Source: Armatimonadota bacterium
GTDB taxonomy: Bacteria; Armatimonadota; Fimbriimonadia; Fimbriimonadales; Fimbriimonadaceae
Length of the DNA: 64,000 bases
Assembly (NCBI GenBank): GCA_018268355.1
Contig: JAFDWR010000004.1
Location: 310,404 to 374,403, forward strand
Direction: 5' to 3'
The notes beneath the pieces are model-generated. The model ran no database searches and was not told where the DNA came from. It saw nothing but the letters and a program-made list of their open reading frames with translations. This document shows positions 1-64,000 of the stretch, in pieces; positions within the stretch are counted from its first letter, which is position 1, and each line of letters opens with the position of its first letter. The position numbers were made by a program, and so were the translations under genes.

Positions 1-239
1 TGATACTCGTCAATCGCAACGACGGACGGGGTGACCTTCTTGGCGGCTTGGCGAAAGTCTACGCCAGCCTGGGGTGTGACCGTGTTCTGCACCAGGGTGG
101 GACGCGCCTCGTTCCAAACGGGCACTTCAACGCCCGACGAGTTGCTCGGAGTCGGGTGGAGATAGCGGTCCACCTGCAAGGCTCCAAAAACGCCCGCCCC
201 AACGGCAAGGCCAATCCAAAGAATGCTTCCCTTTTTCAT
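1..239 (-). CDS. HtrA/Deg-like trypsin-type serine protease, N-terminal part
   Basis: The first 79 codons of a minus-strand gene whose 3' part lies beyond the left edge. The product starts MKKGSILWIGLAVGAG, a short basic end followed by one hydrophobic anchor (about residues 5-20). A linker of some 40 residues leads into AAKKVTPSVVAIDEY, which resembles the entry into the trypsin-like domain of periplasmic HtrA/DegP/DegQ proteases. An AGGAGG ribosome site at 251-246 lies 6 bases before the ATG and fixes the start. The gene is divergent from hsp20, so two protein quality-control genes share a 144-bp gap. The catalytic triad and PDZ domain are outside the window, so the family call rests on one motif. 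Confidence 0.62.
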   Translation of the reverse strand, partial: MKKGSILWIGLAVGAGVFGALQVDRYLHPTPSNSSGVEVPVWNEARPTLVQNTVTPQAGVDFRQAAKKVTPSVVAIDEY

Positions 240-324
240 CACGCGCCTCCTCTTTTGAACGCAATCTTCGGAAGTTGAGTTCCAGGGTGAAAATTTCTCG
301 GCCATTTTTGGGCACTCATGAAAC

Positions 325-353
325 TTGATAGTGTAAGACTCACGTTATATTAA
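325..353 (+). promoter_or_regulatory. Possible housekeeping promoter of hsp20
   Basis: TTGATA at 325-330 and TATTAA at 348-353 are 17 bases apart. A better -10, TATATT at 346-351, would give a 15-base spacer. This is the only AT-rich stretch before hsp20. It is a reading by eye; no sigma-32 type or CIRCE element is visible. Confidence 0.3.
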
Positions 354-358
354 GTGTA

Positions 359-373
359 GGCCATCAAATGGCC
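359..373 (+). promoter_or_regulatory. Perfect inverted repeat GGCCAT-CAA-ATGGCC just upstream of hsp20
   Basis: Two 6-base arms separated by 3 bases, ending 10 bases before the hsp20 ATG. If the promoter at 325-353 is right, transcription would start at or in this repeat, so it could be an operator at +1 or a hairpin at the 5' end of the mRNA. No strong Shine-Dalgarno sequence follows it. The function is unknown. Confidence 0.4.
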
Positions 374-383
374 AAGATGAAAG

Positions 384-815
384 ATGATGAAGACGATGAC
401 AATCATTCCTGCAAGCGAGTCCTTCCGTCAGTTCGACAGCCTGTTCGAGCAGATCTTCGGCGAACCCCGCCGAACCCAGCCCGGCACCACCGCCATTCCG
501 GTGGACGTGCTCGAGCGCGATAACGCGCTAATCATTCGCGCCACTGTCCCGGGCATCGCCCCCGAGAACCTGGAGATCAAGGTGGAGAAGAACGTGCTCA
601 CCCTCGCCGGTTCGACCACGGTTGAGGAAGTGAGCGAGGGCACCAAGGTGTTCCTGCGTGAGCGAATCGAAGGCGCCTTCTCGCGCTCGATCCGCCTGCC
701 TGAGGGTTTGAACCTCGAGGCCGCCGCCGCCAAGTTCGAGCACGGCGTCCTCACGATCACGCTTCCGAAGGTGGAAGAGGTCAAGCCGACCGCGATCCAC
801 ATCCCGATTCAGTAA
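384..815 (+). CDS. Small heat shock protein (Hsp20 / alpha-crystallin family)
   Basis: A 143-residue ATP-independent holdase chaperone of the cytoplasm that keeps unfolding proteins soluble. The alpha-crystallin domain covers about residues 37-130. The diagnostic G-V-L is at 121-123, and the C-terminal I-x-I motif (IHIPI) is at 138-142, where sHSP oligomers dock. The N-terminal arm is short (FRQFDSLFEQIFGEP), as in class A bacterial sHSPs. The start is uncertain: ATGs at 384, 387 and 396 are in frame and none has a good ribosome site. A perfect inverted repeat at 359-373 and a strong terminator at 831-866 make it a single-gene unit. Confidence 0.95.
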   Translation: MMKTMTIIPASESFRQFDSLFEQIFGEPRRTQPGTTAIPVDVLERDNALIIRATVPGIAPENLEIKVEKNVLTLAGSTTVEEVSEGTKVFLRERIEGAFSRSIRLPEGLNLEAAAAKFEHGVLTITLPKVEEVKPTAIHIPIQ

Positions 816-830
816 GGTCGGAAAAGGCAA

Positions 831-866
831 GCCCGGGGGCGAACTCAGTTCGCCCCCGGGCTTTTT
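831..866. terminator. Strong intrinsic terminator between hsp20 and the M48 protease
   Basis: A 13-bp perfect stem (831-843 with 849-861) with loop CTCAG and five Ts at 862-866 on the plus strand. It ends hsp20. It also lies 13 bases beyond the stop of the convergent M48 gene and may slow transcription from that side, although the minus-strand tail is not T-rich. Confidence 0.9.
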
Positions 867-878
867 GTTTCAGAACGG

Positions 879-2072
879 TTATTTCGCGCTCTTGATCTGG
901 AAGCTCAGGATGTAGAGACACTCCTTGACGGACTTGAGTGCGTCTTGGGCCTTGGCCTTGAGGGTCTGATTCTGATCAAGGTCGCTGGCGGTGAACGTCC
1001 AAACGGGTCGTCCGTGGTACATCAGCGAGCCATCCTCGCTAGCCTTGACCTCGAACATCGCGGGTGTCGAGTCGAACATCATGTTCAGCCTTGAAACCGC
1101 CTCTTGGACACGCGCGGGGTCCTTTCCGGAAAGCGCAAAGAGGTTGGTCTTGCCGAACTTCAGGCGATAGGCACCTTTGTCTTCGGTGGCGACGACCCGG
1201 AAGCTGGTGGTGACGAGACTGCGGCGAAGCGGCACCCCTGCCTTGCTCATGTAGTTGGTGAGGCTGGCGGCACGTTCCCGGCTCGGAGGGTGGGTTCGAT
1301 AGATGCCGAGGTTGATGCCGAGGAAGGTGCGCTCGTCCCGGGCAAGTCGCTCCATGAAGGTGAGAATGCCGGTAGGGTTGTAGGAGCTTTGCACCATGTA
1401 CTGGAACCCGCCGTAGTCGGCGGATTCTTCGGCGGCGACCGACCATCCGCTCGTAAGGGCTTGGCCGAGCATCTGCACGCCGATCAGGCCTTCGAGTCCG
1501 CCTTGTCCCCGCGAGAAGAGCGCGGCAAGGATGAACGGAATCTGCATTAGGCTTACCTTGTCCTGTTGCTTGCGAAGGGTTGCGACGTGGCGGAAAGCGG
1601 CGTGGGCGACCTCGTGACTCACGACGCCGGCGAGCTCGTCGTCGGACTCCACATAGTCCATCAGGCCCTCATAGATGAAGATCTGGCCACCCGGAAGCGA
1701 GAACGCGTTGATGTCCTTGCCCTGGATGACGGTGAACTTGTATGGGAAGATCGCAAATCGGCGATCGCCCCAGGTCACCTTAGCGTGGGTTCGGTTGGCG
1801 ATATCGGCGAATTCGGAGCCGATGCGGTCAGCGCGAGCCTGGTACTCAGGCTTTGAGGTCGGCTTTTCTTCCTTGAGGACTTCGGCGGCGTACTGCTTGC
1901 CAAGCTCGATGTCCTTGTCGACTTCGGGCTGAAACTTGGGGTCGACCTTCAGGGTGGTTTGGGCCTGTTGGACCGGGGTGTCGGCCTGTTGCCACGCCCA
2001 TTGGACCAGCATCTCGGTGCGGAGAGTGGTGGGGAGGAGCGTGAGGCTCGCAGCTGCAAAGAGGGCCGACAT
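879..2072 (-). CDS. Exported M48-family zinc metalloprotease
   Basis: A 397-residue protein with a hydrophobic signal segment at about residues 1-15. The zinc motif HEVAH is at 153-157, followed by AAFRH. The likely third ligand lies in EESAD (215-219), the counterpart of ExxAD in M48 proteases. The glycine-rich LPGGQIFIYEGLM segment before the motif is typical of the BepA/LoiP-like M48C group, which handle envelope proteins. The last 120 residues match no family I recognise; tetratricopeptide repeats like those of BepA are not obvious. The gene is convergent with hsp20. The 164-bp gap upstream to the MFS gene shows no clear promoter. Confidence 0.88.
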   Translation of the reverse strand: MSALFAAASLTLLPTTLRTEMLVQWAWQQADTPVQQAQTTLKVDPKFQPEVDKDIELGKQYAAEVLKEEKPTSKPEYQARADRIGSEFADIANRTHAKVTWGDRRFAIFPYKFTVIQGKDINAFSLPGGQIFIYEGLMDYVESDDELAGVVSHEVAHAAFRHVATLRKQQDKVSLMQIPFILAALFSRGQGGLEGLIGVQMLGQALTSGWSVAAEESADYGGFQYMVQSSYNPTGILTFMERLARDERTFLGINLGIYRTHPPSRERAASLTNYMSKAGVPLRRSLVTTSFRVVATEDKGAYRLKFGKTNLFALSGKDPARVQEAVSRLNMMFDSTPAMFEVKASEDGSLMYHGRPVWTFTASDLDQNQTLKAKAQDALKSVKECLYILSFQIKSAK

Positions 2073-2236
2073 GGTTCGAGTTCTGTTCCTATCCGACGAA
2101 ATTGAGACGGTTGAGAGTTCCGATTGCTTCGCAAATGGTCCTACGACGCCGATTTCTCTTGCGTTTGACGTTCGGAGAGCTCGCGATAGGACGGCACATT
2201 CACCGACAAATTGGCTAAGCTAACGGCAATCCAAAA

Positions 2237-4555
2237 ATGCCCCCTCAAAGTAGGTTTGATAACCTCCAGAATTTGAGGCTGGCGAATCTCGATACTGCGT
2301 TCGCCACCTCGTTTGGAACCCTGATAGGGGGCTCATTCATCGTCAAGTTCATTCAGTACTTGGGCGGTGGTGACCACGAGATTGGACTCGTGACCGGACT
2401 TCCTTCGCTGCTCGGCGTGCTGCAGATCGTCGGGGCGAGCTGGGGTCGACGCTACAACGGCTACAAGACCTTCGCGGGGACCGGCGGCGCGCTTTGGCGG
2501 CTGTTGTACGTGCCGATCGCCCTGTTGCCGCTCGTCGCGCTCTCCAAGCAAGTCTCGCTATTTGTGATCGTGGCTTGCGTGACGATCGCCGCAGGCTGCG
2601 TGCTGACCGTCGCGCCGATCTACAGCGACTGGCTCGCCGAGATGGTCCCCGAGCGCTCGCGCGGGTGGTATTTCAGCCGTCGCAACGCCCTTTTGACCGC
2701 CGTTGCTTCGGTGATCTCGCTCATCGGTGCGTTTGTGTTCGACCAGTTCGAACACCGTGGCCAGCCGAGCACCGGGTTCGCGATTGTCTTTGGAGCGGGG
2801 ATCCTCTGCGCGGCGATCAGCATGTTCTTTTATGTCCGCATGAAGGACATCCCGCGCGAAAACCCGGTTCGCGAACCGATTGTGGCGGGAATGCGGCGGA
2901 TCATCAAGCCATTCCACGACTGCGACTTCCGCCCGGTTCTGATCTTCCTCACGATCTTCTTCTTTGGCCAGACGATTGGCGGCAACCTGTGGGGCGCGTT
3001 TGCCCTTGAATCCCTCAAGCTCGACCTCACGTTCCTCTCGCTTTTTGGCGTCTGCCACGCCACTGGCATGATCCTCAGTTCGAAGCTGTGGGGGCAACTG
3101 AACGACCGCTATGGCGCGCGGCCATCCTTGCTCATTGCGGGGCTGATGTTCGCGCTGAACCCGCTTCCCTGGGTGGTCAGCTTCCCCGGCAATCCGGTCG
3201 CGGCGAAGATCACGCTGCTCCTGGGCCACCTGATCATGGGCATCGGTTGGAGCGGCGTCGCGCTTTCGCAGTTCAACCTGTTGCTCGCGACCTCCAAGGA
3301 AGAGGACCGGGCGAATTACATCGCGGCGGGGCTGACCTTGCAGTCGATTGTGAGCGGCTTCGCACCGCTGGCGGGCGCTTGGCTCATGGGTGCGCTTCGA
3401 ACCCAAATGGCCCCCGAACTCGCCTACAAGGTAGTCTTCGTCACGGCGTCCGTGCTCCGGGCAAGCTCGCTCTTCTTGCTCATCAAGGTGCGCGAGCCGG
3501 GTTCGAAGCAGCTGGGGTCTGCCCTCGGTCACCTTCGGACGGTGACACCCAAGGGCGTCCGTGCCCTGCGCAGCTTGGAGAGAAGCGTCGACCCCGAAGT
3601 ACGCGCGGAAGCGATTGAGAACATGGCCGATACCGGCTATGCGTTCGCGGGTGGCGAGCTCGCCAAGGCGCTCAACGATCCGAGCGCGAAGGTCCGGCGT
3701 CAGGCGGCGGCCGCGCTCGTCAAACTCGGCGACAAGGACGCGGTCCGGACCCTGCGCTATCAGCTTGAGCACTATCCCGACCACGCCGAGGAGGAAACCG
3801 TGCGCGCACTCGGGGCGCTCGGTGACGAATCGGCGGCGTCGTTGCTCGCGAGCTTCCTTCATAGTCCTCGCGCCCAGATTCGCCGCGCGGCGGCCCACGC
3901 CCTTGCGGATGTCGGCGGCCCCGAGGCAGTGGACGCCCTCACTGAGTCCGCGCTCACCGAAGACGATCCCGACCTGCGCCGCGCGAGCATCCAAGGTCTG
4001 CGCCAGCTCGAGGGCAGGGAAGCGGAAGAGCCGATCTCCAAGGCCCTCCTCGATAAGCACCCTAGCGTGCGTATCGCGGCGGCGGAAGCCGTCGCCGAGA
4101 TGGAGCTGGTGACCGCGCTGCCGTACCTGCGGGAGTCGCTCGTGAAGTTCGACGACGAGGCGGAGAGCGAAGTGGCCTATGCGCTGGGCGTCGTCGGGGG
4201 CACCGAGGATATCCACCTCATCCTGGATTCCAGCGAGAAGGTGAAGTCGAGGATCGGACGGCGGCGTTGCTTGCTCGGGGTCTCGCGCATCCTCGGCGTG
4301 GAACCCGAGGTTTATCGACTTATGATGCTCGACGACATGGCGAAGGACGCCAAGTTGCTGAGCACGCTCACCTCGGTGGTGCGAAAGAGCCCGAAGGCCC
4401 GCGTTGCGGTCCAGCGATACGCCCAGGGCGACGAGGCGGGTGCGCTTCACGCGCTGCACCTCGCCTTCCCCCAACATGAGGGCCTCGCCATCCTCGCGGA
4501 GCGAAAGCCGGTTGAGGGCTACCTGATCGCGGCAAGCCTGCTCGGCAAGAGCTAG
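2237..4555 (+). CDS. MFS transporter fused to a C-terminal HEAT-repeat domain
   Basis: A 772-residue two-part protein. Residues about 15-425 are polytopic with about 12 hydrophobic spans and MFS features, such as WGQLNDRYGARP between spans in the second half. From about residue 440 to the end the sequence is soluble and made of PBS-lyase/HEAT-type repeats, for example DPSAKVRRQAAAALVKLGD, SPRAQIRRAAAHALADVGG and HPSVRIAAAEAVAEM. HEAT arrays bind proteins, so the tail may be a cytoplasmic docking or gating module. The substrate cannot be told. The ATG at 2237 has no clear ribosome site. The gene overlaps the convergent methyltransferase by 4 bp. Confidence 0.88.
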   Translation: MPPQSRFDNLQNLRLANLDTAFATSFGTLIGGSFIVKFIQYLGGGDHEIGLVTGLPSLLGVLQIVGASWGRRYNGYKTFAGTGGALWRLLYVPIALLPLVALSKQVSLFVIVACVTIAAGCVLTVAPIYSDWLAEMVPERSRGWYFSRRNALLTAVASVISLIGAFVFDQFEHRGQPSTGFAIVFGAGILCAAISMFFYVRMKDIPRENPVREPIVAGMRRIIKPFHDCDFRPVLIFLTIFFFGQTIGGNLWGAFALESLKLDLTFLSLFGVCHATGMILSSKLWGQLNDRYGARPSLLIAGLMFALNPLPWVVSFPGNPVAAKITLLLGHLIMGIGWSGVALSQFNLLLATSKEEDRANYIAAGLTLQSIVSGFAPLAGAWLMGALRTQMAPELAYKVVFVTASVLRASSLFLLIKVREPGSKQLGSALGHLRTVTPKGVRALRSLERSVDPEVRAEAIENMADTGYAFAGGELAKALNDPSAKVRRQAAAALVKLGDKDAVRTLRYQLEHYPDHAEEETVRALGALGDESAASLLASFLHSPRAQIRRAAAHALADVGGPEAVDALTESALTEDDPDLRRASIQGLRQLEGREAEEPISKALLDKHPSVRIAAAEAVAEMELVTALPYLRESLVKFDDEAESEVAYALGVVGGTEDIHLILDSSEKVKSRIGRRRCLLGVSRILGVEPEVYRLMMLDDMAKDAKLLSTLTSVVRKSPKARVAVQRYAQGDEAGALHALHLAFPQHEGLAILAERKPVEGYLIAASLLGKS

Positions 4556-5289
4556 GCGCGGACGCTGACGTACATCGCCTCGATCTCGTCGAGCATGAGC
4601 GGCCTTCGTGCCCAGTGACCGGCGGTGCCGCCGTAAACGGCGTCGCACCGGAACCCTGCGACCTTTAGCATCCGCACGATCTCGGGCGGGATGAAGAGTC
4701 GCTCGCGAATCTGGATGTGGCGGCTGCCCTCGGGCAATTCCCACTCGTCGATATAGGCGGAGACCATCGTCGCGGGGTCGAACTTGCCTTCGGCAGTCAT
4801 CTCGTCCTTCATCTGGCGGATGACGTTATAGCCGTTGAGCGTGGTCATCACGAACGGTCCGCCTGGCTTGGTGTGGGCGGCAATGCGCTGGAGAATTGAC
4901 AGGTCGTGGGTCTCGGGGTCGTCATGGGTGCCGATCAACCCGAGGCCGCCTTCGCAAAGGCAAAGGGTGGCATCGAAGGTCTCGCCGAGGTCGAACGTCG
5001 TCGCGTCGCCTTGGATCCAACGGACGTCGACGCCTTGTTCGTTCGCCTTTCGGGTTGCAACGTCGAGCATGCCCTGGCTGATGTCGAGGCCGGTGACTCG
5101 GTAGCCCCGTTTCGCGAGTTCAATCGAATGGCGACCGGTGCCGCACCCGACATCGAGGATCGATGCGCCGGTGGGCAAGGCGACGAGCGAGATGAGGAAA
5201 TCGACTTCGGCGACGGTGTGCTGGGTGAACGGGTTTTCGTCGTAATGCGGGGCGTGCGCATCAAAAAAGGCTTGCCATTCTTGCTTCAT
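4552..5289 (-). CDS. Class I SAM-dependent methyltransferase
   Basis: A 245-residue Rossmann-fold methyltransferase. Motif I (ILDVGCGTGRH) is at residues 44-54 and an acidic end of strand 2 (VTGLDIS) follows. The aspartate of motif IV is replaced by a cysteine-rich strand (ATLCLCEGGLGLI). The N-terminal FFDAHAPHYDENPF segment is common in small-molecule or ubiquinone-type methyltransferases, but the substrate cannot be named. Its ATG overlaps the folD stop by 4 bp, so the two are translated together. This links it loosely to one-carbon metabolism, since folD feeds the methyl pool. Confidence 0.85.
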   Translation of the reverse strand: MKQEWQAFFDAHAPHYDENPFTQHTVAEVDFLISLVALPTGASILDVGCGTGRHSIELAKRGYRVTGLDISQGMLDVATRKANEQGVDVRWIQGDATTFDLGETFDATLCLCEGGLGLIGTHDDPETHDLSILQRIAAHTKPGGPFVMTTLNGYNVIRQMKDEMTAEGKFDPATMVSAYIDEWELPEGSRHIQIRERLFIPPEIVRMLKVAGFRCDAVYGGTAGHWARRPLMLDEIEAMYVSVRA

Positions 5290-6146
5290 TCGCCCACCTG
5301 CGCTTCGGCGGCATCCACGCAGTTCGCGAGCAGGCTCGCGACCGTCATCGGCCCGACGCCGCCGGGAACGGGCGTGATCCAGCTCGCGACCTGGCTCGCC
5401 GCTTCGAAATCCACATCGCCGACGTCGTGGGTGCGGCCCTCGACTTTGTTGTAGCCCGCATCAACGATCACCGCGCCCGGCTTAATCCAATCGCCCTTGA
5501 CCATCTCGGCCTTGCCGACGGCAGCGACGAGGATGTCGGCTTGGCGGCAAAGGTCGGCGAGGTCGCGGGTGTGGCGGTGGGCAATCGTCACCGTGCAGTT
5601 CTTTTCAAGGAGCATGAGCGCGGCGGGCTTGCCGAGGATGTTGCTTCGACCGATCACGAGCGCGTTCTTGCCCTGGGTTTCGATCTTGTGGTGCTCGAGC
5701 AGTCGGATGATGCCGAGCGGGGTCGCGCAGCGAAAGCCAGGAAGGCCGGCGGTGAGACGTCCGAGGGAATCCGGCGTGATGCCATCAACGTCCTTGGCCG
5801 CGCCGAGGGCGAGGAGAGCGGCGTCTTCGTCGAGGTGCTTCGGCAACGGGTGTTGGACAAGCACGCCGTGAACCTCGGGGGCCTCGTTCAGCTCGTTGAT
5901 CTTGTCGATGACGTAGCTCTGCGGGGTGTTTTCATCGACCATCCACGACTCGCCGATCATGCCCGCTTCGGCGGCCCAGCGGTGCTTCATCCGGACGTAG
6001 GCCAGGCTCGCGGGATCTTGGGCGGCGACGACCACGTCGAGGCGAGGAACCACCCCTTTGGACCTCAGGGCCTCGACCCGAGACTTCAGAGATTCGCGAA
6101 TCGTACGGGCGAGGGCTTTTCCATCGAGGATTTGGGCGGTGCTCAC
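5286..6146 (-). CDS. folD: FolD, methylenetetrahydrofolate dehydrogenase / cyclohydrolase
   Basis: A 286-residue bifunctional cytoplasmic enzyme. It oxidises 5,10-methylene-THF to methenyl-THF with NADP and hydrolyses that to 10-formyl-THF, supplying purine and formyl-Met synthesis. The catalytic YxxxK motif is YVRMK at 50-54. Also visible are VHGVLVQHPLPKH, the cofactor-loop stretch VIGRSNILGKP, and the C-terminal signature PVPGGVGPMTVASLL. The length is normal for the family. It is the first gene of a two-gene unit with the methyltransferase (4-bp overlap), and it is divergent from pepF across 38 bp. Confidence 0.97.
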   Translation of the reverse strand: MSTAQILDGKALARTIRESLKSRVEALRSKGVVPRLDVVVAAQDPASLAYVRMKHRWAAEAGMIGESWMVDENTPQSYVIDKINELNEAPEVHGVLVQHPLPKHLDEDAALLALGAAKDVDGITPDSLGRLTAGLPGFRCATPLGIIRLLEHHKIETQGKNALVIGRSNILGKPAALMLLEKNCTVTIAHRHTRDLADLCRQADILVAAVGKAEMVKGDWIKPGAVIVDAGYNKVEGRTHDVGDVDFEAASQVASWITPVPGGVGPMTVASLLANCVDAAEAQVGE

Positions 6147-6184
6147 GCTTACGAATTGTGACAGACAGCAGTAAACTCCGACCC

Positions 6185-8002
6185 ATGAGCACCGCGACCA
6201 CGTTGCCGTTCCCTGAGGTTCGTTGGGACCTTTCCGCCCTCTTTTCGGGCCTCGATGATCCGAAGATCGCGGAGACCTGGAAGGCCCTGGAGTCGAGATG
6301 CAAGGCGTTCGCGAAGACCTATCGAGGCAAGATCGACTCGCCCGACCTCACGGCGGCGACCCTGAGCGCGGCGATCAACGAGCTCGAATCGATCTACGTT
6401 GAGGCGAGTAAGCCGCAAAACTTTGCCCAACTCCTCTTTGCCTGCGACACCGGCAACCCGAAGCTCGGCGCGTTCATGCAAAAACAGATGGAGAAGGGTT
6501 CCGAACTGAGCACTCACCTTATCTTCTTTGATCTTGAACTCAAGAGCGTGGATGATGCGGTGCTGGGGCCGGTCCTTGCCGACCCGTCGCTCGCCGACAA
6601 ACTCCACTTTATCAACGTCACCCGCGCCTTCCGCGCCCACCGGCTGAGCGAGGCCGAAGAGGTCCTGCTCGAGGAGACCGCGAACACGGGCTGCCGCGCC
6701 TGGGAACGGCTGCATGAGGAGCTGGTTTCGAACCACGAGTTCAAGTACTTCGCGCCCGGCGAAACCGAACCGGAAATCCTCACCGAACCGTACGTCCTCG
6801 ACAAGCTCTACGATCCCGACCGAGCCGTGCGACTCGCGGCGGCGGACTGTCTCACCCGTGGACTCACCGAGGTCCAGCGGGTCCTCGTCTTCACGTTCAA
6901 CATCTTGCTGCAGGACAAGTCGCTCGAAGATCGACTGCGAAAGTACACCTACCCCGAGCAGTCGCGGCACATGGCGAACGAATTGCAGCCGGAGACGGTC
7001 GACCTCGTGATTCGGCTTTGCCGAGAGCACTACGGCCTGGTTGCGCGCTACTACCGGATCAAGCGCGAGATCCTTGGCCTCGACGAGCTCACCCACGTCG
7101 ACCGCTATGCCCCCCTGAGCGAGGCGAAGGAAGAGATCAGCTTCGAAGAAGCGAAGTCGATCATCCTCGACGCGTTCGGCCGGTTCAGCACGGACATGCG
7201 CGACCGCGCCGACGAGTTCTTCCAGGCGGGTTGGATTGATGCCGAGCCTCGGCCCGGCAAGCGCGGCGGTGCGTTCTGTAGCTACAACACGCCCGACACC
7301 CACCCCGTCGTCTTCCAGAGCTACCTGAACAAGATGGACGACGTGATGACCCTTGCCCACGAGCTGGGCCACGGCGTCCACGCCTCGCTGAGCCGCGCAC
7401 AGTCGTACATCAACTTCCACGGCACGTTGCCCCTTGCCGAGCTCGCTTCGACCTTTGGGGAGATGCTCGTCTTTGAGAGTTTGGTTGCAAAGGCCTCGCT
7501 CGACGACAAGCTCGCGCTTTATGCCAAGAAGATCGAGGGCGTCTTTGCCACCGTCTTCCGACAGGCGGCGATGTACCAGTTTGAGGGTCGTTGCCACCGG
7601 ACGCGGCGCGAAGAAGGCGAGATGGAAGCGGAGACGATCGGCCAGATTTGGCACGAGGAGCTCCAGGCGATGTTTGGCGACAGCGTGAAGCTCGGCGACG
7701 ACCACCGCGTGTGGTGGAGCTACGTTTCGCACTTCATCTCGGTGCCGTTCTACGTCTACGCCTACTCGTTTGGCGAGCTGCTCGCGCTCTCTCTTTACGG
7801 TCGAGCCAAGCACGAGGGGCCGGAGTTTGCCGACAAGTACCTGGCGATGCTCACCGCGGGCGGATCGAAGTCGCCCGATGACCTTATGGCGATGGTGGAT
7901 ACCGACCTCAACGACGAGGCGTTCTGGCGGGGTGGTCTCGCTGCGGTGGAGTCGCTGGTCGAGACCTTTGAGGGCCTTTGGGCCGAAGCCAAGAAGAAGT
8001 AG
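6185..8002 (+). CDS. pepF: Oligoendopeptidase F (M3 family)
   Basis: A 605-residue cytoplasmic zinc peptidase that trims oligopeptides. The zinc motif HELGH starts at about residue 392, in the context TLAHELGHGVHASLS. The third ligand lies in STFGEMLVFE some 25 residues later. The family motif PGKRGGAFC is present upstream, and YAYSFGELLALSLY near the end is typical of PepF. I chose ATG 6185 (MSTATTLPFPEVRW) because the frame also opens at 6158 with nine unconserved residues; neither has a strong ribosome site. The last codons and the stop lie in a 12-bp inverted repeat shared with the convergent lipoprotein gene. Confidence 0.95.
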   Translation: MSTATTLPFPEVRWDLSALFSGLDDPKIAETWKALESRCKAFAKTYRGKIDSPDLTAATLSAAINELESIYVEASKPQNFAQLLFACDTGNPKLGAFMQKQMEKGSELSTHLIFFDLELKSVDDAVLGPVLADPSLADKLHFINVTRAFRAHRLSEAEEVLLEETANTGCRAWERLHEELVSNHEFKYFAPGETEPEILTEPYVLDKLYDPDRAVRLAAADCLTRGLTEVQRVLVFTFNILLQDKSLEDRLRKYTYPEQSRHMANELQPETVDLVIRLCREHYGLVARYYRIKREILGLDELTHVDRYAPLSEAKEEISFEEAKSIILDAFGRFSTDMRDRADEFFQAGWIDAEPRPGKRGGAFCSYNTPDTHPVVFQSYLNKMDDVMTLAHELGHGVHASLSRAQSYINFHGTLPLAELASTFGEMLVFESLVAKASLDDKLALYAKKIEGVFATVFRQAAMYQFEGRCHRTRREEGEMEAETIGQIWHEELQAMFGDSVKLGDDHRVWWSYVSHFISVPFYVYAYSFGELLALSLYGRAKHEGPEFADKYLAMLTAGGSKSPDDLMAMVDTDLNDEAFWRGGLAAVESLVETFEGLWAEAKKK

Positions 8003-8018
8003 GCGTGCCTACTTCTTC
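7993..8018. terminator. 12-bp perfect inverted repeat over the convergent stop codons
   Basis: The arm at 7993-8004 is exactly complementary to 8007-8018, with two bases between. It holds the pepF stop (8000-8002) and the stop of the opposing lipoprotein gene (8009-8011), so both proteins end in KK. There is no T-run on either side. It may act as a bidirectional RNA end or protect the 3' ends. Confidence 0.45.
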
Positions 8019-8362
8019 CTGAACTTCAGGGTGACTTCGGAGAGCGAGACGATCAGGCTGCCATCCTTGTCGATGACGGCCGACCATTCGCTTTCCTTCG
8101 CGCCGGTCATCATGATCGTGGTGTCCTTGATCTCGTACTTGCCGCTCTCTTGCTTGCCTTCCAGATTCGTGGCCGTGTAGGTTCCGTCGGACTTGAACTC
8201 CAGTTGGACCTTCGTGAGGCTATCGGCGAGCTTCTTGTCGCTCTTTTGGTCGTCGCGCAGGGTGGACGGATCGGGCGCCCAAACTCCGACAACCGACTTG
8301 CCACCGCAAGCCACGAGCAACGCTCCGGTCAATGCAAGCCCAACGAATAAACGTGCCTTCAT
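8009..8362 (-). CDS. Small lipoprotein, array member 1
   Basis: About 117 residues. The signal peptide ends in a lipobox (LLVAC), so the mature protein is lipid-anchored. The mature part follows the pattern of the three genes beside it: VVGVW near the anchor, then LEFKSDGTYTA, then GKYEIKD, and LKFRKK at the end. This suggests a small beta-barrel or lipocalin-like fold, with a GxW near the start and repeated strands. I chose the second in-frame ATG (8362) because it starts the typical MK signal; the upstream ATG at 8371 adds three residues. The function is unknown. It is the last of the four genes in transcription order. Confidence 0.8.
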   Translation of the reverse strand: MKARLFVGLALTGALLVACGGKSVVGVWAPDPSTLRDDQKSDKKLADSLTKVQLEFKSDGTYTATNLEGKQESGKYEIKDTTIMMTGAKESEWSAVIDKDGSLIVSLSEVTLKFRKK

Positions 8363-8385
8363 GCGAATCATTCTAGCGCATGGCC

Positions 8386-8733
8386 TTAGCTGCGCTTGAG
8401 GGTCAGCATGATGGGCCCGGCCGGCATCGTGATCGTGCCGTCGGCATTGAGGGTTGCGGTCTGGGTCTGCTTGTCGTCCTTGATCGTGATCGTGTTGCCG
8501 TTGACTTCGAACGTGCCTCGGTAGTCCTTTCCGTCGCCGATGTCGAGCTTGCAGGTGCCGCCTTTCTGGAACTCAGCCTTGAACTTGCTGACCATTTCCT
8601 TGCCCTGGGGCGTGTTGGCCGCGCCGGCGGGGAGTTTGGAGGCGTCGATGACCCAGGTTCCGTCGATGGGCGAGGCCTTGCCGCAGGCGATGAGACAGAG
8701 GGCAGCGAGAGGAATCAGCGAAAAGTGCTTCAT
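8386..8733 (-). CDS. Small lipoprotein, array member 2
   Basis: 115 residues, with MKHFSLIPLAALCLIAC as signal peptide and lipobox. The mature protein has IDGTWVIDASKLP, then FKAEFQKGGTCKLD, GTFEVNGNTITIKD and LKRS at the end, the same plan as its three neighbours. It differs in an extra cysteine (GGTCKL) where the others have DGTxxx. The gap to the next gene in the same direction is 23 bp, so members 2 and 1 are probably co-transcribed. The family is not one I can name; distant similarity to lipocalin-like stress lipoproteins is possible. Confidence 0.8.
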   Translation of the reverse strand: MKHFSLIPLAALCLIACGKASPIDGTWVIDASKLPAGAANTPQGKEMVSKFKAEFQKGGTCKLDIGDGKDYRGTFEVNGNTITIKDDKQTQTATLNADGTITMPAGPIMLTLKRS

Positions 8734-8794
8734 CGCGGCAGTATGCGGGAAGCGGCTGTTTTCGTCAAGCGCAGCAAGATGATCGGGGAGGAAC

Positions 8795-9139
8795 CTACTC
8801 CCGCTTGAAGCGAAGCTTCTCGCCTTGGATGTTCCAGTACAAGGAGCCGCCCTCGAAGGTCATATCGAGCTGTCGGGACGGCGTGCCGCCGATCGTCACC
8901 TTCGTTCCGTTGATCGTGTACCGGTCGGGATACTTCTTCCCGCCGACATCCTGGACGGTAAGGGTCCCGTCGTTCTTGAACTCGATCTTGAAGTTGTTGA
9001 GGAGCGGCGCGTAGGTCGGGTCCTCCGCCATTTTCATGGGAATGGAGTTGGGATCGATCTTCCACGTGCCAATAAGCGTGGGCCTCTTGCAGCCCACCAG
9101 ACCAAGAGCAAGCACCGCCACCACTGCGCACGACTTCAT
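8795..9139 (-). CDS. Small lipoprotein, array member 3
   Basis: 114 residues from the ATG at 9139 (MKSCAVVAVLALGLVGC, with lipobox LVGC). An upstream in-frame ATG at 9178 would add 13 residues that spoil the signal peptide. The mature part reads LIGTWKIDPNSIP, then FKIEFKNDGTLTV, YTINGTKVTIGG and KLRFKRE, matching its neighbours. The spacing to member 2 is 61 bp. Member 4 lies upstream on the same strand but is separated by an intrinsic terminator, so members 3-2-1 probably have their own promoter in 9140-9182. No convincing promoter was found there. The function is unknown. Confidence 0.8.
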   Translation of the reverse strand: MKSCAVVAVLALGLVGCKRPTLIGTWKIDPNSIPMKMAEDPTYAPLLNNFKIEFKNDGTLTVQDVGGKKYPDRYTINGTKVTIGGTPSRQLDMTFEGGSLYWNIQGEKLRFKRE

Positions 9140-9182
9140 GGTTTTAGTATGCAGGAAGAGGCGATTTATGTCATGCAATAAA

Positions 9183-9220
9183 GCAAAGTGGCCGGGGGTG
9201 AATCACCCTCGGCCACTCGG
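9183..9220 (-). terminator. Intrinsic terminator after lipoprotein member 4
   Basis: A stem of about 14-15 bp (9187-9200 with 9204-9217, one G-T pair) and a 3-base loop. On the minus strand it is followed by TTTGCTTTA. On the plus strand it is followed by a weaker T-run. Confidence 0.8.
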
Positions 9221-9238
9221 TTTTCTTGATCAGCGTTC

Positions 9239-9592
9239 TTACTTGCGAACGAACTTGAACGAAATTCCTTGGTTGGTCATCGAGATCGCGCCGTCGTCGC
9301 CGAGCGTTCCCGAGGTGGTCGTGCCCTTGGCATCGGTCACGGTGACCGTCTTGTCCTTGACTTCGTACTTGCCGGTTTCCGTCTTTCCGTCGGGGCCGGT
9401 CGCACTGGTCGTTCCGTCGGCCTTGAATTCGATCTCAACCTTCTTGAGCATTTCAACGGCTTGAGCGTTGCCCTTCACCTGCTCGGGAAGGCTGTTGGTG
9501 TCGATGCCCCATTTTCCAACGACTCCACCGCCCTTACAGGCAACGAGAAGGAGTGCCGAAGCGAGCGCGGCGAGAGCAAGAATCTTTTGCAT
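9239..9592 (-). CDS. Small lipoprotein, array member 4
   Basis: 117 residues from the ATG at 9592 (MQKILALAALASALLLVAC, a clean lipobox). The frame is open far upstream, but that part is antisense to nothing conserved and lies in the tricorn gene's 3' end. The mature protein has VVGKWGIDTNSLP, VEIEFKADGTTSA, GKYEVKDKTVTV, DDGAIS and FKFVRK. This gives the clearest view of the family pattern GxW - EFKxDGT - GKY - DG - FxRK. It is closest to member 1. It lies between a terminator behind the tricorn gene (9619-9649) and its own terminator (9183-9220), so it is a monocistronic unit. Confidence 0.82.
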   Translation of the reverse strand: MQKILALAALASALLLVACKGGGVVGKWGIDTNSLPEQVKGNAQAVEMLKKVEIEFKADGTTSATGPDGKTETGKYEVKDKTVTVTDAKGTTTSGTLGDDGAISMTNQGISFKFVRK

Positions 9593-9618
9593 GGATGCAG
9601 GATAGCAGAGCAAGGGTG

Positions 9619-9649
9619 AAACCGGTCCGAAGTGGGACCTTCGGACCGG
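9619..9649 (-). terminator. Hairpin terminator after the tricorn-like gene
   Basis: An 11-bp perfect stem (9622-9632 with 9639-9649) and a 6-base loop, followed on the minus strand by TTT only. It lies between the tricorn stop (9658) and the lipoprotein start (9592). Confidence 0.6.
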
Positions 9650-9657
9650 CCCCTCCA

Positions 9658-12600
9658 CTAACCGCCCGGCTTGAACGGCGGGATCGCCGGATAGTCGGGT
9701 CGCTTGATCGGCTTCTTCGGGTTCTGGGCGAGCTGCTTCAGGATCTCGGCAATCGCGGCCTCGACCTGCGAGTCCTTGCCCAACCGCCACATCGCCGGGT
9801 CGAGCTCAACCTCGATGTCGGGCGGGGTGCCGATGTTCTCGATCATCCACGTGCCGTCCGGGTTGTACATCGCGTCGTCGGGGGTGCTGATGTTCGCGCC
9901 GTCCGGCAGGCTAAAGCCGTAGTTCGAGATCATCGCGCCCCACGTCCGCTTGCCGACGATGGTGCCCGCCTTGTGGAACCGGAACATGTGGGGGAAGATG
10001 TCGCCGCCCGAGCCCGACATCTCGTTGATGATCATCACCTTCGGGCCATAGACGCCGAGCGCGGGTATACGCCAATCCTTGCCGTAGCGCGTTCGCGAAC
10101 CCGCCACCTGGGGACGAATCATCTCGCGAACCAGGAAGTCGGCAATCGCGCCGCCGTGGTTGAACCGCTCGTCGACGACCATGCCGTCCATGCCCGACTG
10201 GGCATAGTAATAGCGCATGAACTCGCGCCAACCGCCGACGTTGGTGTCGGGGACGTGGACATAGCCAACCCGGCCGCCCGTCGCCTCGAACACGCGTCGC
10301 CGGTTGTCTTCCGACCAGGCTCGGAAGCGGAGATTGGATTCATCCGCCACCGGCAAGACGGTCACCTCGCGCGCGCCCTTGCCATCCGGGGTGGGGCCGA
10401 GCTTGACCCGCACCTGCTTGCCCGCCTTGGCCTCTAGGGCCTCATAGATGTCGGTCGAGTCGCGGAGCTCCTTGCCGTTCACTTCCAGCAGGTATTCGCC
10501 CGCCTTGGCCTCGACGCCCGGCTGGGCGAGCGGCGCGTAAAGCTCGGGGTTCCATCGCTCGCCGTCAAAGACCCGAGTGAGCCGATAGCGACCGTTCTCA
10601 AACTTGAAGTCGGCACCGAGAAGGCCACCGGGGACGCTCGGCACCCCGGCGGGGCCGTTGTCGCCGCCGCTGATGAACATGTGGCCGACGCTGATCTCGC
10701 CCATCACCTCGGTGAAGAGGTAGTTGAGGTCGGCGCGGGTCTTCAGGTGCGGCAAGAACGCCTCATAGCGCTTGGCGACCTGAGTGAGGTCGACGCCGTG
10801 GACGTTCGGGTCATAGAACGAGAGCTTTTGCTTCTTCACCGCGAGCCAGTACAGGCGTCGCCACTCGTCGAGCGGGTTGATCTTCACGCGGAGGTCGCCC
10901 ACCGCGACAGGAGCCCCGCCACCAATCGGTCCGAGGGTCGAAACAACGCTGGCTCCGCCAAAGCTAGAAACGAGCGCCTTGGTTCCGTCGGGATTGGTCT
11001 TGATCTCGTCGATGCCTTGGCCCCACGGGGTCACCTTACGACCCTCAAACGAGAAGCGGTGGAGGACGGGCGGGGTCGTCGGCCCTTCAATCGAGGTCGG
11101 CCGCGTCCCCGAGGCGATCGCGAAAAGCACGCCGGGGGTTCCTGGCTCGAGGCTGGAATACGACTGCTTCGGGAACGGAAGAACAAAGGTTCGGCCCTGA
11201 ATTCCGTCGAGGTCGACCACGGTCTTCACTGGGGCGGGCTTTTCGCCGGGAGCGGCGCCGGTCTTCTCTTCGTCCGATTCCGGTTCGAGCGGGTTCGGCG
11301 CGCCCTTGCGGAGCGAAATGCCATAGATGTTCGACGTGACGTTGGCGGAGAGGTAGGACGAGATGTCCTGGAGTTCATAGCCAAAGCCCGCGTCGGTCGA
11401 GGCCGCGAAGTACAGGTACTTGCCGCTCCGGTCGAAGCAGGGCTCGGAGACCAGCGAGAGCCCATCGGTAACCTGGGTCGACTTCTTCTCGCTCACGTTG
11501 TAAAGGAACGCGGCGGTGAAGGAGCTTTCGAGGTCCTTGACGTACGTGATCCAGGTGCCGTCGGGCGACCATTTAGCATTGAGTGCGGTGATTCCACGGC
11601 GCAGCAGCGAGTCGACCTTTGTCGAAGACTTCGTCGCGACGTCGAAGACGAACAAGGTGCGCGAGATGTCTTCGAAAAGCAGCTTCTTGCCATCGGGTGA
11701 CCAAACGATGTTCGAGAACATCGAAGGCCGGTCGCCCACGGTGATGAACTGCTCTTTACCGGTGGCCGCGTCCCAAAGGACGAGCTGGTAGTCGCCCTTC
11801 TCGTCCGAGAAGTAGGCAATCGTCTTGCCGTCCGGCGACCAGGCGGGCGAGGATCGGTCCACGCCTGCGGTCTCGTTGAGGATCCGCGAATCGCCCTTGG
11901 AAACCGGCGAGGTGAAGATGAAGCCGCGCGCAGTGCCCACCACCCGCTGGCCGGAGGGCGAAAGGTCGCGGATGTTGGCGCGACGACCGAGGTCCTTGAA
12001 CTGAGTTCGGACCTGCGGGAAGTCGCCCGCAATCGTGATCGGCACCCGCTTGGCTTGGCGAGTTTTGGGGTCAAAGAGGACGATGCCTCCCACTTGTTCG
12101 AGGACGATCACGCCGTCGCCTGCCGAGGCGGTCTTGAACTCGTAGTCGGTGCCCGCGACCTCTTCGGAAACTCGGCCCGACTTGAGGTCATAGCGGTTCA
12201 GGCCGACCTTGCCCTTCGCGTCGGAAAGGTAGTAGATCGAATCGCCGATCCACATCGGCTGGTCGTCGGTCCAGTTCTTTCGCGGGATCGCCTTCACCTT
12301 GCTGTCGCTGAGGTTGCCGATCCAAATTGGGGTGGTCTGGCCGCCGCGATAGCGCTTCCAGGCCTGCTGCCACTTACCGTTTGGGACGTAGGCGATCTTG
12401 GTCCCGTCGGGGCTCATCGTCGCGCGGGCCACGGCCGGGAAGGGGAGCCGGGCGGGGAAACCACCTTCGACGCTCACCGAGAAAAGCTGGGTGTAGTCGG
12501 TCGGCGAGAGCGCGCTGGAGATGTAGAGGACCGACTTACCGTCGGACGACCATCCGGTGACGAACTCGGCGTCGGGGTGGGCGGTCAGCCGCTTGGGCAC

Positions 12601-12879
12601 GCCACCCGTCGCCGGCATGACAAAGACGTCTGTGTTGCCGTCGTACTGTCCGGAAAACGCGATCCACTTGCCGTCGGGCGAGAATCGGGGCATCGATTCT
12701 GCGCCCGGTGACGAGGTGAGCCGGGTGGCCGCGCCGCCCTCTCGCGGGACGCTCCAGAGGTCGTTGGCGAACCGGAAGACAATGCTTGTCTTGCTGACGG
12801 TCGGCTCTTGAAGGATGAGCGGGGGGACGTCGGCGACTTGGATCGCTCGAAGCGCAGCAAGGAGGATGAGACTAGGCAT
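9658..12879 (-). CDS. Tricorn-protease homologue (S41 family)
   Basis: About 1,073 residues from the ATG at 12879 (MPSLILLAALRAIQVADVPP). The in-frame ATG at 13014 adds an unlikely Pro/Arg-rich stretch. Order: a short hydrophobic leader; TolB-like propeller blades (FSPDGKWIAFSG, WSPDGKTIAYFSDE, WSPDGKKLLFED) making two propellers to about residue 680; a helical linker; a PDZ domain (about 760-840, LLEVNGKELRDSTDIYEAL); and the S41 core. The probable nucleophile is a serine in NEMSGSGGDIFP, followed by VGKRTWGA and ENIGTPPDIEVE. Tricorn cuts peptides from larger proteases; the leader here suggests export to the periplasm. A hairpin terminator follows. Confidence 0.93.
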   Translation of the reverse strand: MPSLILLAALRAIQVADVPPLILQEPTVSKTSIVFRFANDLWSVPREGGAATRLTSSPGAESMPRFSPDGKWIAFSGQYDGNTDVFVMPATGGVPKRLTAHPDAEFVTGWSSDGKSVLYISSALSPTDYTQLFSVSVEGGFPARLPFPAVARATMSPDGTKIAYVPNGKWQQAWKRYRGGQTTPIWIGNLSDSKVKAIPRKNWTDDQPMWIGDSIYYLSDAKGKVGLNRYDLKSGRVSEEVAGTDYEFKTASAGDGVIVLEQVGGIVLFDPKTRQAKRVPITIAGDFPQVRTQFKDLGRRANIRDLSPSGQRVVGTARGFIFTSPVSKGDSRILNETAGVDRSSPAWSPDGKTIAYFSDEKGDYQLVLWDAATGKEQFITVGDRPSMFSNIVWSPDGKKLLFEDISRTLFVFDVATKSSTKVDSLLRRGITALNAKWSPDGTWITYVKDLESSFTAAFLYNVSEKKSTQVTDGLSLVSEPCFDRSGKYLYFAASTDAGFGYELQDISSYLSANVTSNIYGISLRKGAPNPLEPESDEEKTGAAPGEKPAPVKTVVDLDGIQGRTFVLPFPKQSYSSLEPGTPGVLFAIASGTRPTSIEGPTTPPVLHRFSFEGRKVTPWGQGIDEIKTNPDGTKALVSSFGGASVVSTLGPIGGGAPVAVGDLRVKINPLDEWRRLYWLAVKKQKLSFYDPNVHGVDLTQVAKRYEAFLPHLKTRADLNYLFTEVMGEISVGHMFISGGDNGPAGVPSVPGGLLGADFKFENGRYRLTRVFDGERWNPELYAPLAQPGVEAKAGEYLLEVNGKELRDSTDIYEALEAKAGKQVRVKLGPTPDGKGAREVTVLPVADESNLRFRAWSEDNRRRVFEATGGRVGYVHVPDTNVGGWREFMRYYYAQSGMDGMVVDERFNHGGAIADFLVREMIRPQVAGSRTRYGKDWRIPALGVYGPKVMIINEMSGSGGDIFPHMFRFHKAGTIVGKRTWGAMISNYGFSLPDGANISTPDDAMYNPDGTWMIENIGTPPDIEVELDPAMWRLGKDSQVEAAIAEILKQLAQNPKKPIKRPDYPAIPPFKPGG

Positions 12880-13031
12880 AAGGCAATCGGCGTTGCGGGG
12901 CAACGCCGTGAGTCTAACCCGAAACGGGTTGGGGCGTGGTGGGTCCTTCCTGGGCCGGCAAATCAGCGCTACGATCAGCCCCGGGAACTTGTCAATCCAC
13001 CCTTGCGTAACCACCCCAGAGGCTTATCCTG

Positions 13032-13547
13032 ATGGTTCTACTCACCACGCTTGCACTCGCTCATTTCGCCGGGCTGAAGCCGCCCGCGACGCTGACGATC
13101 CCGGACAACAGCCTTCCCTTCCGGCGTGGAACGGATGCGAAAGGCAAGAACGTTTTCCCCGGCCAGATTCTCCAGTGGAACTATTGGGACCGCGCCCTCG
13201 ACAGCGGCGAGCTCTCGATGAATCCGCAGGGATTCGGGTCGATGCCAAGCAACCAGCCGTTCCACCCCACCAAGGCATTCACCCTTAAGGCGCGAATCCG
13301 GCTCGAAAAGGACGCTGCGGGAAGGATCTTTGACAAGGTCAGCCCCGGCAAGCGAGACGGTCTTTTCCTCGAGGTCCAGCCGGGACGACGTCTACGCTTG
13401 GTCGTGGGCAGCTTCACGCTGAGTTCTAACCCGGTCCTGACGCTGGGCAAAGAACACACGGTCGCCGCCGTTTTTGGCGCTCAGGAAAGCGATGCCTTCC
13501 TGGTCGTTGATGGTCAGATCGTCGCCCTCTACCGAACCGGCCGCTAG
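13032..13547 (+). CDS. Exported LamG/concanavalin-like domain protein
   Basis: A 171-residue protein with a short hydrophobic N-terminus (MVLLTTLALAHFAG) that looks like a signal peptide. Residues about 70-165 follow the pattern of a laminin-G-like jelly roll: FTLKARIRLEKDAAGRIFDKV, GLFLEVQPGRRLRLVVGSF, then HTVAAVFG and FLVVDGQIVALY. Such domains bind carbohydrates or surfaces in exported proteins. A single domain with no enzyme attached is unusual but known. The gene is divergent from the tricorn-like gene and overlaps the next, convergent gene by 4 bp. The specific role is unknown. Confidence 0.68.
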   Translation: MVLLTTLALAHFAGLKPPATLTIPDNSLPFRRGTDAKGKNVFPGQILQWNYWDRALDSGELSMNPQGFGSMPSNQPFHPTKAFTLKARIRLEKDAAGRIFDKVSPGKRDGLFLEVQPGRRLRLVVGSFTLSSNPVLTLGKEHTVAAVFGAQESDAFLVVDGQIVALYRTGR

Positions 13548-14200
13548 CGCCGGTTGCTGGCCGCCGCGAACTTGAGGATGAGCTTCGGACGAAGCTCGTC
13601 CTTGCCGTTGTCGTTGCTAAACAGCTTGTAGACCGTCCGCGCGCCGCCCTCTTGGGGTGACATCTTCGAGGTCAGCACCATCGACATCACCTTCGGCGCG
13701 GCGGCAAAGTCGGCCGCGAAGGGGCTGTCCTTGGCGAGCAGGTTGATCCGAATCACAACCGGCTTTTCGGGGGTGATCTCAGTCGCAGAGCCCTCGCCAT
13801 AAAGGCCCTTGTCCTTCATCGTCGGGCCGTTCTTGGTCGTGTATCCATAGTCAAAGCCCTTTTCCTGCCAGTCGCTGCGCCAGGGACGGGCTTGGAGCGG
13901 GGCGGCCTTCGAAGCCTCTACGTCGAACGGCGGATTGGCCACGTTCTGGACCACGAGTTCGGCGGATTCTAGCTTGCCGGCGGGAGCCGCTTTCCACTCA
14001 AACTTCAGGTAGCTGTAGCTGAAGCTTTCGACCTCGCCGAGGGTCGGCGCAAGGGCGACCTCGCCATCACCCCAAACGCGCAAGAACGGGTCCTTGGTGG
14101 GGTCAGAAGCGTGCCCATAGGCCCACACATCCGCGGTGGGATTGAGCGTGATCGTGGTGGGTTCGGAGGCAGTCAGGGCGAGAAGCGCGAGGAGGACCAT
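13544..14200 (-). CDS. Exported DNRLRE-type (CBM96-like) domain protein
   Basis: 218 residues with a signal-like start (MVLLALLALTASEP). The body opens TTITLNPTADVWAYGHASDPTKDPFLRVWGDG and continues with SYLKFEW, LESAELVVQNVAN and a C-terminal ELRPKLILKF. This is the layout of DNRLRE domains: a paralysed catalogue of beta strands that begins with DxxV, has YLKFD in the middle and RPxLxL at the end. They occur in carbohydrate-active or adhesive exported proteins. No catalytic residues are expected. The first codons share the start MVLLxLxALT with the convergent neighbour at 13032, probably by chance of signal peptide composition. Confidence 0.7.
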   Translation of the reverse strand: MVLLALLALTASEPTTITLNPTADVWAYGHASDPTKDPFLRVWGDGEVALAPTLGEVESFSYSYLKFEWKAAPAGKLESAELVVQNVANPPFDVEASKAAPLQARPWRSDWQEKGFDYGYTTKNGPTMKDKGLYGEGSATEITPEKPVVIRINLLAKDSPFAADFAAAPKVMSMVLTSKMSPQEGGARTVYKLFSNDNGKDELRPKLILKFAAASNRR

Positions 14201-14251
14201 GCTGCCCTATTCTACGTCGCCCGGGGGCATCGACGCGCCACAATAGAGGAG

Positions 14252-16576
14252 ATGCACGCCCTCCGCGTTCTCGAATTCTCCAAGGTCCTCGCCAGGATTC
14301 AGCGTCATGCTGAGTCCGAGCTTGGTGCTGCGGTGGTCGAGGGCCTTGCGCCGAGCTTTGTCACCGAAGAGGCCACGCGCCGACTCGCGATGACCAAGGA
14401 GGCCTATGAGTGCATCGCGAATGCCTCGCCTCCGAGCCTCGTCGGACTCCGGGACCTGCGCCGGTCGCTCGACCAGGCCGCAAAGGGCGCGACCCTCGCG
14501 GGGGAAACGCTTTGGTACGTCGGCCACGCGCTCACCGGGATGCGCGAGATGAAGGCGTTCCTTTCGGGCCGCGCCGAACGGGTCCCCCTCCTTGCGGAAG
14601 AAGCGCAATCATTGCCCATCGAGCAACGGCTGGAAGATGCCCTCCACGCGAGCTTGGAAAGCAGCGGCGAAGTGAAAGATGGGGCGAGCACGACCCTCGC
14701 CGACCTTCGCCAGCGGCAGCGAAACACGGTTCAGCGCATCCAGGAGCGCATTCAAAGCACGACCACCGGCCCATTGCGCGAATTCCTCAGCGACCCGATT
14801 TACACCGTTCGCGAGGGCCGCTACGTTGTGCCAGTGAAGTCGGAATACCGCTCGCGGGTGAAGGGCGTGGTCCACGACGCTTCGGCTTCGGGGGCGACGG
14901 TTTACATCGAGCCAGAAGAGGTGTTGCAACTCGGCAACACGCTGCGCGAACTCGCGGGTCGCGAGCGGGAGGAGATCGGCAAGATCCTCGCGGCTCTCTC
15001 CAAGCGGGTGGGCGAGGTGGGCGGTCAGATCAGCGTCGGGCTCGACGCGGGGGCGCGCATCGACGCCGCGCTTGCGATTGCGAAGTATGCGTTTGAGATC
15101 GGCGGCGTCTTTCCGGAGGTGCTGTCGGGGCCGGTGCTTGAGATCCAAAAAGGGAAGCACCCTTTGCTCGACGCGGAGAAGGTGGTTCCGCTCGACTTTG
15201 CGGTCGGCCGCGAGGTCCAGGGCGTGCTCATCACGGGTCCGAACACGGGCGGAAAGACGGTCGCGCTGAAGGTCGTTGGCCTGTTTGTGGCGATGCTCCA
15301 AACCGGCATTCCGGTTCCCGCGCTCCACGTCCGCGCAGGGCACTTCAACGGGCTTTGGGCGGATATCGGCGACGAACAGTCGATTCAGCAATCGCTCAGC
15401 ACCTTCAGCGGCCACATCAAGAACATCTCGGAGGCCTTGCGCGAGATCAAAAAGGGCTCGCTGGTGCTGTTTGACGAACTCGGGGCGGGCACTGACCCCG
15501 CCGAGGGTGCCGCGCTCGCGAAAGCGATCTTGCTCGAGCTGCAGGACCAGGGTGCGATCACGGTTTCGAGCTCGCACTATGGTGAACTGAAGGCGTTTGC
15601 CTTCACCCAGGCCGGGTTCCAGAACGCGGCGATGGAGTTCGACTTAAAGTCGCTGCGGCCGACTTATCGGCTGCTGATGGGGGCTTCGGGGGCGTCGCAG
15701 GCGCTTCGCATCGCCGAGCGATTTGGGATTCCGCCGCGCGTGATCTCCCGTGCGAAGGAGGGCCTCAGCGACCAGCATGTTGACCTTGCGCTGCTGATGG
15801 AGGAGCTCGACCGGTCGCAAAAGCGGGCTCGTCAGGCTCAATCGGAAGCGGACCGTCGCACCGAGGAGCTCCGCAAGCTGGAGGAGCGGGCGCGCAAGAA
15901 GCTGCTGGAGGCAGAGGAGATTCGGGACAAGGCGGCGAGCCGGGCCGGGAAGGAGCTGGAGGAAACCCTGCGCGAACTCCGACTCCAGGCGCAGGAGCTC
16001 TTTGACGAGCTGAAGCGGAACCCCGCCCGGGCGACCGAGATTCGCCGCGAACTCGAGCAGGTTCAGCTCAAGGGTTCGCAAAAGAAGCGTGCGCTCGGTC
16101 CCAAGGAGCGTCCGGTCGCGGCGACGACCTCGGTCCAGCTCGAGCCGGGGGCGAAGGTGAAGATGGACGGCTATTCCCATGCAGGCGTCGTGCTCGAGGC
16201 GCCCAAGGCGGGGCGGGTGAAGGTGCAGTTTGGGTTGATGAAGATGGAGGTGAAGGTGAGCAGTCTCACGCTCAGCCACGAGGTTCCGAAGGCCGCGCCT
16301 CGCCCCAACTTGCAGTTGCAAAAGGTTTCGACTGCGACGACCGAGATCAGCCTTCGCGGGATGCGATTTGAGGATGCCCAGCTTGAACTGGAGAAGTTCA
16401 TCGACGACTCCGTGCTCGCGGGCTTGGAGTCGGTGCGGATTGTCCACGGCAAGGGCGAAGGGATTTTGCGGAAGATGGTGTCGGACATGCTGCGTCGGCA
16501 TCGGCACGTTTCGAGCTTTGCGGAGGCCCAGCCCGCCGAGGGCGGGGCTGGAGTGACGATCGCCCGCTTGGGTTGA
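14252..16576 (+). CDS. mutS2: MutS2 endonuclease/ATPase
   Basis: A 774-residue protein starting MHALRVLEFSKVL after a good AGAGGAG site. The upstream open frame to 14111 is antisense to the DNRLRE gene. The core and clamp-like helices cover about residues 1-310. Walker A GPNTGGKT is near 329-336, and the Walker B/signature DELGAGTDPAEGAA is near 407. A coiled coil runs from about 520 to 600. A KOW-like strand region precedes a C-terminal Smr nuclease domain (about 700-774, with LRGMRFEDA and HGKGEGILR). In other bacteria MutS2 acts on recombination intermediates or collided ribosomes. The gene is followed by a repeat-filled gap. Confidence 0.96.
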   Translation: MHALRVLEFSKVLARIQRHAESELGAAVVEGLAPSFVTEEATRRLAMTKEAYECIANASPPSLVGLRDLRRSLDQAAKGATLAGETLWYVGHALTGMREMKAFLSGRAERVPLLAEEAQSLPIEQRLEDALHASLESSGEVKDGASTTLADLRQRQRNTVQRIQERIQSTTTGPLREFLSDPIYTVREGRYVVPVKSEYRSRVKGVVHDASASGATVYIEPEEVLQLGNTLRELAGREREEIGKILAALSKRVGEVGGQISVGLDAGARIDAALAIAKYAFEIGGVFPEVLSGPVLEIQKGKHPLLDAEKVVPLDFAVGREVQGVLITGPNTGGKTVALKVVGLFVAMLQTGIPVPALHVRAGHFNGLWADIGDEQSIQQSLSTFSGHIKNISEALREIKKGSLVLFDELGAGTDPAEGAALAKAILLELQDQGAITVSSSHYGELKAFAFTQAGFQNAAMEFDLKSLRPTYRLLMGASGASQALRIAERFGIPPRVISRAKEGLSDQHVDLALLMEELDRSQKRARQAQSEADRRTEELRKLEERARKKLLEAEEIRDKAASRAGKELEETLRELRLQAQELFDELKRNPARATEIRRELEQVQLKGSQKKRALGPKERPVAATTSVQLEPGAKVKMDGYSHAGVVLEAPKAGRVKVQFGLMKMEVKVSSLTLSHEVPKAAPRPNLQLQKVSTATTEISLRGMRFEDAQLELEKFIDDSVLAGLESVRIVHGKGEGILRKMVSDMLRRHRHVSSFAEAQPAEGGAGVTIARLG

Positions 16577-16588
16577 GGGTTTTTGGGG

Positions 16589-16732
16589 TTGTTCCCGCCG
16601 GCCCGCAGCGTGAGTCATCGTTTTTGGTGGGGCGGATCGTGCTTAGGGGCAGAGTGTTCCCGCCGGCCCGCAGCCACGCCCCAGCTTGGGACCCCGACGC
16701 TCCGCGTCGCCCAAGCTACCGCCCCGGCGGGG
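16589..16732. repeat. Intergenic repeat, module A, copy 1
   Basis: About 144 bp starting 12 bases after the mutS2 stop. It is closely similar to 22069-22213 (module A, copy 2), and the stretch 16684-16732 is base-for-base the same as 22165-22213. Inside are nested inverted repeats: AGCTTGGG/CCCAAGCT (16683-16690 and 16710-16717) around GACGC/GCGTC (16696-16700 and 16704-16708). A direct repeat, GTTCCCGCCGGCCCGCAGC, occurs at about 16591 and 16656. It has the look of a REP-like extragenic palindrome. No coding function. Confidence 0.85.
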
Positions 16733-16848
16733 ACAAGCCCGTGGGGGATTTAGAGCTCTCGCCTCGGCGCCCTGCGTCTAATTGTCGGCGGAGGTCCTTG
16801 TTGAGAGATGGGCCGAGGCTGTGTTTGCGTCAATGGAAATCCGTCACC

Positions 16849-16885
16849 CGCGCCCGGGGCGGAGCCGAGCGCAGCGAGGCGAGGG
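16849..16885. repeat. Intergenic repeat, module B, copy 1
   Basis: A short GC-rich module (CGCCCGGGGCGGAG followed by AGCG units and GAGGG) that resembles 22331-22366. On its own it might be a chance match, but it sits between modules A and C at both loci. The 110 bases between modules A and B (16733-16848) show nothing I can interpret. Confidence 0.5.
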
Positions 16886-16910
16886 TGGCGTGAGCGGTGT
16901 CACGAGCCGC

Positions 16911-17105
16911 CTGCCCCATAGCACGCTTTGACCATCCCGCAAGCACGGGGACAGCCTCGGGCGGGCGCGGGGAAGGCTGCAATCTCAAAATCCGCCTGCC
17001 CCATAGCACGCCTTTGCGCACTTGGGAGCGCGGGGACAGCATGCCCCATAGCACGCCTTTGACCAATCCGCAAACACGGGGACAGCCTCGGGCGGGCGCG
17101 GGGGC
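16911..17105. repeat. Intergenic repeat, module C, three tandem-like copies
   Basis: Three related units: 16911-16975, 16995-17040 and 17041-17105. Each begins with (GC)CTGCCCCATAGCACGC or a close variant and ends in CACGGGGACAGC or GCGGGGACAGC. The first and third go on to CTCGGGCGGGCGCGGGG. A fourth, more diverged unit is at 22393-22457. The spacer 17106-17193 before sdhA has no clear promoter apart from the ribosome site. The sdhA frame happens to stay open through the units, but they are not coding. Confidence 0.8.
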
Positions 17106-17193
17106 ACTGCACCACCAATCCGAGCCCACCTTGCAATCCAAGACAGCCAAGCGCACTCGCCCATCGGAACTGCGTAGAATAGAGAGGATTGAT

Positions 17194-19110
17194 ATGGCAG
17201 CGCAGCGCACAGTCATCGTCGTAGGTGGAGGACTCGCAGGCCTGATGGCCGCGATGAAGCTCGCCGAATCGGGAAACAAGGTCAAGATCTTCTCGCTTGT
17301 CCCCGTCAAACGGTCGCACTCCGTGTGTGCCCAAGGGGGCATCAACGGTGCGGTGAACCTTCGCGGTGAAGATGACTCGCCTTATCTCCACTTTGAAGAC
17401 ACCATCACCGGCGGCGACTTCCTCAACCACCAGCCGCCCGTTATGCGGATGGCCGAGCGCGCCCCCGCCATCATCTACCTCCTCGACCGAATGGGCGTGC
17501 CCTTCAACCGAACGAGTGAGGGCCTGCTCAGCTTCCGACGATTCGGTGGCACCCTGAAGCACCGAACCGCCTATGCCGGTGCGACCACCGGCCAGCAGCT
17601 TCTTTACGCCCTCGACGAGCAAGTCCGGCGATGGGAAGCCTCTAACATGGTCGAAAAGTTTGAAGGTTGGGAGTTCCTTGGCATCGTCAAGGACAACGAG
17701 GGTCGATGCCGTGGCATCACCGCCCAAAACCTCCGCACCATGGAGATCGAATCGTTTGCCGCCGATGCCGTCATCATGGCGACGGGCGGAAACGGCGTCA
17801 TCTTCGGCCGCTCCACCAACTCGATCATCAACACCGGCGCGGCGGTCTCGATCTGCTACCAACAGGGCGTCAAGTACGGCAACCCTGAGATGGTCCAGAT
17901 CCACCCGACGGCAATCCCCGGCGAAGACAAGTGCCGACTGATCTCCGAATCGGTGCGAGGCGAAGGTGGCCGAATCTGGGTCCCGCGTGACCCGATGGAT
18001 TCCCGAAGGCCGACCGACATCCCCGAATCGGACCGCTGGTACGTCTGCGAAGAGCTCGACCCGGTTTACAAGAACCTGCTCAGCCGCGACCTCGTCAGCT
18101 TCATCATCTACTGCGTCTGCCGCATGGATCGAGGCATCCAAAAGCGACAGCAGGTCTATCTCGACATCACCCAGCTTCACCACAGCCGGGGCGGACCCTA
18201 TTCGCGCGACCAGATCAACGACAAGCTGGAAGGCGTTCTCGAGATCTACGAGAAGTTCATGCGCGAGGACCCGATCGAGCTTCCGATGCGCATCTACCCC
18301 GCCGTCCACTACACGATGGGCGGACTCTGGGTCGACTACAACCTCGATGGCGAAGGCAAGTGGAACGTCGACGAGCCGCGCAACCAGATGACCAACATCC
18401 CCGGCCTTTATGCCGCCGGTGAGTGCGAGTTCCAGTACCACGGCGCAAACCGCCTCGGTGCAAACGCGCTCCTCGCCTGTCTGGTCGGTGGCGAAATCGC
18501 CGCCCAAGGCGCAAACGCCTACCTCCGAGAGGCGGGCCTCGGTTCGGATTCGACCCCCGCAAGCGCGCTGGCCGAAGCGACCAAGGAAGCCCAAGGCAAG
18601 TACGACAATCTCCGAAAGAGCAACGGTAAGGAGAACCCCTACCAGCTGCACGACGAGCTTGCAAACATCATGTGGAACCGATGCGGCATCTGGCGAACTC
18701 AGAAGGAGCTCGTCGAGGCCCAGTCGCTCCTCGCCGACCTCAGCGAACGCGCCCACCAGTGCAACCTCATCGACGATGCTGGTTGGACGAACCAGGCGGT
18801 GCCGTTCACCCGAGCACTCGTGAACATGATCGAGCAGTCGAAGGCGATTGTCGGTGGAGCGATGGTCCGCGAAGAAAGCCGCGGCGCCCACTTCAAGATG
18901 GACACCCCCGAGCGCGACGACAACAAGTGGCTGCGAACCACGCTCGCGACGTGGACGGGCAAGGGACCCGAGTTCAGCTTCGAAGAGATCGACACCCGCT
19001 ATATCGCCCCGCGCGCCCGAAAGTATCGAATCAACCAGATCAAGGTTGTGAAGGAACTCATGGGCGATGCAGCGCTCGCCGGCGTGGGCGCGGCAAAGGT
19101 CGATGCCTGA
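17194..19110 (+). CDS. sdhA: Succinate dehydrogenase / fumarate reductase flavoprotein subunit
   Basis: 638 residues. It oxidises succinate to fumarate with covalently bound FAD. The dinucleotide site VVGGGLAGLMAAMKLAE is at the N-terminus. The FAD-linking histidine lies in KRSHSVCAQGGINGA, the non-E. coli (Bacillus or fumarate-reductase B type) arrangement. Substrate-site elements are HPTAIPG, SESVRGEGGRIW and a C-terminal QYHGANRLGANALLACLVGG. ATG 17194 follows an AGAGAGG site. The frame is open to 16897 through intergenic repeats, and I reject that extension. The iron-sulphur (sdhB) and membrane (sdhC) subunits are not adjacent; instead the next gene overlaps by 8 bp. Confidence 0.96.
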   Translation: MAAQRTVIVVGGGLAGLMAAMKLAESGNKVKIFSLVPVKRSHSVCAQGGINGAVNLRGEDDSPYLHFEDTITGGDFLNHQPPVMRMAERAPAIIYLLDRMGVPFNRTSEGLLSFRRFGGTLKHRTAYAGATTGQQLLYALDEQVRRWEASNMVEKFEGWEFLGIVKDNEGRCRGITAQNLRTMEIESFAADAVIMATGGNGVIFGRSTNSIINTGAAVSICYQQGVKYGNPEMVQIHPTAIPGEDKCRLISESVRGEGGRIWVPRDPMDSRRPTDIPESDRWYVCEELDPVYKNLLSRDLVSFIIYCVCRMDRGIQKRQQVYLDITQLHHSRGGPYSRDQINDKLEGVLEIYEKFMREDPIELPMRIYPAVHYTMGGLWVDYNLDGEGKWNVDEPRNQMTNIPGLYAAGECEFQYHGANRLGANALLACLVGGEIAAQGANAYLREAGLGSDSTPASALAEATKEAQGKYDNLRKSNGKENPYQLHDELANIMWNRCGIWRTQKELVEAQSLLADLSERAHQCNLIDDAGWTNQAVPFTRALVNMIEQSKAIVGGAMVREESRGAHFKMDTPERDDNKWLRTTLATWTGKGPEFSFEEIDTRYIAPRARKYRINQIKVVKELMGDAALAGVGAAKVDA

Positions 19111-20743
19111 ACTGGCCGTTGACCTACTGATTGTTGGCGGAGGAACCGGAGGCTATGCGGCTGCGATGGCAGCGTGCAGCCTCGGACTCCGCGTCCTGAT
19201 GACCGAGGAGACCGATTGGGTCGGCGGTCAGCTCACCAGTCAGATTGTCCCGCCCGACGAACACCCTTGGATCGAAACCCTCGGCTGTACGGAGCGTTAC
19301 CGCGCGTACCGTGAGGCCGTCCGCGAGAGAACCAGGGCCACCCGGCCCCTCACCGACCTCGCGATGGCCGACCGATTCTTGAACCCCGGATCGGGATGGG
19401 TGAGCCGCCTTTGTCACGAGCCGCGCATTGGTTGGGAAGTTCTCACCGACGCGCTTGAGCCGTTCATCACCCAGGGTCTGCTCGACCTGCGACTGGAGAC
19501 GGTTCCGGTTCGCGCGGATGTTGACGGTCACGCGCACCCTTCGCCGGACGAAGCTGGTTTTGTGCCTGGCCAAGCCTACCGAGCGGGGACGGCTTCGCGG
19601 GTTCGGGCGGTGGAGTTCCTCGACCGGCGAACCGGGAACACGTTTGTGGTTTCCGCGCCGTATGTGCTCGATGCGACCGAGCTCGGCGACCTTTTCCCGA
19701 TGACGGGAACGGGCTATCACGTCGGAGCGGAATCGAAGGCTGATACTCATGAGCCGCATGCCGTCGACGGTCCCGCCGAGTGGGACAACGTTCAGGGCAT
19801 CACGTGGTGCATGGCGCTCGCGCTCGACGAGGGCTCGAACCGCGTCATCGACCGGCCCGCAAACTACGACTTCTGGCGCGAGTATCACCCGCCATTTTGG
19901 CCCGGAAAGCACCTCGGCTTCGACGTTCTTCATGCGCACTCTGGTGTGGTCAAGGAGCTTCCGCTGTTCGGTCGCAGGCCGGAGGACTGGTACGCGCTCT
20001 TCCCCTATCGCCAGATCATCGATCCGCACCTTTGGTCGGAGCCGACCCACCCGGTGACGGTGGTCAACTGGCCGCAAAACGACTACTTTGTCGGCACGAT
20101 CCTCGATGTTCCCGCGGCGGTGAAGGCTCAGCGGCTCCAGGAGTCGCGCGAGCTTAGCCTGAGCCTGCTCTACTGGCTGCAAACCGAAGCTCCGCGCCAC
20201 GATGGCGGGGTTGGCTATCCTGGTTTGTACCTACGGCCGGACATCACGGGTACAGACGACGGCTTTGCTAAGTATGCTTACATCCGAGAAAGTCGCCGCC
20301 TCGATGCTCACTTCATGGTGCTTGAACAGCACGTCGATGCGGGTTTGAATCCGGGCGAGGTGCTTGCGCCGAGCTTCCGCGATTCGGTGGGAATCGGCGC
20401 CTATCGCCTTGATTTGCATCCTTCGACGAACGGGGCGAACACGATCGACACGAGCACGCTGCCGTTTGAAGTCCCGCTTGGGGCGCTGGTGAGCCGGTCG
20501 ACGAGCAACTTGATTCCTGCCTGTAAGAACCTTGGCGTGACCCACCTCACCAACGGCTGCTATCGGTTGCACCCGATCGAGTGGAACATCGGCGAGTCGG
20601 CCGCGCTGCTCGCGGCCTACTGCATGAAGACCGGTGTGGAGCCGGCCGCAGTGTTGGACTCCGATGACCATCTGCGCGCTTATCAAAACCTATTGAGTCA
20701 GAGTGGTATCCCGCTGCGCTGGCCACGATTCAAGCCGCTATGA
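19103..20743 (+). CDS. FAD-dependent oxidoreductase (FAD_oxidored family)
   Basis: 546 residues from the ATG at 19103 (MPELAVDLLIVGGG), which overlaps the sdhA stop by 8 bp and follows an AAAGG site. The N-terminal FAD fold GGGTGGYAAAMAACSLGLRVLM is followed by TEETDWVGGQLTSQ, the signature of the FAD_oxidored group (sometimes called xanthan-lyase-like in annotations). GALVSRSTSNLIPACKNLGVTHL and IGESAALLAAYCM near the end are typical of these proteins. The substrate is unknown. There is no signal peptide, so it should be cytoplasmic. It is the second of a three-gene overlapping set, sdhA-this-acpS. Confidence 0.88.
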   Translation: MPELAVDLLIVGGGTGGYAAAMAACSLGLRVLMTEETDWVGGQLTSQIVPPDEHPWIETLGCTERYRAYREAVRERTRATRPLTDLAMADRFLNPGSGWVSRLCHEPRIGWEVLTDALEPFITQGLLDLRLETVPVRADVDGHAHPSPDEAGFVPGQAYRAGTASRVRAVEFLDRRTGNTFVVSAPYVLDATELGDLFPMTGTGYHVGAESKADTHEPHAVDGPAEWDNVQGITWCMALALDEGSNRVIDRPANYDFWREYHPPFWPGKHLGFDVLHAHSGVVKELPLFGRRPEDWYALFPYRQIIDPHLWSEPTHPVTVVNWPQNDYFVGTILDVPAAVKAQRLQESRELSLSLLYWLQTEAPRHDGGVGYPGLYLRPDITGTDDGFAKYAYIRESRRLDAHFMVLEQHVDAGLNPGEVLAPSFRDSVGIGAYRLDLHPSTNGANTIDTSTLPFEVPLGALVSRSTSNLIPACKNLGVTHLTNGCYRLHPIEWNIGESAALLAAYCMKTGVEPAAVLDSDDHLRAYQNLLSQSGIPLRWPRFKPL

Positions 20744-21105
20744 TTGTGGGTCTCGGGATCGACACCGTGGACATCGCCCGGGTTCGCGAGGCGATGCGGC
20801 GGCGCCCTCGGTTTGCGGAGCGCATTCTCACCCCCGACGAGCGCGAGCTGGGTTCGTCGGCGGAATTTGTCGCTGGTCGTTGGGCGGCGAAAGAGGCAAT
20901 TTATAAGGCGGTTGGTTTGCCGCTCACTTGGCAGCAGGTCGAGGTCTTGCCCGACGAGTTAGGTGTGCCGAAGGTGCGGATCAGCAGCCCGTCGTTCGAT
21001 CCGGGGCGGCTCCATCTTCATGTTTCGATTACCCATGAGCGCACCCACGCGACCGCGGTCGCGGTGCTCGACCGGGTCGTTTACCAGGCGCCTAACTTCT
21101 GTTAG
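20740..21105 (+). CDS. acpS: Holo-[acyl-carrier-protein] synthase
   Basis: 121 residues. It moves 4'-phosphopantetheine from CoA to apo-ACP, which switches fatty-acid synthesis on. The two metal/CoA motifs are complete: GLGIDTVDIARV at the start and FVAGRWAAKEAIYKAVG in the middle. VSITHERTHATAVAVL follows near the end. The ATG overlaps the oxidoreductase stop by 4 bp, and the 3' end overlaps the convergent HhH gene by 4 bp. The length is normal for AcpS. The pairing with sdhA and an oxidoreductase looks opportunistic, not functional. Confidence 0.96.
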   Translation: MIVGLGIDTVDIARVREAMRRRPRFAERILTPDERELGSSAEFVAGRWAAKEAIYKAVGLPLTWQQVEVLPDELGVPKVRISSPSFDPGRLHLHVSITHERTHATAVAVLDRVVYQAPNFC

Positions 21106-21539
21106 AACTCGAGGATTGAGGCCTTCATCTTCGGGCCAATCCCGGCCATCTGGTCCAGTTTGCCCGCTTCGGCGGCCGCTTTGAGTTCGTGGAGGCTCTT
21201 CGCGCCGACCTCTTGGAAGAATCGTCTTGCCGTCTTTGCGCCGAGTCCGGGGACGCGGGTCATCGTCACCACGGACCACGGGGCCTCGTTCTCCCATTCG
21301 ATCTGCTTGCTCGACTTTCCGTCGAGCATGTATTCGCGGATGTATTGGGCGATGAGCTTGCCGACCTGGGGGATTTCGGTGAGGCGCCCCTCGCGCATCA
21401 TGAGCTCCGCGGATTCGGGCATCTTCTCGATCGTGCGCGCGATCTGGGTGTAGCGGGTGGCGTGGGACTCTTCGTAGCCCGCGATAATAAGAAAATCGCG
21501 CAGGTCGCGCAGGTAGTTGGCGAGCTCGGCGTTGGTCAT
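21102..21539 (-). CDS. Stand-alone helix-hairpin-helix protein like the N-terminus of PolX
   Basis: 145 residues from the ATG at 21539 (MTNAELANYLRDLRDFLIIAG); the longer open frame to 21650 adds an unconserved tail. The layout matches the first part of family X DNA polymerases: an 8-kDa-like helical domain with an aromatic/charged pattern (FLIIAGYEESHATRYTQIARTI), then two HhH units (LTEIPQVGKLIAQYI and MTRVPGLGAKTARRFFQEVG) and a third (LDQMAGIGPKMKASI). It ends where the palm would start, so no nucleotidyl-transfer residues exist. It likely binds DNA ends or gaps non-specifically. Truncated PolX domains of this kind occur as separate genes in some bacteria. Confidence 0.82.
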   Translation of the reverse strand: MTNAELANYLRDLRDFLIIAGYEESHATRYTQIARTIEKMPESAELMMREGRLTEIPQVGKLIAQYIREYMLDGKSSKQIEWENEAPWSVVTMTRVPGLGAKTARRFFQEVGAKSLHELKAAAEAGKLDQMAGIGPKMKASILEF

Positions 21540-21616
21540 GGTTTTCAGATTAGCGCGTTTTCGGCGAGATTGCACGGGCGGGAGTCCGTGGTTTGTGTCG
21601 TAAAGTGTTGAGAGCA

Positions 21617-22066
21617 GTGAAGACGATTCGGTCGGTGTGTGCTGGAGCAATCTTGTTGACCCTATGCCTTGGGGGCTGTCAGCCGATGGAGCATCCCAAG
21701 CTGGGCGAGGAGCTTTATATGAGCACGTACGCCTGGTTCAGCACCCGCGTTGACGACAGTGTCCGCGACTACCGGCTGCGGAATGGGAAGTGGCCGACGA
21801 CGATGACGCAGGCCTTTGGCCCGGGCCCTTGGCGGACCCAACCCGGCAAAATGCAAGCCTACTTGAAGGAAGGGGACCTCCGTTTTGAGCTCAAGTCGCC
21901 GCCGGAGGACATTGCGGCGGTTTACGAGATCCAGTATCCGCACTACGACGCGTTCAAGATTGAGGTGCACGCCTACGATCCTGAGATGGAGTCGGCGGAG
22001 GAGGGTGTGAGGGCGTCGGTGGGGTTGGGGTTGGATGCCGCTTGGCCTGCCGCGCGCGGGGATTGA
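21617..22066 (+). CDS. Lipoprotein of unknown function
   Basis: About 149 residues if the GTG at 21617 is used (MKTIRSVCAGAILLTLCLGGC, with a good lipobox). The TTG at 21593 and GTG at 21605 are also in frame. After the cysteine come QPMEHPKLGEELYMS, an SVRDYRLRNGKWP stretch reminiscent of the loop after the helix in type II pseudopilins, and a beta-rich end. The final 19 residues run up to the edge of the repeat complex that starts 3 bases after the stop. I do not recognise the family. Confidence 0.72.
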   Translation: MKTIRSVCAGAILLTLCLGGCQPMEHPKLGEELYMSTYAWFSTRVDDSVRDYRLRNGKWPTTMTQAFGPGPWRTQPGKMQAYLKEGDLRFELKSPPEDIAAVYEIQYPHYDAFKIEVHAYDPEMESAEEGVRASVGLGLDAAWPAARGD

Positions 22067-22068
22067 AG

Positions 22069-22213
22069 GGCTCCCCGCCGACCCGGTGCGTGAGGCATCG
22101 TGTGAAGGTGGGGCGGATCGTGCTCAGGGGCAGAGTGCTCCCGCCGGCCCGGGGCCACACCCCTGCTTGGGACCCCGACGCTCCGCGTCGCCCAAGCTAC
22201 CGCCCCGGCGGGG
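22069..22213. repeat. Intergenic repeat, module A, copy 2
   Basis: About 145 bp beginning 3 bases after a plus-strand stop codon, as module A copy 1 does after mutS2. The last 49 bases are identical to 16684-16732, including the AGCTTGGG... and GACGC... inverted repeats; the rest has scattered differences. The spacer 22214-22330 to module B is not similar to the spacer at the other locus. Confidence 0.85.
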
Positions 22214-22330
22214 TTTTCTCCACTTAGGGTTGGAGCTACCCTCCCAAGGTCTGTCGGTGACGCACGACCGGCGCAGTGATCCTTTGGCGCCAGTTTTGCA
22301 GTCCGACTGCTGGAGAGGGTGCAGTTCTTC

Positions 22331-22366
22331 CCCCGCCCGGGGGCGGAGGAGCGAAGCGACGAGGGA
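22331..22366. repeat. Intergenic repeat, module B, copy 2
   Basis: CGCCCGGGGGCGGAG followed by GAGCGAAGCGACGAGGG, similar to 16849-16885 with a few changes. It is placed between modules A and C, as at the first locus. Confidence 0.5.
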
Positions 22367-22392
22367 CAGGCCGCGGGCCCGGGCGGGGACAT

Positions 22393-22457
22393 CTAACCAT
22401 AACTCACGCTTTGACTATCCCGCAACACGGGGACAGCACCGGGCCGGGCGGGGGGCC
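22393..22457. repeat. Intergenic repeat, module C, single diverged copy
   Basis: A unit reading CCATAACTCACGC then TTTGACTATCCCGCAACACGG then GGACAGC and a G/C-rich tail, matching 16911-16975 with small changes. It ends next to the terminator of the S41 protease gene, so the whole gap 22067-22504 is repeat plus terminator, with no gene. Confidence 0.75.
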
Positions 22458-22490
22458 AAAACAAAACTGCCCCGCCCAAAAGGGCGGAGC
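22455..22490 (-). terminator. Intrinsic terminator of the S41 protease gene
   Basis: Stem CCGCCC/GGGCGG (22472-22477 with 22482-22487), extended by two pairs after a mismatch, with loop AAAA. On the minus strand it is followed by AGTTTTGTTTTGG. It lies 15 bases beyond the stop at 22505. Confidence 0.82.
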
Positions 22491-22504
22491 AGCACCAACG
22501 CAAC

Positions 22505-23782
22505 CTACGAGCCGCCGCGCAGTTTCTGCAGCGCAGCCTCGATCCCAGGATCGGGCTTGCCAGGTTCGGGGCGACCTTCCACCGTCACATCGACGGGGAT
22601 CGGGTTACCCTCCGGGCGGAAGCCCTTGATCGACACATAGTCGCTCACCGGGATCTGCAACTCGTACCCAAACGAGCACTTCTGATAAATCGAAGCGAGA
22701 ACCGCGCCGCGCGACGGCTGGCCGACGAGGATCGCACCCGCGACTTCCTTCAAAGCAAGAGCGGTGATCTCCGAGGCGCTCGCCGACCCTCGGTTGATGA
22801 GCACGGCGATCTTGCCCGCATAGGGCGTGAGCTTGCCGCGCGAGGTCTTGTACTTGTTCTTTGCCCACTCGGCAATGACCAACGGGTCATAGCTCGCAGT
22901 GCCCTTCTCCTTTGCGTATTCGTCCACCATGTCGCGGCGGATCATCGTGCCATAGGGCACATCGGTGGGGAGGAGGAGGTTGAGCAGGTGGCGAAGGTTG
23001 GCCACCGCGCCGCCGCCGTTGTTCCGAAGGTCGAGGATCAGATACTTGCGGGGGAACGCCTGTTCAAAGAGCTTTTCGATATCCTCGCGCTTGTAGCCAT
23101 TGGTGAACGAGTTGATGCGCACCACGGCAGCATCCTCGTCGATCATTTTCACCGTGTTCTCGCGGATCGCCGAGAAAGTTCCAGCGGTGAGTTCGACCTC
23201 GCGGGTGGTGCCATCGGTGGCCTGCACCTTGACCTTCAGGCTCGCGCCGACGTCCACGCGGAGCTGATCCGGCTCGGTCGCCGGCTTCCCGGCAGCTTCG
23301 ACAATCAGTTCGCCCACCTTGATGCCCGACTTCGCTGCCGGGCTGTTGGGGAGGATGTTCGTGACCTTGAGGCCCTTTTCATCCTTGGCGGTGCCGAGGC
23401 CGAGGCCGCTGGCGGTGGGGTTCACGCGCTGCTGAGCCTGCCGCGGAACCATGAACCGAACGTGGCTCACCTTAAACTCGCGGAGGGCGTTGTTGATCTC
23501 GCGGCTGAATTCCTCTGGCGTTTCCGCCTTGTCGAGGGCTTCCTTTCGCTTGGTCATGAACTCGGGCCACTTCTTGAAGTCGACCCCAGGCGTAAACGCG
23601 CGCTTCGAGAGGATGTCTTCGATCTCGCGGAGCAGGGTCGCCTTCGAATCGGCATCAAGTTTGGGCGTAACGGGATCCTGGTTAACGTTGGGTTTGGGCG
23701 GATCGCCGGGGGGCGGGGTCTGGGTCCATGCCGCGGGAACAATGAGGGCTAGCGCGGCAATGAAGGAGGCAAGTCGCTTCAT
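22505..23782 (-). CDS. Exported S41 peptidase with PDZ domain
   Basis: 425 residues from the ATG at 23782 (MKRLASFIAALALIVPAAW, a signal peptide). A Pro-rich linker and a helical region lead to a PDZ-like domain (about 140-215, GLKVTNILPNSPAAKSGIKVGELIVEAAG). The S41 core follows, with YLILDLRNNGGG and the probable serine in INRGSASASEI. The position where CtpA-type enzymes carry the catalytic lysine (GxxTxGKG) reads GQPSRGAVLA, so the usual Ser-Lys pair may be missing. It could be inactive or use the serine differently. The upstream frame is antisense to the helicase and is not used. It is divergent from the helicase, with 30 bp between starts. Confidence 0.9.
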   Translation of the reverse strand: MKRLASFIAALALIVPAAWTQTPPPGDPPKPNVNQDPVTPKLDADSKATLLREIEDILSKRAFTPGVDFKKWPEFMTKRKEALDKAETPEEFSREINNALREFKVSHVRFMVPRQAQQRVNPTASGLGLGTAKDEKGLKVTNILPNSPAAKSGIKVGELIVEAAGKPATEPDQLRVDVGASLKVKVQATDGTTREVELTAGTFSAIRENTVKMIDEDAAVVRINSFTNGYKREDIEKLFEQAFPRKYLILDLRNNGGGAVANLRHLLNLLLPTDVPYGTMIRRDMVDEYAKEKGTASYDPLVIAEWAKNKYKTSRGKLTPYAGKIAVLINRGSASASEITALALKEVAGAILVGQPSRGAVLASIYQKCSFGYELQIPVSDYVSIKGFRPEGNPIPVDVTVEGRPEPGKPDPGIEAALQKLRGGS

Positions 23783-23812
23783 GGTTTCCACAATATACGT
23801 CAGAATCCTGCC

Positions 23813-25846
23813 GTGACGACAGCCGCCGCGTTGATTGAGCAAGCCTTTGAGCGGCTGAACAAGCTTCCCGGCTTTGTCCCCCGTCCCGACCAGGTCCAAG
23901 CCGCCCTCCTCATCGGCGAGATGATGGAGTCGGGCCAGAACGCGGCGATCGAAGCTCCTACCGGCCTTGGAAAGTCCCTCGCTTCGCTCATTCCCGCGCT
24001 CGCGGTCTCGGCGACGCTGAAAAAGCGCATCGTCATCGCGACCTACACCAACGTGCTTGCCGAGCAGTATTGGCGGCGCGATTTGCCGCTCGCCCAGTCG
24101 GTTCTGCAATATCCCAGCGAGCTGACGTCCCCCAAGACCGCGTTCCTCATCGGCAAGCAGCGGTACGTTTGCCTCCTCGAACTCGAGCGGCTCGATCCCG
24201 AATTCACGCCTCGCTTCGAACTCAACGCCGAGCTCGGCATCGAATCCGAGTTCCGCGAGTACGCCCCGAAGGGGATGAAGTGGCAGGATGCGGCGGTCCC
24301 GCCGGTTTGCGCGGGGCGGTTTTGCCCGCTCTATGACCCGTGCTACTACTTCAAGGCGCGCCGAGAAGCGGAAAAGTCCGACGTGATCATCACCAACCAC
24401 TCGGTGGTCATCACTGACGGCCTTCAGGCCGAGACCTCGGAGGAGAAGATCGGATTCCTCGGTCGCTACGACTACCTCGTCCTCGACGAAGCTCACGACT
24501 TCGCCAACGCCGCCCAGAACGGCCTCGAGTTCGAGATCAACGAGTCCCGCCTCGCGATGCTTGCAAGCCTCGGCGCGCGGATTGAAAACTCCCTCGCCCC
24601 GGGGTTCAAGACGATGGGCAGCGAGGCGCGCTGGTCCAGGATTTTGGGCGGATTCAAGCGGGGCCTCGACGAGGTCGCGACCGACCTAATGACGATGGGA
24701 ATGGGGATTCGCGAGCCGGGAATCCTCCATGCCGCCCCCAGCGACCTCTTGCAGCATCCCCAGGTCCAACGGGTCTACCGTGCGGCAGACGAACCAACCT
24801 CGCGGACCCTCACCGAGAAGCTTTCGGGGGTGACGAGCACCTTTGCAACGCAGGTCGAAGAGCTGCTCGACGAATGGCGTGATGCGGGTTCGGTGCGGAT
24901 GTCAGTGGAGACCGCGCGAACCTATCTGCCCTACATCAAGGAGGCCGCGTTCATGAGCGAGTCGTTCTTCCGCGAGTCCGGGGTTGCGGTGACCCACCTA
25001 AAGGCGGACCAAGGTCGGGCCGCGCTTCGGCGCGATGTCGTCGACCTCGTCGAACCGCTCAAGAGCATCCTCTGGGACCGCGTGCCGACGACCTGCGTGA
25101 GTGCGACGCTTGCGGTGGACGGGAACTTCGACCAGTTCTGCGGCACAACCGGCTTTGTCCCCGACTTCTCGGAAACGCTCCCGTCCCCGTTCGACTTTTC
25201 GCGCCAGGCCGCTCTCTTCTTGCCGCCCGACGGCTCGATCCCCGATCCTACGCTCGCCCGCCAACAAGGGGGCGAACCAGCCTACTTCGCGGCAGTTGCG
25301 AAGCAGCTCTCAGAGATCATCAACGCCTGCCGGGGGCGCACCCTCGCCCTGTTCCACTCCCGGCGAGAAATGGAGGCGGTGCTGGCTCTGATCCGGGTCT
25401 CGCCCGACCTGCCGATTCTCACCCAGGGCCGGTTCAACGCGGCGAGCGTCGGCGACCGCTTCCGGCGCAACACCCACTCGTCGCTCTTTGCCTTGCGCTC
25501 GTTCTGGACCGGCTTCGACGCTCCGGGCGCGACGCTCAGCTGCGTCGTGCTCGTGCGTATCCCCTTTGAGGTTCCCACCGAGCCGAGCGCGATCGCGCGG
25601 ATGGCTTGGCTCCAGAACCAAGGCCGCGACGCCTTTCGCGAGCACACGCTGCCCCAAAGCAAGATGATGATTCGCCAGGGAGCGGGGCGATTGATCCGCC
25701 AAGCCGACGACAAAGGGATCATCGCCCTTCTCGATCCGAGGTTCATCACCAAGCGGTACGGCGAGGAGCTTCTGGCCAACCTTCCAGCTGAACTTCGGAC
25801 CTTCCGCGACATCCATGATGCGGTCGGTTGGATCGGCCTGGAGTAG
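23813..25846 (+). CDS. XPD/DinG-type superfamily 2 DNA helicase with Fe-S cysteines
   Basis: 677 residues starting at GTG 23813 (MTTAAALIEQAFERL). Walker A EAPTGLGKS is at 47-55 and DEAH in VLDEAHDFANA is near 224. Between motifs I and II lie four cysteines at about residues 120, 166, 171 and 177 (RYVC, PVCAGRFC, DPC). This is the spacing of the 4Fe-4S domain of XPD/DinG helicases, which unwind 5'-3' and respond to DNA damage or R-loops. Motif VI is RQGAGRLIRQADDKG. No exonuclease domain precedes the helicase, unlike in DinG of Firmicutes. Its partners are unclear; the next gene downstream is 43 bp away. Confidence 0.93.
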   Translation: MTTAAALIEQAFERLNKLPGFVPRPDQVQAALLIGEMMESGQNAAIEAPTGLGKSLASLIPALAVSATLKKRIVIATYTNVLAEQYWRRDLPLAQSVLQYPSELTSPKTAFLIGKQRYVCLLELERLDPEFTPRFELNAELGIESEFREYAPKGMKWQDAAVPPVCAGRFCPLYDPCYYFKARREAEKSDVIITNHSVVITDGLQAETSEEKIGFLGRYDYLVLDEAHDFANAAQNGLEFEINESRLAMLASLGARIENSLAPGFKTMGSEARWSRILGGFKRGLDEVATDLMTMGMGIREPGILHAAPSDLLQHPQVQRVYRAADEPTSRTLTEKLSGVTSTFATQVEELLDEWRDAGSVRMSVETARTYLPYIKEAAFMSESFFRESGVAVTHLKADQGRAALRRDVVDLVEPLKSILWDRVPTTCVSATLAVDGNFDQFCGTTGFVPDFSETLPSPFDFSRQAALFLPPDGSIPDPTLARQQGGEPAYFAAVAKQLSEIINACRGRTLALFHSRREMEAVLALIRVSPDLPILTQGRFNAASVGDRFRRNTHSSLFALRSFWTGFDAPGATLSCVVLVRIPFEVPTEPSAIARMAWLQNQGRDAFREHTLPQSKMMIRQGAGRLIRQADDKGIIALLDPRFITKRYGEELLANLPAELRTFRDIHDAVGWIGLE

Positions 25847-25889
25847 GGTCGCACCGTAATCCTGCCGTTCGCGCTACAATGCCCCCACG

Positions 25890-27596
25890 ATGTCGATTGT
25901 TGCGCCCACATCGATGGCCGATTCTCTGCGGAAATCCGCCGCGCGGTTTCCGACCAAGCATGTCTACACCTTTGCCGAAAAAGGCAAGGTTGAGGGCATC
26001 ACGTACACCGAACTCGTCCGCATCACGCGGGGCATCGCGGCCCAACTTCGCGACGCCGGCGTGAAGCGTGGCGACCGGGTGGTCATCATCAGCATGAACC
26101 GGCCTGAATGGTCGATGGCCGACCTCGCCGGTCAGACGCTGGGAGCGATTGTGGTTCCGATTTATCCAACCCTGCCGCCGGACCAGGCGCAGTACATCGT
26201 CAGCGACTCGGAAGCGAAGATCGTCATTGCGGGCGACCCCGAGCTTTCGAAAAAGGTCGAAGGCATGGAGGGCGTGACGGTGCTCGCCCTCGACGACCTG
26301 CGCGCCAACGCGCTGAACCACGACCTCACCGACGAGGAGTACACCGCCCTCGTCGATGGAACCGAGCCCGACGACATCGCCACGATCATCTACACGAGCG
26401 GCACAACGGGACTTCCCAAGGGCGCGATGCTTACCCACAAGGGCATCCTCCACGTTTCCAAGGAGGCGGGCCCGGGCATCAATATCCACAGCGACGACAC
26501 GTTCTTCTGCTTCTTGCCGATGGCCCACGTTTTTGAGCGAATGGCGGGCCAGATCGTGATGTACCACGGCGGCACGTCGGCCTATGCGAAAAACCTCGCG
26601 AGCATCGCCAGCGACCTCGCGACGCTCGAGCCCACCGTGGTGCCGTGCGTTCCGCGATTCCTCGAATCGTTCCGCGATCGTGTGCTCGATGGCGTGGCCA
26701 AGCAGCCTCCGCTCCGACAAAAGCTGTTCCACATGACGATTGCCCAGGGCACCAAGCGCGCCCGGGGCCAGTTCGCGCCGCTGGCGGGGATTCTCGACTC
26801 CCTGGTCGGCAAGAAGGTCCGTGCGCGGCTCGGAAGCCGGTTCCGATTCTTCGTCTCTGGCGGTGCCGCGCTTGCTCCGGCGGTCGCCGAGTTCTATTTG
26901 GCCCTGCGGATCAACGTGCTTCAGGGATATGGCCTCACCGAGACCTGGGGCGGGTCGGTGGTCAACCGGCTGGAGAACAACAAGTACTGGACGGTCGGCG
27001 AGCCCCTCGGCATCGAGGTGAAGATCGCGGAAGATGGCGAGATCCTCCTGCGCGGCGATGCGGTCATGAAGGGCTACTACAAGCTGCCGGAAGAGACCGA
27101 GAAGGCGATCGATCCTGAGGGCTTTTTCCACACCGGCGACATCGGCGAATGGGAAGGCAAGAACCTGAAGATCACTGACCGCAAGAAGGACCTGCTGGTC
27201 CTCGGCAACGGCAAGAACGTCGCTCCGCAGCCGATCGAAAACAAGCTGAAGGAAGGGAAGTGGATCGAAGAGGCGGTCGTGCTGGGCGACGGCATGGAGA
27301 ACTGCGTGGCCCTCATCGTGCCGAAGCGCGAGCAGATCAAGGCCCACCTCCAATCGCAAGGGGTCAAGGCCCCCGCCGACCACGAATTTGGCTCGAGCGA
27401 AGCGGTCCGCAAGCTGATCAAGACCGACATTGATGCGGTGAACAAGACCCTGGCCGCCTTTGAGTTGGTCAAAAAATTCGTGGTCTTGAACCGGTCGTTT
27501 AGCATCGAGACCGGCGAGCTCACCCCGACCCTGAAGGTGAAGCGAAAGGTCATCCGCGAGATGTATGCGGCGGAGATTGGGAGCATGCAGCGGTGA
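25890..27596 (+). CDS. AMP-dependent acyl-CoA synthetase (long-chain fatty acid type)
   Basis: 568 residues. It activates a carboxylic acid to acyl-AMP and then to acyl-CoA. The P-loop YTSGTTGLPKGAML is at about 168-181. LQGYGLTETWGG (A5 motif) and FFHTGDIGEWEGKNLKITDRKKDL (A7/A8) follow. The C-terminal catalytic lysine region reads LTPTLKVKRKVI, and the length and layout fit FadD15-like ligases. Start MSIVAPTSMADSL: the ATG at 25890 has no strong site, and a second ATG at 25914 is possible. The 3' end overlaps the next gene by 4 bp (GTGA), so this ligase heads an operon with a GxGYxYP protein and a permease. Confidence 0.95.
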   Translation: MSIVAPTSMADSLRKSAARFPTKHVYTFAEKGKVEGITYTELVRITRGIAAQLRDAGVKRGDRVVIISMNRPEWSMADLAGQTLGAIVVPIYPTLPPDQAQYIVSDSEAKIVIAGDPELSKKVEGMEGVTVLALDDLRANALNHDLTDEEYTALVDGTEPDDIATIIYTSGTTGLPKGAMLTHKGILHVSKEAGPGINIHSDDTFFCFLPMAHVFERMAGQIVMYHGGTSAYAKNLASIASDLATLEPTVVPCVPRFLESFRDRVLDGVAKQPPLRQKLFHMTIAQGTKRARGQFAPLAGILDSLVGKKVRARLGSRFRFFVSGGAALAPAVAEFYLALRINVLQGYGLTETWGGSVVNRLENNKYWTVGEPLGIEVKIAEDGEILLRGDAVMKGYYKLPEETEKAIDPEGFFHTGDIGEWEGKNLKITDRKKDLLVLGNGKNVAPQPIENKLKEGKWIEEAVVLGDGMENCVALIVPKREQIKAHLQSQGVKAPADHEFGSSEAVRKLIKTDIDAVNKTLAAFELVKKFVVLNRSFSIETGELTPTLKVKRKVIREMYAAEIGSMQR

Positions 27597-29149
27597 TCCC
27601 GCCCCTGCTCGCGATTGCTCCCGCAACCCTCAGCAAGGTCTGGGTCCTTGATGCGCGAGAGATCAAGAGCTACCAAGAGCGCCTGCTCATCGCGTCGGCC
27701 CAGGGCCTCTTCAACCGGAGAGGGCTCAACGAGGGCGTCTATATCATCTCGGACGGCTACGACGAGGACTGGCTGAAGGAGCTTCGGGCGCGCAAGATTC
27801 GAGTCGCAGGCCGACTCGCCTCGACCCGCGAACTCCTCGACAAGGTCGGCGTAAAGAGCGCGGTCGTCTTCGGCGATGCACCTTCGCACAGCGGGGACCT
27901 TGCGACGATGGTCGCGGCATGTGAGGATTCGCTCCTCGTCGCCGATCCCGCGCTCATCGCCACCTATGACCTGAACATCAAGAAGGACCTGCGCAAGCAG
28001 TTCGCCACGAACGTGGAGGGCTACAAGTGGGTTCTCGCGAACTACGGTGCCCAGCTCGACCCCAAGGCGGTCTCGTTCACCGTCCCGTTCGTCACCCAGA
28101 CTCACCGGCCCTATGAGCTGCGCGACTTCCAGATCTCGCGCAAGATGTTCACGTTCTGGATCAGCGGTAGCGACGAGAAGGACCTGCCCGGTGCGGACCG
28201 TCCGGCGGAAGAGAGCTACATTCGCGAGGTTCTCACCACCAAGTTCGACCCGAACATCCCGGTTTATGGCTACCCGTGGTCGGGCGACACCTTTGGCCCC
28301 GGCGAGTGGGACGGCATCACGATCCTCAGCGAGTCGTCCAAGTTTCTCATCCCGACCGACAACTTCACCAACCTCAGCCTCTGGAACAGGTTCCCACCAT
28401 CGACCAAGCGATTCCCGACCACCAAGCCGACGATGAAGGCGAAGCCGGGGGCGCGGTACGCAGCCTTCGTCATGAGCGACGGCGACAACGCTTGCACCTT
28501 CCGCAATTTCTTCTTCGACTACTGGCGGTCGGGCAAAGTCGACCGCGTTCCAATGGGCTGGACAATGGCGCCCACTCTCCGCGAGCTCGCACCGCCGATC
28601 TACGATTGGTACGTCGACCACCTGCCCAAGGGTCACTCGGTGGGTAGCGGCGTCTCCGGGATTGGCTATTGTTCGCTGGAGAACTATGGCAAGGGCTCGG
28701 GGCGGTTTGGCGAGGCAGCCTACCGCGATTTCCTCCGCATGACCGACGAATCGCTCCAGCGCAACGGCTTTGAGTGGTCCTGGATCATGCGCTACGGCCG
28801 ATTTGGCGGGAAGTACATCAAGGACTTCCTCACCGGTGTTCCCACCGCGAAGGCGGTCATGGGCGGCTATGGCAATGTGGCTCGCAACGCCGGCGAGGCG
28901 ATTGAACCGATGAACGGCCGCGTCGCCTTTCACAACTGGGTGGACATCGGCAACCCGAAAGAGGCGGTTGGACGGCTCCAAGCCTGGATGAACGACCCCA
29001 ACGGCCCCCGATTTACCGGAATCTTCATCCTCAACTGGAATTACTCGCCGGACCAACTGAAGGAAGTCGCTGAGGCAGGTAAAAAGCTAGGTATCACCTG
29101 GGTCACTCCGGTGGAACTCGCCCACCTCGCCCAGCAAGCCAATCCATGA
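27593..29149 (+). CDS. GxGYxYP-family protein (putative glycoside hydrolase)
   Basis: 518 residues from a GTG overlapping the upstream stop (GTGA). The start MIPPLLAIAPATLSKVWVLDAREI has no obvious membrane anchor. The whole-length pattern fits the GxGYxYP family, which is thought to be a TIM-barrel-like carbohydrate enzyme: RLLIASAQGLFNRRG near the start, KPGARYAAFVMSDGDNAC in the middle, then the family box. Here that box is degenerate, GIGYCSLENYG. WSWIMRYGRFGGKY and GIFILNWNYSPDQLKEV follow. It overlaps the permease by 4 bp downstream. A role in taking up or processing a sugar is plausible from the context; no substrate can be named. Confidence 0.75.
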   Translation: MIPPLLAIAPATLSKVWVLDAREIKSYQERLLIASAQGLFNRRGLNEGVYIISDGYDEDWLKELRARKIRVAGRLASTRELLDKVGVKSAVVFGDAPSHSGDLATMVAACEDSLLVADPALIATYDLNIKKDLRKQFATNVEGYKWVLANYGAQLDPKAVSFTVPFVTQTHRPYELRDFQISRKMFTFWISGSDEKDLPGADRPAEESYIREVLTTKFDPNIPVYGYPWSGDTFGPGEWDGITILSESSKFLIPTDNFTNLSLWNRFPPSTKRFPTTKPTMKAKPGARYAAFVMSDGDNACTFRNFFFDYWRSGKVDRVPMGWTMAPTLRELAPPIYDWYVDHLPKGHSVGSGVSGIGYCSLENYGKGSGRFGEAAYRDFLRMTDESLQRNGFEWSWIMRYGRFGGKYIKDFLTGVPTAKAVMGGYGNVARNAGEAIEPMNGRVAFHNWVDIGNPKEAVGRLQAWMNDPNGPRFTGIFILNWNYSPDQLKEVAEAGKKLGITWVTPVELAHLAQQANP

Positions 29150-30684
29150 ACCTCGTCGGAAAAGTCGGTCGGAATCGTCCAAGGGCAAGATTTGCCTTGC
29201 TGATGATCTACTGCGCCCTCATCTTGGGCGCGGTGACCACCGTCTATCCGTTCCTCATGATGGTCACCACCGGGTTCAAGTCGGCCTACGACGAGAACGA
29301 CAACAGCCTGGTGCCGAAGTATTGGTCGGACAAGGACGACCTCTTCCTCAAGTACGTCGATGACAAATACGCCCGCAACGTTTCGATGGCGAAGTCGAAC
29401 CGGATCGGCGCGAAGGCGAGCTCGGACGTTGTCGCCAAGTACGAAACGTTCCTGATGAACTTGCCGCCCGACCGGTACATGGCGGGCTTCTTCCTCGCTG
29501 CGAACCAGCTTTCTTCGAGGTTGACCGAGAGTTACATCAGCTGGCTGAAGACGAAGTATCCGACGGTGGCCGAGCTGAACAAGGCCTATGAAGAGGAGAA
29601 CCTCTACTGGGCCGATATTCGCCCGCCGATCGAGCAGTACATGCGCAAAGCGTGGACCGAGCCGAACACCCGCAAGTTCCGCGAGTGGAAAGAGTTTAAG
29701 ACCACGCTTCCCGCCGAATACCGGATCCCTATTCGGAACACAGCCCTCTGGCAAGAGTTCCAGCGAGCGGAAGCGAAGGCGCAGTTCGCCCTCGTAGCCC
29801 CCGAGGTCGCAGGGACGGCGAAGACCTTCGAAGAGCTGACCTTGCCGAAGGACCCCAAGCTCCTGACCAAGTTCAACGAGAAGGCCCTGCCGCCGCGCTA
29901 TGCGAAGCAGTCGGTCGAAGAGATGTGGGCGGCGGTCGCGGGTCCCGGGGTCGAGATGCCAATCGACGCCTTTGAACGCGCGACGCTTACCAAGCGCGAG
30001 GCAGACGTCAAATCTGAGTTCGCCTCCCGGAACTATCGCTACGCGCTCGGATTCATCCTCACCAACGGCCGCGCGCTCGTCAACACCGCGATTTACTGCC
30101 TTCTCGCGATCACCGTCGCCCTGATCGTCAACCCACTCGCGGCCTACGCCTTGTCGCGTTATCCGATTCGGTCCTCGGGCCGGATTCTGCTGTTCTTGCT
30201 CGCGACGATGGCCTTTCCCGCCGAAGTCGCGATGATCCCGTCGTTCCTGCTCCTCAAGAGCGCAGGGCTGTTGAACACGTACTGGGCACTGGTCCTTCCG
30301 GGCGCGGCGAGCGGCTACACGATCTATCTGCTCAAGGGGTTCTTCGACAGCTTGCCCCAGGAGCTTTTTGAGGCGGGAAGCCTTGATGGGGCAAAGGAGT
30401 CGACGATGATGCTGCGCATCGCGCTCCCGATGTCAAAGCCGGTGCTCGGCTACATCGCCCTCATCACCTTCATGGCGGCCTATGGTGCGTTCATCTATGC
30501 CTTCCTCGTGGTCCAAGACCAGCGCATGTGGACCCTCACGGTCTGGCTGTACCAGCTTCAGCTCACCGCGCCAAAGGCGGTCGTCATGGCGGGCCTCACG
30601 CTTGCCGCGGTGCCCACGCTGCTCGTCTTCCTCTTCGCTCAGAGGGTGATCGTGCGCGGAATCGTCATCCCTAACGAACGCTAG
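29146..30684 (+). CDS. MalG-type ABC sugar permease with a large insertion after TM1
   Basis: 512 residues; ordinary MalG-type permeases have about 280. TM1 is at about 17-40 (LLMIYCALILGAVTTVYPFLMMV, directly followed by TTGFKS as in MalG). Then comes an insertion of some 250 soluble residues to about 300, rich in charged and aromatic residues. Part of it, SWLKTKYPTVAELNKAY, recalls a segment of GH42-type galactosidases, and I give that low weight. From about 307 the usual permease core resumes with five spans and the EAA loop EAGSLDGAKESTMMLRIALP (about 409-428), which docks the ATPase. No MalF, ATPase or binding protein is adjacent. The start overlaps the upstream stop by 4 bp. Confidence 0.9.
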   Translation: MNLVGKVGRNRPRARFALLMIYCALILGAVTTVYPFLMMVTTGFKSAYDENDNSLVPKYWSDKDDLFLKYVDDKYARNVSMAKSNRIGAKASSDVVAKYETFLMNLPPDRYMAGFFLAANQLSSRLTESYISWLKTKYPTVAELNKAYEEENLYWADIRPPIEQYMRKAWTEPNTRKFREWKEFKTTLPAEYRIPIRNTALWQEFQRAEAKAQFALVAPEVAGTAKTFEELTLPKDPKLLTKFNEKALPPRYAKQSVEEMWAAVAGPGVEMPIDAFERATLTKREADVKSEFASRNYRYALGFILTNGRALVNTAIYCLLAITVALIVNPLAAYALSRYPIRSSGRILLFLLATMAFPAEVAMIPSFLLLKSAGLLNTYWALVLPGAASGYTIYLLKGFFDSLPQELFEAGSLDGAKESTMMLRIALPMSKPVLGYIALITFMAAYGAFIYAFLVVQDQRMWTLTVWLYQLQLTAPKAVVMAGLTLAAVPTLLVFLFAQRVIVRGIVIPNER

Positions 30685-30747
30685 AAACTTGCAATAAAGC
30701 TGTTTTTGCGCTTTTTTGCGTATTTCATTGGTACTCCATGTCTGCAA

Positions 30748-30772
30748 CTGTCGCATCTGAGCGATAGTTTTT
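30748..30772 (+). terminator. Intrinsic terminator between the permease and the histidine kinase
   Basis: Stem CTGTCGC/GCGATAG (30748-30754 with 30761-30767, one G-T pair), loop ATCTGA, then TTTTT. It ends 9 bases before the kinase ATG. It could simply end the permease operon, or sit in the kinase leader as an attenuator. Confidence 0.7.
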
Positions 30773-30781
30773 ACGGGGATC

Positions 30782-32623
30782 ATGAAAGCGAAAACGGGGA
30801 GTGAATTTGCTGCGGTACAAGTTGAGGAGAAGGGGGGCGATGCTGGATTTCCCAGCCACCCGCGCCTAACCTGGACCTTTGATCCTAGGTCGCTTCAATT
30901 CCAAGTCACGAGCCCGGAGCAATGCATCGTTACCGAGGTGCTCGGCAAGACGTTCACCCTGTTCGACTTCATCCGGCAGCTTGACCGCGAGTCCCGTGCA
31001 ACGCTCATCAAGACGATCCGGTCGAACGGAAACTCTGCGGTACTCGGGTTTAAGTGCCACTCGATCAGCCACGTTCGATTAGATTGCTTTGCCCTTCGCG
31101 TTTCCGAATCGAGCTCGATCTCCGGAGTGGCAGTACCATCGGTCCGCCGCTCGACCGCCCTCCAGATGGAGCGGCCAAGCTTGGAGCTTGGGCAGGTCCT
31201 CGACCACCTTCCCGCCATCACCTGGATTCGCGACGCCGATTCCAAGCTGGTCTATTGCAACGAGGCCTATATCCGGGCGTCGGGGCGCCCCTACCGCGAG
31301 GTCATCAACCGGAGTCTCGAAGCGAGCGTGCCGAGCGAGTACTCCCAGCTGCTCATCGAACACCACCGACAGGTCATGACGACCGGGCGGTCGATCACGT
31401 GGCAGCAGCGCGGCCAGTATGGCAATGGCCGCATGTACGAGCACCAGAAGTTTCCCATCGTGGACGAACAGGGCAATGTCGTCGCGGTGGGCAACCTCGC
31501 CTACGACGTCGAGGAGATGGTCCGCGCCAGGAAGCTCCATGCGGGCTTTTCGGATTCGATGGAGCAGCTGGCGGTGGGTGCGCCCGCCCTCGAGGTGCTC
31601 AACAGCCTCATCAACGCCTATCGGGAGATCGAGAACGACGTCGAGGTGGTCATCGCCTTCGAGTACGACGATTCCTGGGCGTGGGTCCCCATCGCGGGCG
31701 AATATGCCCGCACGGCGGAGAGCGTCCTCTTCGGACGTCCGTCCGAGATCCCCTATCGCCAGATTGCGATTCGGGGACGCGATGACCGCAACCTGGGCTT
31801 CATCTTCTTCATGAGCAAGACGCCGAACCGGCTGGAGGCGCTCGACGTGAATGAGATTTCGAGCCTCACCCGCGCGGTGGCGGTTACGATCGAGAACTTG
31901 CGCGACCGCGAGCAGCTCCGGACCTACACCCACGACCTCGAACGCTTGGTCCGCATGCGCACGATGGAAATCGAGGCGGTAAACCAGGAGCTCGAGGCCT
32001 TTGCCCACGGCATCGCCCACGACCTGCGGTCGTCGATCCGGTCGATCCTCGCCAACGCCCACTTCATCCTTGAAGAAGCGGACGAGAATGAGGACCTCAA
32101 GTCGCTCGCCCAGCGCCAGCACGACGTCTGCACCAAGCTCGCCCAACAGATCGAGGGCGTGATGTCGGTGGCGAAGCTGTCGCGGCGTCCGATCCGACCC
32201 CGCACCGTCGACCTCAGCGAGATTGCCCTGGAGACATGGAACGAGCTGGTGGCGAAGGACGACAATGCCCGGCTCGAGGTGCAGCCCGACCTTCTTTGTC
32301 AGGCCGACCCCGACCTATGCCGCGTGGTCCTGCAGAACCTTTTGGAGAACGCCCTGAAGTATAGGAGCGGGCGGCCGCTCGTCGTCACCGTGCGGCAGGT
32401 CGCGCCGAACCAGGTCGAAGTGGCCGACAACGGGGTTGGATTCTCGCCGGAAGACGCGGAGAGGATCATGTCGCCGTTTGAACGCCTTCATGGCGAAACG
32501 GTCGAAGGCGTCGGCCTTGGCCTTGCGAGTGTCCGCCGGATCATGCGGCGGATGGGCGGCGATGTCCGAGCCTCGGGCCAAGTGGACGTCGGCGCCGCGT
32601 TTACGCTGGTCTTCGCGAACTAG
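30782..32623 (+). CDS. Soluble PAS-GAF sensor histidine kinase
   Basis: 613 residues, with no membrane spans visible. Residues about 1-125 are an N-terminal region that could be a degenerate sensor. A PAS domain (about 140-245, LPAITWIRDADSKLVYCNEAYIRASG) is followed by a GAF-like region (about 265-385) and a short coiled coil. The HisKA domain carries the phospho-accepting His near 413 in FAHGIAHDLRSSI. The HATPase_c domain has NLLENALKY, DNGVGF and GVGLGLASVRRIM. No response regulator gene lies near, so it is an orphan kinase. A GGGG site precedes the ATG. It overlaps the convergent SGNH gene by 4 bp. Confidence 0.93.
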   Translation: MKAKTGSEFAAVQVEEKGGDAGFPSHPRLTWTFDPRSLQFQVTSPEQCIVTEVLGKTFTLFDFIRQLDRESRATLIKTIRSNGNSAVLGFKCHSISHVRLDCFALRVSESSSISGVAVPSVRRSTALQMERPSLELGQVLDHLPAITWIRDADSKLVYCNEAYIRASGRPYREVINRSLEASVPSEYSQLLIEHHRQVMTTGRSITWQQRGQYGNGRMYEHQKFPIVDEQGNVVAVGNLAYDVEEMVRARKLHAGFSDSMEQLAVGAPALEVLNSLINAYREIENDVEVVIAFEYDDSWAWVPIAGEYARTAESVLFGRPSEIPYRQIAIRGRDDRNLGFIFFMSKTPNRLEALDVNEISSLTRAVAVTIENLRDREQLRTYTHDLERLVRMRTMEIEAVNQELEAFAHGIAHDLRSSIRSILANAHFILEEADENEDLKSLAQRQHDVCTKLAQQIEGVMSVAKLSRRPIRPRTVDLSEIALETWNELVAKDDNARLEVQPDLLCQADPDLCRVVLQNLLENALKYRSGRPLVVTVRQVAPNQVEVADNGVGFSPEDAERIMSPFERLHGETVEGVGLGLASVRRIMRRMGGDVRASGQVDVGAAFTLVFAN

Positions 32624-33213
32624 GGTTGGACAAGCCCCAGCCAGGCGTCCTTGATCAGTTCATGCCCCGCATCCGTGGGGTGGACGCCATCGTGGGCGAG
32701 CAAAGCGGGCGCGTCGCCCGCCGCCCCATTCATCAGTGCATCCAGACGAACCACCCGGCACGACGACTCAAACCCACGCACAAACGCGATCAGCGGGTCC
32801 AAGACTGGGCGCCAGATGAGCCGGTCGGGCGGGACGGGGAGCACGAAAGGTTCGATCAGCACCACCGGGCACGAGACCGACTCCACCAGCCGCCGGTAGC
32901 CCTCGGTCACCGAGTCGAGGTCAAACGCCGCCCCGGAGTCAAACACGCGCCAAACATCGTTGATCCCGACGAACAAGGTCAGGACATCGGGCTGGAGGTC
33001 GAGGACGTCGGCGGTCCACCGAGCCTCAAGGTCGCGCACGCGGTCGCCCGAGATGCCGCGATTGGTCACCCGGAACCCAGAACCCAGTGACGCCGCGATC
33101 TTGCGAACGTAGCCCTGGCCAAGGCCCTCGGGGTCGTCGCGCCGACCGCAATCGGTGATGCTGTCGCCGATGAAGACGAGATGCTGGCCCGGTTGAAGCA
33201 ACACAGGATCCAT
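32620..33213 (-). CDS. SGNH/GDSL hydrolase
   Basis: 197 residues from the ATG at 33213 (MDPVLLQPGQHLVFIGDSITD). The longer frame reads through tRNA-Leu and is rejected. The four SGNH blocks are complete: GDSITD (Ser 18), GISGDR with the glycine, GINDVW with the asparagine, and DGVHPTDAGH (Asp and His near 175 and 178). These enzymes remove acetyl or acyl groups from sugars or lipids. No signal peptide is visible, so it should act in the cytoplasm. It is next to tRNA-Leu on the same strand, 14 bp after the encoded CCA, and might share its transcript. Confidence 0.93.
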   Translation of the reverse strand: MDPVLLQPGQHLVFIGDSITDCGRRDDPEGLGQGYVRKIAASLGSGFRVTNRGISGDRVRDLEARWTADVLDLQPDVLTLFVGINDVWRVFDSGAAFDLDSVTEGYRRLVESVSCPVVLIEPFVLPVPPDRLIWRPVLDPLIAFVRGFESSCRVVRLDALMNGAAGDAPALLAHDGVHPTDAGHELIKDAWLGLVQP

Positions 33214-33227
33214 AGTGAAAAGGGGTT

Positions 33228-33313
33228 TGGTGCGCGGGACTGGACTCGAACCAGCACGCTTTGTGGGCGCTACCACCTCAAGGTAGTGCGTCTACCAATT
33301 TCGCCACCCGCGC
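33228..33313 (-). tRNA. tRNA-Leu (anticodon GAG), CCA encoded
   Basis: On the minus strand the acceptor GCGCGGG pairs with CCCGCGC. The D-arm AAATTGGTAGACGC is of leucine type, and the anticodon loop TTGAGGT lies between CTACC and GGTAG, giving GAG. A long variable arm (type II) precedes the T-arm with GGTTCGAGTCC. The discriminator A is followed by an encoded CCA (33230-33228). It sits between fabG and the SGNH hydrolase, both on the same strand. Confidence 0.96.
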
Positions 33314-33362
33314 ACACGGGACACCAATTGTACCGCGACTTTTTCGCCTCGTCAATTCCTGA

Positions 33363-34094
33363 TCAGAGGAAAAGACCACCATCGACGGTCAAGGTCTGAC
33401 CCGTGATGTAGCTGGCCTCCTTCGAGGCAAGGAAAAGGACGGCGGGAACGATGTCGTCGGGCGACCCGAGCCGACCGGCGGGAGCATCCTTGACGACGCG
33501 GTCCTTGAACTCCTGGGGCAGGTCGTGGGTCATGTCGGATTCGATGAAGCCGGGGGCCACCGCGTTGCAGGTGATGCCGCGCGAGCCGAGCTCCTTCGCC
33601 GTACTCATCGTGAGTCCGACAAGGCCCGCCTTCGATGCCGAATAGTTCGCCTGTCCCGCGCCACCGTGGAGGCCGATCACGCTCGTGAGGTTGATGATGC
33701 GGCCATAGCGAGCCTTCATCATCGGCCGGGCGACGGATTTGGTGGTGAGGAAGGCACCCTTCAGGTTCACCTGGAGAACGACGTCCCAATCCTCTTCCTT
33801 CATGCGCAACATGAGGGTGTCACGGGTGATCCCGGCGTTGTTCACGAGCACGGCGGGCGTGCCGAGATCGGCTTCAATCGCGGCAAAGGTCGACTCGACC
33901 GCCTCGGATTGGCTGACGTCGCAGGCATAGCCCTTCGCGCCGCCGCCGAGTTCGCTGGCAGTCGCTTCCGCACCGGCGAGGGTGGTCGCAATGCAGGCCA
34001 CCTTGGCCCCTTCCGCGGCAAAGCCCTTGGCAATCGCCTTGCCGATCCCACGGCTTGCCCCTGTCACCACGACCACTTGGCCTTCAAATCGCAT
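33363..34094 (-). CDS. fabG: 3-oxoacyl-ACP reductase
   Basis: 243 residues from the ATG at 34094 (MRFEGQVVVVTGASRGIGKAIAKG); the longer frame overlaps the yraN-like gene. It is an SDR-family enzyme: TGASRGIG (11-18), NNAG (near 87-90), the catalytic Ser in NLTSVIG, and YSASK with Tyr and Lys. AGRLGSPDDIVPAVLFLAS and TGQTLTVDGGLFL close the fold. These match FabG, which reduces 3-oxoacyl-ACP with NADPH in fatty-acid elongation. Other SDR substrates cannot be excluded. It lies 13 bp after the YraN gene, and tRNA-Leu follows 49 bp later on the same strand. Confidence 0.92.
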   Translation of the reverse strand: MRFEGQVVVVTGASRGIGKAIAKGFAAEGAKVACIATTLAGAEATASELGGGAKGYACDVSQSEAVESTFAAIEADLGTPAVLVNNAGITRDTLMLRMKEEDWDVVLQVNLKGAFLTTKSVARPMMKARYGRIINLTSVIGLHGGAGQANYSASKAGLVGLTMSTAKELGSRGITCNAVAPGFIESDMTHDLPQEFKDRVVKDAPAGRLGSPDDIVPAVLFLASKEASYITGQTLTVDGGLFL

Positions 34095-34107
34095 GCGCGA
34101 AGAGTAC

Positions 34108-34455
34108 CTAGTCGCCTTCGGGCTGGAAGACGTCTTCGTAGTGGCGGATCTCGTCGGCGTCGATGGCAACGAGGTCAAACCGGACGCTCTTCTCGCCGAG
34201 TTCGTGCTCGTGCTTGAACTGGCGGGCCGCACTGACGAGCCTGCGCTTCTTGTCGGGGGTGAGGGTTTCCTCGGGATAGGTTCGACCCGTGGTGCGCAGC
34301 TTCACCTCGGCGACAACGAGGACTTCGCCATCCAGGGCAACGACGTCGATCTCGCCCTCGCGGGCCTTGTATCTCCGCCGAAGCAGCGTGTAGCCCTTGG
34401 CGAGCAGAAAGTCCGCCGCCCGGTCTTCGGCCTCGGTTCCACGCGTGCGACTCAT
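34108..34455 (-). CDS. YraN/UPF0102 family endonuclease-like protein
   Basis: 115 residues, small and cytoplasmic. The layout matches UPF0102: an N-terminal G-x-x-x-E helix (GTEAEDRAADFL), then GEIDVVALDGEVLVVAEVKLR, which holds the nuclease-like Glu (35), Asp (37) and E-x-K (50-52). The fold is a restriction-endonuclease-like core, but activity has been shown only for few members. It is probably the first gene of a fabG-tRNA-SGNH run. It is divergent from the M48 protease gene, with 56 bp between starts. Confidence 0.93.
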   Translation of the reverse strand: MSRTRGTEAEDRAADFLLAKGYTLLRRRYKAREGEIDVVALDGEVLVVAEVKLRTTGRTYPEETLTPDKKRRLVSAARQFKHEHELGEKSVRFDLVAIDADEIRHYEDVFQPEGD

Positions 34456-34511
34456 CCTTTCCGGGAACTATGCCCTATTGGCGGGCTCGTTGGGCCGTAT
34501 GATGAGATGAA

Positions 34512-35357
34512 ATGGCCGACCGCATCAAGCTCACGGGCTTACAAGTTGACGACTTCGTCGCGCAAGGGGACAAGTTTGCCCTCGACAAGCTCAAAAAGCT
34601 TCCCTTGCTCCCCCAAGCGATCGAGAAGTTCTATGAGGTCGGCATCGACCGCTGGCTGTATTGCATGAACATGTCGATGTCGGTGCGCTGTGGCCCCCGG
34701 CAGTACTCCTCGCTGCACTCGATGCTCCGCGAGGCTTGTGAAGTCCTCGACATGGCCGAGCCCGAGCTTTACGTCGCCAACAACCCGTTCCCGAATGCCT
34801 GGGCGGGCGGCGTCGAGCGGCCTTACATCACGATTCGGTCCTCGCTCGTCGACACCCTTTCCGACGAACAGCTCATGCACTTGATCGGCCACGAACTAGG
34901 TCACATCAAGGCCGACCACGTGCTCTATTTCTCGGTCGGCCAGGTGCTGATGCCGCTTCTCGAGATGCTCGGACGCCGGACGCTCGGCCTCGGCGACGTC
35001 GCGACCTACGGTTTGGTCCTTGCCTACTACGAGTGGATGCGGCAGGCCGAATTCACCGCCGACCGCGCGGGCCTGCTCGTGAGCCAAGACCTTGAGACCA
35101 GCCTCATGGCCAACCTCGCGCTCACCGCGGGTCCGAGCCGCCTCCGCGAGGAGCAAAGCCTCGACGCCTTCCGCGAGCAAGCGCAGGCCTACCAGGATGC
35201 AGGCCCGCTCGACCAAATGGGCAAGGTCGTCGTGTTCCTACTCATGGGCCACAGCTACACCCACCCGATGCCGGTCCACCGCGCCCAACACTTGGAGCGA
35301 TGGGCGAAATCGGGCGACTACGACGCGCTGCTGTCGAAGTTCAAGGTCGGGGTTTAA
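34512..35357 (+). CDS. M48-family zinc protease (no signal peptide)
   Basis: 281 residues. The zinc motif HELGH is at 127-131 (LIGHELGHIKADHVLYF), and the third ligand is in EFTADRAG (near 182). A stretch of about 45 residues between them is partly hydrophobic, as in M48B proteins of HtpX-like type, but clear membrane anchors are absent. The N-terminus (MADRIKLTGLQVDDFVAQGDKFALDKLKKL) is soluble. Substrates are unknown. It is the second M48 gene in the window and is not related closely to the first. It overlaps the convergent beta-helix gene by 17 bp. Confidence 0.9.
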   Translation: MADRIKLTGLQVDDFVAQGDKFALDKLKKLPLLPQAIEKFYEVGIDRWLYCMNMSMSVRCGPRQYSSLHSMLREACEVLDMAEPELYVANNPFPNAWAGGVERPYITIRSSLVDTLSDEQLMHLIGHELGHIKADHVLYFSVGQVLMPLLEMLGRRTLGLGDVATYGLVLAYYEWMRQAEFTADRAGLLVSQDLETSLMANLALTAGPSRLREEQSLDAFREQAQAYQDAGPLDQMGKVVVFLLMGHSYTHPMPVHRAQHLERWAKSGDYDALLSKFKVGV

Positions 35358-37602
35358 GCGTCACCGAGAGCTGGGCATAGCCGTCAATCTGGAAGTGCTC
35401 GACGCGGAACCGATGGGTGCCGCCGAGCTTGAGGGTGGCCTTGTAGCGGGTGGGCGCTTGATACTTCCAGCCGTCGGCAATGACGAGCTTGTCATCGACG
35501 TAGACGCGGATGCCGTCGTCGGAAACGATGTCGAGGTCATAGGTTCCTGGTTCGAGGGTTGAGGTGCCCTCGGCGATCGTCGCGAAGCGGTCGTTCGGTC
35601 CGCCCGCCCAGAACCGCCCTCCCGCATAGTCGAGCCGGGACTTGGTCTCGGTGCGGATCGGCTTACCCTTGAGAACCGCGGCAAAGGCCTCGGCCTGCGT
35701 CCTCGGGTCGGACTTTTCGTCCCAGCGATAGAAGTTCACCTTCCAACTGATCGGCCACCGAAAGAGCGAGAAGTTCAGCGGCACCGGCTTGCCCGCCGGA
35801 GTGACGACGCCGACCGCGTCGACGGTGGCCTCGCCGGTGTAGACCATGTCGAGCTTCATGCGGGATGAGTCGAGGAGCTTCGCAGAGAATCGGCCGGGGA
35901 CCTTGAAGGTCTTGGCCGCCACTTCGATGCCAGCGGCGGATTTCAGCCGAGCGGTTCCCGCCGGGCCCCAGAGTTCAAAGTTAGCGGTGTCGGCGTTCAG
36001 CCGGTCGAGCTTCAGGAGCGGACGACGGAAGTCGTAAGGGCCCCATTCGTCGATGACGATGTAGCGGCGACCGCGGTGCTCAATCGGAAAGTCGAACGGG
36101 TCGAGTCCGCCGGTCATGGTTTTGGGAGCAAGGGCCTGGACCGCCTTACTCTTCGCGGGTTGCAGGCCGTTCCACCCGGTCATGAACGATTCCCGCAGGT
36201 CGCTCGGGCTCATTTTCGGCTCATCAATATACAGGGATCGATTGGGAAACCACGTGTTGTAGAGCGGGTTGGCCGACGCATCGCCCTTCACCACGAGGTT
36301 GTCGCTGAGGGTCCATCCTTCGGTGTTTCCTGCCCGTTGGAAAGGCTCACCGGCGGTGACGATCTCGTTGCGGTCGAGCCGGACTCGCAGGGTGTCGCGC
36401 ACGCTCATCGCAAAACCCTTGGCTTGCTCAAAGAGGTTGCCCGTGAGGTCAAAGTCGTGGCTGACGGTGTCGCGGCTCTTCGGATAGCCCCAGTTGGGAT
36501 CTTGGGTGGCGTTTTGCCAGAGCCGAATGCCGACCCCGTTGCGGGCGAGGATGTTGTCGGCGATGACGTTGTTCTGGCCGTGCTCGATGGCGAATCCCTC
36601 TTGGTTATAGGCGAAACCATTGCCGACGAACTTGGAATCGTAGCTGTAGCCGCCCCAAATGCCGTGCCAGCACTCCATCACGAGGTTGTGGGCAAAGACG
36701 TTGCGGCTAAAGGTGGTCTCGATGCCGTTGGTGGGGGCGTGGCTAAAGTCGTTGCCATAGACGAGGTTGTCGTTGCACCCGCCCTTGCCGGTGTCCATCG
36801 TGGTTTGCCCGGCCCAGAGGAAGAAGCCGTCGCCGCTGTGAGTGGCGGAGTTGTAGGCAAAGACGTTCTTGTTCGACTGCTCGTAAATGAGGATTGCGGC
36901 GGAGTCTTGGCCTCGGTTGTAAACGCCGTGGGAATAGCCGCGCACGTTGAAGTCGAGCCGGTTGTGCATGATGCGGTTGTTCGACGATCGGTACATGCCG
37001 ATCCCGAGCCCGCTGTTGAAGCTAAAGTCGTTGTTCCAGACCCGGCCGTTGTTGCTGCGGGTCATCATGAGCGCGTTTTGGCCACCGGTGACGCGGCAGC
37101 CCTTGATCTCGAAATCGGAGCAGCCCGAGAGGTAGATCGCGCCGTAATAGGGTGGAATCCCCTCCTTTGGACGGCCCTTTAGCCATTCATCGTTATCGTT
37201 CTTGTGATAGAACATCCAATCCGCGCCGTCTTCGCGCTCGGGGGTCGAGAGCAGGCGGGGGCGGTAGTTGTAGCTGAGGTCGGCGCGGACGATCTTGAGT
37301 CCTTTGCAGTTCCGGGCGAGGATCGCTAAGGCGTAGCCGTGAATCTTCGGCTCGATGAGGGTGACGTTGTCGCCGCGCACCTCGATCGCGAGGCCGCGCC
37401 TTTGGTTCGGCAAGGTGGTGGCGGTTGACCCGCGCATCGTCACGCCCCGAAAGTCATAGACCTTGTTGCTTCCCTCCAGGATGAGCGCGGGCTTGGCGAG
37501 ACTCACTGACGGCATCATCTGCTCGCCTTGGGGCAAGGGAGACGTCGTGTTTTGAGTCTGGAAAAGAGAAAGAACGAAAAAGACCATAAAAACTTTTGCC
37601 AA
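35341..37602 (-). CDS. Exported right-handed beta-helix protein with PA14-like C-terminus
   Basis: 753 residues. The start MAKVFMVFFVLSLFQ is a signal peptide. From about 45 to 440 there are parallel-beta-helix coils of the NosD/pectate-lyase type, rich in N-x-I/V and GN/NxF turns (for example FEIKGCRVTGGQNALMM and NVIADNILARNGVGIRL). The end (about 655-750) is PA14-like: FWAGGPNDRFATIAEG, TYDLDIVSDDGIRVYVDDKLVI and LGGTHRFRVEHFQ. PA14 binds sugars and beta-helix enzymes cut or rearrange polysaccharides, so carbohydrate handling is likely; the reaction cannot be told. It is divergent from the Gly/Ser protein. Confidence 0.88.
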   Translation of the reverse strand: MAKVFMVFFVLSLFQTQNTTSPLPQGEQMMPSVSLAKPALILEGSNKVYDFRGVTMRGSTATTLPNQRRGLAIEVRGDNVTLIEPKIHGYALAILARNCKGLKIVRADLSYNYRPRLLSTPEREDGADWMFYHKNDNDEWLKGRPKEGIPPYYGAIYLSGCSDFEIKGCRVTGGQNALMMTRSNNGRVWNNDFSFNSGLGIGMYRSSNNRIMHNRLDFNVRGYSHGVYNRGQDSAAILIYEQSNKNVFAYNSATHSGDGFFLWAGQTTMDTGKGGCNDNLVYGNDFSHAPTNGIETTFSRNVFAHNLVMECWHGIWGGYSYDSKFVGNGFAYNQEGFAIEHGQNNVIADNILARNGVGIRLWQNATQDPNWGYPKSRDTVSHDFDLTGNLFEQAKGFAMSVRDTLRVRLDRNEIVTAGEPFQRAGNTEGWTLSDNLVVKGDASANPLYNTWFPNRSLYIDEPKMSPSDLRESFMTGWNGLQPAKSKAVQALAPKTMTGGLDPFDFPIEHRGRRYIVIDEWGPYDFRRPLLKLDRLNADTANFELWGPAGTARLKSAAGIEVAAKTFKVPGRFSAKLLDSSRMKLDMVYTGEATVDAVGVVTPAGKPVPLNFSLFRWPISWKVNFYRWDEKSDPRTQAEAFAAVLKGKPIRTETKSRLDYAGGRFWAGGPNDRFATIAEGTSTLEPGTYDLDIVSDDGIRVYVDDKLVIADGWKYQAPTRYKATLKLGGTHRFRVEHFQIDGYAQLSVTLKPRP

Positions 37603-37679
37603 AGTGTATTTGTCTGGGCAAGCACGGACTCTCTCACCCCGGAGCCGCTGAAAGATTCGACTCCCTTAGGTGAATTGTA

Positions 37680-38246
37680 ATGAAATCCGTGTACAAATGG
37701 TCTTTTGGCGTTGCCCTGGGCGCCGTTCTCTTCGTCGGTTTTGCAAATAGCGCGACTGCTTCGGGCAGCGCTGGTGGCGGCGGCTCGTCGGCAGGCGGCG
37801 GTGGTTCGTCGGCTGGCGGCTCTTCGGCTGGCGGCTCTTCGGCTGGCGGCGGCGGTGGAGGCGGTGGCATCGGCGGCGGCATCAATCGCCACGGCGGCAA
37901 CTTCAACCTGATCTTCGATCAGGCCGGACCCAACGTCGGCTCGCGCTCCAATTGCGTCGGTGGCTACCACTACACGACCTATGTCACCACCCTCGCGGTC
38001 GATTGGGCTTGCCGCAACCTTGACGAGTCGGATGGCCAGGTCCTCGTGACGACGGTCTACTCGAAGGACTTCTTCACGGGAATGCCGTGGGCGCCGATGG
38101 TCTGCGGAACAACGACCGTTCTCGGTGGCCGCGCGGCCTTCTCGAAAGCCAATGTGGTCACCACCGGCATCAACGGTTTACCGGTGATCATGAACGTTGT
38201 GGTGTCACGACCAGACGGCACGCCGATCTGGAACGGTCACCCTTAA
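37680..38246 (+). CDS. Exported Gly/Ser-rich protein of unknown function
   Basis: 188 residues. MKSVYKWSFGVALGAVLFVGFANSATA is a clear signal peptide. A low-complexity spacer follows (about 28-70) of SAGG, GGSSAGG and GGGG units encoded by repeated GGCGGC/TCGGCT DNA. The remainder (about 71-188) is a small ordered domain with three cysteines (SNCVGG, WACRN, MVCGT). I do not recognise it. Spacers of this type often hold a binding domain away from the cell surface. A good terminator follows at 38289-38320, so it is a single-gene unit. Confidence 0.8.
   Translation: MKSVYKWSFGVALGAVLFVGFANSATASGSAGGGGSSAGGGGSSAGGSSAGGSSAGGGGGGGGIGGGINRHGGNFNLIFDQAGPNVGSRSNCVGGYHYTTYVTTLAVDWACRNLDESDGQVLVTTVYSKDFFTGMPWAPMVCGTTTVLGGRAAFSKANVVTTGINGLPVIMNVVVSRPDGTPIWNGHP
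37769..37869 (+). repeat. In-gene Gly/Ser codon repeat
   Basis: Imperfect tandem 15-21-base units (GGCGGC/GGTTCGTCGGCTGGC type) that encode GGSSAGG stretches in the exported protein. Slippage could change their number. Confidence 0.7.
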
Positions 38247-38288
38247 TCCCTGATCCCTTCAGAACATCCTCATACATCAAGTGAATTT

Positions 38289-38320
38289 GGAGTGGGGCCT
38301 CGGCTCCACTCCGCTTTTTT
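38289..38320 (+). terminator. Intrinsic terminator after the Gly/Ser-rich gene
   Basis: Stem GGAGTGG/CCACTCC (38289-38295 with 38306-38312), extended inside by several pairs, then GC and six Ts (38315-38320). The convergent lpxA gene ends 10 bases beyond it. Confidence 0.88.
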
Positions 38321-38330
38321 GTGTCTGAGC

Positions 38331-39116
38331 TTAGGGCTGGTCGCCGCGACCGTTCTTGCCGCTATAACGACGCTCCTCGAAGGCGAGGAGGTACTGAACG
38401 TCATCGGTGAGGGCGACTTCGCGTCGAACCGTTTCCAGCGCATTGCTGAGGGCGAGGTCCGACTTGTACAGGATCTTGCACGACTTGTGGAGCGCCATTC
38501 GGCCCTCCGAGGTGATTCCGTAGCGCCGAAGGCCGACCGCATTGATGTCGTGGACTTGGTCGTGGCCCTGGGTGATCATGAAAGGCGGGGCATCACGGAC
38601 GATGCGGCTCATGCCGCCGATCATCGCGACCTTGCCGATGTGGACCCATTGGTGAACGCCAGACATGCCGCCCATGTTCACGTAGTCCTCAACCGTGCAG
38701 TGTCCGGCAAAGCCCACGTTGTTCGCGATGGTGATGAAGTTGCCCAGCCGACAGTCGTGCGCGATATGGACATAGGCCATGAGCACGTTGTCGTTGCCGA
38801 TCACGGTTGCTGCGCCGTCCTTTGCCGCGCGGTGGATGGTGACGTACTCGCGGATGACGTTGCGGTCACCGATGATCAGCTGGGTGTTGGGGTTGGTGAA
38901 GCCTCGGACCTGCGGGTCGCCGCCGATGATTGCACCTTGACCGAAGAAGTTGTCCTCACCGACGATGGACCCGGTTTTGACGGTCACGTGGGAGTCGAGG
39001 CGCGTCCCTTTTCCGATACGGACGCCTGCTTCAACGTAAGAAAAAGGTCCGACGACCACGCCTTCGGCGAGCTCGGCCGAGGGGTCGACTTGGGCAAGAG
39101 GGTGGACCTGCGTCAC
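38331..39116 (-). CDS. lpxA: UDP-N-acetylglucosamine O-acyltransferase (LpxA)
   Basis: 261 residues. It performs the first step of lipid A synthesis: transfer of the acyl chain of 3-hydroxyacyl-ACP to the 3-OH of UDP-GlcNAc in the cytoplasm. It is a left-handed beta-helix of hexapeptide repeats. The catalytic His is in YVHIAHDC (His 120, equal to His 125 of E. coli). VGLRRYGITSEGRMALHKS near the end is the C-terminal helical part that makes the trimer. The length is normal. The ATG overlaps the fabZ stop by 4 bp. This is the strongest sign that the cell has a lipid A outer membrane. Confidence 0.96.
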   Translation of the reverse strand: MTQVHPLAQVDPSAELAEGVVVGPFSYVEAGVRIGKGTRLDSHVTVKTGSIVGEDNFFGQGAIIGGDPQVRGFTNPNTQLIIGDRNVIREYVTIHRAAKDGAATVIGNDNVLMAYVHIAHDCRLGNFITIANNVGFAGHCTVEDYVNMGGMSGVHQWVHIGKVAMIGGMSRIVRDAPPFMITQGHDQVHDINAVGLRRYGITSEGRMALHKSCKILYKSDLALSNALETVRREVALTDDVQYLLAFEERRYSGKNGRGDQP

Positions 39117-39574
39117 TCTTCCCGCGCCGCCTTAATCTTGAACAACATCTCCATTTCTGCTGCTACGTCATCTTCGACTCGAGCCACAGCGTGGAGCTTG
39201 CCCACCGAGCCCTTCACCCAAAGGAGCTCGACGGTCGTGACGAGTTGGTCACCAGGAACGACAGGTCGGCGGAACTTTGCCTCGCTGATCGCTCCGATGA
39301 GGGGGATAAAGCCTTTGAACCGTTCCTGCGAAAGCAGCATGACTGCCCCCGCTTGGGCCATCGCCTCGATGATGAGGACGCCCGGCATGATGGGCCGGCC
39401 TGGATAGTGGCCTTGAAAGAAGGGTTCGTTAAACGTGACGTTCTTGACCGCGACGGCGACGTTTCCCTCAATCGAAAGGATGCGGTCCACCAGCATCATC
39501 GGATACCGGTGGGGAAGGTAAGAAAGCAAACCTTCGATGTTGATCGGGCCGTTCGGCAACTCGGATTCGGACAT
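39113..39574 (-). CDS. fabZ: 3-hydroxyacyl-[ACP] dehydratase (FabZ)
   Basis: 153 residues with a hot-dog fold. It dehydrates 3-hydroxyacyl-ACP in fatty-acid elongation. The signatures LPHRYPMMLVDRI, FFQGHYPGRPIMPGVL and IIEAMAQAGAV hold the catalytic His (56) and Glu (70). It competes with LpxA for the same 3-hydroxyacyl-ACP, which explains the gene pair. It overlaps lpxA by 4 bp; the LptC-like gene ends 17 bp before it. The extra N-terminal dozen residues (MSESELPNGPIN) are common. Confidence 0.96.
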   Translation of the reverse strand: MSESELPNGPINIEGLLSYLPHRYPMMLVDRILSIEGNVAVAVKNVTFNEPFFQGHYPGRPIMPGVLIIEAMAQAGAVMLLSQERFKGFIPLIGAISEAKFRRPVVPGDQLVTTVELLWVKGSVGKLHAVARVEDDVAAEMEMLFKIKAAREE

Positions 39575-39591
39575 GAGAACGCGCTAGAAGT

Positions 39592-40974
39592 TTAGCGCAT
39601 CCGGGCGCCAATCGGTCCGCGGACCGGCGGAGGAGTTCCATTGTCGTCGTCGGGATCGGCCATCATCTTGCCCCGCACTTCCTTGCCCGACCACTCGTCG
39701 TCGTCTTCCAGAGTGCTAATGATCAACCAAATGGCAGTGACATCGTCACCGATGGAGTCGCGCATCCGCGTGTCGCGTTGACCAGGCTTGCTGGTGAGCT
39801 TCAGGGTCTCGAGCTCGCCGTCATAGAATGCTTGGTAGGTCCAGAGCCTTCGCCAACGGCCACCCGGCAGGGCCTGGAATGCCTCGGGGGCGCCAGAGAT
39901 GATCGCCCGACGCTCGCCCTTCTTGTACCAATACTCAATCTTGTCGGCGCGGACCTGGACGGGATACTTTCGCGCGGATTGCGACGAGCGGAGCTCGTCG
40001 TCGAGCTTCTTTTGCTCGGCGGTGCGCTTCGGGTCGGGCGGCGTGCCGGCGAGGCCATCGGGCACAACTGGTCGGAGCGGCTGGACTTCTTCTTCCTTGG
40101 GTTCGGTCTGCTGGTCCTTGGCCTTGATGACCATCTGGACGTCGCCGGTGAAGACCGACCGCTTTTCGCGCTCGTAGATGATGACCTTCTCACAAAGCAT
40201 GTTCGCTTTCGCGGAGAAGTAGGTGACCTTGCCCATCGCGGTGATCACGCCCGCCTTTCGGTCGTGGATGATCTTCTGGGCCTTTACGATGGTGTCTTTC
40301 GACTTCGCGTAGGCATTCGTGTAGGTAAAGATGTCGTTCTTGCCGCCGCCGTCGCCGCTGATCGTCCACTGCTCGCGCTGGCCGGTTTGACCGGGTTCAA
40401 GCGTCATCGCCACCGGCCCCGTCCAGACCGTGTGACCGACGATCCAGCTGCGGTCCTTCGCCGCGTAAGCAAAGCTCGCCGCCTTGACCTTGCCGCCGCC
40501 GAGGGTGCCTTGGATTTCGCTCGGCACAAAGATGCGCGACCGGATCTCGTCGAACTGGAATTGCCGAACCTGGAGGTCAAAGTCCTTCGACTTGATGTGC
40601 CCGCCATTGGGTCCATCGAGGAACTTGCGACCTGAGTCGTAGACCGCGTTTTCACCTTCGAACTCGACGATAAGGTTCTTGTCCGCCGTGTAGCGCCCGT
40701 TACGCACGTTGATCATGCGGATGTTGTGCTGGTCGGGGAGGAGGACGATCCGCCCCACGTCGGCCTTGGCGATCAAGCGGTCGCGGTAGTAGTGAGTGAG
40801 CGAAACGTTTTCGATGTTGGCCGCAAAGCGGTCCATGCTGTCGCGTTCGCGGAGCTTGGCAAAGGCGTCAAGGTGGATCAACCTCTGGGTGCCGTAGGTG
40901 ATTCCTCCCACGGCCCCCATAAGGGCGATCCACCCCGCAACCTTGGCTGCGGCCCGACGCTTGCGATGTTCCAA
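39592..40974 (-). CDS. LptC/OstA-like LPS transport protein
   Basis: 460 residues. A single N-terminal anchor (about 12-30, WIALMGAVGGITYG) faces a periplasmic, beta-rich body. Residues about 45-300 show the repeated strand pattern of LptC/LptA (AKADVGRIVLL, INVRNGRYTADKN, FAYAAKDRSWIV, KVTYFSAKANMLCEKVIIYE). Residues about 345-420 have VRADKIEYWYKKGERRAIISG, an OstA-type segment. LptC and LptA pass LPS to the outer membrane. The length suggests a fused or extended LptC with LptA-like jelly roll. It is upstream of fabZ-lpxA on the same strand, as expected for a lipid A export set. Confidence 0.78.
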   Translation of the reverse strand: MEHRKRRAAAKVAGWIALMGAVGGITYGTQRLIHLDAFAKLRERDSMDRFAANIENVSLTHYYRDRLIAKADVGRIVLLPDQHNIRMINVRNGRYTADKNLIVEFEGENAVYDSGRKFLDGPNGGHIKSKDFDLQVRQFQFDEIRSRIFVPSEIQGTLGGGKVKAASFAYAAKDRSWIVGHTVWTGPVAMTLEPGQTGQREQWTISGDGGGKNDIFTYTNAYAKSKDTIVKAQKIIHDRKAGVITAMGKVTYFSAKANMLCEKVIIYEREKRSVFTGDVQMVIKAKDQQTEPKEEEVQPLRPVVPDGLAGTPPDPKRTAEQKKLDDELRSSQSARKYPVQVRADKIEYWYKKGERRAIISGAPEAFQALPGGRWRRLWTYQAFYDGELETLKLTSKPGQRDTRMRDSIGDDVTAIWLIISTLEDDDEWSGKEVRGKMMADPDDDNGTPPPVRGPIGARMR

Positions 40975-41013
40975 CCTGTTTATTGTACTGGCCTGGGCGA
41001 TGCGCCTTTGCCG

Positions 41014-42354
41014 TTAAGGGGCGACGAAGCTACCGACGGAGCTGATCGTGCGCGAATCGCCGCCGTTCGAGAATCCAAGCACGAGGAAGTAGTAGGTCCG
41101 TCCCGAGATCAAGCTGCCACCGGTGTACGGCTGGAACAGGTTGTTCGTCGGAGACCCTTCGCTCGTCCATTGGAAGGTCGTGTTGACTCCCGGATAGCGG
41201 TCGTAAAGGTAGACCGCGTACTGGGTGGCACCAGATCCGCCGCGCCATCGGAAGGTGAGCGGCCCAAAGGTGACCGGGTCGAGCAGGAGGTCGTCGAGGG
41301 TGTTGGCGGTGACAACGTTGCTGAAACCGCTCTCCGAGTTCGAGCCATCGGGATAGGTCACGTTGATCTTGGTCGTCACGTATTGGTAGGTCTGGTTGGC
41401 GACGAGGTTGTCGTCGTTGTCAAAGAAGACGCTGCCAAGCGGGTCGCGCTGGATGTCGACCGCGCTGAACGTGCCAACGGTGCCGAACCGGCGATAGACG
41501 CCAAAACCAAGGAGCTCGGTGTTGTCGACCGCATCCCAGCCAATTTCGACTTCAATCGGCGAGCCATTGCTGGTGAGGAGGGGCGTGATGCCCTTTGCCC
41601 GCTTGGCGAGCCGAGCAACGCGGCCCTTGTCGAACGATCGCTTCACGTTCTCGTAGGCGTCGCGCGGGTTCTGGCCATCCTTGCTGAGAACGCCAACGGT
41701 GTTCGGCGTGGTCCACGACACTGCGTAAACGCCAGTGGGCGGCGTGAAGGCGACATCATTACCGCTCGCCACCACGAGGTTCACAAAGCCTTCTTGACCG
41801 ATGGGCACGTTGATGCTGGCAACGTCCGAGCTGAGGCCACGGCCACCCGCGAGGACCACGTAGTTGCGGTTCCCCACGATGGCGGAGAACAGGAACTCAC
41901 CGTCTTGGCCCGTGATCGCGGCATGGCTCGTCGAGCCGCCGCTGTTGCAGAAGATGCGGGCACCGCGGACGATCGCGCCGCTCGGCGTGGTCACACGACC
42001 ACGCAGCCGAGCAATCCGGTTCGTCGGCATGATCGTCACGTTGGCGTTCTTGCTTCGCTCGCCATCAAACATCGGCACGTAGGTCTCGCCGTAGTATTGG
42101 AGGCCGTTGCTGTCGGTGGCGTTCACACGGAGCCGAACCTGGGCAAGGTTCACGTTGCGAAGAACGAAGTTGCCCGAGCTGGTGGTTTGGGTGGAGGGTC
42201 CGTCGAACACGCTCACCGTTGCCCCACGCACCGTGTTGCCGTCTTGGTCAAAGACGTTGCCCGAGATCTCGCCCGGAACGGCAAGCTTTCCAGGTCCACA
42301 GCCGGCGAGAACGCCGGCAACCAAAAGGCACAAGGCCCAAAAGAGTGACTTCAC
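41014..42354 (-). CDS. Lipoprotein with carboxypeptidase-regulatory-like and FN3-like domains
   Basis: 446 residues from a GTG at 42354 (MKSLFWALCLLVAGVLAGC, with lipobox). The upstream open frame lacks conserved sequence. Residues about 28-110 resemble CarboxypepD_reg (GNVFDQDGNTVRGATVSVFDG, TTSSGNFVLRNVNL), and a second copy follows at about 112-180 (RGRVTTPSGAIVRGARIF, TGQDGEFLFSAIVG). The final part (about 260-446) reads as one or two FN3-like beta sandwiches (WDAVDNTELLGFGVYRRFG, FRWRGGSGATQYAVYLYDR). Such outer-membrane-anchored proteins usually bind or display other factors. It starts 21 bp after the preceding gene and ends 40 bp before the LptC-like gene. Confidence 0.82.
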   Translation of the reverse strand: MKSLFWALCLLVAGVLAGCGPGKLAVPGEISGNVFDQDGNTVRGATVSVFDGPSTQTTSSGNFVLRNVNLAQVRLRVNATDSNGLQYYGETYVPMFDGERSKNANVTIMPTNRIARLRGRVTTPSGAIVRGARIFCNSGGSTSHAAITGQDGEFLFSAIVGNRNYVVLAGGRGLSSDVASINVPIGQEGFVNLVVASGNDVAFTPPTGVYAVSWTTPNTVGVLSKDGQNPRDAYENVKRSFDKGRVARLAKRAKGITPLLTSNGSPIEVEIGWDAVDNTELLGFGVYRRFGTVGTFSAVDIQRDPLGSVFFDNDDNLVANQTYQYVTTKINVTYPDGSNSESGFSNVVTANTLDDLLLDPVTFGPLTFRWRGGSGATQYAVYLYDRYPGVNTTFQWTSEGSPTNNLFQPYTGGSLISGRTYYFLVLGFSNGGDSRTISSVGSFVAP

Positions 42355-42374
42355 AAAGAAAGGATACGCGCGAG

Positions 42375-43433
42375 TTACTGTTCGATTTCGCCGTTTTCTA
42401 GGACCTGGGTGATCTCTCGAAGGTGACTGGCCCAAAGTTCGGCTGAAAAACCGCTCCACATTTGCAAAATCGTGCCGTCGTTGTTGACCATGACGAGCGA
42501 CGGATAGCCCGAGAACTTGAGGCTGTCGAGGGTTCGGTCGGGGGCTTCGATGAGGGCGTCCGAAGCGATTGCGCTCGCCGCCGAGGCGTCGGTGGTGCGG
42601 ACAAGGATTTGGAGTGCGGCCTTGCCACCGAGGGTCTTCTTCAGCTCGGCGAGCTTCTGGACCAACTCCGGCGTGCTCGCGAGATCGGGATCGACGGCAA
42701 GGAGGAGCGTCTTGCCCTTCGTGACCTCGTCGTCGAGGTTGACCGATCCACCCGAGGCCTTCGGCCACGATCCCCACTTCGGCTTGCTCTCATATTGGAT
42801 CGTGTCGATGCCGCGCGGGATCTCGTAGGGGCTGAGGCTGTCGGGGATGAGGAGGTCATTCCACGTCGGACTCAGGACGGGGTTCGCCTTGAACGATTCA
42901 AAGGTGAACTCCGAGTAGCGGCTGCCGGTCGGGCCCTTGATGAGCATGGAGTAGGTCTTCGGGAAGCCGTTCGGGCCAAAGGTGACCTTAGCGGTGAAGC
43001 TGGCGTCTCCCGCTTGGCGGTCTGAAACCCAGAGTGGGCCCTGCTGCTTAAAGCTCGCGCCATCCTTGACCATTTCCGCGGGCTTGGCGAGGAGCATGGG
43101 CAAGAGGTCGGTCGCGCCGTCGGTGATGATCGGCTCGATCTCAAAGAGGTTTTGGGGGTTGGCCCGGGTGTCCGCCCATTCCTTGCCGACGAAGTCCAGC
43201 TCGACGCCATAGTCGCCCTGGCGGATCAGCTTGTAGGTCCCGTCGAAGCTGTCGAGGCGCAGAGATCCCGCTCGGTCGATGACGAGCTTGATTCGGCTCG
43301 CGGGTCCGCTCGGCGCGCGGCGAAAGGTGTAGACCACCTCGAGCTTGGGCGACTTTTCGAGAAAGGCCCCAAAGGAGGCGAATGGATTGCCCGAACCCTG
43401 GGTCGTTGCCGCGGTCAAAAGTGCGCCAAGCAT
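42375..43433 (-). CDS. Exported LolA-like / thioredoxin-like protein
   Basis: 352 residues. A short hydrophobic N-terminus (MLGALLTAATTQG) looks like a weak signal peptide. Residues about 25-200 show the pattern of LolA-like or outer-membrane-lipoprotein-carrier domains: LEVVYTFRR, IKLVIDRAGSLRLDSFDG, KVTFGPNGFPKTYSMLIKG. Residues about 225-345 read as a thioredoxin-like fold (KTLLLAVDPDLASTPELVQKL, ILVRTTDASA, FSGYPSLVMVNNDGTILQMWSGF) without any CxxC pair. So it may be a binding protein, not an oxidoreductase. It is the first gene of the minus-strand run that ends with lpxA. The start could be later. Confidence 0.65.
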   Translation of the reverse strand: MLGALLTAATTQGSGNPFASFGAFLEKSPKLEVVYTFRRAPSGPASRIKLVIDRAGSLRLDSFDGTYKLIRQGDYGVELDFVGKEWADTRANPQNLFEIEPIITDGATDLLPMLLAKPAEMVKDGASFKQQGPLWVSDRQAGDASFTAKVTFGPNGFPKTYSMLIKGPTGSRYSEFTFESFKANPVLSPTWNDLLIPDSLSPYEIPRGIDTIQYESKPKWGSWPKASGGSVNLDDEVTKGKTLLLAVDPDLASTPELVQKLAELKKTLGGKAALQILVRTTDASAASAIASDALIEAPDRTLDSLKFSGYPSLVMVNNDGTILQMWSGFSAELWASHLREITQVLENGEIEQ

Positions 43434-43523
43434 GCCCCATTATGGGCAGATTCCCGCCCCGTCTGAATGACGACAAATCCCAAACGATTACCGGCCCCTG
43501 GGAAAGCCGAAAGAGGAACAACA

Positions 43524-43604
43524 ATGCCGAGGGTTTTCTCTAATGGCCGAATTGAAGTTTGTCGTTTTCAGCTTGGGCACCGAGCTCTATGGGTTGCCGA
43601 TTGA
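43524..43604 (+). other. Short upstream reading frame overlapping the cheW start
   Basis: A 26-codon frame from ATG 43524 to TGA 43602-43604, in the +1 frame of cheW and overlapping its first 20 codons. It has a better ribosome site (AGAGGA at 43512-43517) than cheW itself, which has GAGGG 9 bases before its ATG. It might couple translation, but it could also be chance. Confidence 0.25.
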
Positions 43605-43992
43605 AAAGGTGGAGCGCATCCTGCCCGAGATGGGCGTGACGAAGCTCCCGCGCACCCCCAAGATGTTTCTTGGCGTGTTCGACCTGCGGGGCGACACGAT
43701 CCCGGTTCTCGATGCACGCGCACGTTTTGAGATGAAGAGCCACGAGGAATCGGGCACGTTCATCGTCATCATGACTGAGGCAGGCCGATGCTCCCTTCGC
43801 GTGGACCGCGTGGATGGCATCCGCAGCATCGATGAGGCCGACATTCAGGAAGAAATGGGCGTGACCGGCGGTCAGCTGGATGACTTCCTGGTTGGCGTCG
43901 CTCGCGATGGCCAAGACCTCATCGTCGTGCTTGAGCCGGAGGCAATTCTGCCTTCGAGCATGCGCACGAAGATGGAAAAGATGGCGGCCTAG
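43543..43992 (+). CDS. cheW: CheW-like chemotaxis coupling protein
   Basis: 149 residues, a single CheW domain. KFVVFSLGTELYGLPIEKVERIL, then TKLPRTPKMFLGVFDLRGDTIPVLDAR and VDRVDGIRSI are typical. In chemotaxis CheW links receptors to the CheA kinase; lone CheW genes also serve other receptor-CheA clusters. No cheA, receptor or flagellar gene is near in the window. The ATG at 43543 has GAGGG at 9 bases, and a short frame overlaps its start. The 3' end overlaps the convergent tmk gene by 4 bp. Confidence 0.95.
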   Translation: MAELKFVVFSLGTELYGLPIEKVERILPEMGVTKLPRTPKMFLGVFDLRGDTIPVLDARARFEMKSHEESGTFIVIMTEAGRCSLRVDRVDGIRSIDEADIQEEMGVTGGQLDDFLVGVARDGQDLIVVLEPEAILPSSMRTKMEKMAA

Positions 43993-44591
43993 GCTCGCCG
44001 ACTTTCGATTGCCGCCCAACACGCTTCGAGGATCATCTCGGGCGATTGGGAGGCATCGATCACCACATAGCGCGAGGGATTTTCTGCGGCGAGCCGAAGG
44101 AATCCTTCGCGAACTTTTTGGTGGAACGCGATCGGCTCGTTGTCGAGCCGGTCCTTGTCCTTGATCCGCCCGAGGCCGACCTCAACCGGGAGGTCGAAGA
44201 GGAGCGTGAGGTCGGGCAGAAGCCCTTCGACCGCGAAGTCATTGGCGGTGCGCACAAAGCCCTCGTCAAGACCACGGGCAATCGCCTGATAAACGAACGT
44301 TGAATCCATGTAGCGGTCGCAAAAGACGGCACCACCGGCGGCGAGATGCGGCTTGAGGATCTGGGTGACGTGCGCGCTACGGTCGGCGAGGAAGAGGAAG
44401 AGCTCGCTGCGCGCGGGCATTGCGGTGCCATGCAGGAGGATCTCGCGGATGCGAGCGCCAAGTTCGCCCGCACCTGGCTCCCGGGAACAAAGAAGCGGCA
44501 CCTCGGGGAAGCGGGATTGCCATCGCTCGGCCAAATGGCGCAATGCGGTTGACTTGCCACCGCCCTCCGGACCCTCAAAAGCAACGAACAC
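43989..44591 (-). CDS. tmk: Thymidylate kinase
   Basis: 200 residues. It phosphorylates dTMP to dTDP for DNA synthesis. The P-loop FEGPEGGGKST is at 5-15. The DR(Y/H) motif is in FCDRYMDSTFVYQ, and the LID segment GRIKDKDRLDNEPIAFHQKV is normal. TREPG-like signature SREPGAGELGARIREILL follows strand 2. All family landmarks are present. It is convergent with cheW and divergent from the small gene at 44674. Confidence 0.96.
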   Translation of the reverse strand: MFVAFEGPEGGGKSTALRHLAERWQSRFPEVPLLCSREPGAGELGARIREILLHGTAMPARSELFLFLADRSAHVTQILKPHLAAGGAVFCDRYMDSTFVYQAIARGLDEGFVRTANDFAVEGLLPDLTLLFDLPVEVGLGRIKDKDRLDNEPIAFHQKVREGFLRLAAENPSRYVVIDASQSPEMILEACWAAIESRRA

Positions 44592-44673
44592 GGGAGAAGT
44601 TTATCGGCAAGAACACGGGCTTTGGTGCGAACGTTGGATCACGGCGCAGTTTTTGACGTTAGGATGAATCGTC

Positions 44674-44952
44674 ATGATCTTCATCACCGCCGCCCAACCC
44701 ACCCAAGATCACGTCTATCGCGTGGTTGATTTCCAACGCCGCCTCGTCTTCGCCGGAAAGCTCGGCAACCGCATCGAAGACACGATGACCGTTGCCCAGG
44801 GCGACAAGATGTTCCGCATCAGCTTTGCCCCTCTCCACGATCGATTTGGAAAGGTCGCCGTGTTCGAAGAGGGCACGATGGTGACGATTCGCGGCGCGAT
44901 CGACGGTGATCGGATCATCGCCAATCGCGAAAACGTCAAGGCGAGCAACTAG
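44674..44952 (+). CDS. Small conserved-looking protein of unknown function
   Basis: 92 residues, soluble, no signal peptide or membrane segment. It is beta-rich with alternating polar and non-polar residues: HVYRVVDFQRRLVFAGKLG, DKMFRISFAPLHDRFGKVAVFEEGTMVTIRGAIDGDRIIANREN. The pattern of short strands ending TMVTIRGAIDGDRI resembles an OB-fold or SH3-like barrel, but I cannot assign a family. AGGA lies 11 bases before the ATG. The next gene follows 50 bp later on the same strand. It may be a nucleic-acid-binding adaptor; that is a guess. Confidence 0.68.
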   Translation: MIFITAAQPTQDHVYRVVDFQRRLVFAGKLGNRIEDTMTVAQGDKMFRISFAPLHDRFGKVAVFEEGTMVTIRGAIDGDRIIANRENVKASN

Positions 44953-45002
44953 TCCTAGTCCCCTCCCACTGACTCGGGCCGACAACCGGATAGACTCTTG
45001 GA

Positions 45003-45830
45003 GTGCTATTCGGTGGTCGGCCCGCATCGTTTCCGCACCTCTCGGCTTACCTAGAGGAGCAGAAGCGCCGCAAGCGAACCCAGGGTGGGGAGTTTCCGTG
45101 GATTGGCGCGGGGATGATCCTGGTCATCGCGGGCCTGCTCATGGGCGAGAAGATTCCCGTGCTCTACTGGTCATCGGTGGGCCTGATTGCGGCGGCCTGC
45201 GGGTGGTTTCTCTACCGCTTCCGCCACGAGCTGGTCGGAGCCAATAGCGCCCAAAAGCGCAGGCCACGCGAAGCCGAAGCGGTCATCAAGCTCCTTCGGA
45301 TGGGGATGAACAATCGGCGGCTGCATCGCGACCTGGGTGAGTCGTCATCGATCCTTCTTGACGAGGCGGCGAGGCAATGGTGCCGGGTCGATAGCATCCT
45401 CAAATCGACGATCTGGGAGAGCGACGACCTTCCCGCGCACTACAAGACGATCCGCGACCAAGCCCGCGTTGCGGCGGATGCGTCGATGGAAGAGCTCCTG
45501 ATCCTGTACCGGCCTTACCTGCTGGATTCGGGCAATCGGCGCAAGGTGATCGACATCGTCGGCGAAGTGATGGAGAACCTGACCAAGCAGAAGGTCAACG
45601 AACCACCGGTGCAGGTTTTGGAGCCCGCCAGGCGCATCGTCGAGTCGATAGCGGAGCTTTCGGACCGGCTCGACCGGCAAACCGCCAAAGTCGCTGCCGA
45701 TCCACTCTTGCGCGGCTCGGTCGGGGCAGAAGTGGCGATCCGATCCGTGCTCGGCGACCTCAAGAACCTTGAGATCGCCGAACAGGAACTTCAGCAGTCC
45801 GTCGGGCAACCGCCCAACTTCGAAGGCTGA
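45003..45830 (+). CDS. Membrane protein with cytoplasmic helical domain
   Basis: 275 residues from GTG 45003. The first 30 residues are charged. Two adjacent membrane spans occur at about 33-50 (WIGAGMILVIAGLLMG) and 55-75 (VLYWSSVGLIAAACGWFLY). The rest (80-275) is a long helical soluble part with many Arg/Glu/Leu and no catalytic motif that I know, ending in a run of helices (EVAIRSVLGDLKNLEIAEQELQQ). The likely topology is both ends inside. It may serve as a membrane scaffold. The family is unknown to me. It is 6 bp from the convergent dps gene. Confidence 0.72.
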   Translation: MLFGGRPASFPHLSAYLEEQKRRKRTQGGEFPWIGAGMILVIAGLLMGEKIPVLYWSSVGLIAAACGWFLYRFRHELVGANSAQKRRPREAEAVIKLLRMGMNNRRLHRDLGESSSILLDEAARQWCRVDSILKSTIWESDDLPAHYKTIRDQARVAADASMEELLILYRPYLLDSGNRRKVIDIVGEVMENLTKQKVNEPPVQVLEPARRIVESIAELSDRLDRQTAKVAADPLLRGSVGAEVAIRSVLGDLKNLEIAEQELQQSVGQPPNFEG

Positions 45831-45836
45831 TTCGCC

Positions 45837-46322
45837 TTACTTGCCCTGATGGGCTTCGAACTTCCAGAGCCAAGCGTCGAGCCCACGGGTGATCTCGGTG
45901 AAGATGTCTGAGGTAGCGGCGTCATTGAGGTCGTCGGTCCAGTCAATTGACTCGCGCATCACCCCGCCCGCCTTGCCGAGGGCATCGGTGATGATCAGCA
46001 GAAGGTCTTCGGTGCTGATGTTCTTAGCCTTCAGGTCATCGAGAACCGACTTGGAAGTGACCGTCGCGAGGGTGCCATCGGCAATTCCGCCAAGCTGGGC
46101 CGCGCGTTCGGCCACGAGGTCGGCGTAGCCGGAAACATCGTCCACGAGCTCATCGAGCAGTTCATGCAGCGCAATAAAGTGAGGCGAGCGGAGGGTCCAA
46201 TGCAACTGCTTCGACTGAAGCTGGAGGTCGATCAGGGTTGCCAGTCGCTCGTTGAGGTGCTCGACGAGTTGTTTGCGCGCATCTTCAGGAAGGCTGTTCT
46301 TCGTGGGGTTCAGTTTTGCCAT
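45837..46322 (-). CDS. dps: Dps-family ferritin-like DNA-protection protein
   Basis: 161 residues. Dps forms 12-subunit shells that oxidise and store iron and shield DNA in starvation. The ferroxidase-site block reads QLHWTLRSPHFIALHELLDELVDDVSGYADLVAERA, with His, His, Asp and Glu in place. The N-terminus is short (MAKLNPTKNSL), so there is little of the lysine-rich tail that binds DNA in E. coli. The end KFEAHQGK is mildly basic. The upstream gap of 119 bp separates it from the divergent DUF3352-like gene; no OxyR or PerR site is obvious. Confidence 0.93.
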   Translation of the reverse strand: MAKLNPTKNSLPEDARKQLVEHLNERLATLIDLQLQSKQLHWTLRSPHFIALHELLDELVDDVSGYADLVAERAAQLGGIADGTLATVTSKSVLDDLKAKNISTEDLLLIITDALGKAGGVMRESIDWTDDLNDAATSDIFTEITRGLDAWLWKFEAHQGK

Positions 46323-46441
46323 TCCCTTTCCACGTCAGCCGGGTTGGGACTGTCGCCTTCTTGGGACCTTTGGATCGGGTCAGGTTAGAAACCCGTTATA
46401 GTGAACATAGGAGCAACCCCGAGCCATCGGGAACATAGAAA

Positions 46442-48256
46442 ATGAGCATGCAACATCGACACACAAGAGGGGGATGGGTGAAAGGCGCCCTCCTGACGTT
46501 CTCGCTTACTGGTATTGCCGTCGTCGGCTACGCGGGTTACAAGAAGTTCTTCTCCCGACCGGGTGAATCCGCGATTCAACAGATTCCTGCTGACGTGGAC
46601 ATGGTGGTCTCACTCGACACCACGCCGTCGCCAGACCAAACCGAGGCTTTCCGCCAGCTCGGCGACGCCATGAAGGCCAACGGCCTTGACGATGAGTTCA
46701 CGAAGGGCGTCGATTCGATGTTTGGCCGCACCGGCCTTGCACCGACGGTCCGACAGCAACTCGGTACGAGCTTTGCGATGGGAATGTGGGGCAACGGCAT
46801 TTCGTCCGGCCAGCCCGACATGATCGTCCTCATCAGCCTCAAGGACAAGTCGGCCGCCGAGCAAGCGCTCAAGTCGTCCGGCAAGACCACGAGTCAAGTC
46901 GGCAGCCACACCGTCTATGAAGTTTCGTCGTCGACGTTTGCAACGATGCACAACGACTTCCTCGTCATCGCGCCGAACGCAAAGTCGCTCGGTCACCTCG
47001 ACGAGGTCGGAGCAAAGGGCTCGATCGCCCAGAACAGCGACTTCGCCCTCGCTCGACAAGGCCTCGCCGCCGACACGAACCTGATGTGCTTCATCTCGCC
47101 GAAGATGATCTCGTCGATCTCAACCAAGGCGCCCAACCTGATGAAGTGGATGGCCTTTGGTGCGTCGCTGCAGAATTCCGGCCTGCGATTTGAGTTCAAT
47201 ACGCCGCTCGGACCGGACGGCGCGAAGTGGGCCGAGCAATCGGCAACGGCAAGCCCGATCTCGCCGGCTGCCTACCAGCTGCTGCCCTCGGGTGCCCTCG
47301 GTGTGTTCGCGATCTCGCAGCCTGGAAAGTACATCCAAGACGGTATGAACGGCGTCAAGAACTTTGGCCCGGACAACATGGGCGGCAATCCTGACGCGAT
47401 GGACAAGGGCATTGCCGACTTCGAGAAGGAGACCGGCCTGAACTTCAAGAACGACGTCCTTTCCGCGATGAACGGCACGCTCTTCATGGCGGCCTATCCG
47501 ACGTCTGTCGCGGGTCAGCTGCGCGGCAACAAGGCTTCGATTGACCGAGAGCTGATGCGCAACGGCGACATGCTGCTCGTCCTGACCAAGGAGAACGGCT
47601 CCGACCCGACCGCGCTCGTCCAGAAGCTGGAAGCCTATGCTCAGTCGCACAAGGTGACGATCTCCCGCGACGGCGACGTCTCGGAAGCCAAGCCGACGGC
47701 AACGCCCGAAGCTGCTCCGAACACGCCTCCCGCACCGGGAGCAACGCCCGCGCCTGAGCAGATTCAGCCGCAGAATGAGCTGGAAGGCAAGAAGTTCTGC
47801 TGGAAGATGACGGGCGACGCCCTCTACTTCGCGACTTCGCGCGAGCTGCTGGATAAGGCGATCGCCGCCAAGTCGGGCCAGAACATGTCGAACGACGCGC
47901 CGTACATGGCGATGGTCCAGCGCACGAACCGATTCGCCTTTGCGGTCAATCCGTTCCGCATCGCCAACTCGCTCCGAAGCGGCATCGCCGACTTCGCGGG
48001 TGGTTCGGCGGAAGGCGACGCCATGATGGCGGTCTTCGGCTCGAAGGATGCCGCGATGACCATGGAGATGAACTACCAGAACAACACCTACAGCGGTTCG
48101 TTGTACGTTCCTCTCAACTACGAGGCCCTGGTTCAGCAGTTCAAGAAGATGGGTTCGAACGAGCGACGCCCGATCAGCCCGGATATGAGCAACCCTCAGC
48201 CTCCCATGGGCGCTCCGAACGCGCCGGAATCCACGCCGCCCTTCTCGGCTAAGTAA
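46442..48256 (+). CDS. DUF3352-like membrane-anchored protein
   Basis: 604 residues. A single N-terminal anchor (about 15-35, ALLTFSLTGIAVVGYAGY) places the body outside. The sequence opens IQQIPADVDMVVSLDTTPSPDQTEAFRQLGD, the pattern seen in DUF3352 proteins, which start with (I)PADA and repeat about 200-residue modules. A second similar opening is LPSGALGVFAISQPGKYI. Pro/Ala-rich linkers (about 418-445) split the protein. The C-terminus is Pro-rich. No enzyme motif is visible. The function is unknown in the family. A hairpin of 5 bp (46418-46431) lies in its leader, and a bidirectional terminator follows. Confidence 0.78.
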   Translation: MSMQHRHTRGGWVKGALLTFSLTGIAVVGYAGYKKFFSRPGESAIQQIPADVDMVVSLDTTPSPDQTEAFRQLGDAMKANGLDDEFTKGVDSMFGRTGLAPTVRQQLGTSFAMGMWGNGISSGQPDMIVLISLKDKSAAEQALKSSGKTTSQVGSHTVYEVSSSTFATMHNDFLVIAPNAKSLGHLDEVGAKGSIAQNSDFALARQGLAADTNLMCFISPKMISSISTKAPNLMKWMAFGASLQNSGLRFEFNTPLGPDGAKWAEQSATASPISPAAYQLLPSGALGVFAISQPGKYIQDGMNGVKNFGPDNMGGNPDAMDKGIADFEKETGLNFKNDVLSAMNGTLFMAAYPTSVAGQLRGNKASIDRELMRNGDMLLVLTKENGSDPTALVQKLEAYAQSHKVTISRDGDVSEAKPTATPEAAPNTPPAPGATPAPEQIQPQNELEGKKFCWKMTGDALYFATSRELLDKAIAAKSGQNMSNDAPYMAMVQRTNRFAFAVNPFRIANSLRSGIADFAGGSAEGDAMMAVFGSKDAAMTMEMNYQNNTYSGSLYVPLNYEALVQQFKKMGSNERRPISPDMSNPQPPMGAPNAPESTPPFSAK

Positions 48257-48270
48257 GTCGGCAAACATGC

Positions 48271-48308
48271 AAAGAGGCGGTCTCGGTTAGACCGAGGCCG
48301 CCTCTTTT
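48271..48308. terminator. Bidirectional intrinsic terminator between two convergent genes
   Basis: A 17-bp stem (48271-48287 with 48291-48307, one G-T pair) and a 3-base loop, flanked by AAA on the left and TTTT on the right. It therefore works for the DUF3352-like gene (ends 48256) and for hutH (ends 48314) in the opposite direction. Confidence 0.92.
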
Positions 48309-48313
48309 GTGCC

Positions 48314-49798
48314 TTAGGCGGGGTAGTCGCCGCTCGTGAGTCGGGCGCGGGTGCGCTCGATGTCGGTGCTGAGGATGCGGTCGGTCTCGAGGGCAGGGAC
48401 GGCCTTGCGCACCCAGGCGTAGGCGCGCTCGACCCCCGCTCCCGCGCGGAGCGGACGCCGGAACTCGAGGCCCTGTGCCGCGCAAAGCAGTTCAATCGCA
48501 AGGATCGTCTCGAGGTTCTCGACGATCTGGCGGAACTTGAGGGCGGCGGTCATCCCCATCGAAACGTGGTCCTCCTTGCCGCCGCTGGTGGGAGCGTTGT
48601 CGACGCTCGCGGGGTGACTGAGGACTTTGCACTCGTTCAAAAGGGCAACCGCGGTCACGTGGGCCATCATGAAGCCCGAGCCGACGCCGGATTCCTGGGT
48701 GAGGAAGGCGGGGAGTCCCTCGTTGAGGTCCGGGTTGATCAAGCGGTCGATACGGCGTTCCGAAATGCTTGCGAGGTCGGTGAGGACGATGGCCGCGTAA
48801 TCGAGGGCATAGGCAAGCGGCGCGGCGTGGAAGTTGCCTCCGCTGATGACGTCGCCTTCGGTGAAGACAAGCGGGTTGTCGGTCGCGGCGGCGGTCTCGT
48901 TCTCGAAGATCGAGGCCACGTGCTCAAGCGCGAGCAGGGCCGCGCCGTGGACCTGGGGCATGCAACGCAGGCAATAGGCATCCTGCACTCTCGGGTCGCC
49001 TTCGCGGTGCGATTCCCGGATCTCGCTGCCTTCGAGTGCGCTGCGCAAGACTTGGGCGATCACCATCTGGCCTTGGTGCTGCCGCGAGGTGTGGATGCGC
49101 GAATCAAAGGCGGCGTCGGTGCCGAGCACGGCCTCCAAGCTCATCGCTCCCGCGAGGGTGGCGGTCATCACGGCTTGTAGACCGCGGCTGAGGGCAAGGC
49201 TGCCCACCGCGCCGATCGCCTGGGTGCCATTGAGGAGCGAGAGCCCCTCCTTCGCCTCGAGTTCAACGGGGTTTGTCGCGCCCTCCGAGGCGTGAATCGT
49301 TTGGCCCTTCTCGATCACGTGACCTTCGCCGATCACGCCGAGCGCGAGATGCGCGAGAGGGGCGAGGTCGCCGCTGGCGCCCACCGATCCCTTCTCCGGG
49401 ACCACCAGGTGGACTTGCTCGTTGAGCATCTCGGCTAACCGCTGCGCGATCAGCGGTCGTGCGCCACTTCGGCCCAGAAGCAGCACGTTCAGGCGCAACA
49501 GCATCATCGCGCGGACTTCGGGCTCGGAAAGCGGTCGCCCAACGCCGCAGGCGTGGGACCGAACGAGGTTCAACTGCAACGTCTTGAGTTGCGACGGCGG
49601 GATCACGATGTCGGCGAGCTTGCCGAATCCGGTGTTGACGCCATAGACCACGCGGTTGGTGGTGAGGATGTCGTCGATGACGGCGCGACCCTCCGCCATC
49701 CGAGCGAGGGCATCGGGGTGGATGGAGACCTCTTCACCTTGCTTTGCCACGCGCTGAATGGTTTCGAGGCTCAAGAACTCGCCGTTGAGTTGCACCAT
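48314..49798 (-). CDS. hutH: Histidine ammonia-lyase
   Basis: 494 residues from the ATG at 49798 (MVQLNGEFLSLETIQ); the open frame continues antisense through the HerA gene and is not used. It converts histidine to urocanate and ammonia. The MIO cofactor forms from Ala-Ser-Gly at 141-143 (GSVGASGDLAPLAH). NTGFGKLAD and QDAYCLRCMPQVHG are other family signatures. Tyrosine- or phenylalanine-ammonia lyases share them, but this layout fits HutH best. No hutU, hutI or hutG is adjacent, so the pathway is either elsewhere or incomplete. It is divergent from the HerA-like gene, with 39 bp between starts. Confidence 0.95.
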   Translation of the reverse strand: MVQLNGEFLSLETIQRVAKQGEEVSIHPDALARMAEGRAVIDDILTTNRVVYGVNTGFGKLADIVIPPSQLKTLQLNLVRSHACGVGRPLSEPEVRAMMLLRLNVLLLGRSGARPLIAQRLAEMLNEQVHLVVPEKGSVGASGDLAPLAHLALGVIGEGHVIEKGQTIHASEGATNPVELEAKEGLSLLNGTQAIGAVGSLALSRGLQAVMTATLAGAMSLEAVLGTDAAFDSRIHTSRQHQGQMVIAQVLRSALEGSEIRESHREGDPRVQDAYCLRCMPQVHGAALLALEHVASIFENETAAATDNPLVFTEGDVISGGNFHAAPLAYALDYAAIVLTDLASISERRIDRLINPDLNEGLPAFLTQESGVGSGFMMAHVTAVALLNECKVLSHPASVDNAPTSGGKEDHVSMGMTAALKFRQIVENLETILAIELLCAAQGLEFRRPLRAGAGVERAYAWVRKAVPALETDRILSTDIERTRARLTSGDYPA

Positions 49799-49837
49799 GC
49801 CCGGAGAAATTACCCAACGCGGCGGGTCCAAAGTACA

Positions 49838-51298
49838 ATGTCTGCCGTGAGCACCGTCGATCCGATCATCGTTGGCAAGTCCGATGACCTTGTGACCCTT
49901 CTCCCTGGCCTTGCCAACCGTCATGGCCTCATCGCGGGTGCGACTGGCACCGGAAAGACGGTCACGTTGCAGACCCTCGCTGAGCAGTTCAGCCAGATCG
50001 GCGTCCCCGTTTTCATGGCCGACGTGAAGGGCGACCTTGCCGGCATGTGCGCCCCGGGTGGCGGCAACCCCAAGGTCGAAGAGCGAGCCCAACAGCTCGG
50101 CTTCTCGCTCGACTATCACCCCAATCCCGTCATCTTCTGGGACCTCTTCGGCGAGAAGGGTCACCGAATCCGCGCGACGGTCAGTGAGATGGGCCCGCTC
50201 CTTCTCAGCCGGATGCTCCAGCTGAACGAGACCCAAGAAGGCGTGCTCAATATCGCCTTCAAGTTTGCCGACGAGGAAGGCCTCCTGCTCCTCGACCTCA
50301 AGGACCTTCGCGCCATGCTCGCAGCGGTGGCGGAACACGCCGACGAACTGCAGAAGGAGTACGGCAATGTCAGCGCGGCCTCGGTGGGTGCGATCCAGCG
50401 CGCACTCCTCGTGCTCGAACAGCAGGGCGCAGACCAGTTCTTTGGCGAGCCCGCCCTCGAGCTGAACGACCTGATGCGCACGACGACGGACGGTCGTGGT
50501 TACGTGAGCATCCTCGCCGCTGACAAGCTGATGCAGACGCCGCGACTCTACGCGACCTTCCTGCTTTGGATGCTGAGCGAGCTCTTCGAGAACCTGCCCG
50601 AAATCGGCGACCCCGAGAAGCCGAAGATGGTGTTCTTCTTCGATGAAGCTCACCTCCTCTTCACCGACGCCCCCGATGCGCTGCTCGAAAAGATTGAGCA
50701 GGTTGTCCGCCTGATTCGCTCGAAGGGCGTTGGCGTCTACTTTGTCACCCAAAACCCGCTCGACGTGCCGGACAAGGTGCTCGCCCAGCTTGGAAATCGC
50801 GTGCAGCACGCCCTGCGAGCCTTCACGCCGCGCGACCAAAAAGCGGTCCAAACCGCGGCTGACACGTTCCGGACGAATCCGAAGTTCAAGACCGATGAGG
50901 TCATCACCCAGCTTGCGGTGGGCGAGGCACTGGTCAGCACCCTCGACCCGAAGGGCACCCCGAACGTCGTTCAGCGCACGTTTGTGAAGCCCCCGCTCAG
51001 CAAGCTCGGCCCGCCCGACGAGGGCACCCGGCTCGGCACGATCAACAGCAGCCCGATTGGCACCCGCTACGACGAGACGATCGACCGCGAATCGGCCTTT
51101 GAGAAGCTCCAGGCCCGCGCAGCGGAAGCCGCCGCCCAGGCCGAAGCCAATCCTGAGCCGGAACGTCGAACCGCCGCTCCTCGCTCGGATTCGCTCGTGA
51201 CTCGATTCTTCAAGTCGACGATCAGCGCGGTGGGATCAGGCATCGGTCGCACGTTGGTTCGTGGACTGCTCGGCGGCCTGTTCAAAGGCCGCAGGTAA
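49838..51298 (+). CDS. HerA-like ATPase (DUF853 / helicase HerA-C type)
   Basis: 486 residues from the ATG at 49838; the GTG at 49847 is a second choice. Walker A GATGTGKT is at 34-41, and Walker B is VFFFDEAHLLF at about 264-274. The DVKGDLAGMC block and LGNRVQHALRAFTPRDQKAVQ are DUF853 signatures. These proteins are FtsK/HerA ATPases of unknown role and differ from HerA that pairs with NurA; no nurA gene is present. The last 60 residues are Ala/Glu/Arg-rich with a hydrophobic end (STISAVGSGIGRTLVRGLLGGLF), which may bind a membrane. folP starts 4 bp after its stop. Confidence 0.94.
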   Translation: MSAVSTVDPIIVGKSDDLVTLLPGLANRHGLIAGATGTGKTVTLQTLAEQFSQIGVPVFMADVKGDLAGMCAPGGGNPKVEERAQQLGFSLDYHPNPVIFWDLFGEKGHRIRATVSEMGPLLLSRMLQLNETQEGVLNIAFKFADEEGLLLLDLKDLRAMLAAVAEHADELQKEYGNVSAASVGAIQRALLVLEQQGADQFFGEPALELNDLMRTTTDGRGYVSILAADKLMQTPRLYATFLLWMLSELFENLPEIGDPEKPKMVFFFDEAHLLFTDAPDALLEKIEQVVRLIRSKGVGVYFVTQNPLDVPDKVLAQLGNRVQHALRAFTPRDQKAVQTAADTFRTNPKFKTDEVITQLAVGEALVSTLDPKGTPNVVQRTFVKPPLSKLGPPDEGTRLGTINSSPIGTRYDETIDRESAFEKLQARAAEAAAQAEANPEPERRTAAPRSDSLVTRFFKSTISAVGSGIGRTLVRGLLGGLFKGRR

Positions 51299-51302
51299 GC
51301 GC

Positions 51303-52118
51303 TTGGACCGACCGCTGCCCGCGATCATGGGTGTGCTGAACGTCACGCCCGATTCCTTCAGCGGAGATGGGGTCTTTCGCGATCACCATCGGGCGATTCG
51401 GCGCGGGCTCGACCTTGTTCAGCAAGGCGCGACGTGGGTGGATGTCGGCGGCGAGTCCACCCGTCCCGGCGCAGAGGCGGTCTCGGTCGACGAGGAATTG
51501 GAACGGGTCATCCCGGTTGTCGATGGCCTCGCGCGGGAGGGGATTTGGGTGTCGGTGGATACCCAAAAGCCCGAAGTTGCCCGGCAAGCGGTTGAGGCAG
51601 GCGCGAAGCTCATCAACGACGTGGGTGGCCTGCGCGAGCCCGCGATGATGGCGCTCGCGAAGGAAGGCAAGGCGCAAGTCGCGATCATGCACATGCGTGG
51701 GAATCCCGCGACGATGCAGGTCTCGCCGACCTACCAGGACGTCGTCGCCGAGGTGACCAGCTTTCTGCTTGGTCAGGCCCGCGAGACCGGCCTGCCGAAG
51801 GAGTCGATCTGGCTCGACCCCGGAATCGGGTTCGGCAAGACGCTCGATCACAATCTCCAGCTCCTGAGGTCGATCCCCAGCCTCGCCGCCGAGGGCTATC
51901 CGGTCCTCATTGGGGTGAGCCGCAAGTCATTCCTTTCGAAATTGCTTGCCGCCGAGGGCGAGAAGCTGAGCGATGGCGATCGCGAACTCGCCACGCGCAT
52001 CGTGGAGGTGAAGTCTTGGAACCTGGGTGCGGCGATGATCCGGACCCACAACGTGGCGGATTGCCTGCTTGCCCTGCGCGCGGCTAAACCGTTTGCGTCT
52101 TCCAACTACCCCGGCTGA
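51303..52118 (+). CDS. folP: Dihydropteroate synthase
   Basis: About 271 residues from the TTG at 51303 (MDRPLPAIMGVLNVTPDSFSG). An in-frame ATG at 51261 would overlap the HerA gene by 38 bp and add 14 unconserved residues. It joins p-aminobenzoate to the pterin in folate synthesis and is the target of sulfonamides. The two family signatures are visible: MGVLNVTPDSFS and VDVGGESTRPGAEAV; also WLDPGIGFGKT and GVSRKSFL. This second folate gene is far from folD. The 3' end overlaps the convergent MATE gene by 35 bp. Confidence 0.95.
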   Translation: MDRPLPAIMGVLNVTPDSFSGDGVFRDHHRAIRRGLDLVQQGATWVDVGGESTRPGAEAVSVDEELERVIPVVDGLAREGIWVSVDTQKPEVARQAVEAGAKLINDVGGLREPAMMALAKEGKAQVAIMHMRGNPATMQVSPTYQDVVAEVTSFLLGQARETGLPKESIWLDPGIGFGKTLDHNLQLLRSIPSLAAEGYPVLIGVSRKSFLSKLLAAEGEKLSDGDRELATRIVEVKSWNLGAAMIRTHNVADCLLALRAAKPFASSNYPG

Positions 52119-53439
52119 AGCCCCACGCCGAGAGCCCACCCGCGATCATTTGGCTTACCGACATGCCGATCCAGGCACCGGTGGGGCCCATCGCGAGCGG
52201 AAGCGCGAGGATGTAAGACAGCGGCGTTCGGACCAACCACATCGAGAAGATCGTGATCCAGAGCGGCAGCTTCGTTTCGCCCGCGCCTTGCATTGCGCCC
52301 GTCATAACCATGCCGTAGGCAAAGAACGCCTCGGTCACCGATAGCCAGCGGAGGAGGTTGGCCGCCTCTTGGGCCATCGCGACCTTGCCGCCGGTCAGTC
52401 CCATCGCAATCGGCTCCGCGAAGAAGAACACAGGGATCGCCATGATCACCGCGATCAACGCGCCGTGGTGCCCCGCCGTCCACGCGAGCTTTTCGGCGCG
52501 GTCGGGCTTCTTCATGCCCAGGCTTTGGCCTACAAGGGTGGCTGCCGAGACCGATAAGCCAAACGCAGGCATGAACATGATCGGCTCAATCGAGAAGGCA
52601 ACCCGCATCGCGCCAATCGCGGCTTCGCCGTTGGCCGTGTACTTGAGCACGATGGTGAACGCGATAAGCGAGAACACGCGCAGGGCCGACATCAGGGCGG
52701 CAGGAAGCGCGATCCGCAGGAGTCGACGAGCCCAGTCCATCCCCGGTGGGCGAATTCGCCAGAGCGATCCGAGCGGCGTTCGGGGCATGAACGCGAGGTA
52801 GCCAAGCACCGAGAACCACGCGCTGAGCGAAAGCGAAAGCCCCGCACCCGCGAGCCCCATGTTGAACACGCGGATGAACAGGAAGTTCATCAGCATGTGG
52901 AGCAGGATCTGAATGCCGGAGATCACCATCGGACTCTTGGTGTCGCCGATGGCGCGCAGCGAACCCGCGAGCGATTGGATGACGTAGATCGCTGGCAGCG
53001 CGGTCGCATAGATGCCCAGGTAGATCGCCATCAGCTTCTTGGCCTCGCCCGCGCCGGTCGGCAACAGGAAGGAAGTCGCGAACGGGATCACGAGGACGGT
53101 GATGCCGGCCATGACGAGGCCCGCGATCGTGGCAAGTCCGGTGGCCTTGGTGGCGCCGAGCACCATCTCCTCCTGGTCCTTTGCGCCATAGGCACGGCTG
53201 ACAATCGCGGTCGCCGCCGTTCCAATCGTCATCGCAAGCGAGAAGAACAGGAACATGACGTTGACCGTCGCGCCCATCGCGGTGAGGGCGGCACTCTGGA
53301 GGTGGCCGACGAAAAACGTGTCGAGGAGGGCGTTGAGGGTCTGGAGTCCGTTGAGGGCGACCGCCGGCCATGCCAAAGCCCAGACAACGCGAGTCGCGTT
53401 CTCTTTCAAGGTAGAGGCAGGTTCGGTCGAGGACACCAT
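52084..53439 (-). CDS. MATE-family efflux transporter
   Basis: 451 residues from the ATG at 53439 (MVSSTEPASTLKENATRVVWALAWPAV); the frame stays open to 53685 with no conserved sequence. It has about 12 membrane spans in two halves. The first has LNALLDTFFVGHLQSAALTAMG, the typical opening of MATE (DinF/NorM-like), and the second repeats it with ALMSALRVFSLIAFTIVLKY and GLSVSAATLVGQSLGMKKPDRAEK. It expels cationic drugs or metabolites using Na or H gradients. The substrate cannot be predicted. Its end overlaps folP by 35 bp tail to tail. Confidence 0.95.
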   Translation of the reverse strand: MVSSTEPASTLKENATRVVWALAWPAVALNGLQTLNALLDTFFVGHLQSAALTAMGATVNVMFLFFSLAMTIGTAATAIVSRAYGAKDQEEMVLGATKATGLATIAGLVMAGITVLVIPFATSFLLPTGAGEAKKLMAIYLGIYATALPAIYVIQSLAGSLRAIGDTKSPMVISGIQILLHMLMNFLFIRVFNMGLAGAGLSLSLSAWFSVLGYLAFMPRTPLGSLWRIRPPGMDWARRLLRIALPAALMSALRVFSLIAFTIVLKYTANGEAAIGAMRVAFSIEPIMFMPAFGLSVSAATLVGQSLGMKKPDRAEKLAWTAGHHGALIAVIMAIPVFFFAEPIAMGLTGGKVAMAQEAANLLRWLSVTEAFFAYGMVMTGAMQGAGETKLPLWITIFSMWLVRTPLSYILALPLAMGPTGAWIGMSVSQMIAGGLSAWGFSRGSWKTQTV

Positions 53440-53481
53440 GGTGGGGAGAGCCTCTGATTCTACGTCAAGCTTCCGGCCAAA

Positions 53482-54195
53482 ATGATCAAGATGCGGATAA
53501 TTGCGGTAGGTGGCGGTGCTTGGGACAACACGGTCTCGATTGATGACGAGTTCCTGGGGCAGATCAACCAGGCGGGTCCGGTGCTCTTCATCCCGACGGC
53601 ATCGAGCGACAACCCTGATTACATTGAGCGGTTTGAGCGGTGGACTGCCTCGCGTGGGGTGGCGGGTGAGGTCCTTCGGCTCCATTCCGGCGAAGAAGCG
53701 GCCCCGAAGATCGTGCGAGCGGCTGCGATTTACGTCGGTGGCGGCAACACGAAGATGATGATTGCGCTCTGGAAGGAGCTTGGCGTGGACCGGCTCCTGC
53801 GGACTTTTGCGATCGACGAGGGTCGTCCGGTGGGCGGTGTCAGCGCGGGGGCGATCTGTTGGTTCCGGGTGGGCAATTCCGACTGGCCGGTGTACGAGGG
53901 GATCCCGGGCGTGAACACCGCACCGGTCGCTGGGCTAGGCTGGGTCGACCTCGCCTATTGTCCGCATGTCCATGCCGAGCCGTTCCGCTACGACGAGTTC
54001 AACGCGATGATGGCGACCGAGCCGGGTGTCGGGATCGGCGTCACCGACGGCGCGGCGATGCAGATCGTCGACGACACCTATCGCATCCTGGCTTCCACCG
54101 ATGAGGGCCATGCCTACCGCGTTGAAGCCGGTGTTGCGGTTCGAATTGACCCCCATGCCGACTTCCGGCCGCTTTCCTCGTTGTACACTTCCTAA
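53482..54195 (+). CDS. S51-family peptidase E / cyanophycinase-like hydrolase
   Basis: 237 residues. MIKMRIIAVGGG may start at either ATG (53482 or 53491). The S51 nucleophile elbow GGVSAGAICWF holds Ser 121. YVGGGNTKMM and the PCPHVH-like YCPHVHAEPF later are common to the family, which cuts Asp-X dipeptides (PepE) or cyanophycin. Its size is that of PepE-like proteins. There is no signal peptide. It is followed 4 bases later by a TlpA-like lipoprotein gene and so heads a three-gene plus-strand set. Confidence 0.9.
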   Translation: MIKMRIIAVGGGAWDNTVSIDDEFLGQINQAGPVLFIPTASSDNPDYIERFERWTASRGVAGEVLRLHSGEEAAPKIVRAAAIYVGGGNTKMMIALWKELGVDRLLRTFAIDEGRPVGGVSAGAICWFRVGNSDWPVYEGIPGVNTAPVAGLGWVDLAYCPHVHAEPFRYDEFNAMMATEPGVGIGVTDGAAMQIVDDTYRILASTDEGHAYRVEAGVAVRIDPHADFRPLSSLYTS

Positions 54196-54198
54196 GTC

Positions 54199-54663
54199 AT
54201 GAAGCGGATTTTGCTGGTCGGAATGGCCTTGGTCGCCCTCGCGGGCTGCAGTAAGGAGATGGCTCCCGACGCGCGCGTGGTGCCGCTTGGAAAGAACGAC
54301 CAGCCGGTCTCGATTTCGTCCTTCAAGGGCAAAAAGGGCGTCGTGATCGACTTCTGGGCGACCTGGTGCGGGCCGTGCATGGAGTCCATGCCCCACACGC
54401 TGAAGCATTACGAGAAGTACAAGGACAAGGTCGAGTTCATGCTGATCTCGGCGGAAAAGGAGGAGGAAATCCAGGCGTTTGTGGATAAGCAGACGGTGAA
54501 GGCACCGTTTTATCGCGACTACTTGTTCGATGCATCGCGCGTCTACGATGCGAAGGCCATCCCGATGTCCGTTGTGATCGACAAGAACGGCGTGATCGTT
54601 TGGAAGGGGAACCCGCTCGACCAAGAAGCCTTTGATCTCGCCATCGAAACGATCAGCCAATGA
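54199..54663 (+). CDS. TlpA/ResA-like thioredoxin lipoprotein
   Basis: 154 residues. The signal peptide and lipobox (MKRILLVGMALVALAGC, Cys 17) put the mature protein on a membrane outside the cytoplasm. The thioredoxin fold has FWATWCGPC (Cys 57 and 60). IPMSVVIDKNGVIVWKG carries the cis-proline that TlpA proteins place before the active site. Such proteins reduce disulphides in exported proteins or in cytochrome c assembly. It starts 4 bases after the S51 gene and overlaps the next by 4 bp. Confidence 0.93.
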   Translation: MKRILLVGMALVALAGCSKEMAPDARVVPLGKNDQPVSISSFKGKKGVVIDFWATWCGPCMESMPHTLKHYEKYKDKVEFMLISAEKEEEIQAFVDKQTVKAPFYRDYLFDASRVYDAKAIPMSVVIDKNGVIVWKGNPLDQEAFDLAIETISQ

Positions 54664-55061
54664 TTTGGCGAAAGAGCTACACCCCCGAGGTTCGGCGGGG
54701 GCTGATCTTGCCTTGGCCGGTCGAGGGCGTGGATGTTTTCATCGCGGGAAGCTCGAAAGAAGCCTTGCTGGAGCTTGAGATTTGGTCGCGCCTCCTGGCG
54801 AGCGATGCGCCAGGCCGCGACTATCGCCGCCTGATGTGGATTCCCGCCTCTTTTGAGCGCGATTTGGAGCTGGTCCTGCCTCGGAGCGAGCTTTCGCGGA
54901 CCGTGGTCGTTGAACCCCTTCCTGAATGGACGTCGCTGGCCCAGGAGCTGAAACCGGGGCAAGGTCTCGCCGCAGTGCAAACCGCCGACGGAACCGTCCA
55001 CATTGTCATCGGCCTCCCCAACGAAGAGGCCTGGGACGAATTCCTCGGCGCGATGCCCTAG
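54660..55061 (+). CDS. Unknown protein coupled to the thioredoxin lipoprotein
   Basis: 133 residues, starting MIWRKSYTPEVRRGLILPWP. Its ATG overlaps the thioredoxin stop by 4 bp. No signal peptide or membrane segment. The sequence alternates strands and helices, ending AAVQTADGTVHIVIGLPNEEAWDEFLGAM, which could be the second half of a thioredoxin-like fold without cysteines. I do not recognise it. Its overlap with the lipoprotein gene argues for coupled translation. The 3' end overlaps the convergent HEAT gene by 4 bp. Confidence 0.72.
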   Translation: MIWRKSYTPEVRRGLILPWPVEGVDVFIAGSSKEALLELEIWSRLLASDAPGRDYRRLMWIPASFERDLELVLPRSELSRTVVVEPLPEWTSLAQELKPGQGLAAVQTADGTVHIVIGLPNEEAWDEFLGAMP

Positions 55062-57556
55062 AGAGCGGCGGCCGCTTCGCGCACCGACTTGTGGGTGCTT
55101 GCCTTGAGCTTGCTGACCACTTCGGCGGGAAGGGTGGTTCGCTTCTTGAGGGCGAGGCGAACAAGGGCGAGTTGCACCTGTTCGTCGCCATCGTCGAGCA
55201 CGTTCTGAATCTCTTCGACCATCGTTGGCGAACTCAACGCCGCAAAGCCATCAAGAGCGAGCGCGCGCATCGACGCTAGGGTGTCGGTGACGACCTGACG
55301 ATAAATCGGCCTCGCTGCCTCGTCGCCGAGGGTGACGAGCTTGGCCATCACCGTTGATCGCACCTCAAAGCTGTCATCGGTGGCTGCCTTGTAGGCGTCG
55401 GCTCGAATCGCCGGGTCCTTGACGTCGAAGAGCTTGAGCGCGGCGGTGAGGCGGATGGCGTCGCAGGGGTCGTTGATTGCCGTCCAAAGCATTCGTCGCA
55501 CGAGCGTGTCGTTCTCCAGGTTCATGAGCTGGATGACGCGGAGGCGGACTTCCGGCTCGCGCTGGTTGAGGAACGTCGCGAGCATGAGCGGGGTCTGGGT
55601 GCCGGGGAGTGTGCCGAGCACTTCCACCGCGGTCAGTCGTGCATGCCAGCTCGGGGATGCCCAAAGGGTGCTTACGAGGCCGGCAAAGTTCTCATCGCCC
55701 AGCGGGGCAAGGGCGGCGGCAGCGTTGGCACGAACGTGTGGGTAGGCGCCGTGGGTGACCATCTCGCGAACAAGGATTTGGGCTTCGTTGCTACCCAGCC
55801 GCAGGAGGTTGCGCATGGCGAGTTCGCTGATCCGGTGGTTCACGGAGTTCGCGAGCTTGTCGAGCATTGACATCGCGGAAGGGTCGGGCTTTTGTTGCAG
55901 CCGGATGAGCGCGTTAAGGACGACGACGGGCGAGCGCTCGTTCAGCAGCTTGATGAGCTTGCCGGTGTCGGCGGTGAGGGTCTCTTTGGCCAGGACCTCT
56001 TCTTCCAGCTCGTACGGCTTGTTGGGCGTGAGGTCGCCGGTTGCCTTGTCGAGGAACTTGATCGCGCCGAAATCATAGTTGATCGCGGCGAACTCAACCT
56101 TGTCGTGCAGCTTGGCGTAGGTGGGGGCGGCGATGGTCGCAAAGGCGCTCGTGTTGCCCTCGGGCCAATAGCTGCTGAGGTCCACGCGGATGGTTTGCCA
56201 CTGACCGTTCGGCGTGAAGCTGACGGGAATGACCTCGAGTCCACGGCTATCTTCGAACGGCGGCAGCGGGTAGTTCACACCGACGACGACTTCGATCGGC
56301 TTGCTGAGACCATCGACGCGCACCGCGATCGGATCGCGCGACGTCGAGCGAACTTTGAATTCAAGGAACGGCTTTCGGCCTTCACTCGCGGTGCTCGCGA
56401 GCATGCGTCCCGAGCGCGTGTTGCCGAGTTCGGTGATCGAGATCGCGTCCGGTTCGGGACCCGGGCCAACCGTCCACGTCCAGGTCGCGACCGAAGCAGG
56501 CGGAGGGACTTGGACGGCGGGGAACTTGGCGCGTTCGGCGGGGGTGAGGTCCACCGCGAGGGCGGGCAAGCCGTCCTCATCAAAGGTCGGCTTCACCTGG
56601 CTCAAGTTGGCGGCAGCCCACTCGGCTGCTTCGATGGGAAGGAGAGTTTGCTTGCTGCTTGGGTTCGGTTGGCTGGGAGCAGTCTTGCTTTGGAGCAGAC
56701 CCGCCGCGCGCGAATAGGCGACGTTGATCGAACCTTGGTTGATCCAACCTCCGGTTCCGCCCGCGGTGTCGCGGGCCCACGTCATCAGCAAACTGCCCGT
56801 GATTCCCGACTCCGCGAGCCACATGGGATGGGTGTAGACCGGGGCGATGTAGCCGCGCTTGCCGCGAGCGACAAAGGTCTCCTCGTTCGGGGAGGTAAGA
56901 CCGCTATGAAGGACAAAAACCTCGTCGTAGGGTCCACGGAAGAGGCGATCTTCGGCGTCGAAGCCGCCGTAGTTGGTTCTTAGCTCGACAAGGCGCGAGG
57001 CCCATGCCGGTCCAAACGGCTTTTCCTTCTCGGTCGTCGCAGGGTGGAGATCGCTGTCGATCTCGACGTCAACGACGACCTTCTTGCTGCCGCCAAAAGC
57101 GGCATTCGCGGCGACGTGGAACCATGCGATTTGACTCAGGATCCGGTCTTGGTCGCGGGGGCCGATGGACGACGTACGCTGGTGGAAAAGGCCGTCCTGG
57201 TCGGGCCAAAGAATCTCGGTCTTCGTCACCAGGAAGACCTTGATGTGGGAAACCGGGGTGGTCGCTGTCCACTTCGCCTTGGCCGCTTGGTAGGCGGCGT
57301 CGAGCATGGGGTAGCCGCCATTGCCTTCGAAGCGATAAAGGGGGAGGCCGTTGCTTCCGAGGGCAAGGGATTTGCCGTCAAACGCAATGCGCGGGGCCTC
57401 GGTGGAGACGGTTTCGGGGAACGAGGGAATGCGAAGCGAGAACTTCTTTCCCGACCAGTTGAATGTCTCGACCGCGGTCGGTGGGGGCGTCGCCGGAGGC
57501 TGAGGGGCTCCCTGAGCCCACCGCACCGCCACAAGGGCCGCGATCGAGACGAACAT
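55058..57556 (-). CDS. Large exported protein with C-terminal HEAT-like repeats
   Basis: 832 residues. The N-terminus (MFVSIAALVAVRWAQGAPQ) is a signal peptide. Residues about 25-520 are a unique region with no family I know. It contains a stretch (about 95-270) with DQDGLFHQRTS, FHVAANAAFGG and YIAPVYTHPMWLAESGITGSLLMTWARDT. Residues about 555-832 are HEAT-like helical repeats (YPHVRANAAAALAPLGDENF, EPEVRLRVIQLMNL, SFEVRSTVMAKLVTLGD). It differs from the MFS-HEAT gene in that no membrane spans follow. It may be a periplasmic scaffold. It lies 5 bp from the mtnP stop on the same strand. Confidence 0.78.
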   Translation of the reverse strand: MFVSIAALVAVRWAQGAPQPPATPPPTAVETFNWSGKKFSLRIPSFPETVSTEAPRIAFDGKSLALGSNGLPLYRFEGNGGYPMLDAAYQAAKAKWTATTPVSHIKVFLVTKTEILWPDQDGLFHQRTSSIGPRDQDRILSQIAWFHVAANAAFGGSKKVVVDVEIDSDLHPATTEKEKPFGPAWASRLVELRTNYGGFDAEDRLFRGPYDEVFVLHSGLTSPNEETFVARGKRGYIAPVYTHPMWLAESGITGSLLMTWARDTAGGTGGWINQGSINVAYSRAAGLLQSKTAPSQPNPSSKQTLLPIEAAEWAAANLSQVKPTFDEDGLPALAVDLTPAERAKFPAVQVPPPASVATWTWTVGPGPEPDAISITELGNTRSGRMLASTASEGRKPFLEFKVRSTSRDPIAVRVDGLSKPIEVVVGVNYPLPPFEDSRGLEVIPVSFTPNGQWQTIRVDLSSYWPEGNTSAFATIAAPTYAKLHDKVEFAAINYDFGAIKFLDKATGDLTPNKPYELEEEVLAKETLTADTGKLIKLLNERSPVVVLNALIRLQQKPDPSAMSMLDKLANSVNHRISELAMRNLLRLGSNEAQILVREMVTHGAYPHVRANAAAALAPLGDENFAGLVSTLWASPSWHARLTAVEVLGTLPGTQTPLMLATFLNQREPEVRLRVIQLMNLENDTLVRRMLWTAINDPCDAIRLTAALKLFDVKDPAIRADAYKAATDDSFEVRSTVMAKLVTLGDEAARPIYRQVVTDTLASMRALALDGFAALSSPTMVEEIQNVLDDGDEQVQLALVRLALKKRTTLPAEVVSKLKASTHKSVREAAAAL

Positions 57557-57561
57557 GCTTC

Positions 57562-58407
57562 TTAGTCTAATACTTCGAAGATGCGAATATCTTCGGGAGT
57601 GGCGGCGTGGCCGTCTCCTCGCGAAAAAGTCAGCGCTTCCCGTGCGCCAAGACCATCGAGGTCCTTGGGGAAGTTGGTGATCATGTCGAGAACGACCTTC
57701 TTGATGTTGGCCGCGTTCTTCTCGAACACCTCAAGCACGCTGTGGGCGTTCACCGCTTCCGCACCGGCGTGGACGCCGCTGTCGTAGTCGGTGATGAGCG
57801 AGATGTTGACCACTGCCATGCCCATTTCTCGGCAAAGGTAAGCCTCGGGATATTGTGTCATGTTGATGACTTCCCAACCCGCATCGTGGAACCACTTCGA
57901 CTCTGCCTTGGTGCTGAATCGGGGGCCTTGGATGACGACAACGGTGCCCTTGTCGTGGCACTCGATGCCGTGCTTGCGGATGGTGTCAATCGCGAGCTGG
58001 CGAAGGACAGGATCGTAGGTCTCGGCGGGCGAGACGTGGGTAACGATCGGGCCATCAAAGAAGGTGTCGGCGCGGCCATTGGTTCGGTCGACGAACTGGT
58101 CGCAAACGACGAACGAGCCGGGAGCCACGTGGGCCTGGAGCGAACCCGCCGCGCAGGGCGAGATCACGGCCTTCACGCCGAGGGCGCGCATCGCCCAAAC
58201 GTTGGCTCGGAAGTTGATCTTGTGGGGCGGAAGCGTGTGGTGGCGACCGTGGCGCGGGAGGAACGCAACCTTTCGGCCACCCACTTCGGCGAGGAACACC
58301 GAGTCACTCGGCGGACCATAGGGCGTGTCCACCTTGACGGCGCGCACGTTTTCGAGGAGGCTATAGAATCCTGAGCCTCCAAATACTCCAATTTCTGCGT
58401 AATTCAT
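57562..58407 (-). CDS. mtnP: S-methyl-5'-thioadenosine phosphorylase
   Basis: 281 residues. It splits methylthioadenosine with phosphate to adenine and methylthioribose-1-phosphate in methionine salvage. The phosphate site GVFGGSGFYSL is at the start, RHGRHHTLPPHKINFRANVWAM and PCAAGSL follow, and the substrate loop reads INMTQYPEAYLCREMGMA. This MTQ/PEA context fits MTA phosphorylase better than purine nucleoside phosphorylase. It is in a minus-strand unit with the BtuF-like gene (4-bp overlap) and then the HEAT gene downstream. The combination with a cobalamin-binding protein may reflect methionine metabolism. Confidence 0.94.
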   Translation of the reverse strand: MNYAEIGVFGGSGFYSLLENVRAVKVDTPYGPPSDSVFLAEVGGRKVAFLPRHGRHHTLPPHKINFRANVWAMRALGVKAVISPCAAGSLQAHVAPGSFVVCDQFVDRTNGRADTFFDGPIVTHVSPAETYDPVLRQLAIDTIRKHGIECHDKGTVVVIQGPRFSTKAESKWFHDAGWEVINMTQYPEAYLCREMGMAVVNISLITDYDSGVHAGAEAVNAHSVLEVFEKNAANIKKVVLDMITNFPKDLDGLGAREALTFSRGDGHAATPEDIRIFEVLD

Positions 58408-59273
58408 GGGAAAAGGGCCTTGAGCTTTCGGTGACTAATCTCAATCAGCTTGTCGACGCGCGAGCCCCGGCGGAGCACGACGTCTTGGTCGATCGAGAAA
58501 ACCTTGTCATTGACAATGGCTGCCATTGACTTGATGCGAGGGTCGCTAACGAGTGATTTCACCGCAACCTCCGCGTCGTTCTTGGTGGTGGCAATAATGA
58601 TGCCATCCGGTGCCATCTGGATAAAGGACTCCGGCGAGAGAGCCTCAAACTTGTTGGAATCGGGGCCGACGATTTCCGCTCCGCACGCGCCCACGCAGCT
58701 CGCGGCGAACGACTTCTTGCCTGCGATCATGTGCTGACCGGTCGGGCTGGCGATAACGATCGCAACCTTCACCTTCTTGGTGAGCGGGTCCGACTTCACC
58801 TTGTTGTAGGCGATGGAAATGCGGTCGGTGTATTCGCTCGCGGTCGGCTCGGTGTGCATCAGGTGGCCGAGCTCAAGAACGCTGTCCATGAACTCGGGGA
58901 CGGTGTCGCCCTGGATCGAATAGAGCTCGCGGTCGGGGGCCTTCAGTCGCTCGATGTCGGCGGCGGAGAAGAGCTGCGCATCGTAAACGATGAGGCCCGG
59001 ATCAAGCTTGGCAATGCGCTCGTAATCCGGCTTCACGGTGCAAACGATCTCAATCGGCTTGACCGCAGGGGGGAAGTTACAGGCTTCGGTGCGACCGACA
59101 AGGCGAGATTGGACGCCGTAGGTCAGGAGAATTTCGGTTGCGCTCGGAGAGAGGCTCACGATGGCGGGCTTCTTCTTGCGATAGGGCTTCCCACCAACCA
59201 GCGAGCCTGACGGTGAGCAACCGGCAAGGACGAGCCCAAATAGGCTCAGGAAGAACGCGATCCTTCTGATCAT
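58404..59273 (-). CDS. BtuF-like periplasmic binding lipoprotein (B12 or iron-chelate)
   Basis: 289 residues from the ATG at 59273 (MIRRIAFFLSLFGLVLAGC, with lipobox); the earlier ATG at 59294 adds seven residues. The fold is the helical-hinge class III binding protein: IVSLSPSATEILLTYGVQSRLVGRTEACNFP, then LDPGLIVYDAQLFS and the second lobe with KVAIVIASPTGQHM. SPSATE and RTEACN are hallmarks of the BtuF/FecB group. No permease or ATPase is adjacent. No cobalamin riboswitch fits in the 65 bp between the start and tRNA-Trp. It overlaps mtnP by 4 bp. Confidence 0.9.
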   Translation of the reverse strand: MIRRIAFFLSLFGLVLAGCSPSGSLVGGKPYRKKKPAIVSLSPSATEILLTYGVQSRLVGRTEACNFPPAVKPIEIVCTVKPDYERIAKLDPGLIVYDAQLFSAADIERLKAPDRELYSIQGDTVPEFMDSVLELGHLMHTEPTASEYTDRISIAYNKVKSDPLTKKVKVAIVIASPTGQHMIAGKKSFAASCVGACGAEIVGPDSNKFEALSPESFIQMAPDGIIIATTKNDAEVAVKSLVSDPRIKSMAAIVNDKVFSIDQDVVLRRGSRVDKLIEISHRKLKALFP

Positions 59274-59338
59274 TCCGGGGACATTGTGAAACATCCTGGA
59301 CCCCAGGCGCTACGAAGGGCGCGGGAAAACATGAGAAG

Positions 59339-59414
59339 TGGCAGGGGCAGCAGGGCTCGAACCCGCGACCTACGGTTTTGGAGACCGTCGCTCTACCAAC
59401 TGAGCTATACCCCT
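59339..59414 (-). tRNA. tRNA-Trp (anticodon CCA), CCA end encoded
   Basis: A 76-base cloverleaf on the minus strand. The acceptor AGGGGTA pairs with TGCCCCT. The D-arm has TAGCTCAGTTGGTAGAGC, the anticodon loop CTCCAAA lies in an ACGGT/ACCGT stem, and the T-arm has GGGTTCGAGCCC. A discriminator G is followed by an encoded CCA (59341-59339). The BtuF-like gene is next on the same strand. Confidence 0.96.
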
Positions 59415-59455
59415 GTGGGAATGTGCGAAATTATAGCACGGGCCATAATCGAATC

Positions 59456-60178
59456 ATGCCGACTGCCGAAGAATTCCGAGCCCTGTGGCAACTCCACCTT
59501 GTTGATACGGCCATTGTGGAGATCCGGAAGCGAGCCGCCGGACTTGACCCTGGAAAAGCTGAGGCGCACCGCCTTGAGCAATTGACCCAGCTCCTCGAAA
59601 AGGAGTCCGCAGCTACCAAAGCCCTCCGCGCGGAACACATCGACCTTGAGCTCCAACAACAGAGCCACCTGGACAAGGCAAAGCGATTGCACGACGATCT
59701 CTACAGCGGGAAAGTCGTGAATCCCCGCGAAGTTGAGACGATGGAGAAGGAGATCGCCTCGCTGAAGACCCGCGCGAGTGGCCTCGACGACCGCCTGGTT
59801 GAGCTTCTCGAACAGATTCCCCCCGCCGAGCAGCGGGTGAAGAAGGTGGAAGCCGCGATTGAGGAGGCCAAGCAAGCGGTCCAAACGCGGCGCAAGGTCG
59901 CCCTCGAACAGAAGAAAATTCTGGAAGAAGAGTATGCGAAGGCAACAGCCGCCCGCCCTGGAGCCGTCAAAGCCGTAAGCCCCAATCTGTTCGCGCAGTA
60001 TGAGGCGATTCGAAAGCGAACGGGCGATACGGCGATGGCTATGGTCAGCAAAGACACGACCTGCACGGCATGTGGCAACCGGCTTGCCGAGCGCATCATC
60101 GAGAGCATCAAGTCGGAGCGCCTGACGCCCTGCGAATCCTGCCACCGATTCCTCCGCGTCAAGGAAGGGGTCGTTTGA
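59456..60178 (+). CDS. Coiled-coil protein with C4 zinc ribbon
   Basis: 240 residues from the ATG at 59456 (MPTAEEFRALWQLHLVD); the frame is open to 59378 but that part is antisense to tRNA-Trp. Residues about 30-175 are two long helices with heptads that would make a hairpin coiled coil (EKEIASLKTRASGLDDRLVELLEQ). The end carries CTACG and CESC, a zinc ribbon of the C4 type (zf-RING_7 group, as in H. pylori HP0958). These proteins bind RNA or flagellar factors in some bacteria. Here the overlap with a lipoprotein gene (TTGA) gives little clue. Confidence 0.9.
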   Translation: MPTAEEFRALWQLHLVDTAIVEIRKRAAGLDPGKAEAHRLEQLTQLLEKESAATKALRAEHIDLELQQQSHLDKAKRLHDDLYSGKVVNPREVETMEKEIASLKTRASGLDDRLVELLEQIPPAEQRVKKVEAAIEEAKQAVQTRRKVALEQKKILEEEYAKATAARPGAVKAVSPNLFAQYEAIRKRTGDTAMAMVSKDTTCTACGNRLAERIIESIKSERLTPCESCHRFLRVKEGVV

Positions 60179-60879
60179 AGCGGGCCCTGATTTGGCTTGC
60201 TTTGCTTGGCCTCGTCGGATGCGCCAAGTTCCCCGACAACGGAACGGGCACCTCCACCCGCATCTTCGTCACCGTGACCGTGAACGGACAGCTCCAGCCG
60301 AACCTCGTTTACATCGTCGCGATGAACTTCACGAGCGAGAATCCGCCGACCACGACCGGTCCGATTCCGGTCGTCGCCCCGCCCTGGGGCAACGGCTTCG
60401 TCGCGGGAAATGCCACCCACTTCGTTCGGTGGGACCCCAATGCCTTCGCGCCAGTGGGCTATCAGATCAGCAAGTTTCAGGACGTCGCGCTCAACAACTG
60501 GATCCCGATTGGCTTTCCCGTTATCACTGAGCCGGTGCCCACGAACGGCAAGACCCTTCGGTTCGCGGTCGACCTTTCGCAGCTAGGGTTCACGAGCATC
60601 GAGCAAGCGAACCTCAAGTTCTGTCAGCTCAACATCCTCACGATGGACCGAACGCCGACCGGTACGGACCCCGGCAACAAGGTCTGGGATGGCCTCGGCG
60701 ACTCGACGACGATTGGCGGCATCAACGAGTGGATCAACGTCCCGCTCACTTTCTCCCAGATCTACAACAACGTTCAGGGAGTGAACAACCGCGGCTTGGA
60801 AGGTGCGAACGACCTCGTCGGGCCCTACAACCCCGACCTCGATATCGTGAGCTGGCAGGTTGAGGTTCAGCGACCGTGA
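60175..60879 (+). CDS. Lipoprotein of unknown function
   Basis: 234 residues from a TTG at 60175 that overlaps the upstream stop by 4 bp and has AGGAAGGGG just before it. The start MKRALIWLALLGLVGC gives a good lipobox. The mature part is beta-rich: TSTRIFVTVTVNGQLQPNLVYIVAMNF, THFVRWDPNAF, KTLRFAVDLSQL. It looks like a single all-beta domain. I do not recognise the family. It is coupled to the next gene, a glycosyltransferase, by a 4-bp overlap (GTGA), so the three form an operon with no obvious pathway. Confidence 0.78.
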   Translation: MKRALIWLALLGLVGCAKFPDNGTGTSTRIFVTVTVNGQLQPNLVYIVAMNFTSENPPTTTGPIPVVAPPWGNGFVAGNATHFVRWDPNAFAPVGYQISKFQDVALNNWIPIGFPVITEPVPTNGKTLRFAVDLSQLGFTSIEQANLKFCQLNILTMDRTPTGTDPGNKVWDGLGDSTTIGGINEWINVPLTFSQIYNNVQGVNNRGLEGANDLVGPYNPDLDIVSWQVEVQRP

Positions 60880-61790
60880 GGGTCTCGGTCCTGCTCACCT
60901 GCTACAACCACCTCCGCCACCTGCAACTGGCCTACCAGTCGCTTCTCGACCAAACCTTCACCGAATTTGAGATCATCGCGCTCGACGACGGCTCGACCGA
61001 CGGCACCCGCGAGTGGCTGTCCGCCCAAACCGACCCGCGTCTTCGCCTGATCTTCAACGAGACCAACCTCGGCACCTACGCCACCCTCAACGTCGGCCTG
61101 CGCGAGGCCAAGGGTGAGTTCATCGCGGTGCTCAATGACGACGACCTCTGGGCTCCGGAAAAGCTGGCCCAGCAGGTTCAGTACCTCGACGCGAACCCCA
61201 AGGCGGGCCTCGTCCACTGCGGCGGGTGGTTCATCGATGGTGACGGCCGCCGTCATCCCGATCCGGCGCCGCTCGGCTTTCCTTATCCGCGGACCGAGTC
61301 GGGCGACATCCTTGCCGCCGAGATCGACCACAACCAGATCATCGCGAGCTCCGTCCTCTTCCGGGCGCCGATCGTGGACTCGATTGGACCGTTCGATCCT
61401 GCCTACTTCGGCAGCGGCGACTGGCAGATGTGGCTTCGGATTGCCCGAGTGGCCGACATCGGGTACCTCGACGAGCCGCTCTGCTTCTACCGCGTGCATG
61501 GGGCCAATGCGAGCCACCAAAAAGAAAAGATCTTCCGCGACGATGCCCGAATTCGGGAGTGGATCGCGACGTGGGAAGGCGATGCGAGTCTGCTCGCTCG
61601 TCCGGGCGTGAAGGCCGCTCTTGCGCACAACCGGGCGTGCCTGGGGACGGTTTATGCCTGGACTGGCGAAGTGAAAAAGGGCCGCGCGAACTACTGGAAG
61701 AGCTGGCGGATGATGCCTTCCCGAATGAAGAGCCTCGCGCGGTGGGTGCTGAGCTTCCTGCCCGCCAAGACTTTCCGCCGCCTCGGCTAA
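60876..61790 (+). CDS. Glycosyltransferase family 2
   Basis: 304 residues, starting at GTG 60876. The GT-A fold has VSVLLTCYNHLRHLQLAYQSLL at the N-terminus, IALDDGSTDGTREWL for nucleotide binding, and the metal-binding DxD in VLNDDDLWAPEKL. The base is probably in GSGDWQMWLRIA. These enzymes move sugars from nucleotide donors to lipids, proteins or surface polysaccharide. No membrane anchor is visible, although the C-terminus is basic (KSLARWVLSFLPAKTFRRLG) and could touch the membrane. The gene overlaps the convergent DUF151 gene by 4 bp. Confidence 0.95.
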   Translation: MRVSVLLTCYNHLRHLQLAYQSLLDQTFTEFEIIALDDGSTDGTREWLSAQTDPRLRLIFNETNLGTYATLNVGLREAKGEFIAVLNDDDLWAPEKLAQQVQYLDANPKAGLVHCGGWFIDGDGRRHPDPAPLGFPYPRTESGDILAAEIDHNQIIASSVLFRAPIVDSIGPFDPAYFGSGDWQMWLRIARVADIGYLDEPLCFYRVHGANASHQKEKIFRDDARIREWIATWEGDASLLARPGVKAALAHNRACLGTVYAWTGEVKKGRANYWKSWRMMPSRMKSLARWVLSFLPAKTFRRLG

Positions 61791-62296
61791 ACCTGCGTGT
61801 CCTCGTCGAGGATGCCTTCGGCGACATAGATCGGCGCGTCAAAACGCACGGCCAGGGCAATCGCATCGGACGGCCGGGTGTCGATCTCAATGTCTTCGCC
61901 GCCCGCGAGGATGTGGAGCTTTGCGTAATAGACCCCGTTCCAGACGTCGTCGATGACCACGCGGTCAACGGTCGCGCTCAGCCGCTCAAGCATCGTCTTG
62001 ATGAGGTCGTGGGTGATCGGGCGGTCGGGGACCCGACCTTCCAGCGGCATGTCAATGGCGTGGGCCTCAAAGGCGCCGATCATGATCGGAAGCTCCCGCC
62101 GCGAACCATCGGAAAGGAAGACGTAGCGCTGGATATCGCGATCAGTTTCGGTCTGGTAGACACCCTTGACTTGAACCTGAACCAAAGGCCCGCGCGAAAC
62201 CGGCTGCTCCTCTTCGTCGCCGGAATACGGAAAGAAGGCTGGCGGCGTGTCGAGCTCTTCGTCGCCCTCGTTGTGCGGTTCGAAATCTTCCGGCAT
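61787..62296 (-). CDS. DUF151 bifunctional nuclease family protein
   Basis: 169 residues. The first 35 are acidic and disordered. Then a DUF151 domain: VQVQVKGVYQTETDRDIQRYVFLSDGSRRELPIMIGAFEAHAI, THDLIKTMLERLSATVDRVVIDDVWNGVYYAKLHIL and EIDTRPSDAIALAVRFDAPIYVAEGIL. RPSDAIALA is diagnostic. Members in plants and thermophiles have RNase or DNase activity, but most are uncharacterised. It is divergent from the dienelactone hydrolase gene, with 44 bp between starts. Confidence 0.95.
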   Translation of the reverse strand: MPEDFEPHNEGDEELDTPPAFFPYSGDEEEQPVSRGPLVQVQVKGVYQTETDRDIQRYVFLSDGSRRELPIMIGAFEAHAIDMPLEGRVPDRPITHDLIKTMLERLSATVDRVVIDDVWNGVYYAKLHILAGGEDIEIDTRPSDAIALAVRFDAPIYVAEGILDEDTQV

Positions 62297-62340
62297 CGCT
62301 CGTGAGATTACCAGCCCAAATTCGGCATAGAATAGGGGCG

Positions 62341-63108
62341 ATGAAGTCGATCTTTTTCTTTGCTATGGCGTTGGCATCTGGCCTTGCGGTGGCCAAACCG
62401 GTGGTGGACAGCGTGAACTATCGTGACGGCGAAACCAAGCTGCAAGGCTATTTCGTGTACGACGACGCGATGAAGGGCCGACGGCCCGGGGTCGTCATCG
62501 TCCACGATTGGGCGGGCGTGAAGGAGTATGAGGTCAATCGTGCGAAGCAGCTCGCCGCCCTCGGTTACACCGCCTTTGTCGCCGACATCTATGGGGCCGA
62601 CGTTCGACCCAAGAACCCAAAGGAGAACGCGGCCAATGCGGGCAAGTACAAGGGTGACCGTCCGCTCTTCCAGTCCCGGCTCAAGGCGGCCTACGACCAA
62701 CTCATCGCGCGCAAGGAAACCGACAAATCCCGCGTCGGTGCGATGGGCTATTGCTTTGGCGGAACCGGCGTGCTTGAACTCGCGCGAACCGGCGTTCCCC
62801 TCAAGGGCGTGGTGAGCTTCCACGGCGGCCTTGATATCGCCGACCTCGGCAAGGCTAAGTGCGCCTTCCTCATCCTTCATGGCGACGTCGACCCGTTCGT
62901 CCCGAAGAAGGACATCGACAATCTGATGGCGATGCTCGACCAGCGAAAGCTCTGGCATAAGCTGGTTCGCTATCCGGGGGCGGTCCACGCATTCACGGTT
63001 CCGACCGCCGGAAATGATCCGTCGAAGGGTGCCGCTTATCACGAAGAGGCAGACAAGAAGTCGTTCGAGGAGATGCGCGGCTTCTTCAAGCAAGTCTTCG
63101 GCCGATGA
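62341..63108 (+). CDS. Exported dienelactone-hydrolase-like alpha/beta hydrolase
   Basis: 255 residues from the ATG at 62341 (MKSIFFFAMALASGLAVAKP, a signal peptide). The in-frame ATG at 62302 would add 13 residues that spoil it. The DLH nucleophile is Cys 138 in GAMGYCFGGTG. HGDVDPFVPKKD holds the acid and GAVHAFTVP the histidine. RPGVVIVHDWAGVKEYEVNRAKQLAALGY is the family N-terminal block. Exported DLH-like hydrolases are common and of unknown substrate; classical dienelactone hydrolase is cytoplasmic. It overlaps the flavoprotein gene by 4 bp. Confidence 0.93.
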   Translation: MKSIFFFAMALASGLAVAKPVVDSVNYRDGETKLQGYFVYDDAMKGRRPGVVIVHDWAGVKEYEVNRAKQLAALGYTAFVADIYGADVRPKNPKENAANAGKYKGDRPLFQSRLKAAYDQLIARKETDKSRVGAMGYCFGGTGVLELARTGVPLKGVVSFHGGLDIADLGKAKCAFLILHGDVDPFVPKKDIDNLMAMLDQRKLWHKLVRYPGAVHAFTVPTAGNDPSKGAAYHEEADKKSFEEMRGFFKQVFGR

Positions 63109-64000
63109 GTCGGCATGTCCTCGTCGTCGGCGGAGGGGCAGCAGGCACGCTTGCTGCCCTTCGCGCTGCTGAGGTCGGTGCCAAGGTCACCCTTCTTGAA
63201 AAGAACGACCGCCTCGGGATCAAGATCCTGATCTCGGGCGGCGGCAAGTGCAACATCACTCATGCGGGGACGGTCAACGAAGTCCTCAAAGGCTTTCGGC
63301 ATGACGAGGCGAGGTTCCTGCGGCGGTCGATGTATCGGTTTGACAATCACGCGATCATGTCGATCCTCGAAGGTCGCGGCCTTGAGTTGATGGTGCGCGA
63401 GGATGGCCGAGTTTTCCCCGTCGAGGGTTCGGCGAAAGACGTCGTCGAGATCCTCCGCCAGCTGCTCGTCGAAGCGGGGGTGGAGATTCGCTATGAGTCA
63501 CCGGTGGCCGAAATCCTCTTCGAAAACGAAGAGGTGCAGGGGGCACGGCTTCAATCGGGCGAGGAGATCCGTGCCGACGCGACGGTGGTTGCGGTGGGCG
63601 GCTCCAGCTACCCGAAAACGGGGGCGACCGGCGACGGCTACCCGTGGATGAAGGCGGTGGGCCATACCGTGAAGCGGATCATGCCCGCGCTCGCTCCGAT
63701 CTACTTGCAAGAAGCTCCGACCTGGGCCGAGGAGCGATCCGGCGTGGCCTTGCGCGGCGTTTTGCTGAAGGCAAAGGCCTCGAAGGAACTCGCCCGGTGG
63801 CGCGGCGACCTCCTCTTCACCCACCACGGCGTGAGCGGACCGACCGTCCTCGGGGTGAGCCGCGAAGTCGCGGAAAGCCTGCCCGGCGACGTGAAGCTGA
63901 CGGTCGATCTCTTGCCCGACGTCAGCTATGAGGACATGAAGGACCGCTTTGTGAAGGCGACCCAGGCGCATCCGAAGCGCACCGCCCGCTCGCTCGTCGA
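63105..64000 (+). CDS. HI0933/BaiN-type NAD(P)/FAD-dependent oxidoreductase, 5' part
   Basis: The first 298 codons of a gene that runs beyond the right edge; family members have about 400 residues. MSRHVLVVGGGAAGTLAALRAAEVGAKVTLLEKND gives the FAD site. LGIKILISGGGKCNITHAG is the HI0933 family signature, and VAVGGSSYPKTGATGDGYPWMKAVGH is the second FAD contact. LLFTHHGVSGPTVLGVSRE follows. Some members (BaiN) reduce bile-acid intermediates; most have no known substrate. The ATG at 63105 overlaps the hydrolase stop by 4 bp. Confidence 0.93.
   Translation, partial: MSRHVLVVGGGAAGTLAALRAAEVGAKVTLLEKNDRLGIKILISGGGKCNITHAGTVNEVLKGFRHDEARFLRRSMYRFDNHAIMSILEGRGLELMVREDGRVFPVEGSAKDVVEILRQLLVEAGVEIRYESPVAEILFENEEVQGARLQSGEEIRADATVVAVGGSSYPKTGATGDGYPWMKAVGHTVKRIMPALAPIYLQEAPTWAEERSGVALRGVLLKAKASKELARWRGDLLFTHHGVSGPTVLGVSREVAESLPGDVKLTVDLLPDVSYEDMKDRFVKATQAHPKRTARSLV

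Follow-up and report, generated by a model that had tools for sequence, protein, structure and literature searches.

Two sites in a Fimbriimonadaceae genome as probable copies of a dispersed, non-autonomous family of DNA hairpin doublets

The two sites described here are probably copies of a dispersed, non-coding and non-autonomous family of DNA hairpin doublets of Fimbriimonadaceae, which would have spread in the manner of REPINs or MITEs and then persisted. They lie about 5.5 kb apart in the window, the whole stretch of 64,000 nucleotides that was analyzed, which comes from a genome of Fimbriimonadaceae (Armatimonadota) labeled G000 and called the host here. Relatives were located through MutS2 and belong to the same family and phylum.

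Each site is a divergent pair, in which a hairpin with its accessory module on the minus strand (C'-hairpin) is followed by a spacer and by a hairpin with module C on the plus strand. An earlier note had read both sites as three modules, A, B and C, in a common order with unlike spacers. Re-inspection confirms the order and the unlike spacers, but A is not a separate module, being the hairpin design of B on the opposite strand. The 49 bases reported there as shared (16684-16732 and 22165-22213) are exactly identical and are enclosed in a longer match of 107 nt at 94% identity (16626-16732 versus 22107-22213). Comparison of both sites revealed no long stretch of homology outside the elements, therefore the sites are not a segmental duplication. 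The plus-strand ORFs ahead of the elements have their last bases at 16576 and 22066, and the elements start about 6-15 nt further on. A start near a stop codon is thus true of both window copies but not a general rule: of the 79 copies scored, 71 fall outside predicted coding sequence, in both orientations and at varied distances.

The design of the element was derived by lining up copies from the host genome. It reads, from 5' to 3', a variable arm X, GGGCGGAG, a variable inner hairpin, CGAGGGnnnGGCnTCGGGC and arm X', the complement of X. Each hairpin has an outer stem (P1) and an inner stem (P2), both variable in sequence and complementary, and between them GGGCGGAG and CGAGGGnnnGGCnTCGGGC constitute a conserved, purine-rich, asymmetric internal loop. 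Module B shows this design on the plus strand. The module A variant, on the minus strand, has a longer inner stem, and where the design otherwise has GGGCGGAG it carries GGGCGGTAG. Module C is an accessory hairpin (CTGCCCCAwAGCACGC ... CGGGGACAG) placed after the closing arm, and behind it come nCGGGC and another copy of the same arm X'. There are zero to three C modules per side and, among the loci examined, they were found only in those of the host genome. A subset of elements in G098, G024 and G002 (L240, L272-L278 and L223) has a form of 90-101 nt with an inner-stem loop of about 30 nt. In the host locus L179 (G000:C7), runs of N at about 115-140 and 950-1000 lie within A-type hairpins, through either masking or difficult assembly.

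At the first site, the minus-strand element (16591-16732) contains an outer arm copy (16592-16600), a C-like module extending to 16652 (GGGGCAG at 16646-16652), the inner arm CCCGCCGG (16659-16666), a P2 stem (16684-16690 with 16710-16716) and the outer arm CCGGCGGGG (16724-16732). After a spacer (16733-16847) unlike that of the second site, the plus-strand element (16848-16889) is composed of the arm CCCGCGCCC (16848-16856), GGGCGGAG (16857-16864), the inner hairpin CCGAGCGCAGCGAGG (16865-16879) and CGAGGGTGGC (16880-16889). It has no proximal closing arm, and its arm can pair with the arm copy after C. The triple module C claimed for this site is present, with copies at 16911, 16996 and 17042, all on the plus strand. 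The first copy (16911-16954) is followed by CCTCGGGC and the arm GGGCGCGGG (16963-16971), the whole spanning 16911-16971, while the second and third (16996-17039 and 17042-17085) form a segment (16996-17102) that ends with a second CCTCGGGCGGGCGCGGG (17086-17102).

At the second site, the minus-strand element (22070-22213) has an outer arm copy (22072-22080), a diverged C-like module extending to 22133, a short spacer (22134-22139), the arm CCCGCCGG (22140-22147), the P2 stem GCTTGGG (22165-22171) with CCCAAGC (22191-22197) and the arm CCGGCGGGG (22205-22213). The spacer between the divergent elements (22214-22328) precedes the plus-strand element (22329-22390, a covariance-model match of 37.7 bits), which consists of an arm, GGGCGGAG (22341-22348), an inner hairpin, CGAGGGACAGGCCGCGGGC and a closing arm. 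Next come a single, degenerate module C (22392-22436) ending in CGGGGACAG, then CACCGGG and the arm CCGGGCGGGG once more (22444-22453), within a plus-strand segment at 22392-22455. A further hairpin (CTGCCCCGCCC-AAAA-GGGCGGAGCAG, 22468-22493), which includes GGGCGGAG, is located just before the end of a convergent gene at 22505 and resembles a terminator or a decayed element.

Further copies, which the earlier note had proposed to count, occur both in the host and in a dozen other genomes, so that the absence of copies named there as refuting its reading does not hold. The host has at least 69 elements, the number of covariance-model matches in selected G000 loci, host counts having been taken from searches and selected stretches. 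Exact patterns matched 48 B cores and 41 C modules over the whole host genome versus none in the reversed control, which excludes chance. The covariance model was built from 30 elements of two other genera. As these elements had been located with a sequence pattern in which the loop was fixed, the invariance of the loop is partly built in. With this model, 12 of the 84 other family genomes were found to hold 1-39 copies, and carriers, host included, amount to 13 of 85. The five richest genomes have 44, 39, 36, 29 and 10 copies and the eight others 1-6. No carriers were detected in Armatimonadota outside the family, all 13 positives among 275 genomes of the phylum being Fimbriimonadaceae. Counts are patchy between congeners, with 39, 29 and 1 copies in genus g25 and 5, 3, 6, 2, 6, 0, 0 and 0 in genus g30. 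No element match was obtained in the IMG/VR, phage and plasmid sequences searched, and no description of such repeats was found in the literature on Fimbriimonas and Armatimonadetes.

The arrangement of the copies points to the doublet as the unit. Among neighbor pairs at most 400 bp apart, listed from model matches and from A-type and window copies placed by hand, 24 of 27 are divergent, 3 have the same direction and none is convergent (p = 5e-12). The divergent form is present in G000, G001, G024 and G098, with a spacer of about 45-240 bp. In G000, composites of about 340 bp from unrelated loci align at 78-81%, and the alignment stops at the element ends. Since whole composites recur and no longer match is seen, the composite itself was copied. 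The spacers are mostly dissimilar, with few clear relatives (L165:2489 and L174:6134; L174:2560 and L179:950). The nearest neighbor of an element was in its own genome in 56% and 64% of cases (P1 or P2), versus 25% with label shuffling, meaning lineage-specific bursts or homogenization. The description of the repeat as mobile or recombining is supported by the recurring composites, the patchy congener counts and the combinations of P1 and P2, but no insertion event was caught. In G001, a 517-bp stretch with a divergent element pair is found at two contig ends (L188:2063-2579 and L280:239-754) with 93% identity, and it apparently arose by duplication of an RHS-like gene. L188 was considered as an autonomous transposon, with a gene between inverted elements, and this was rejected, the locus being a duplicated RHS-like gene region that holds elements.

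Copies also persist between species. In genus g30, G102 and G103 have orthologous elements at ychF-like, M32-like carboxypeptidase and sodA-like loci, named from their sequence, and G108 has the ychF-locus copy in common with them; its inner stem differs there and the loop is preserved. Between G102 and G103, the elements are identical at 66-68 of 71-74 positions, the right flanks at 47/60, 50/60 and 33/71, and the left flanks at 99/100 for ychF, which is coding, and at 73/107 and 79/104 for the other two. The carboxypeptidase copy has a compensatory change at one stem position, T-A to C-G. As orthologous copies are kept across species, they are long-lived and not merely hopping. The intergenic spans of G104, G105, G106 and G029 at the carboxypeptidase locus are short and element-free, and too diverged to define exact insertion ends. 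The sole close-range comparison is that of L239 and L281, where G103 keeps the outer hairpin and is without 39 internal bases. Insertion into a pre-existing hairpin was rejected at this locus because G103 keeps part of the loop motif of the element (GCCTGAAGCC), and for this reason the gap is most simply read as an internal deletion between GCC repeats and not as a clean insertion. A CCCCTCTCCG-TTTTTA-TGGAGAGGGG hairpin at the sodA-like locus is conserved in G102 and G103. Genus g30 harbors in addition a second, unrelated dispersed repeat of about 70 bp, found at L227 and, in G102 and G103, at some ten further positions.

The conserved orthologous copies could mean a host function instead of mobility. 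It is possible, although we regard it as tentative, that the elements are DNA structural sites recruited by the host for supercoil relief, binding of nucleoid proteins or gyrase, or bidirectional termination, inherited vertically and with their mobility in the past. Such sites would agree with the persistence of the three copies, loop included, in G102 and G103 (and of the ychF copy in G108), with the intergenic position of copies and with the T-run and A-run arms of the sodA copy, as in a bidirectional terminator. However, whole lineages are without the element (13/85 positive in the family, 13/275 in the phylum), some congeners are at zero, copies are homogenized within genomes and related composites are dispersed, all of which speaks against this reading.

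The two stems covary strongly. In a 30-sequence alignment made by sequence alone, without fit to structure, so that stem covariation is not built in, both partners have changed in 17 of the 18 pairs, covariation scores 0.539 versus 0.170 +/- 0.018 in shuffles (at most 0.19 with slid partners) and the paired cells are 75% versus 53%. Furthermore, one P2 occurs in the host with several P1 arms, and one P1 with several P2. The hairpins may be dispersed by an undescribed system that reads DNA secondary structure and a fixed loop motif, leaving the stems free, with P1 and P2 as cassettes exchangeable between copies via the conserved loop, but we consider this specific proposal rather doubtful. RNA stems tolerate G-U pairs but not A-C. 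Stem mismatches were 8 G-T versus 7 A-C among about 1,136 Watson-Crick pairs, and mismatches flanked by Watson-Crick pairs were 17 G-T versus 9 A-C in 141 distinct rows. As G-T is hardly commoner than A-C, the data favor a hairpin formed in DNA, or else a process at the DNA level that maintains the pairing, over an RNA hairpin, and the absence of a fixed orientation to genes supports this as well.

A structured non-coding RNA or cis-regulatory RNA motif, with compensatory changes due to selection on RNA, is improbable. The strong covariation of both stems and the conserved internal loop would suit such a motif, as would the copy found close to a tmRNA gene in G024 (L202:2500-2627, about 60 bp upstream, same strand). 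Against it stand the lack of orientation bias relative to neighboring genes, the lack of a clear G-T excess over A-C on either strand, the divergent doublets, the folding of the window copies, which is no better than that of shuffles, and the Rfam covariance models, which gave no match at gathering score in the window or loci except tRNA/tmRNA.

As the earlier note had suggested, the element would have no transposase of its own, and donors were sought among Y1 transposases, tyrosine recombinases and reverse transcriptases. None of the three richest genomes (G000, G001 and G024) has PF01797 (Y1, the IS200/IS605-type transposase, RAYT), though it is present in 29 of the 41 genomes searched. Reverse transcriptase (RVT_1) is absent from the same three and from most carriers, and mobilization by this enzyme was rejected because of its absence from the three richest. 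Tyrosine recombinases (PF00589) number only two in the host and are presumably XerC and XerD, as assigned from their number only. The suggested search for full-length donors yielded none with a gene, and that for target-site duplications gave nothing above a shuffled control beside 139 single hairpins. The doublets end in inverted hairpins, but the C modules obscure where exactly a doublet stops, and a clean empty site was not seen.

It is very unlikely that the elements are REPs or REPINs proper, moved by an IS200/IS605-like RAYT. They are palindromic and extragenic, with inverted doublets and composite clusters, and in the A subfamily GGTAG happens to precede the inner palindrome, but GTAG is found in only 5 of 148 elements and never in the terminal 12 nt on either side. 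Membership failed on GTAG and on PF01797, unless a highly diverged RAYT escapes this model. Finally, local duplication of one intergenic region, in spite of two copies 5.5 kb apart with a 107-nt match at 94%, is refuted by the dozens of additional copies across the genome and in other genera and by the lack of long homology outside the elements, and has practically no probability left.

In the preferred reading, a non-autonomous family of hairpin doublets, the unit would be the divergent doublet of two-stem hairpins (<- spacer ->), copied whole by a putative trans-acting enzyme. This enzyme may recognize the hairpin in extruded or single-stranded DNA by its conserved loop and paired stem and not by the stem sequence. 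Re-templating of the arms on each other by replication template switching, together with selection, would keep the stems paired, and tandem duplication between arm copies may account for the additional C modules. To our knowledge, most bacterial palindromic repeats conserve the sequence of their stems; here the stems are free, and only the pairing and the internal loop are kept. Template switching between inverted-repeat arms is described as a route to compensatory hairpin changes (PMC8794818), and it could maintain the pairing even if the sequence of the stems is not under selection. For the conserved loop, selection or protein recognition would still be required. The low G-T content makes the family a natural data set for compensatory changes arising from selection versus replication template switching (cf. 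PMC8794818). In addition, as the richest genomes are without the known REP mobilizer, the elements point to another route by which short hairpin DNA spreads.

Known systems share some of these features. Like REPINs and BIMEs (PMC3116915, PMC2817692), the elements are short extragenic palindromes that are mostly arranged as inverted doublets spreading together, and they form composite clusters and lineage-specific families; the inverted doublet as dispersing unit was found here in the 24 of 27 divergent pairs and the recurring composites. They differ by having no RAYT and no GTAG tag, by a hairpin of two stems around a conserved, asymmetric internal loop, by a spacer of about 45-240 bp, and by both stems being hypervariable through compensatory change. 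CGTC-tagged REPs, or RPE (PMC3733652; REP/REPIN and CGTC-REP definitions in PMC3733652 and PMC3116915), are also palindromic dimers without a dedicated transposase, but differ in size and loop design, and most copies here are without CGTC at the stem end (19 of 148 elements have it within 12 nt of an end). Pneumococcal BOX elements (PMC3049150), compared by published architecture only, have a fixed module order with one module variable in number (boxB there, C here), are MITE-like and clade-restricted and have strong secondary structure; however, terminal inverted repeats and target-site duplications are reported for BOX and none were found here, duplications having been sought beside single hairpins and related donors among the three enzyme families named above, and the stems here are locus-specific. 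Integron attC sites (PMC2727003) are alike in concept only, as folded DNA hairpins recognized by structure with little stem conservation. There is no cassette array here, and the host encodes just two tyrosine recombinases. Membership was rejected as the R (GTTRRRY) and L (RYYYAAC) boxes are lacking, being found in 2 and 0 of 148 elements, respectively. Since GTAG, RAYT, CGTC and the attC boxes all fail, the elements are not filed in those families. The element behaves like a non-autonomous repeat of REPIN/MITE type yet fails the defining REP features; such repeats are already known, and what is new is this clade-restricted variant.
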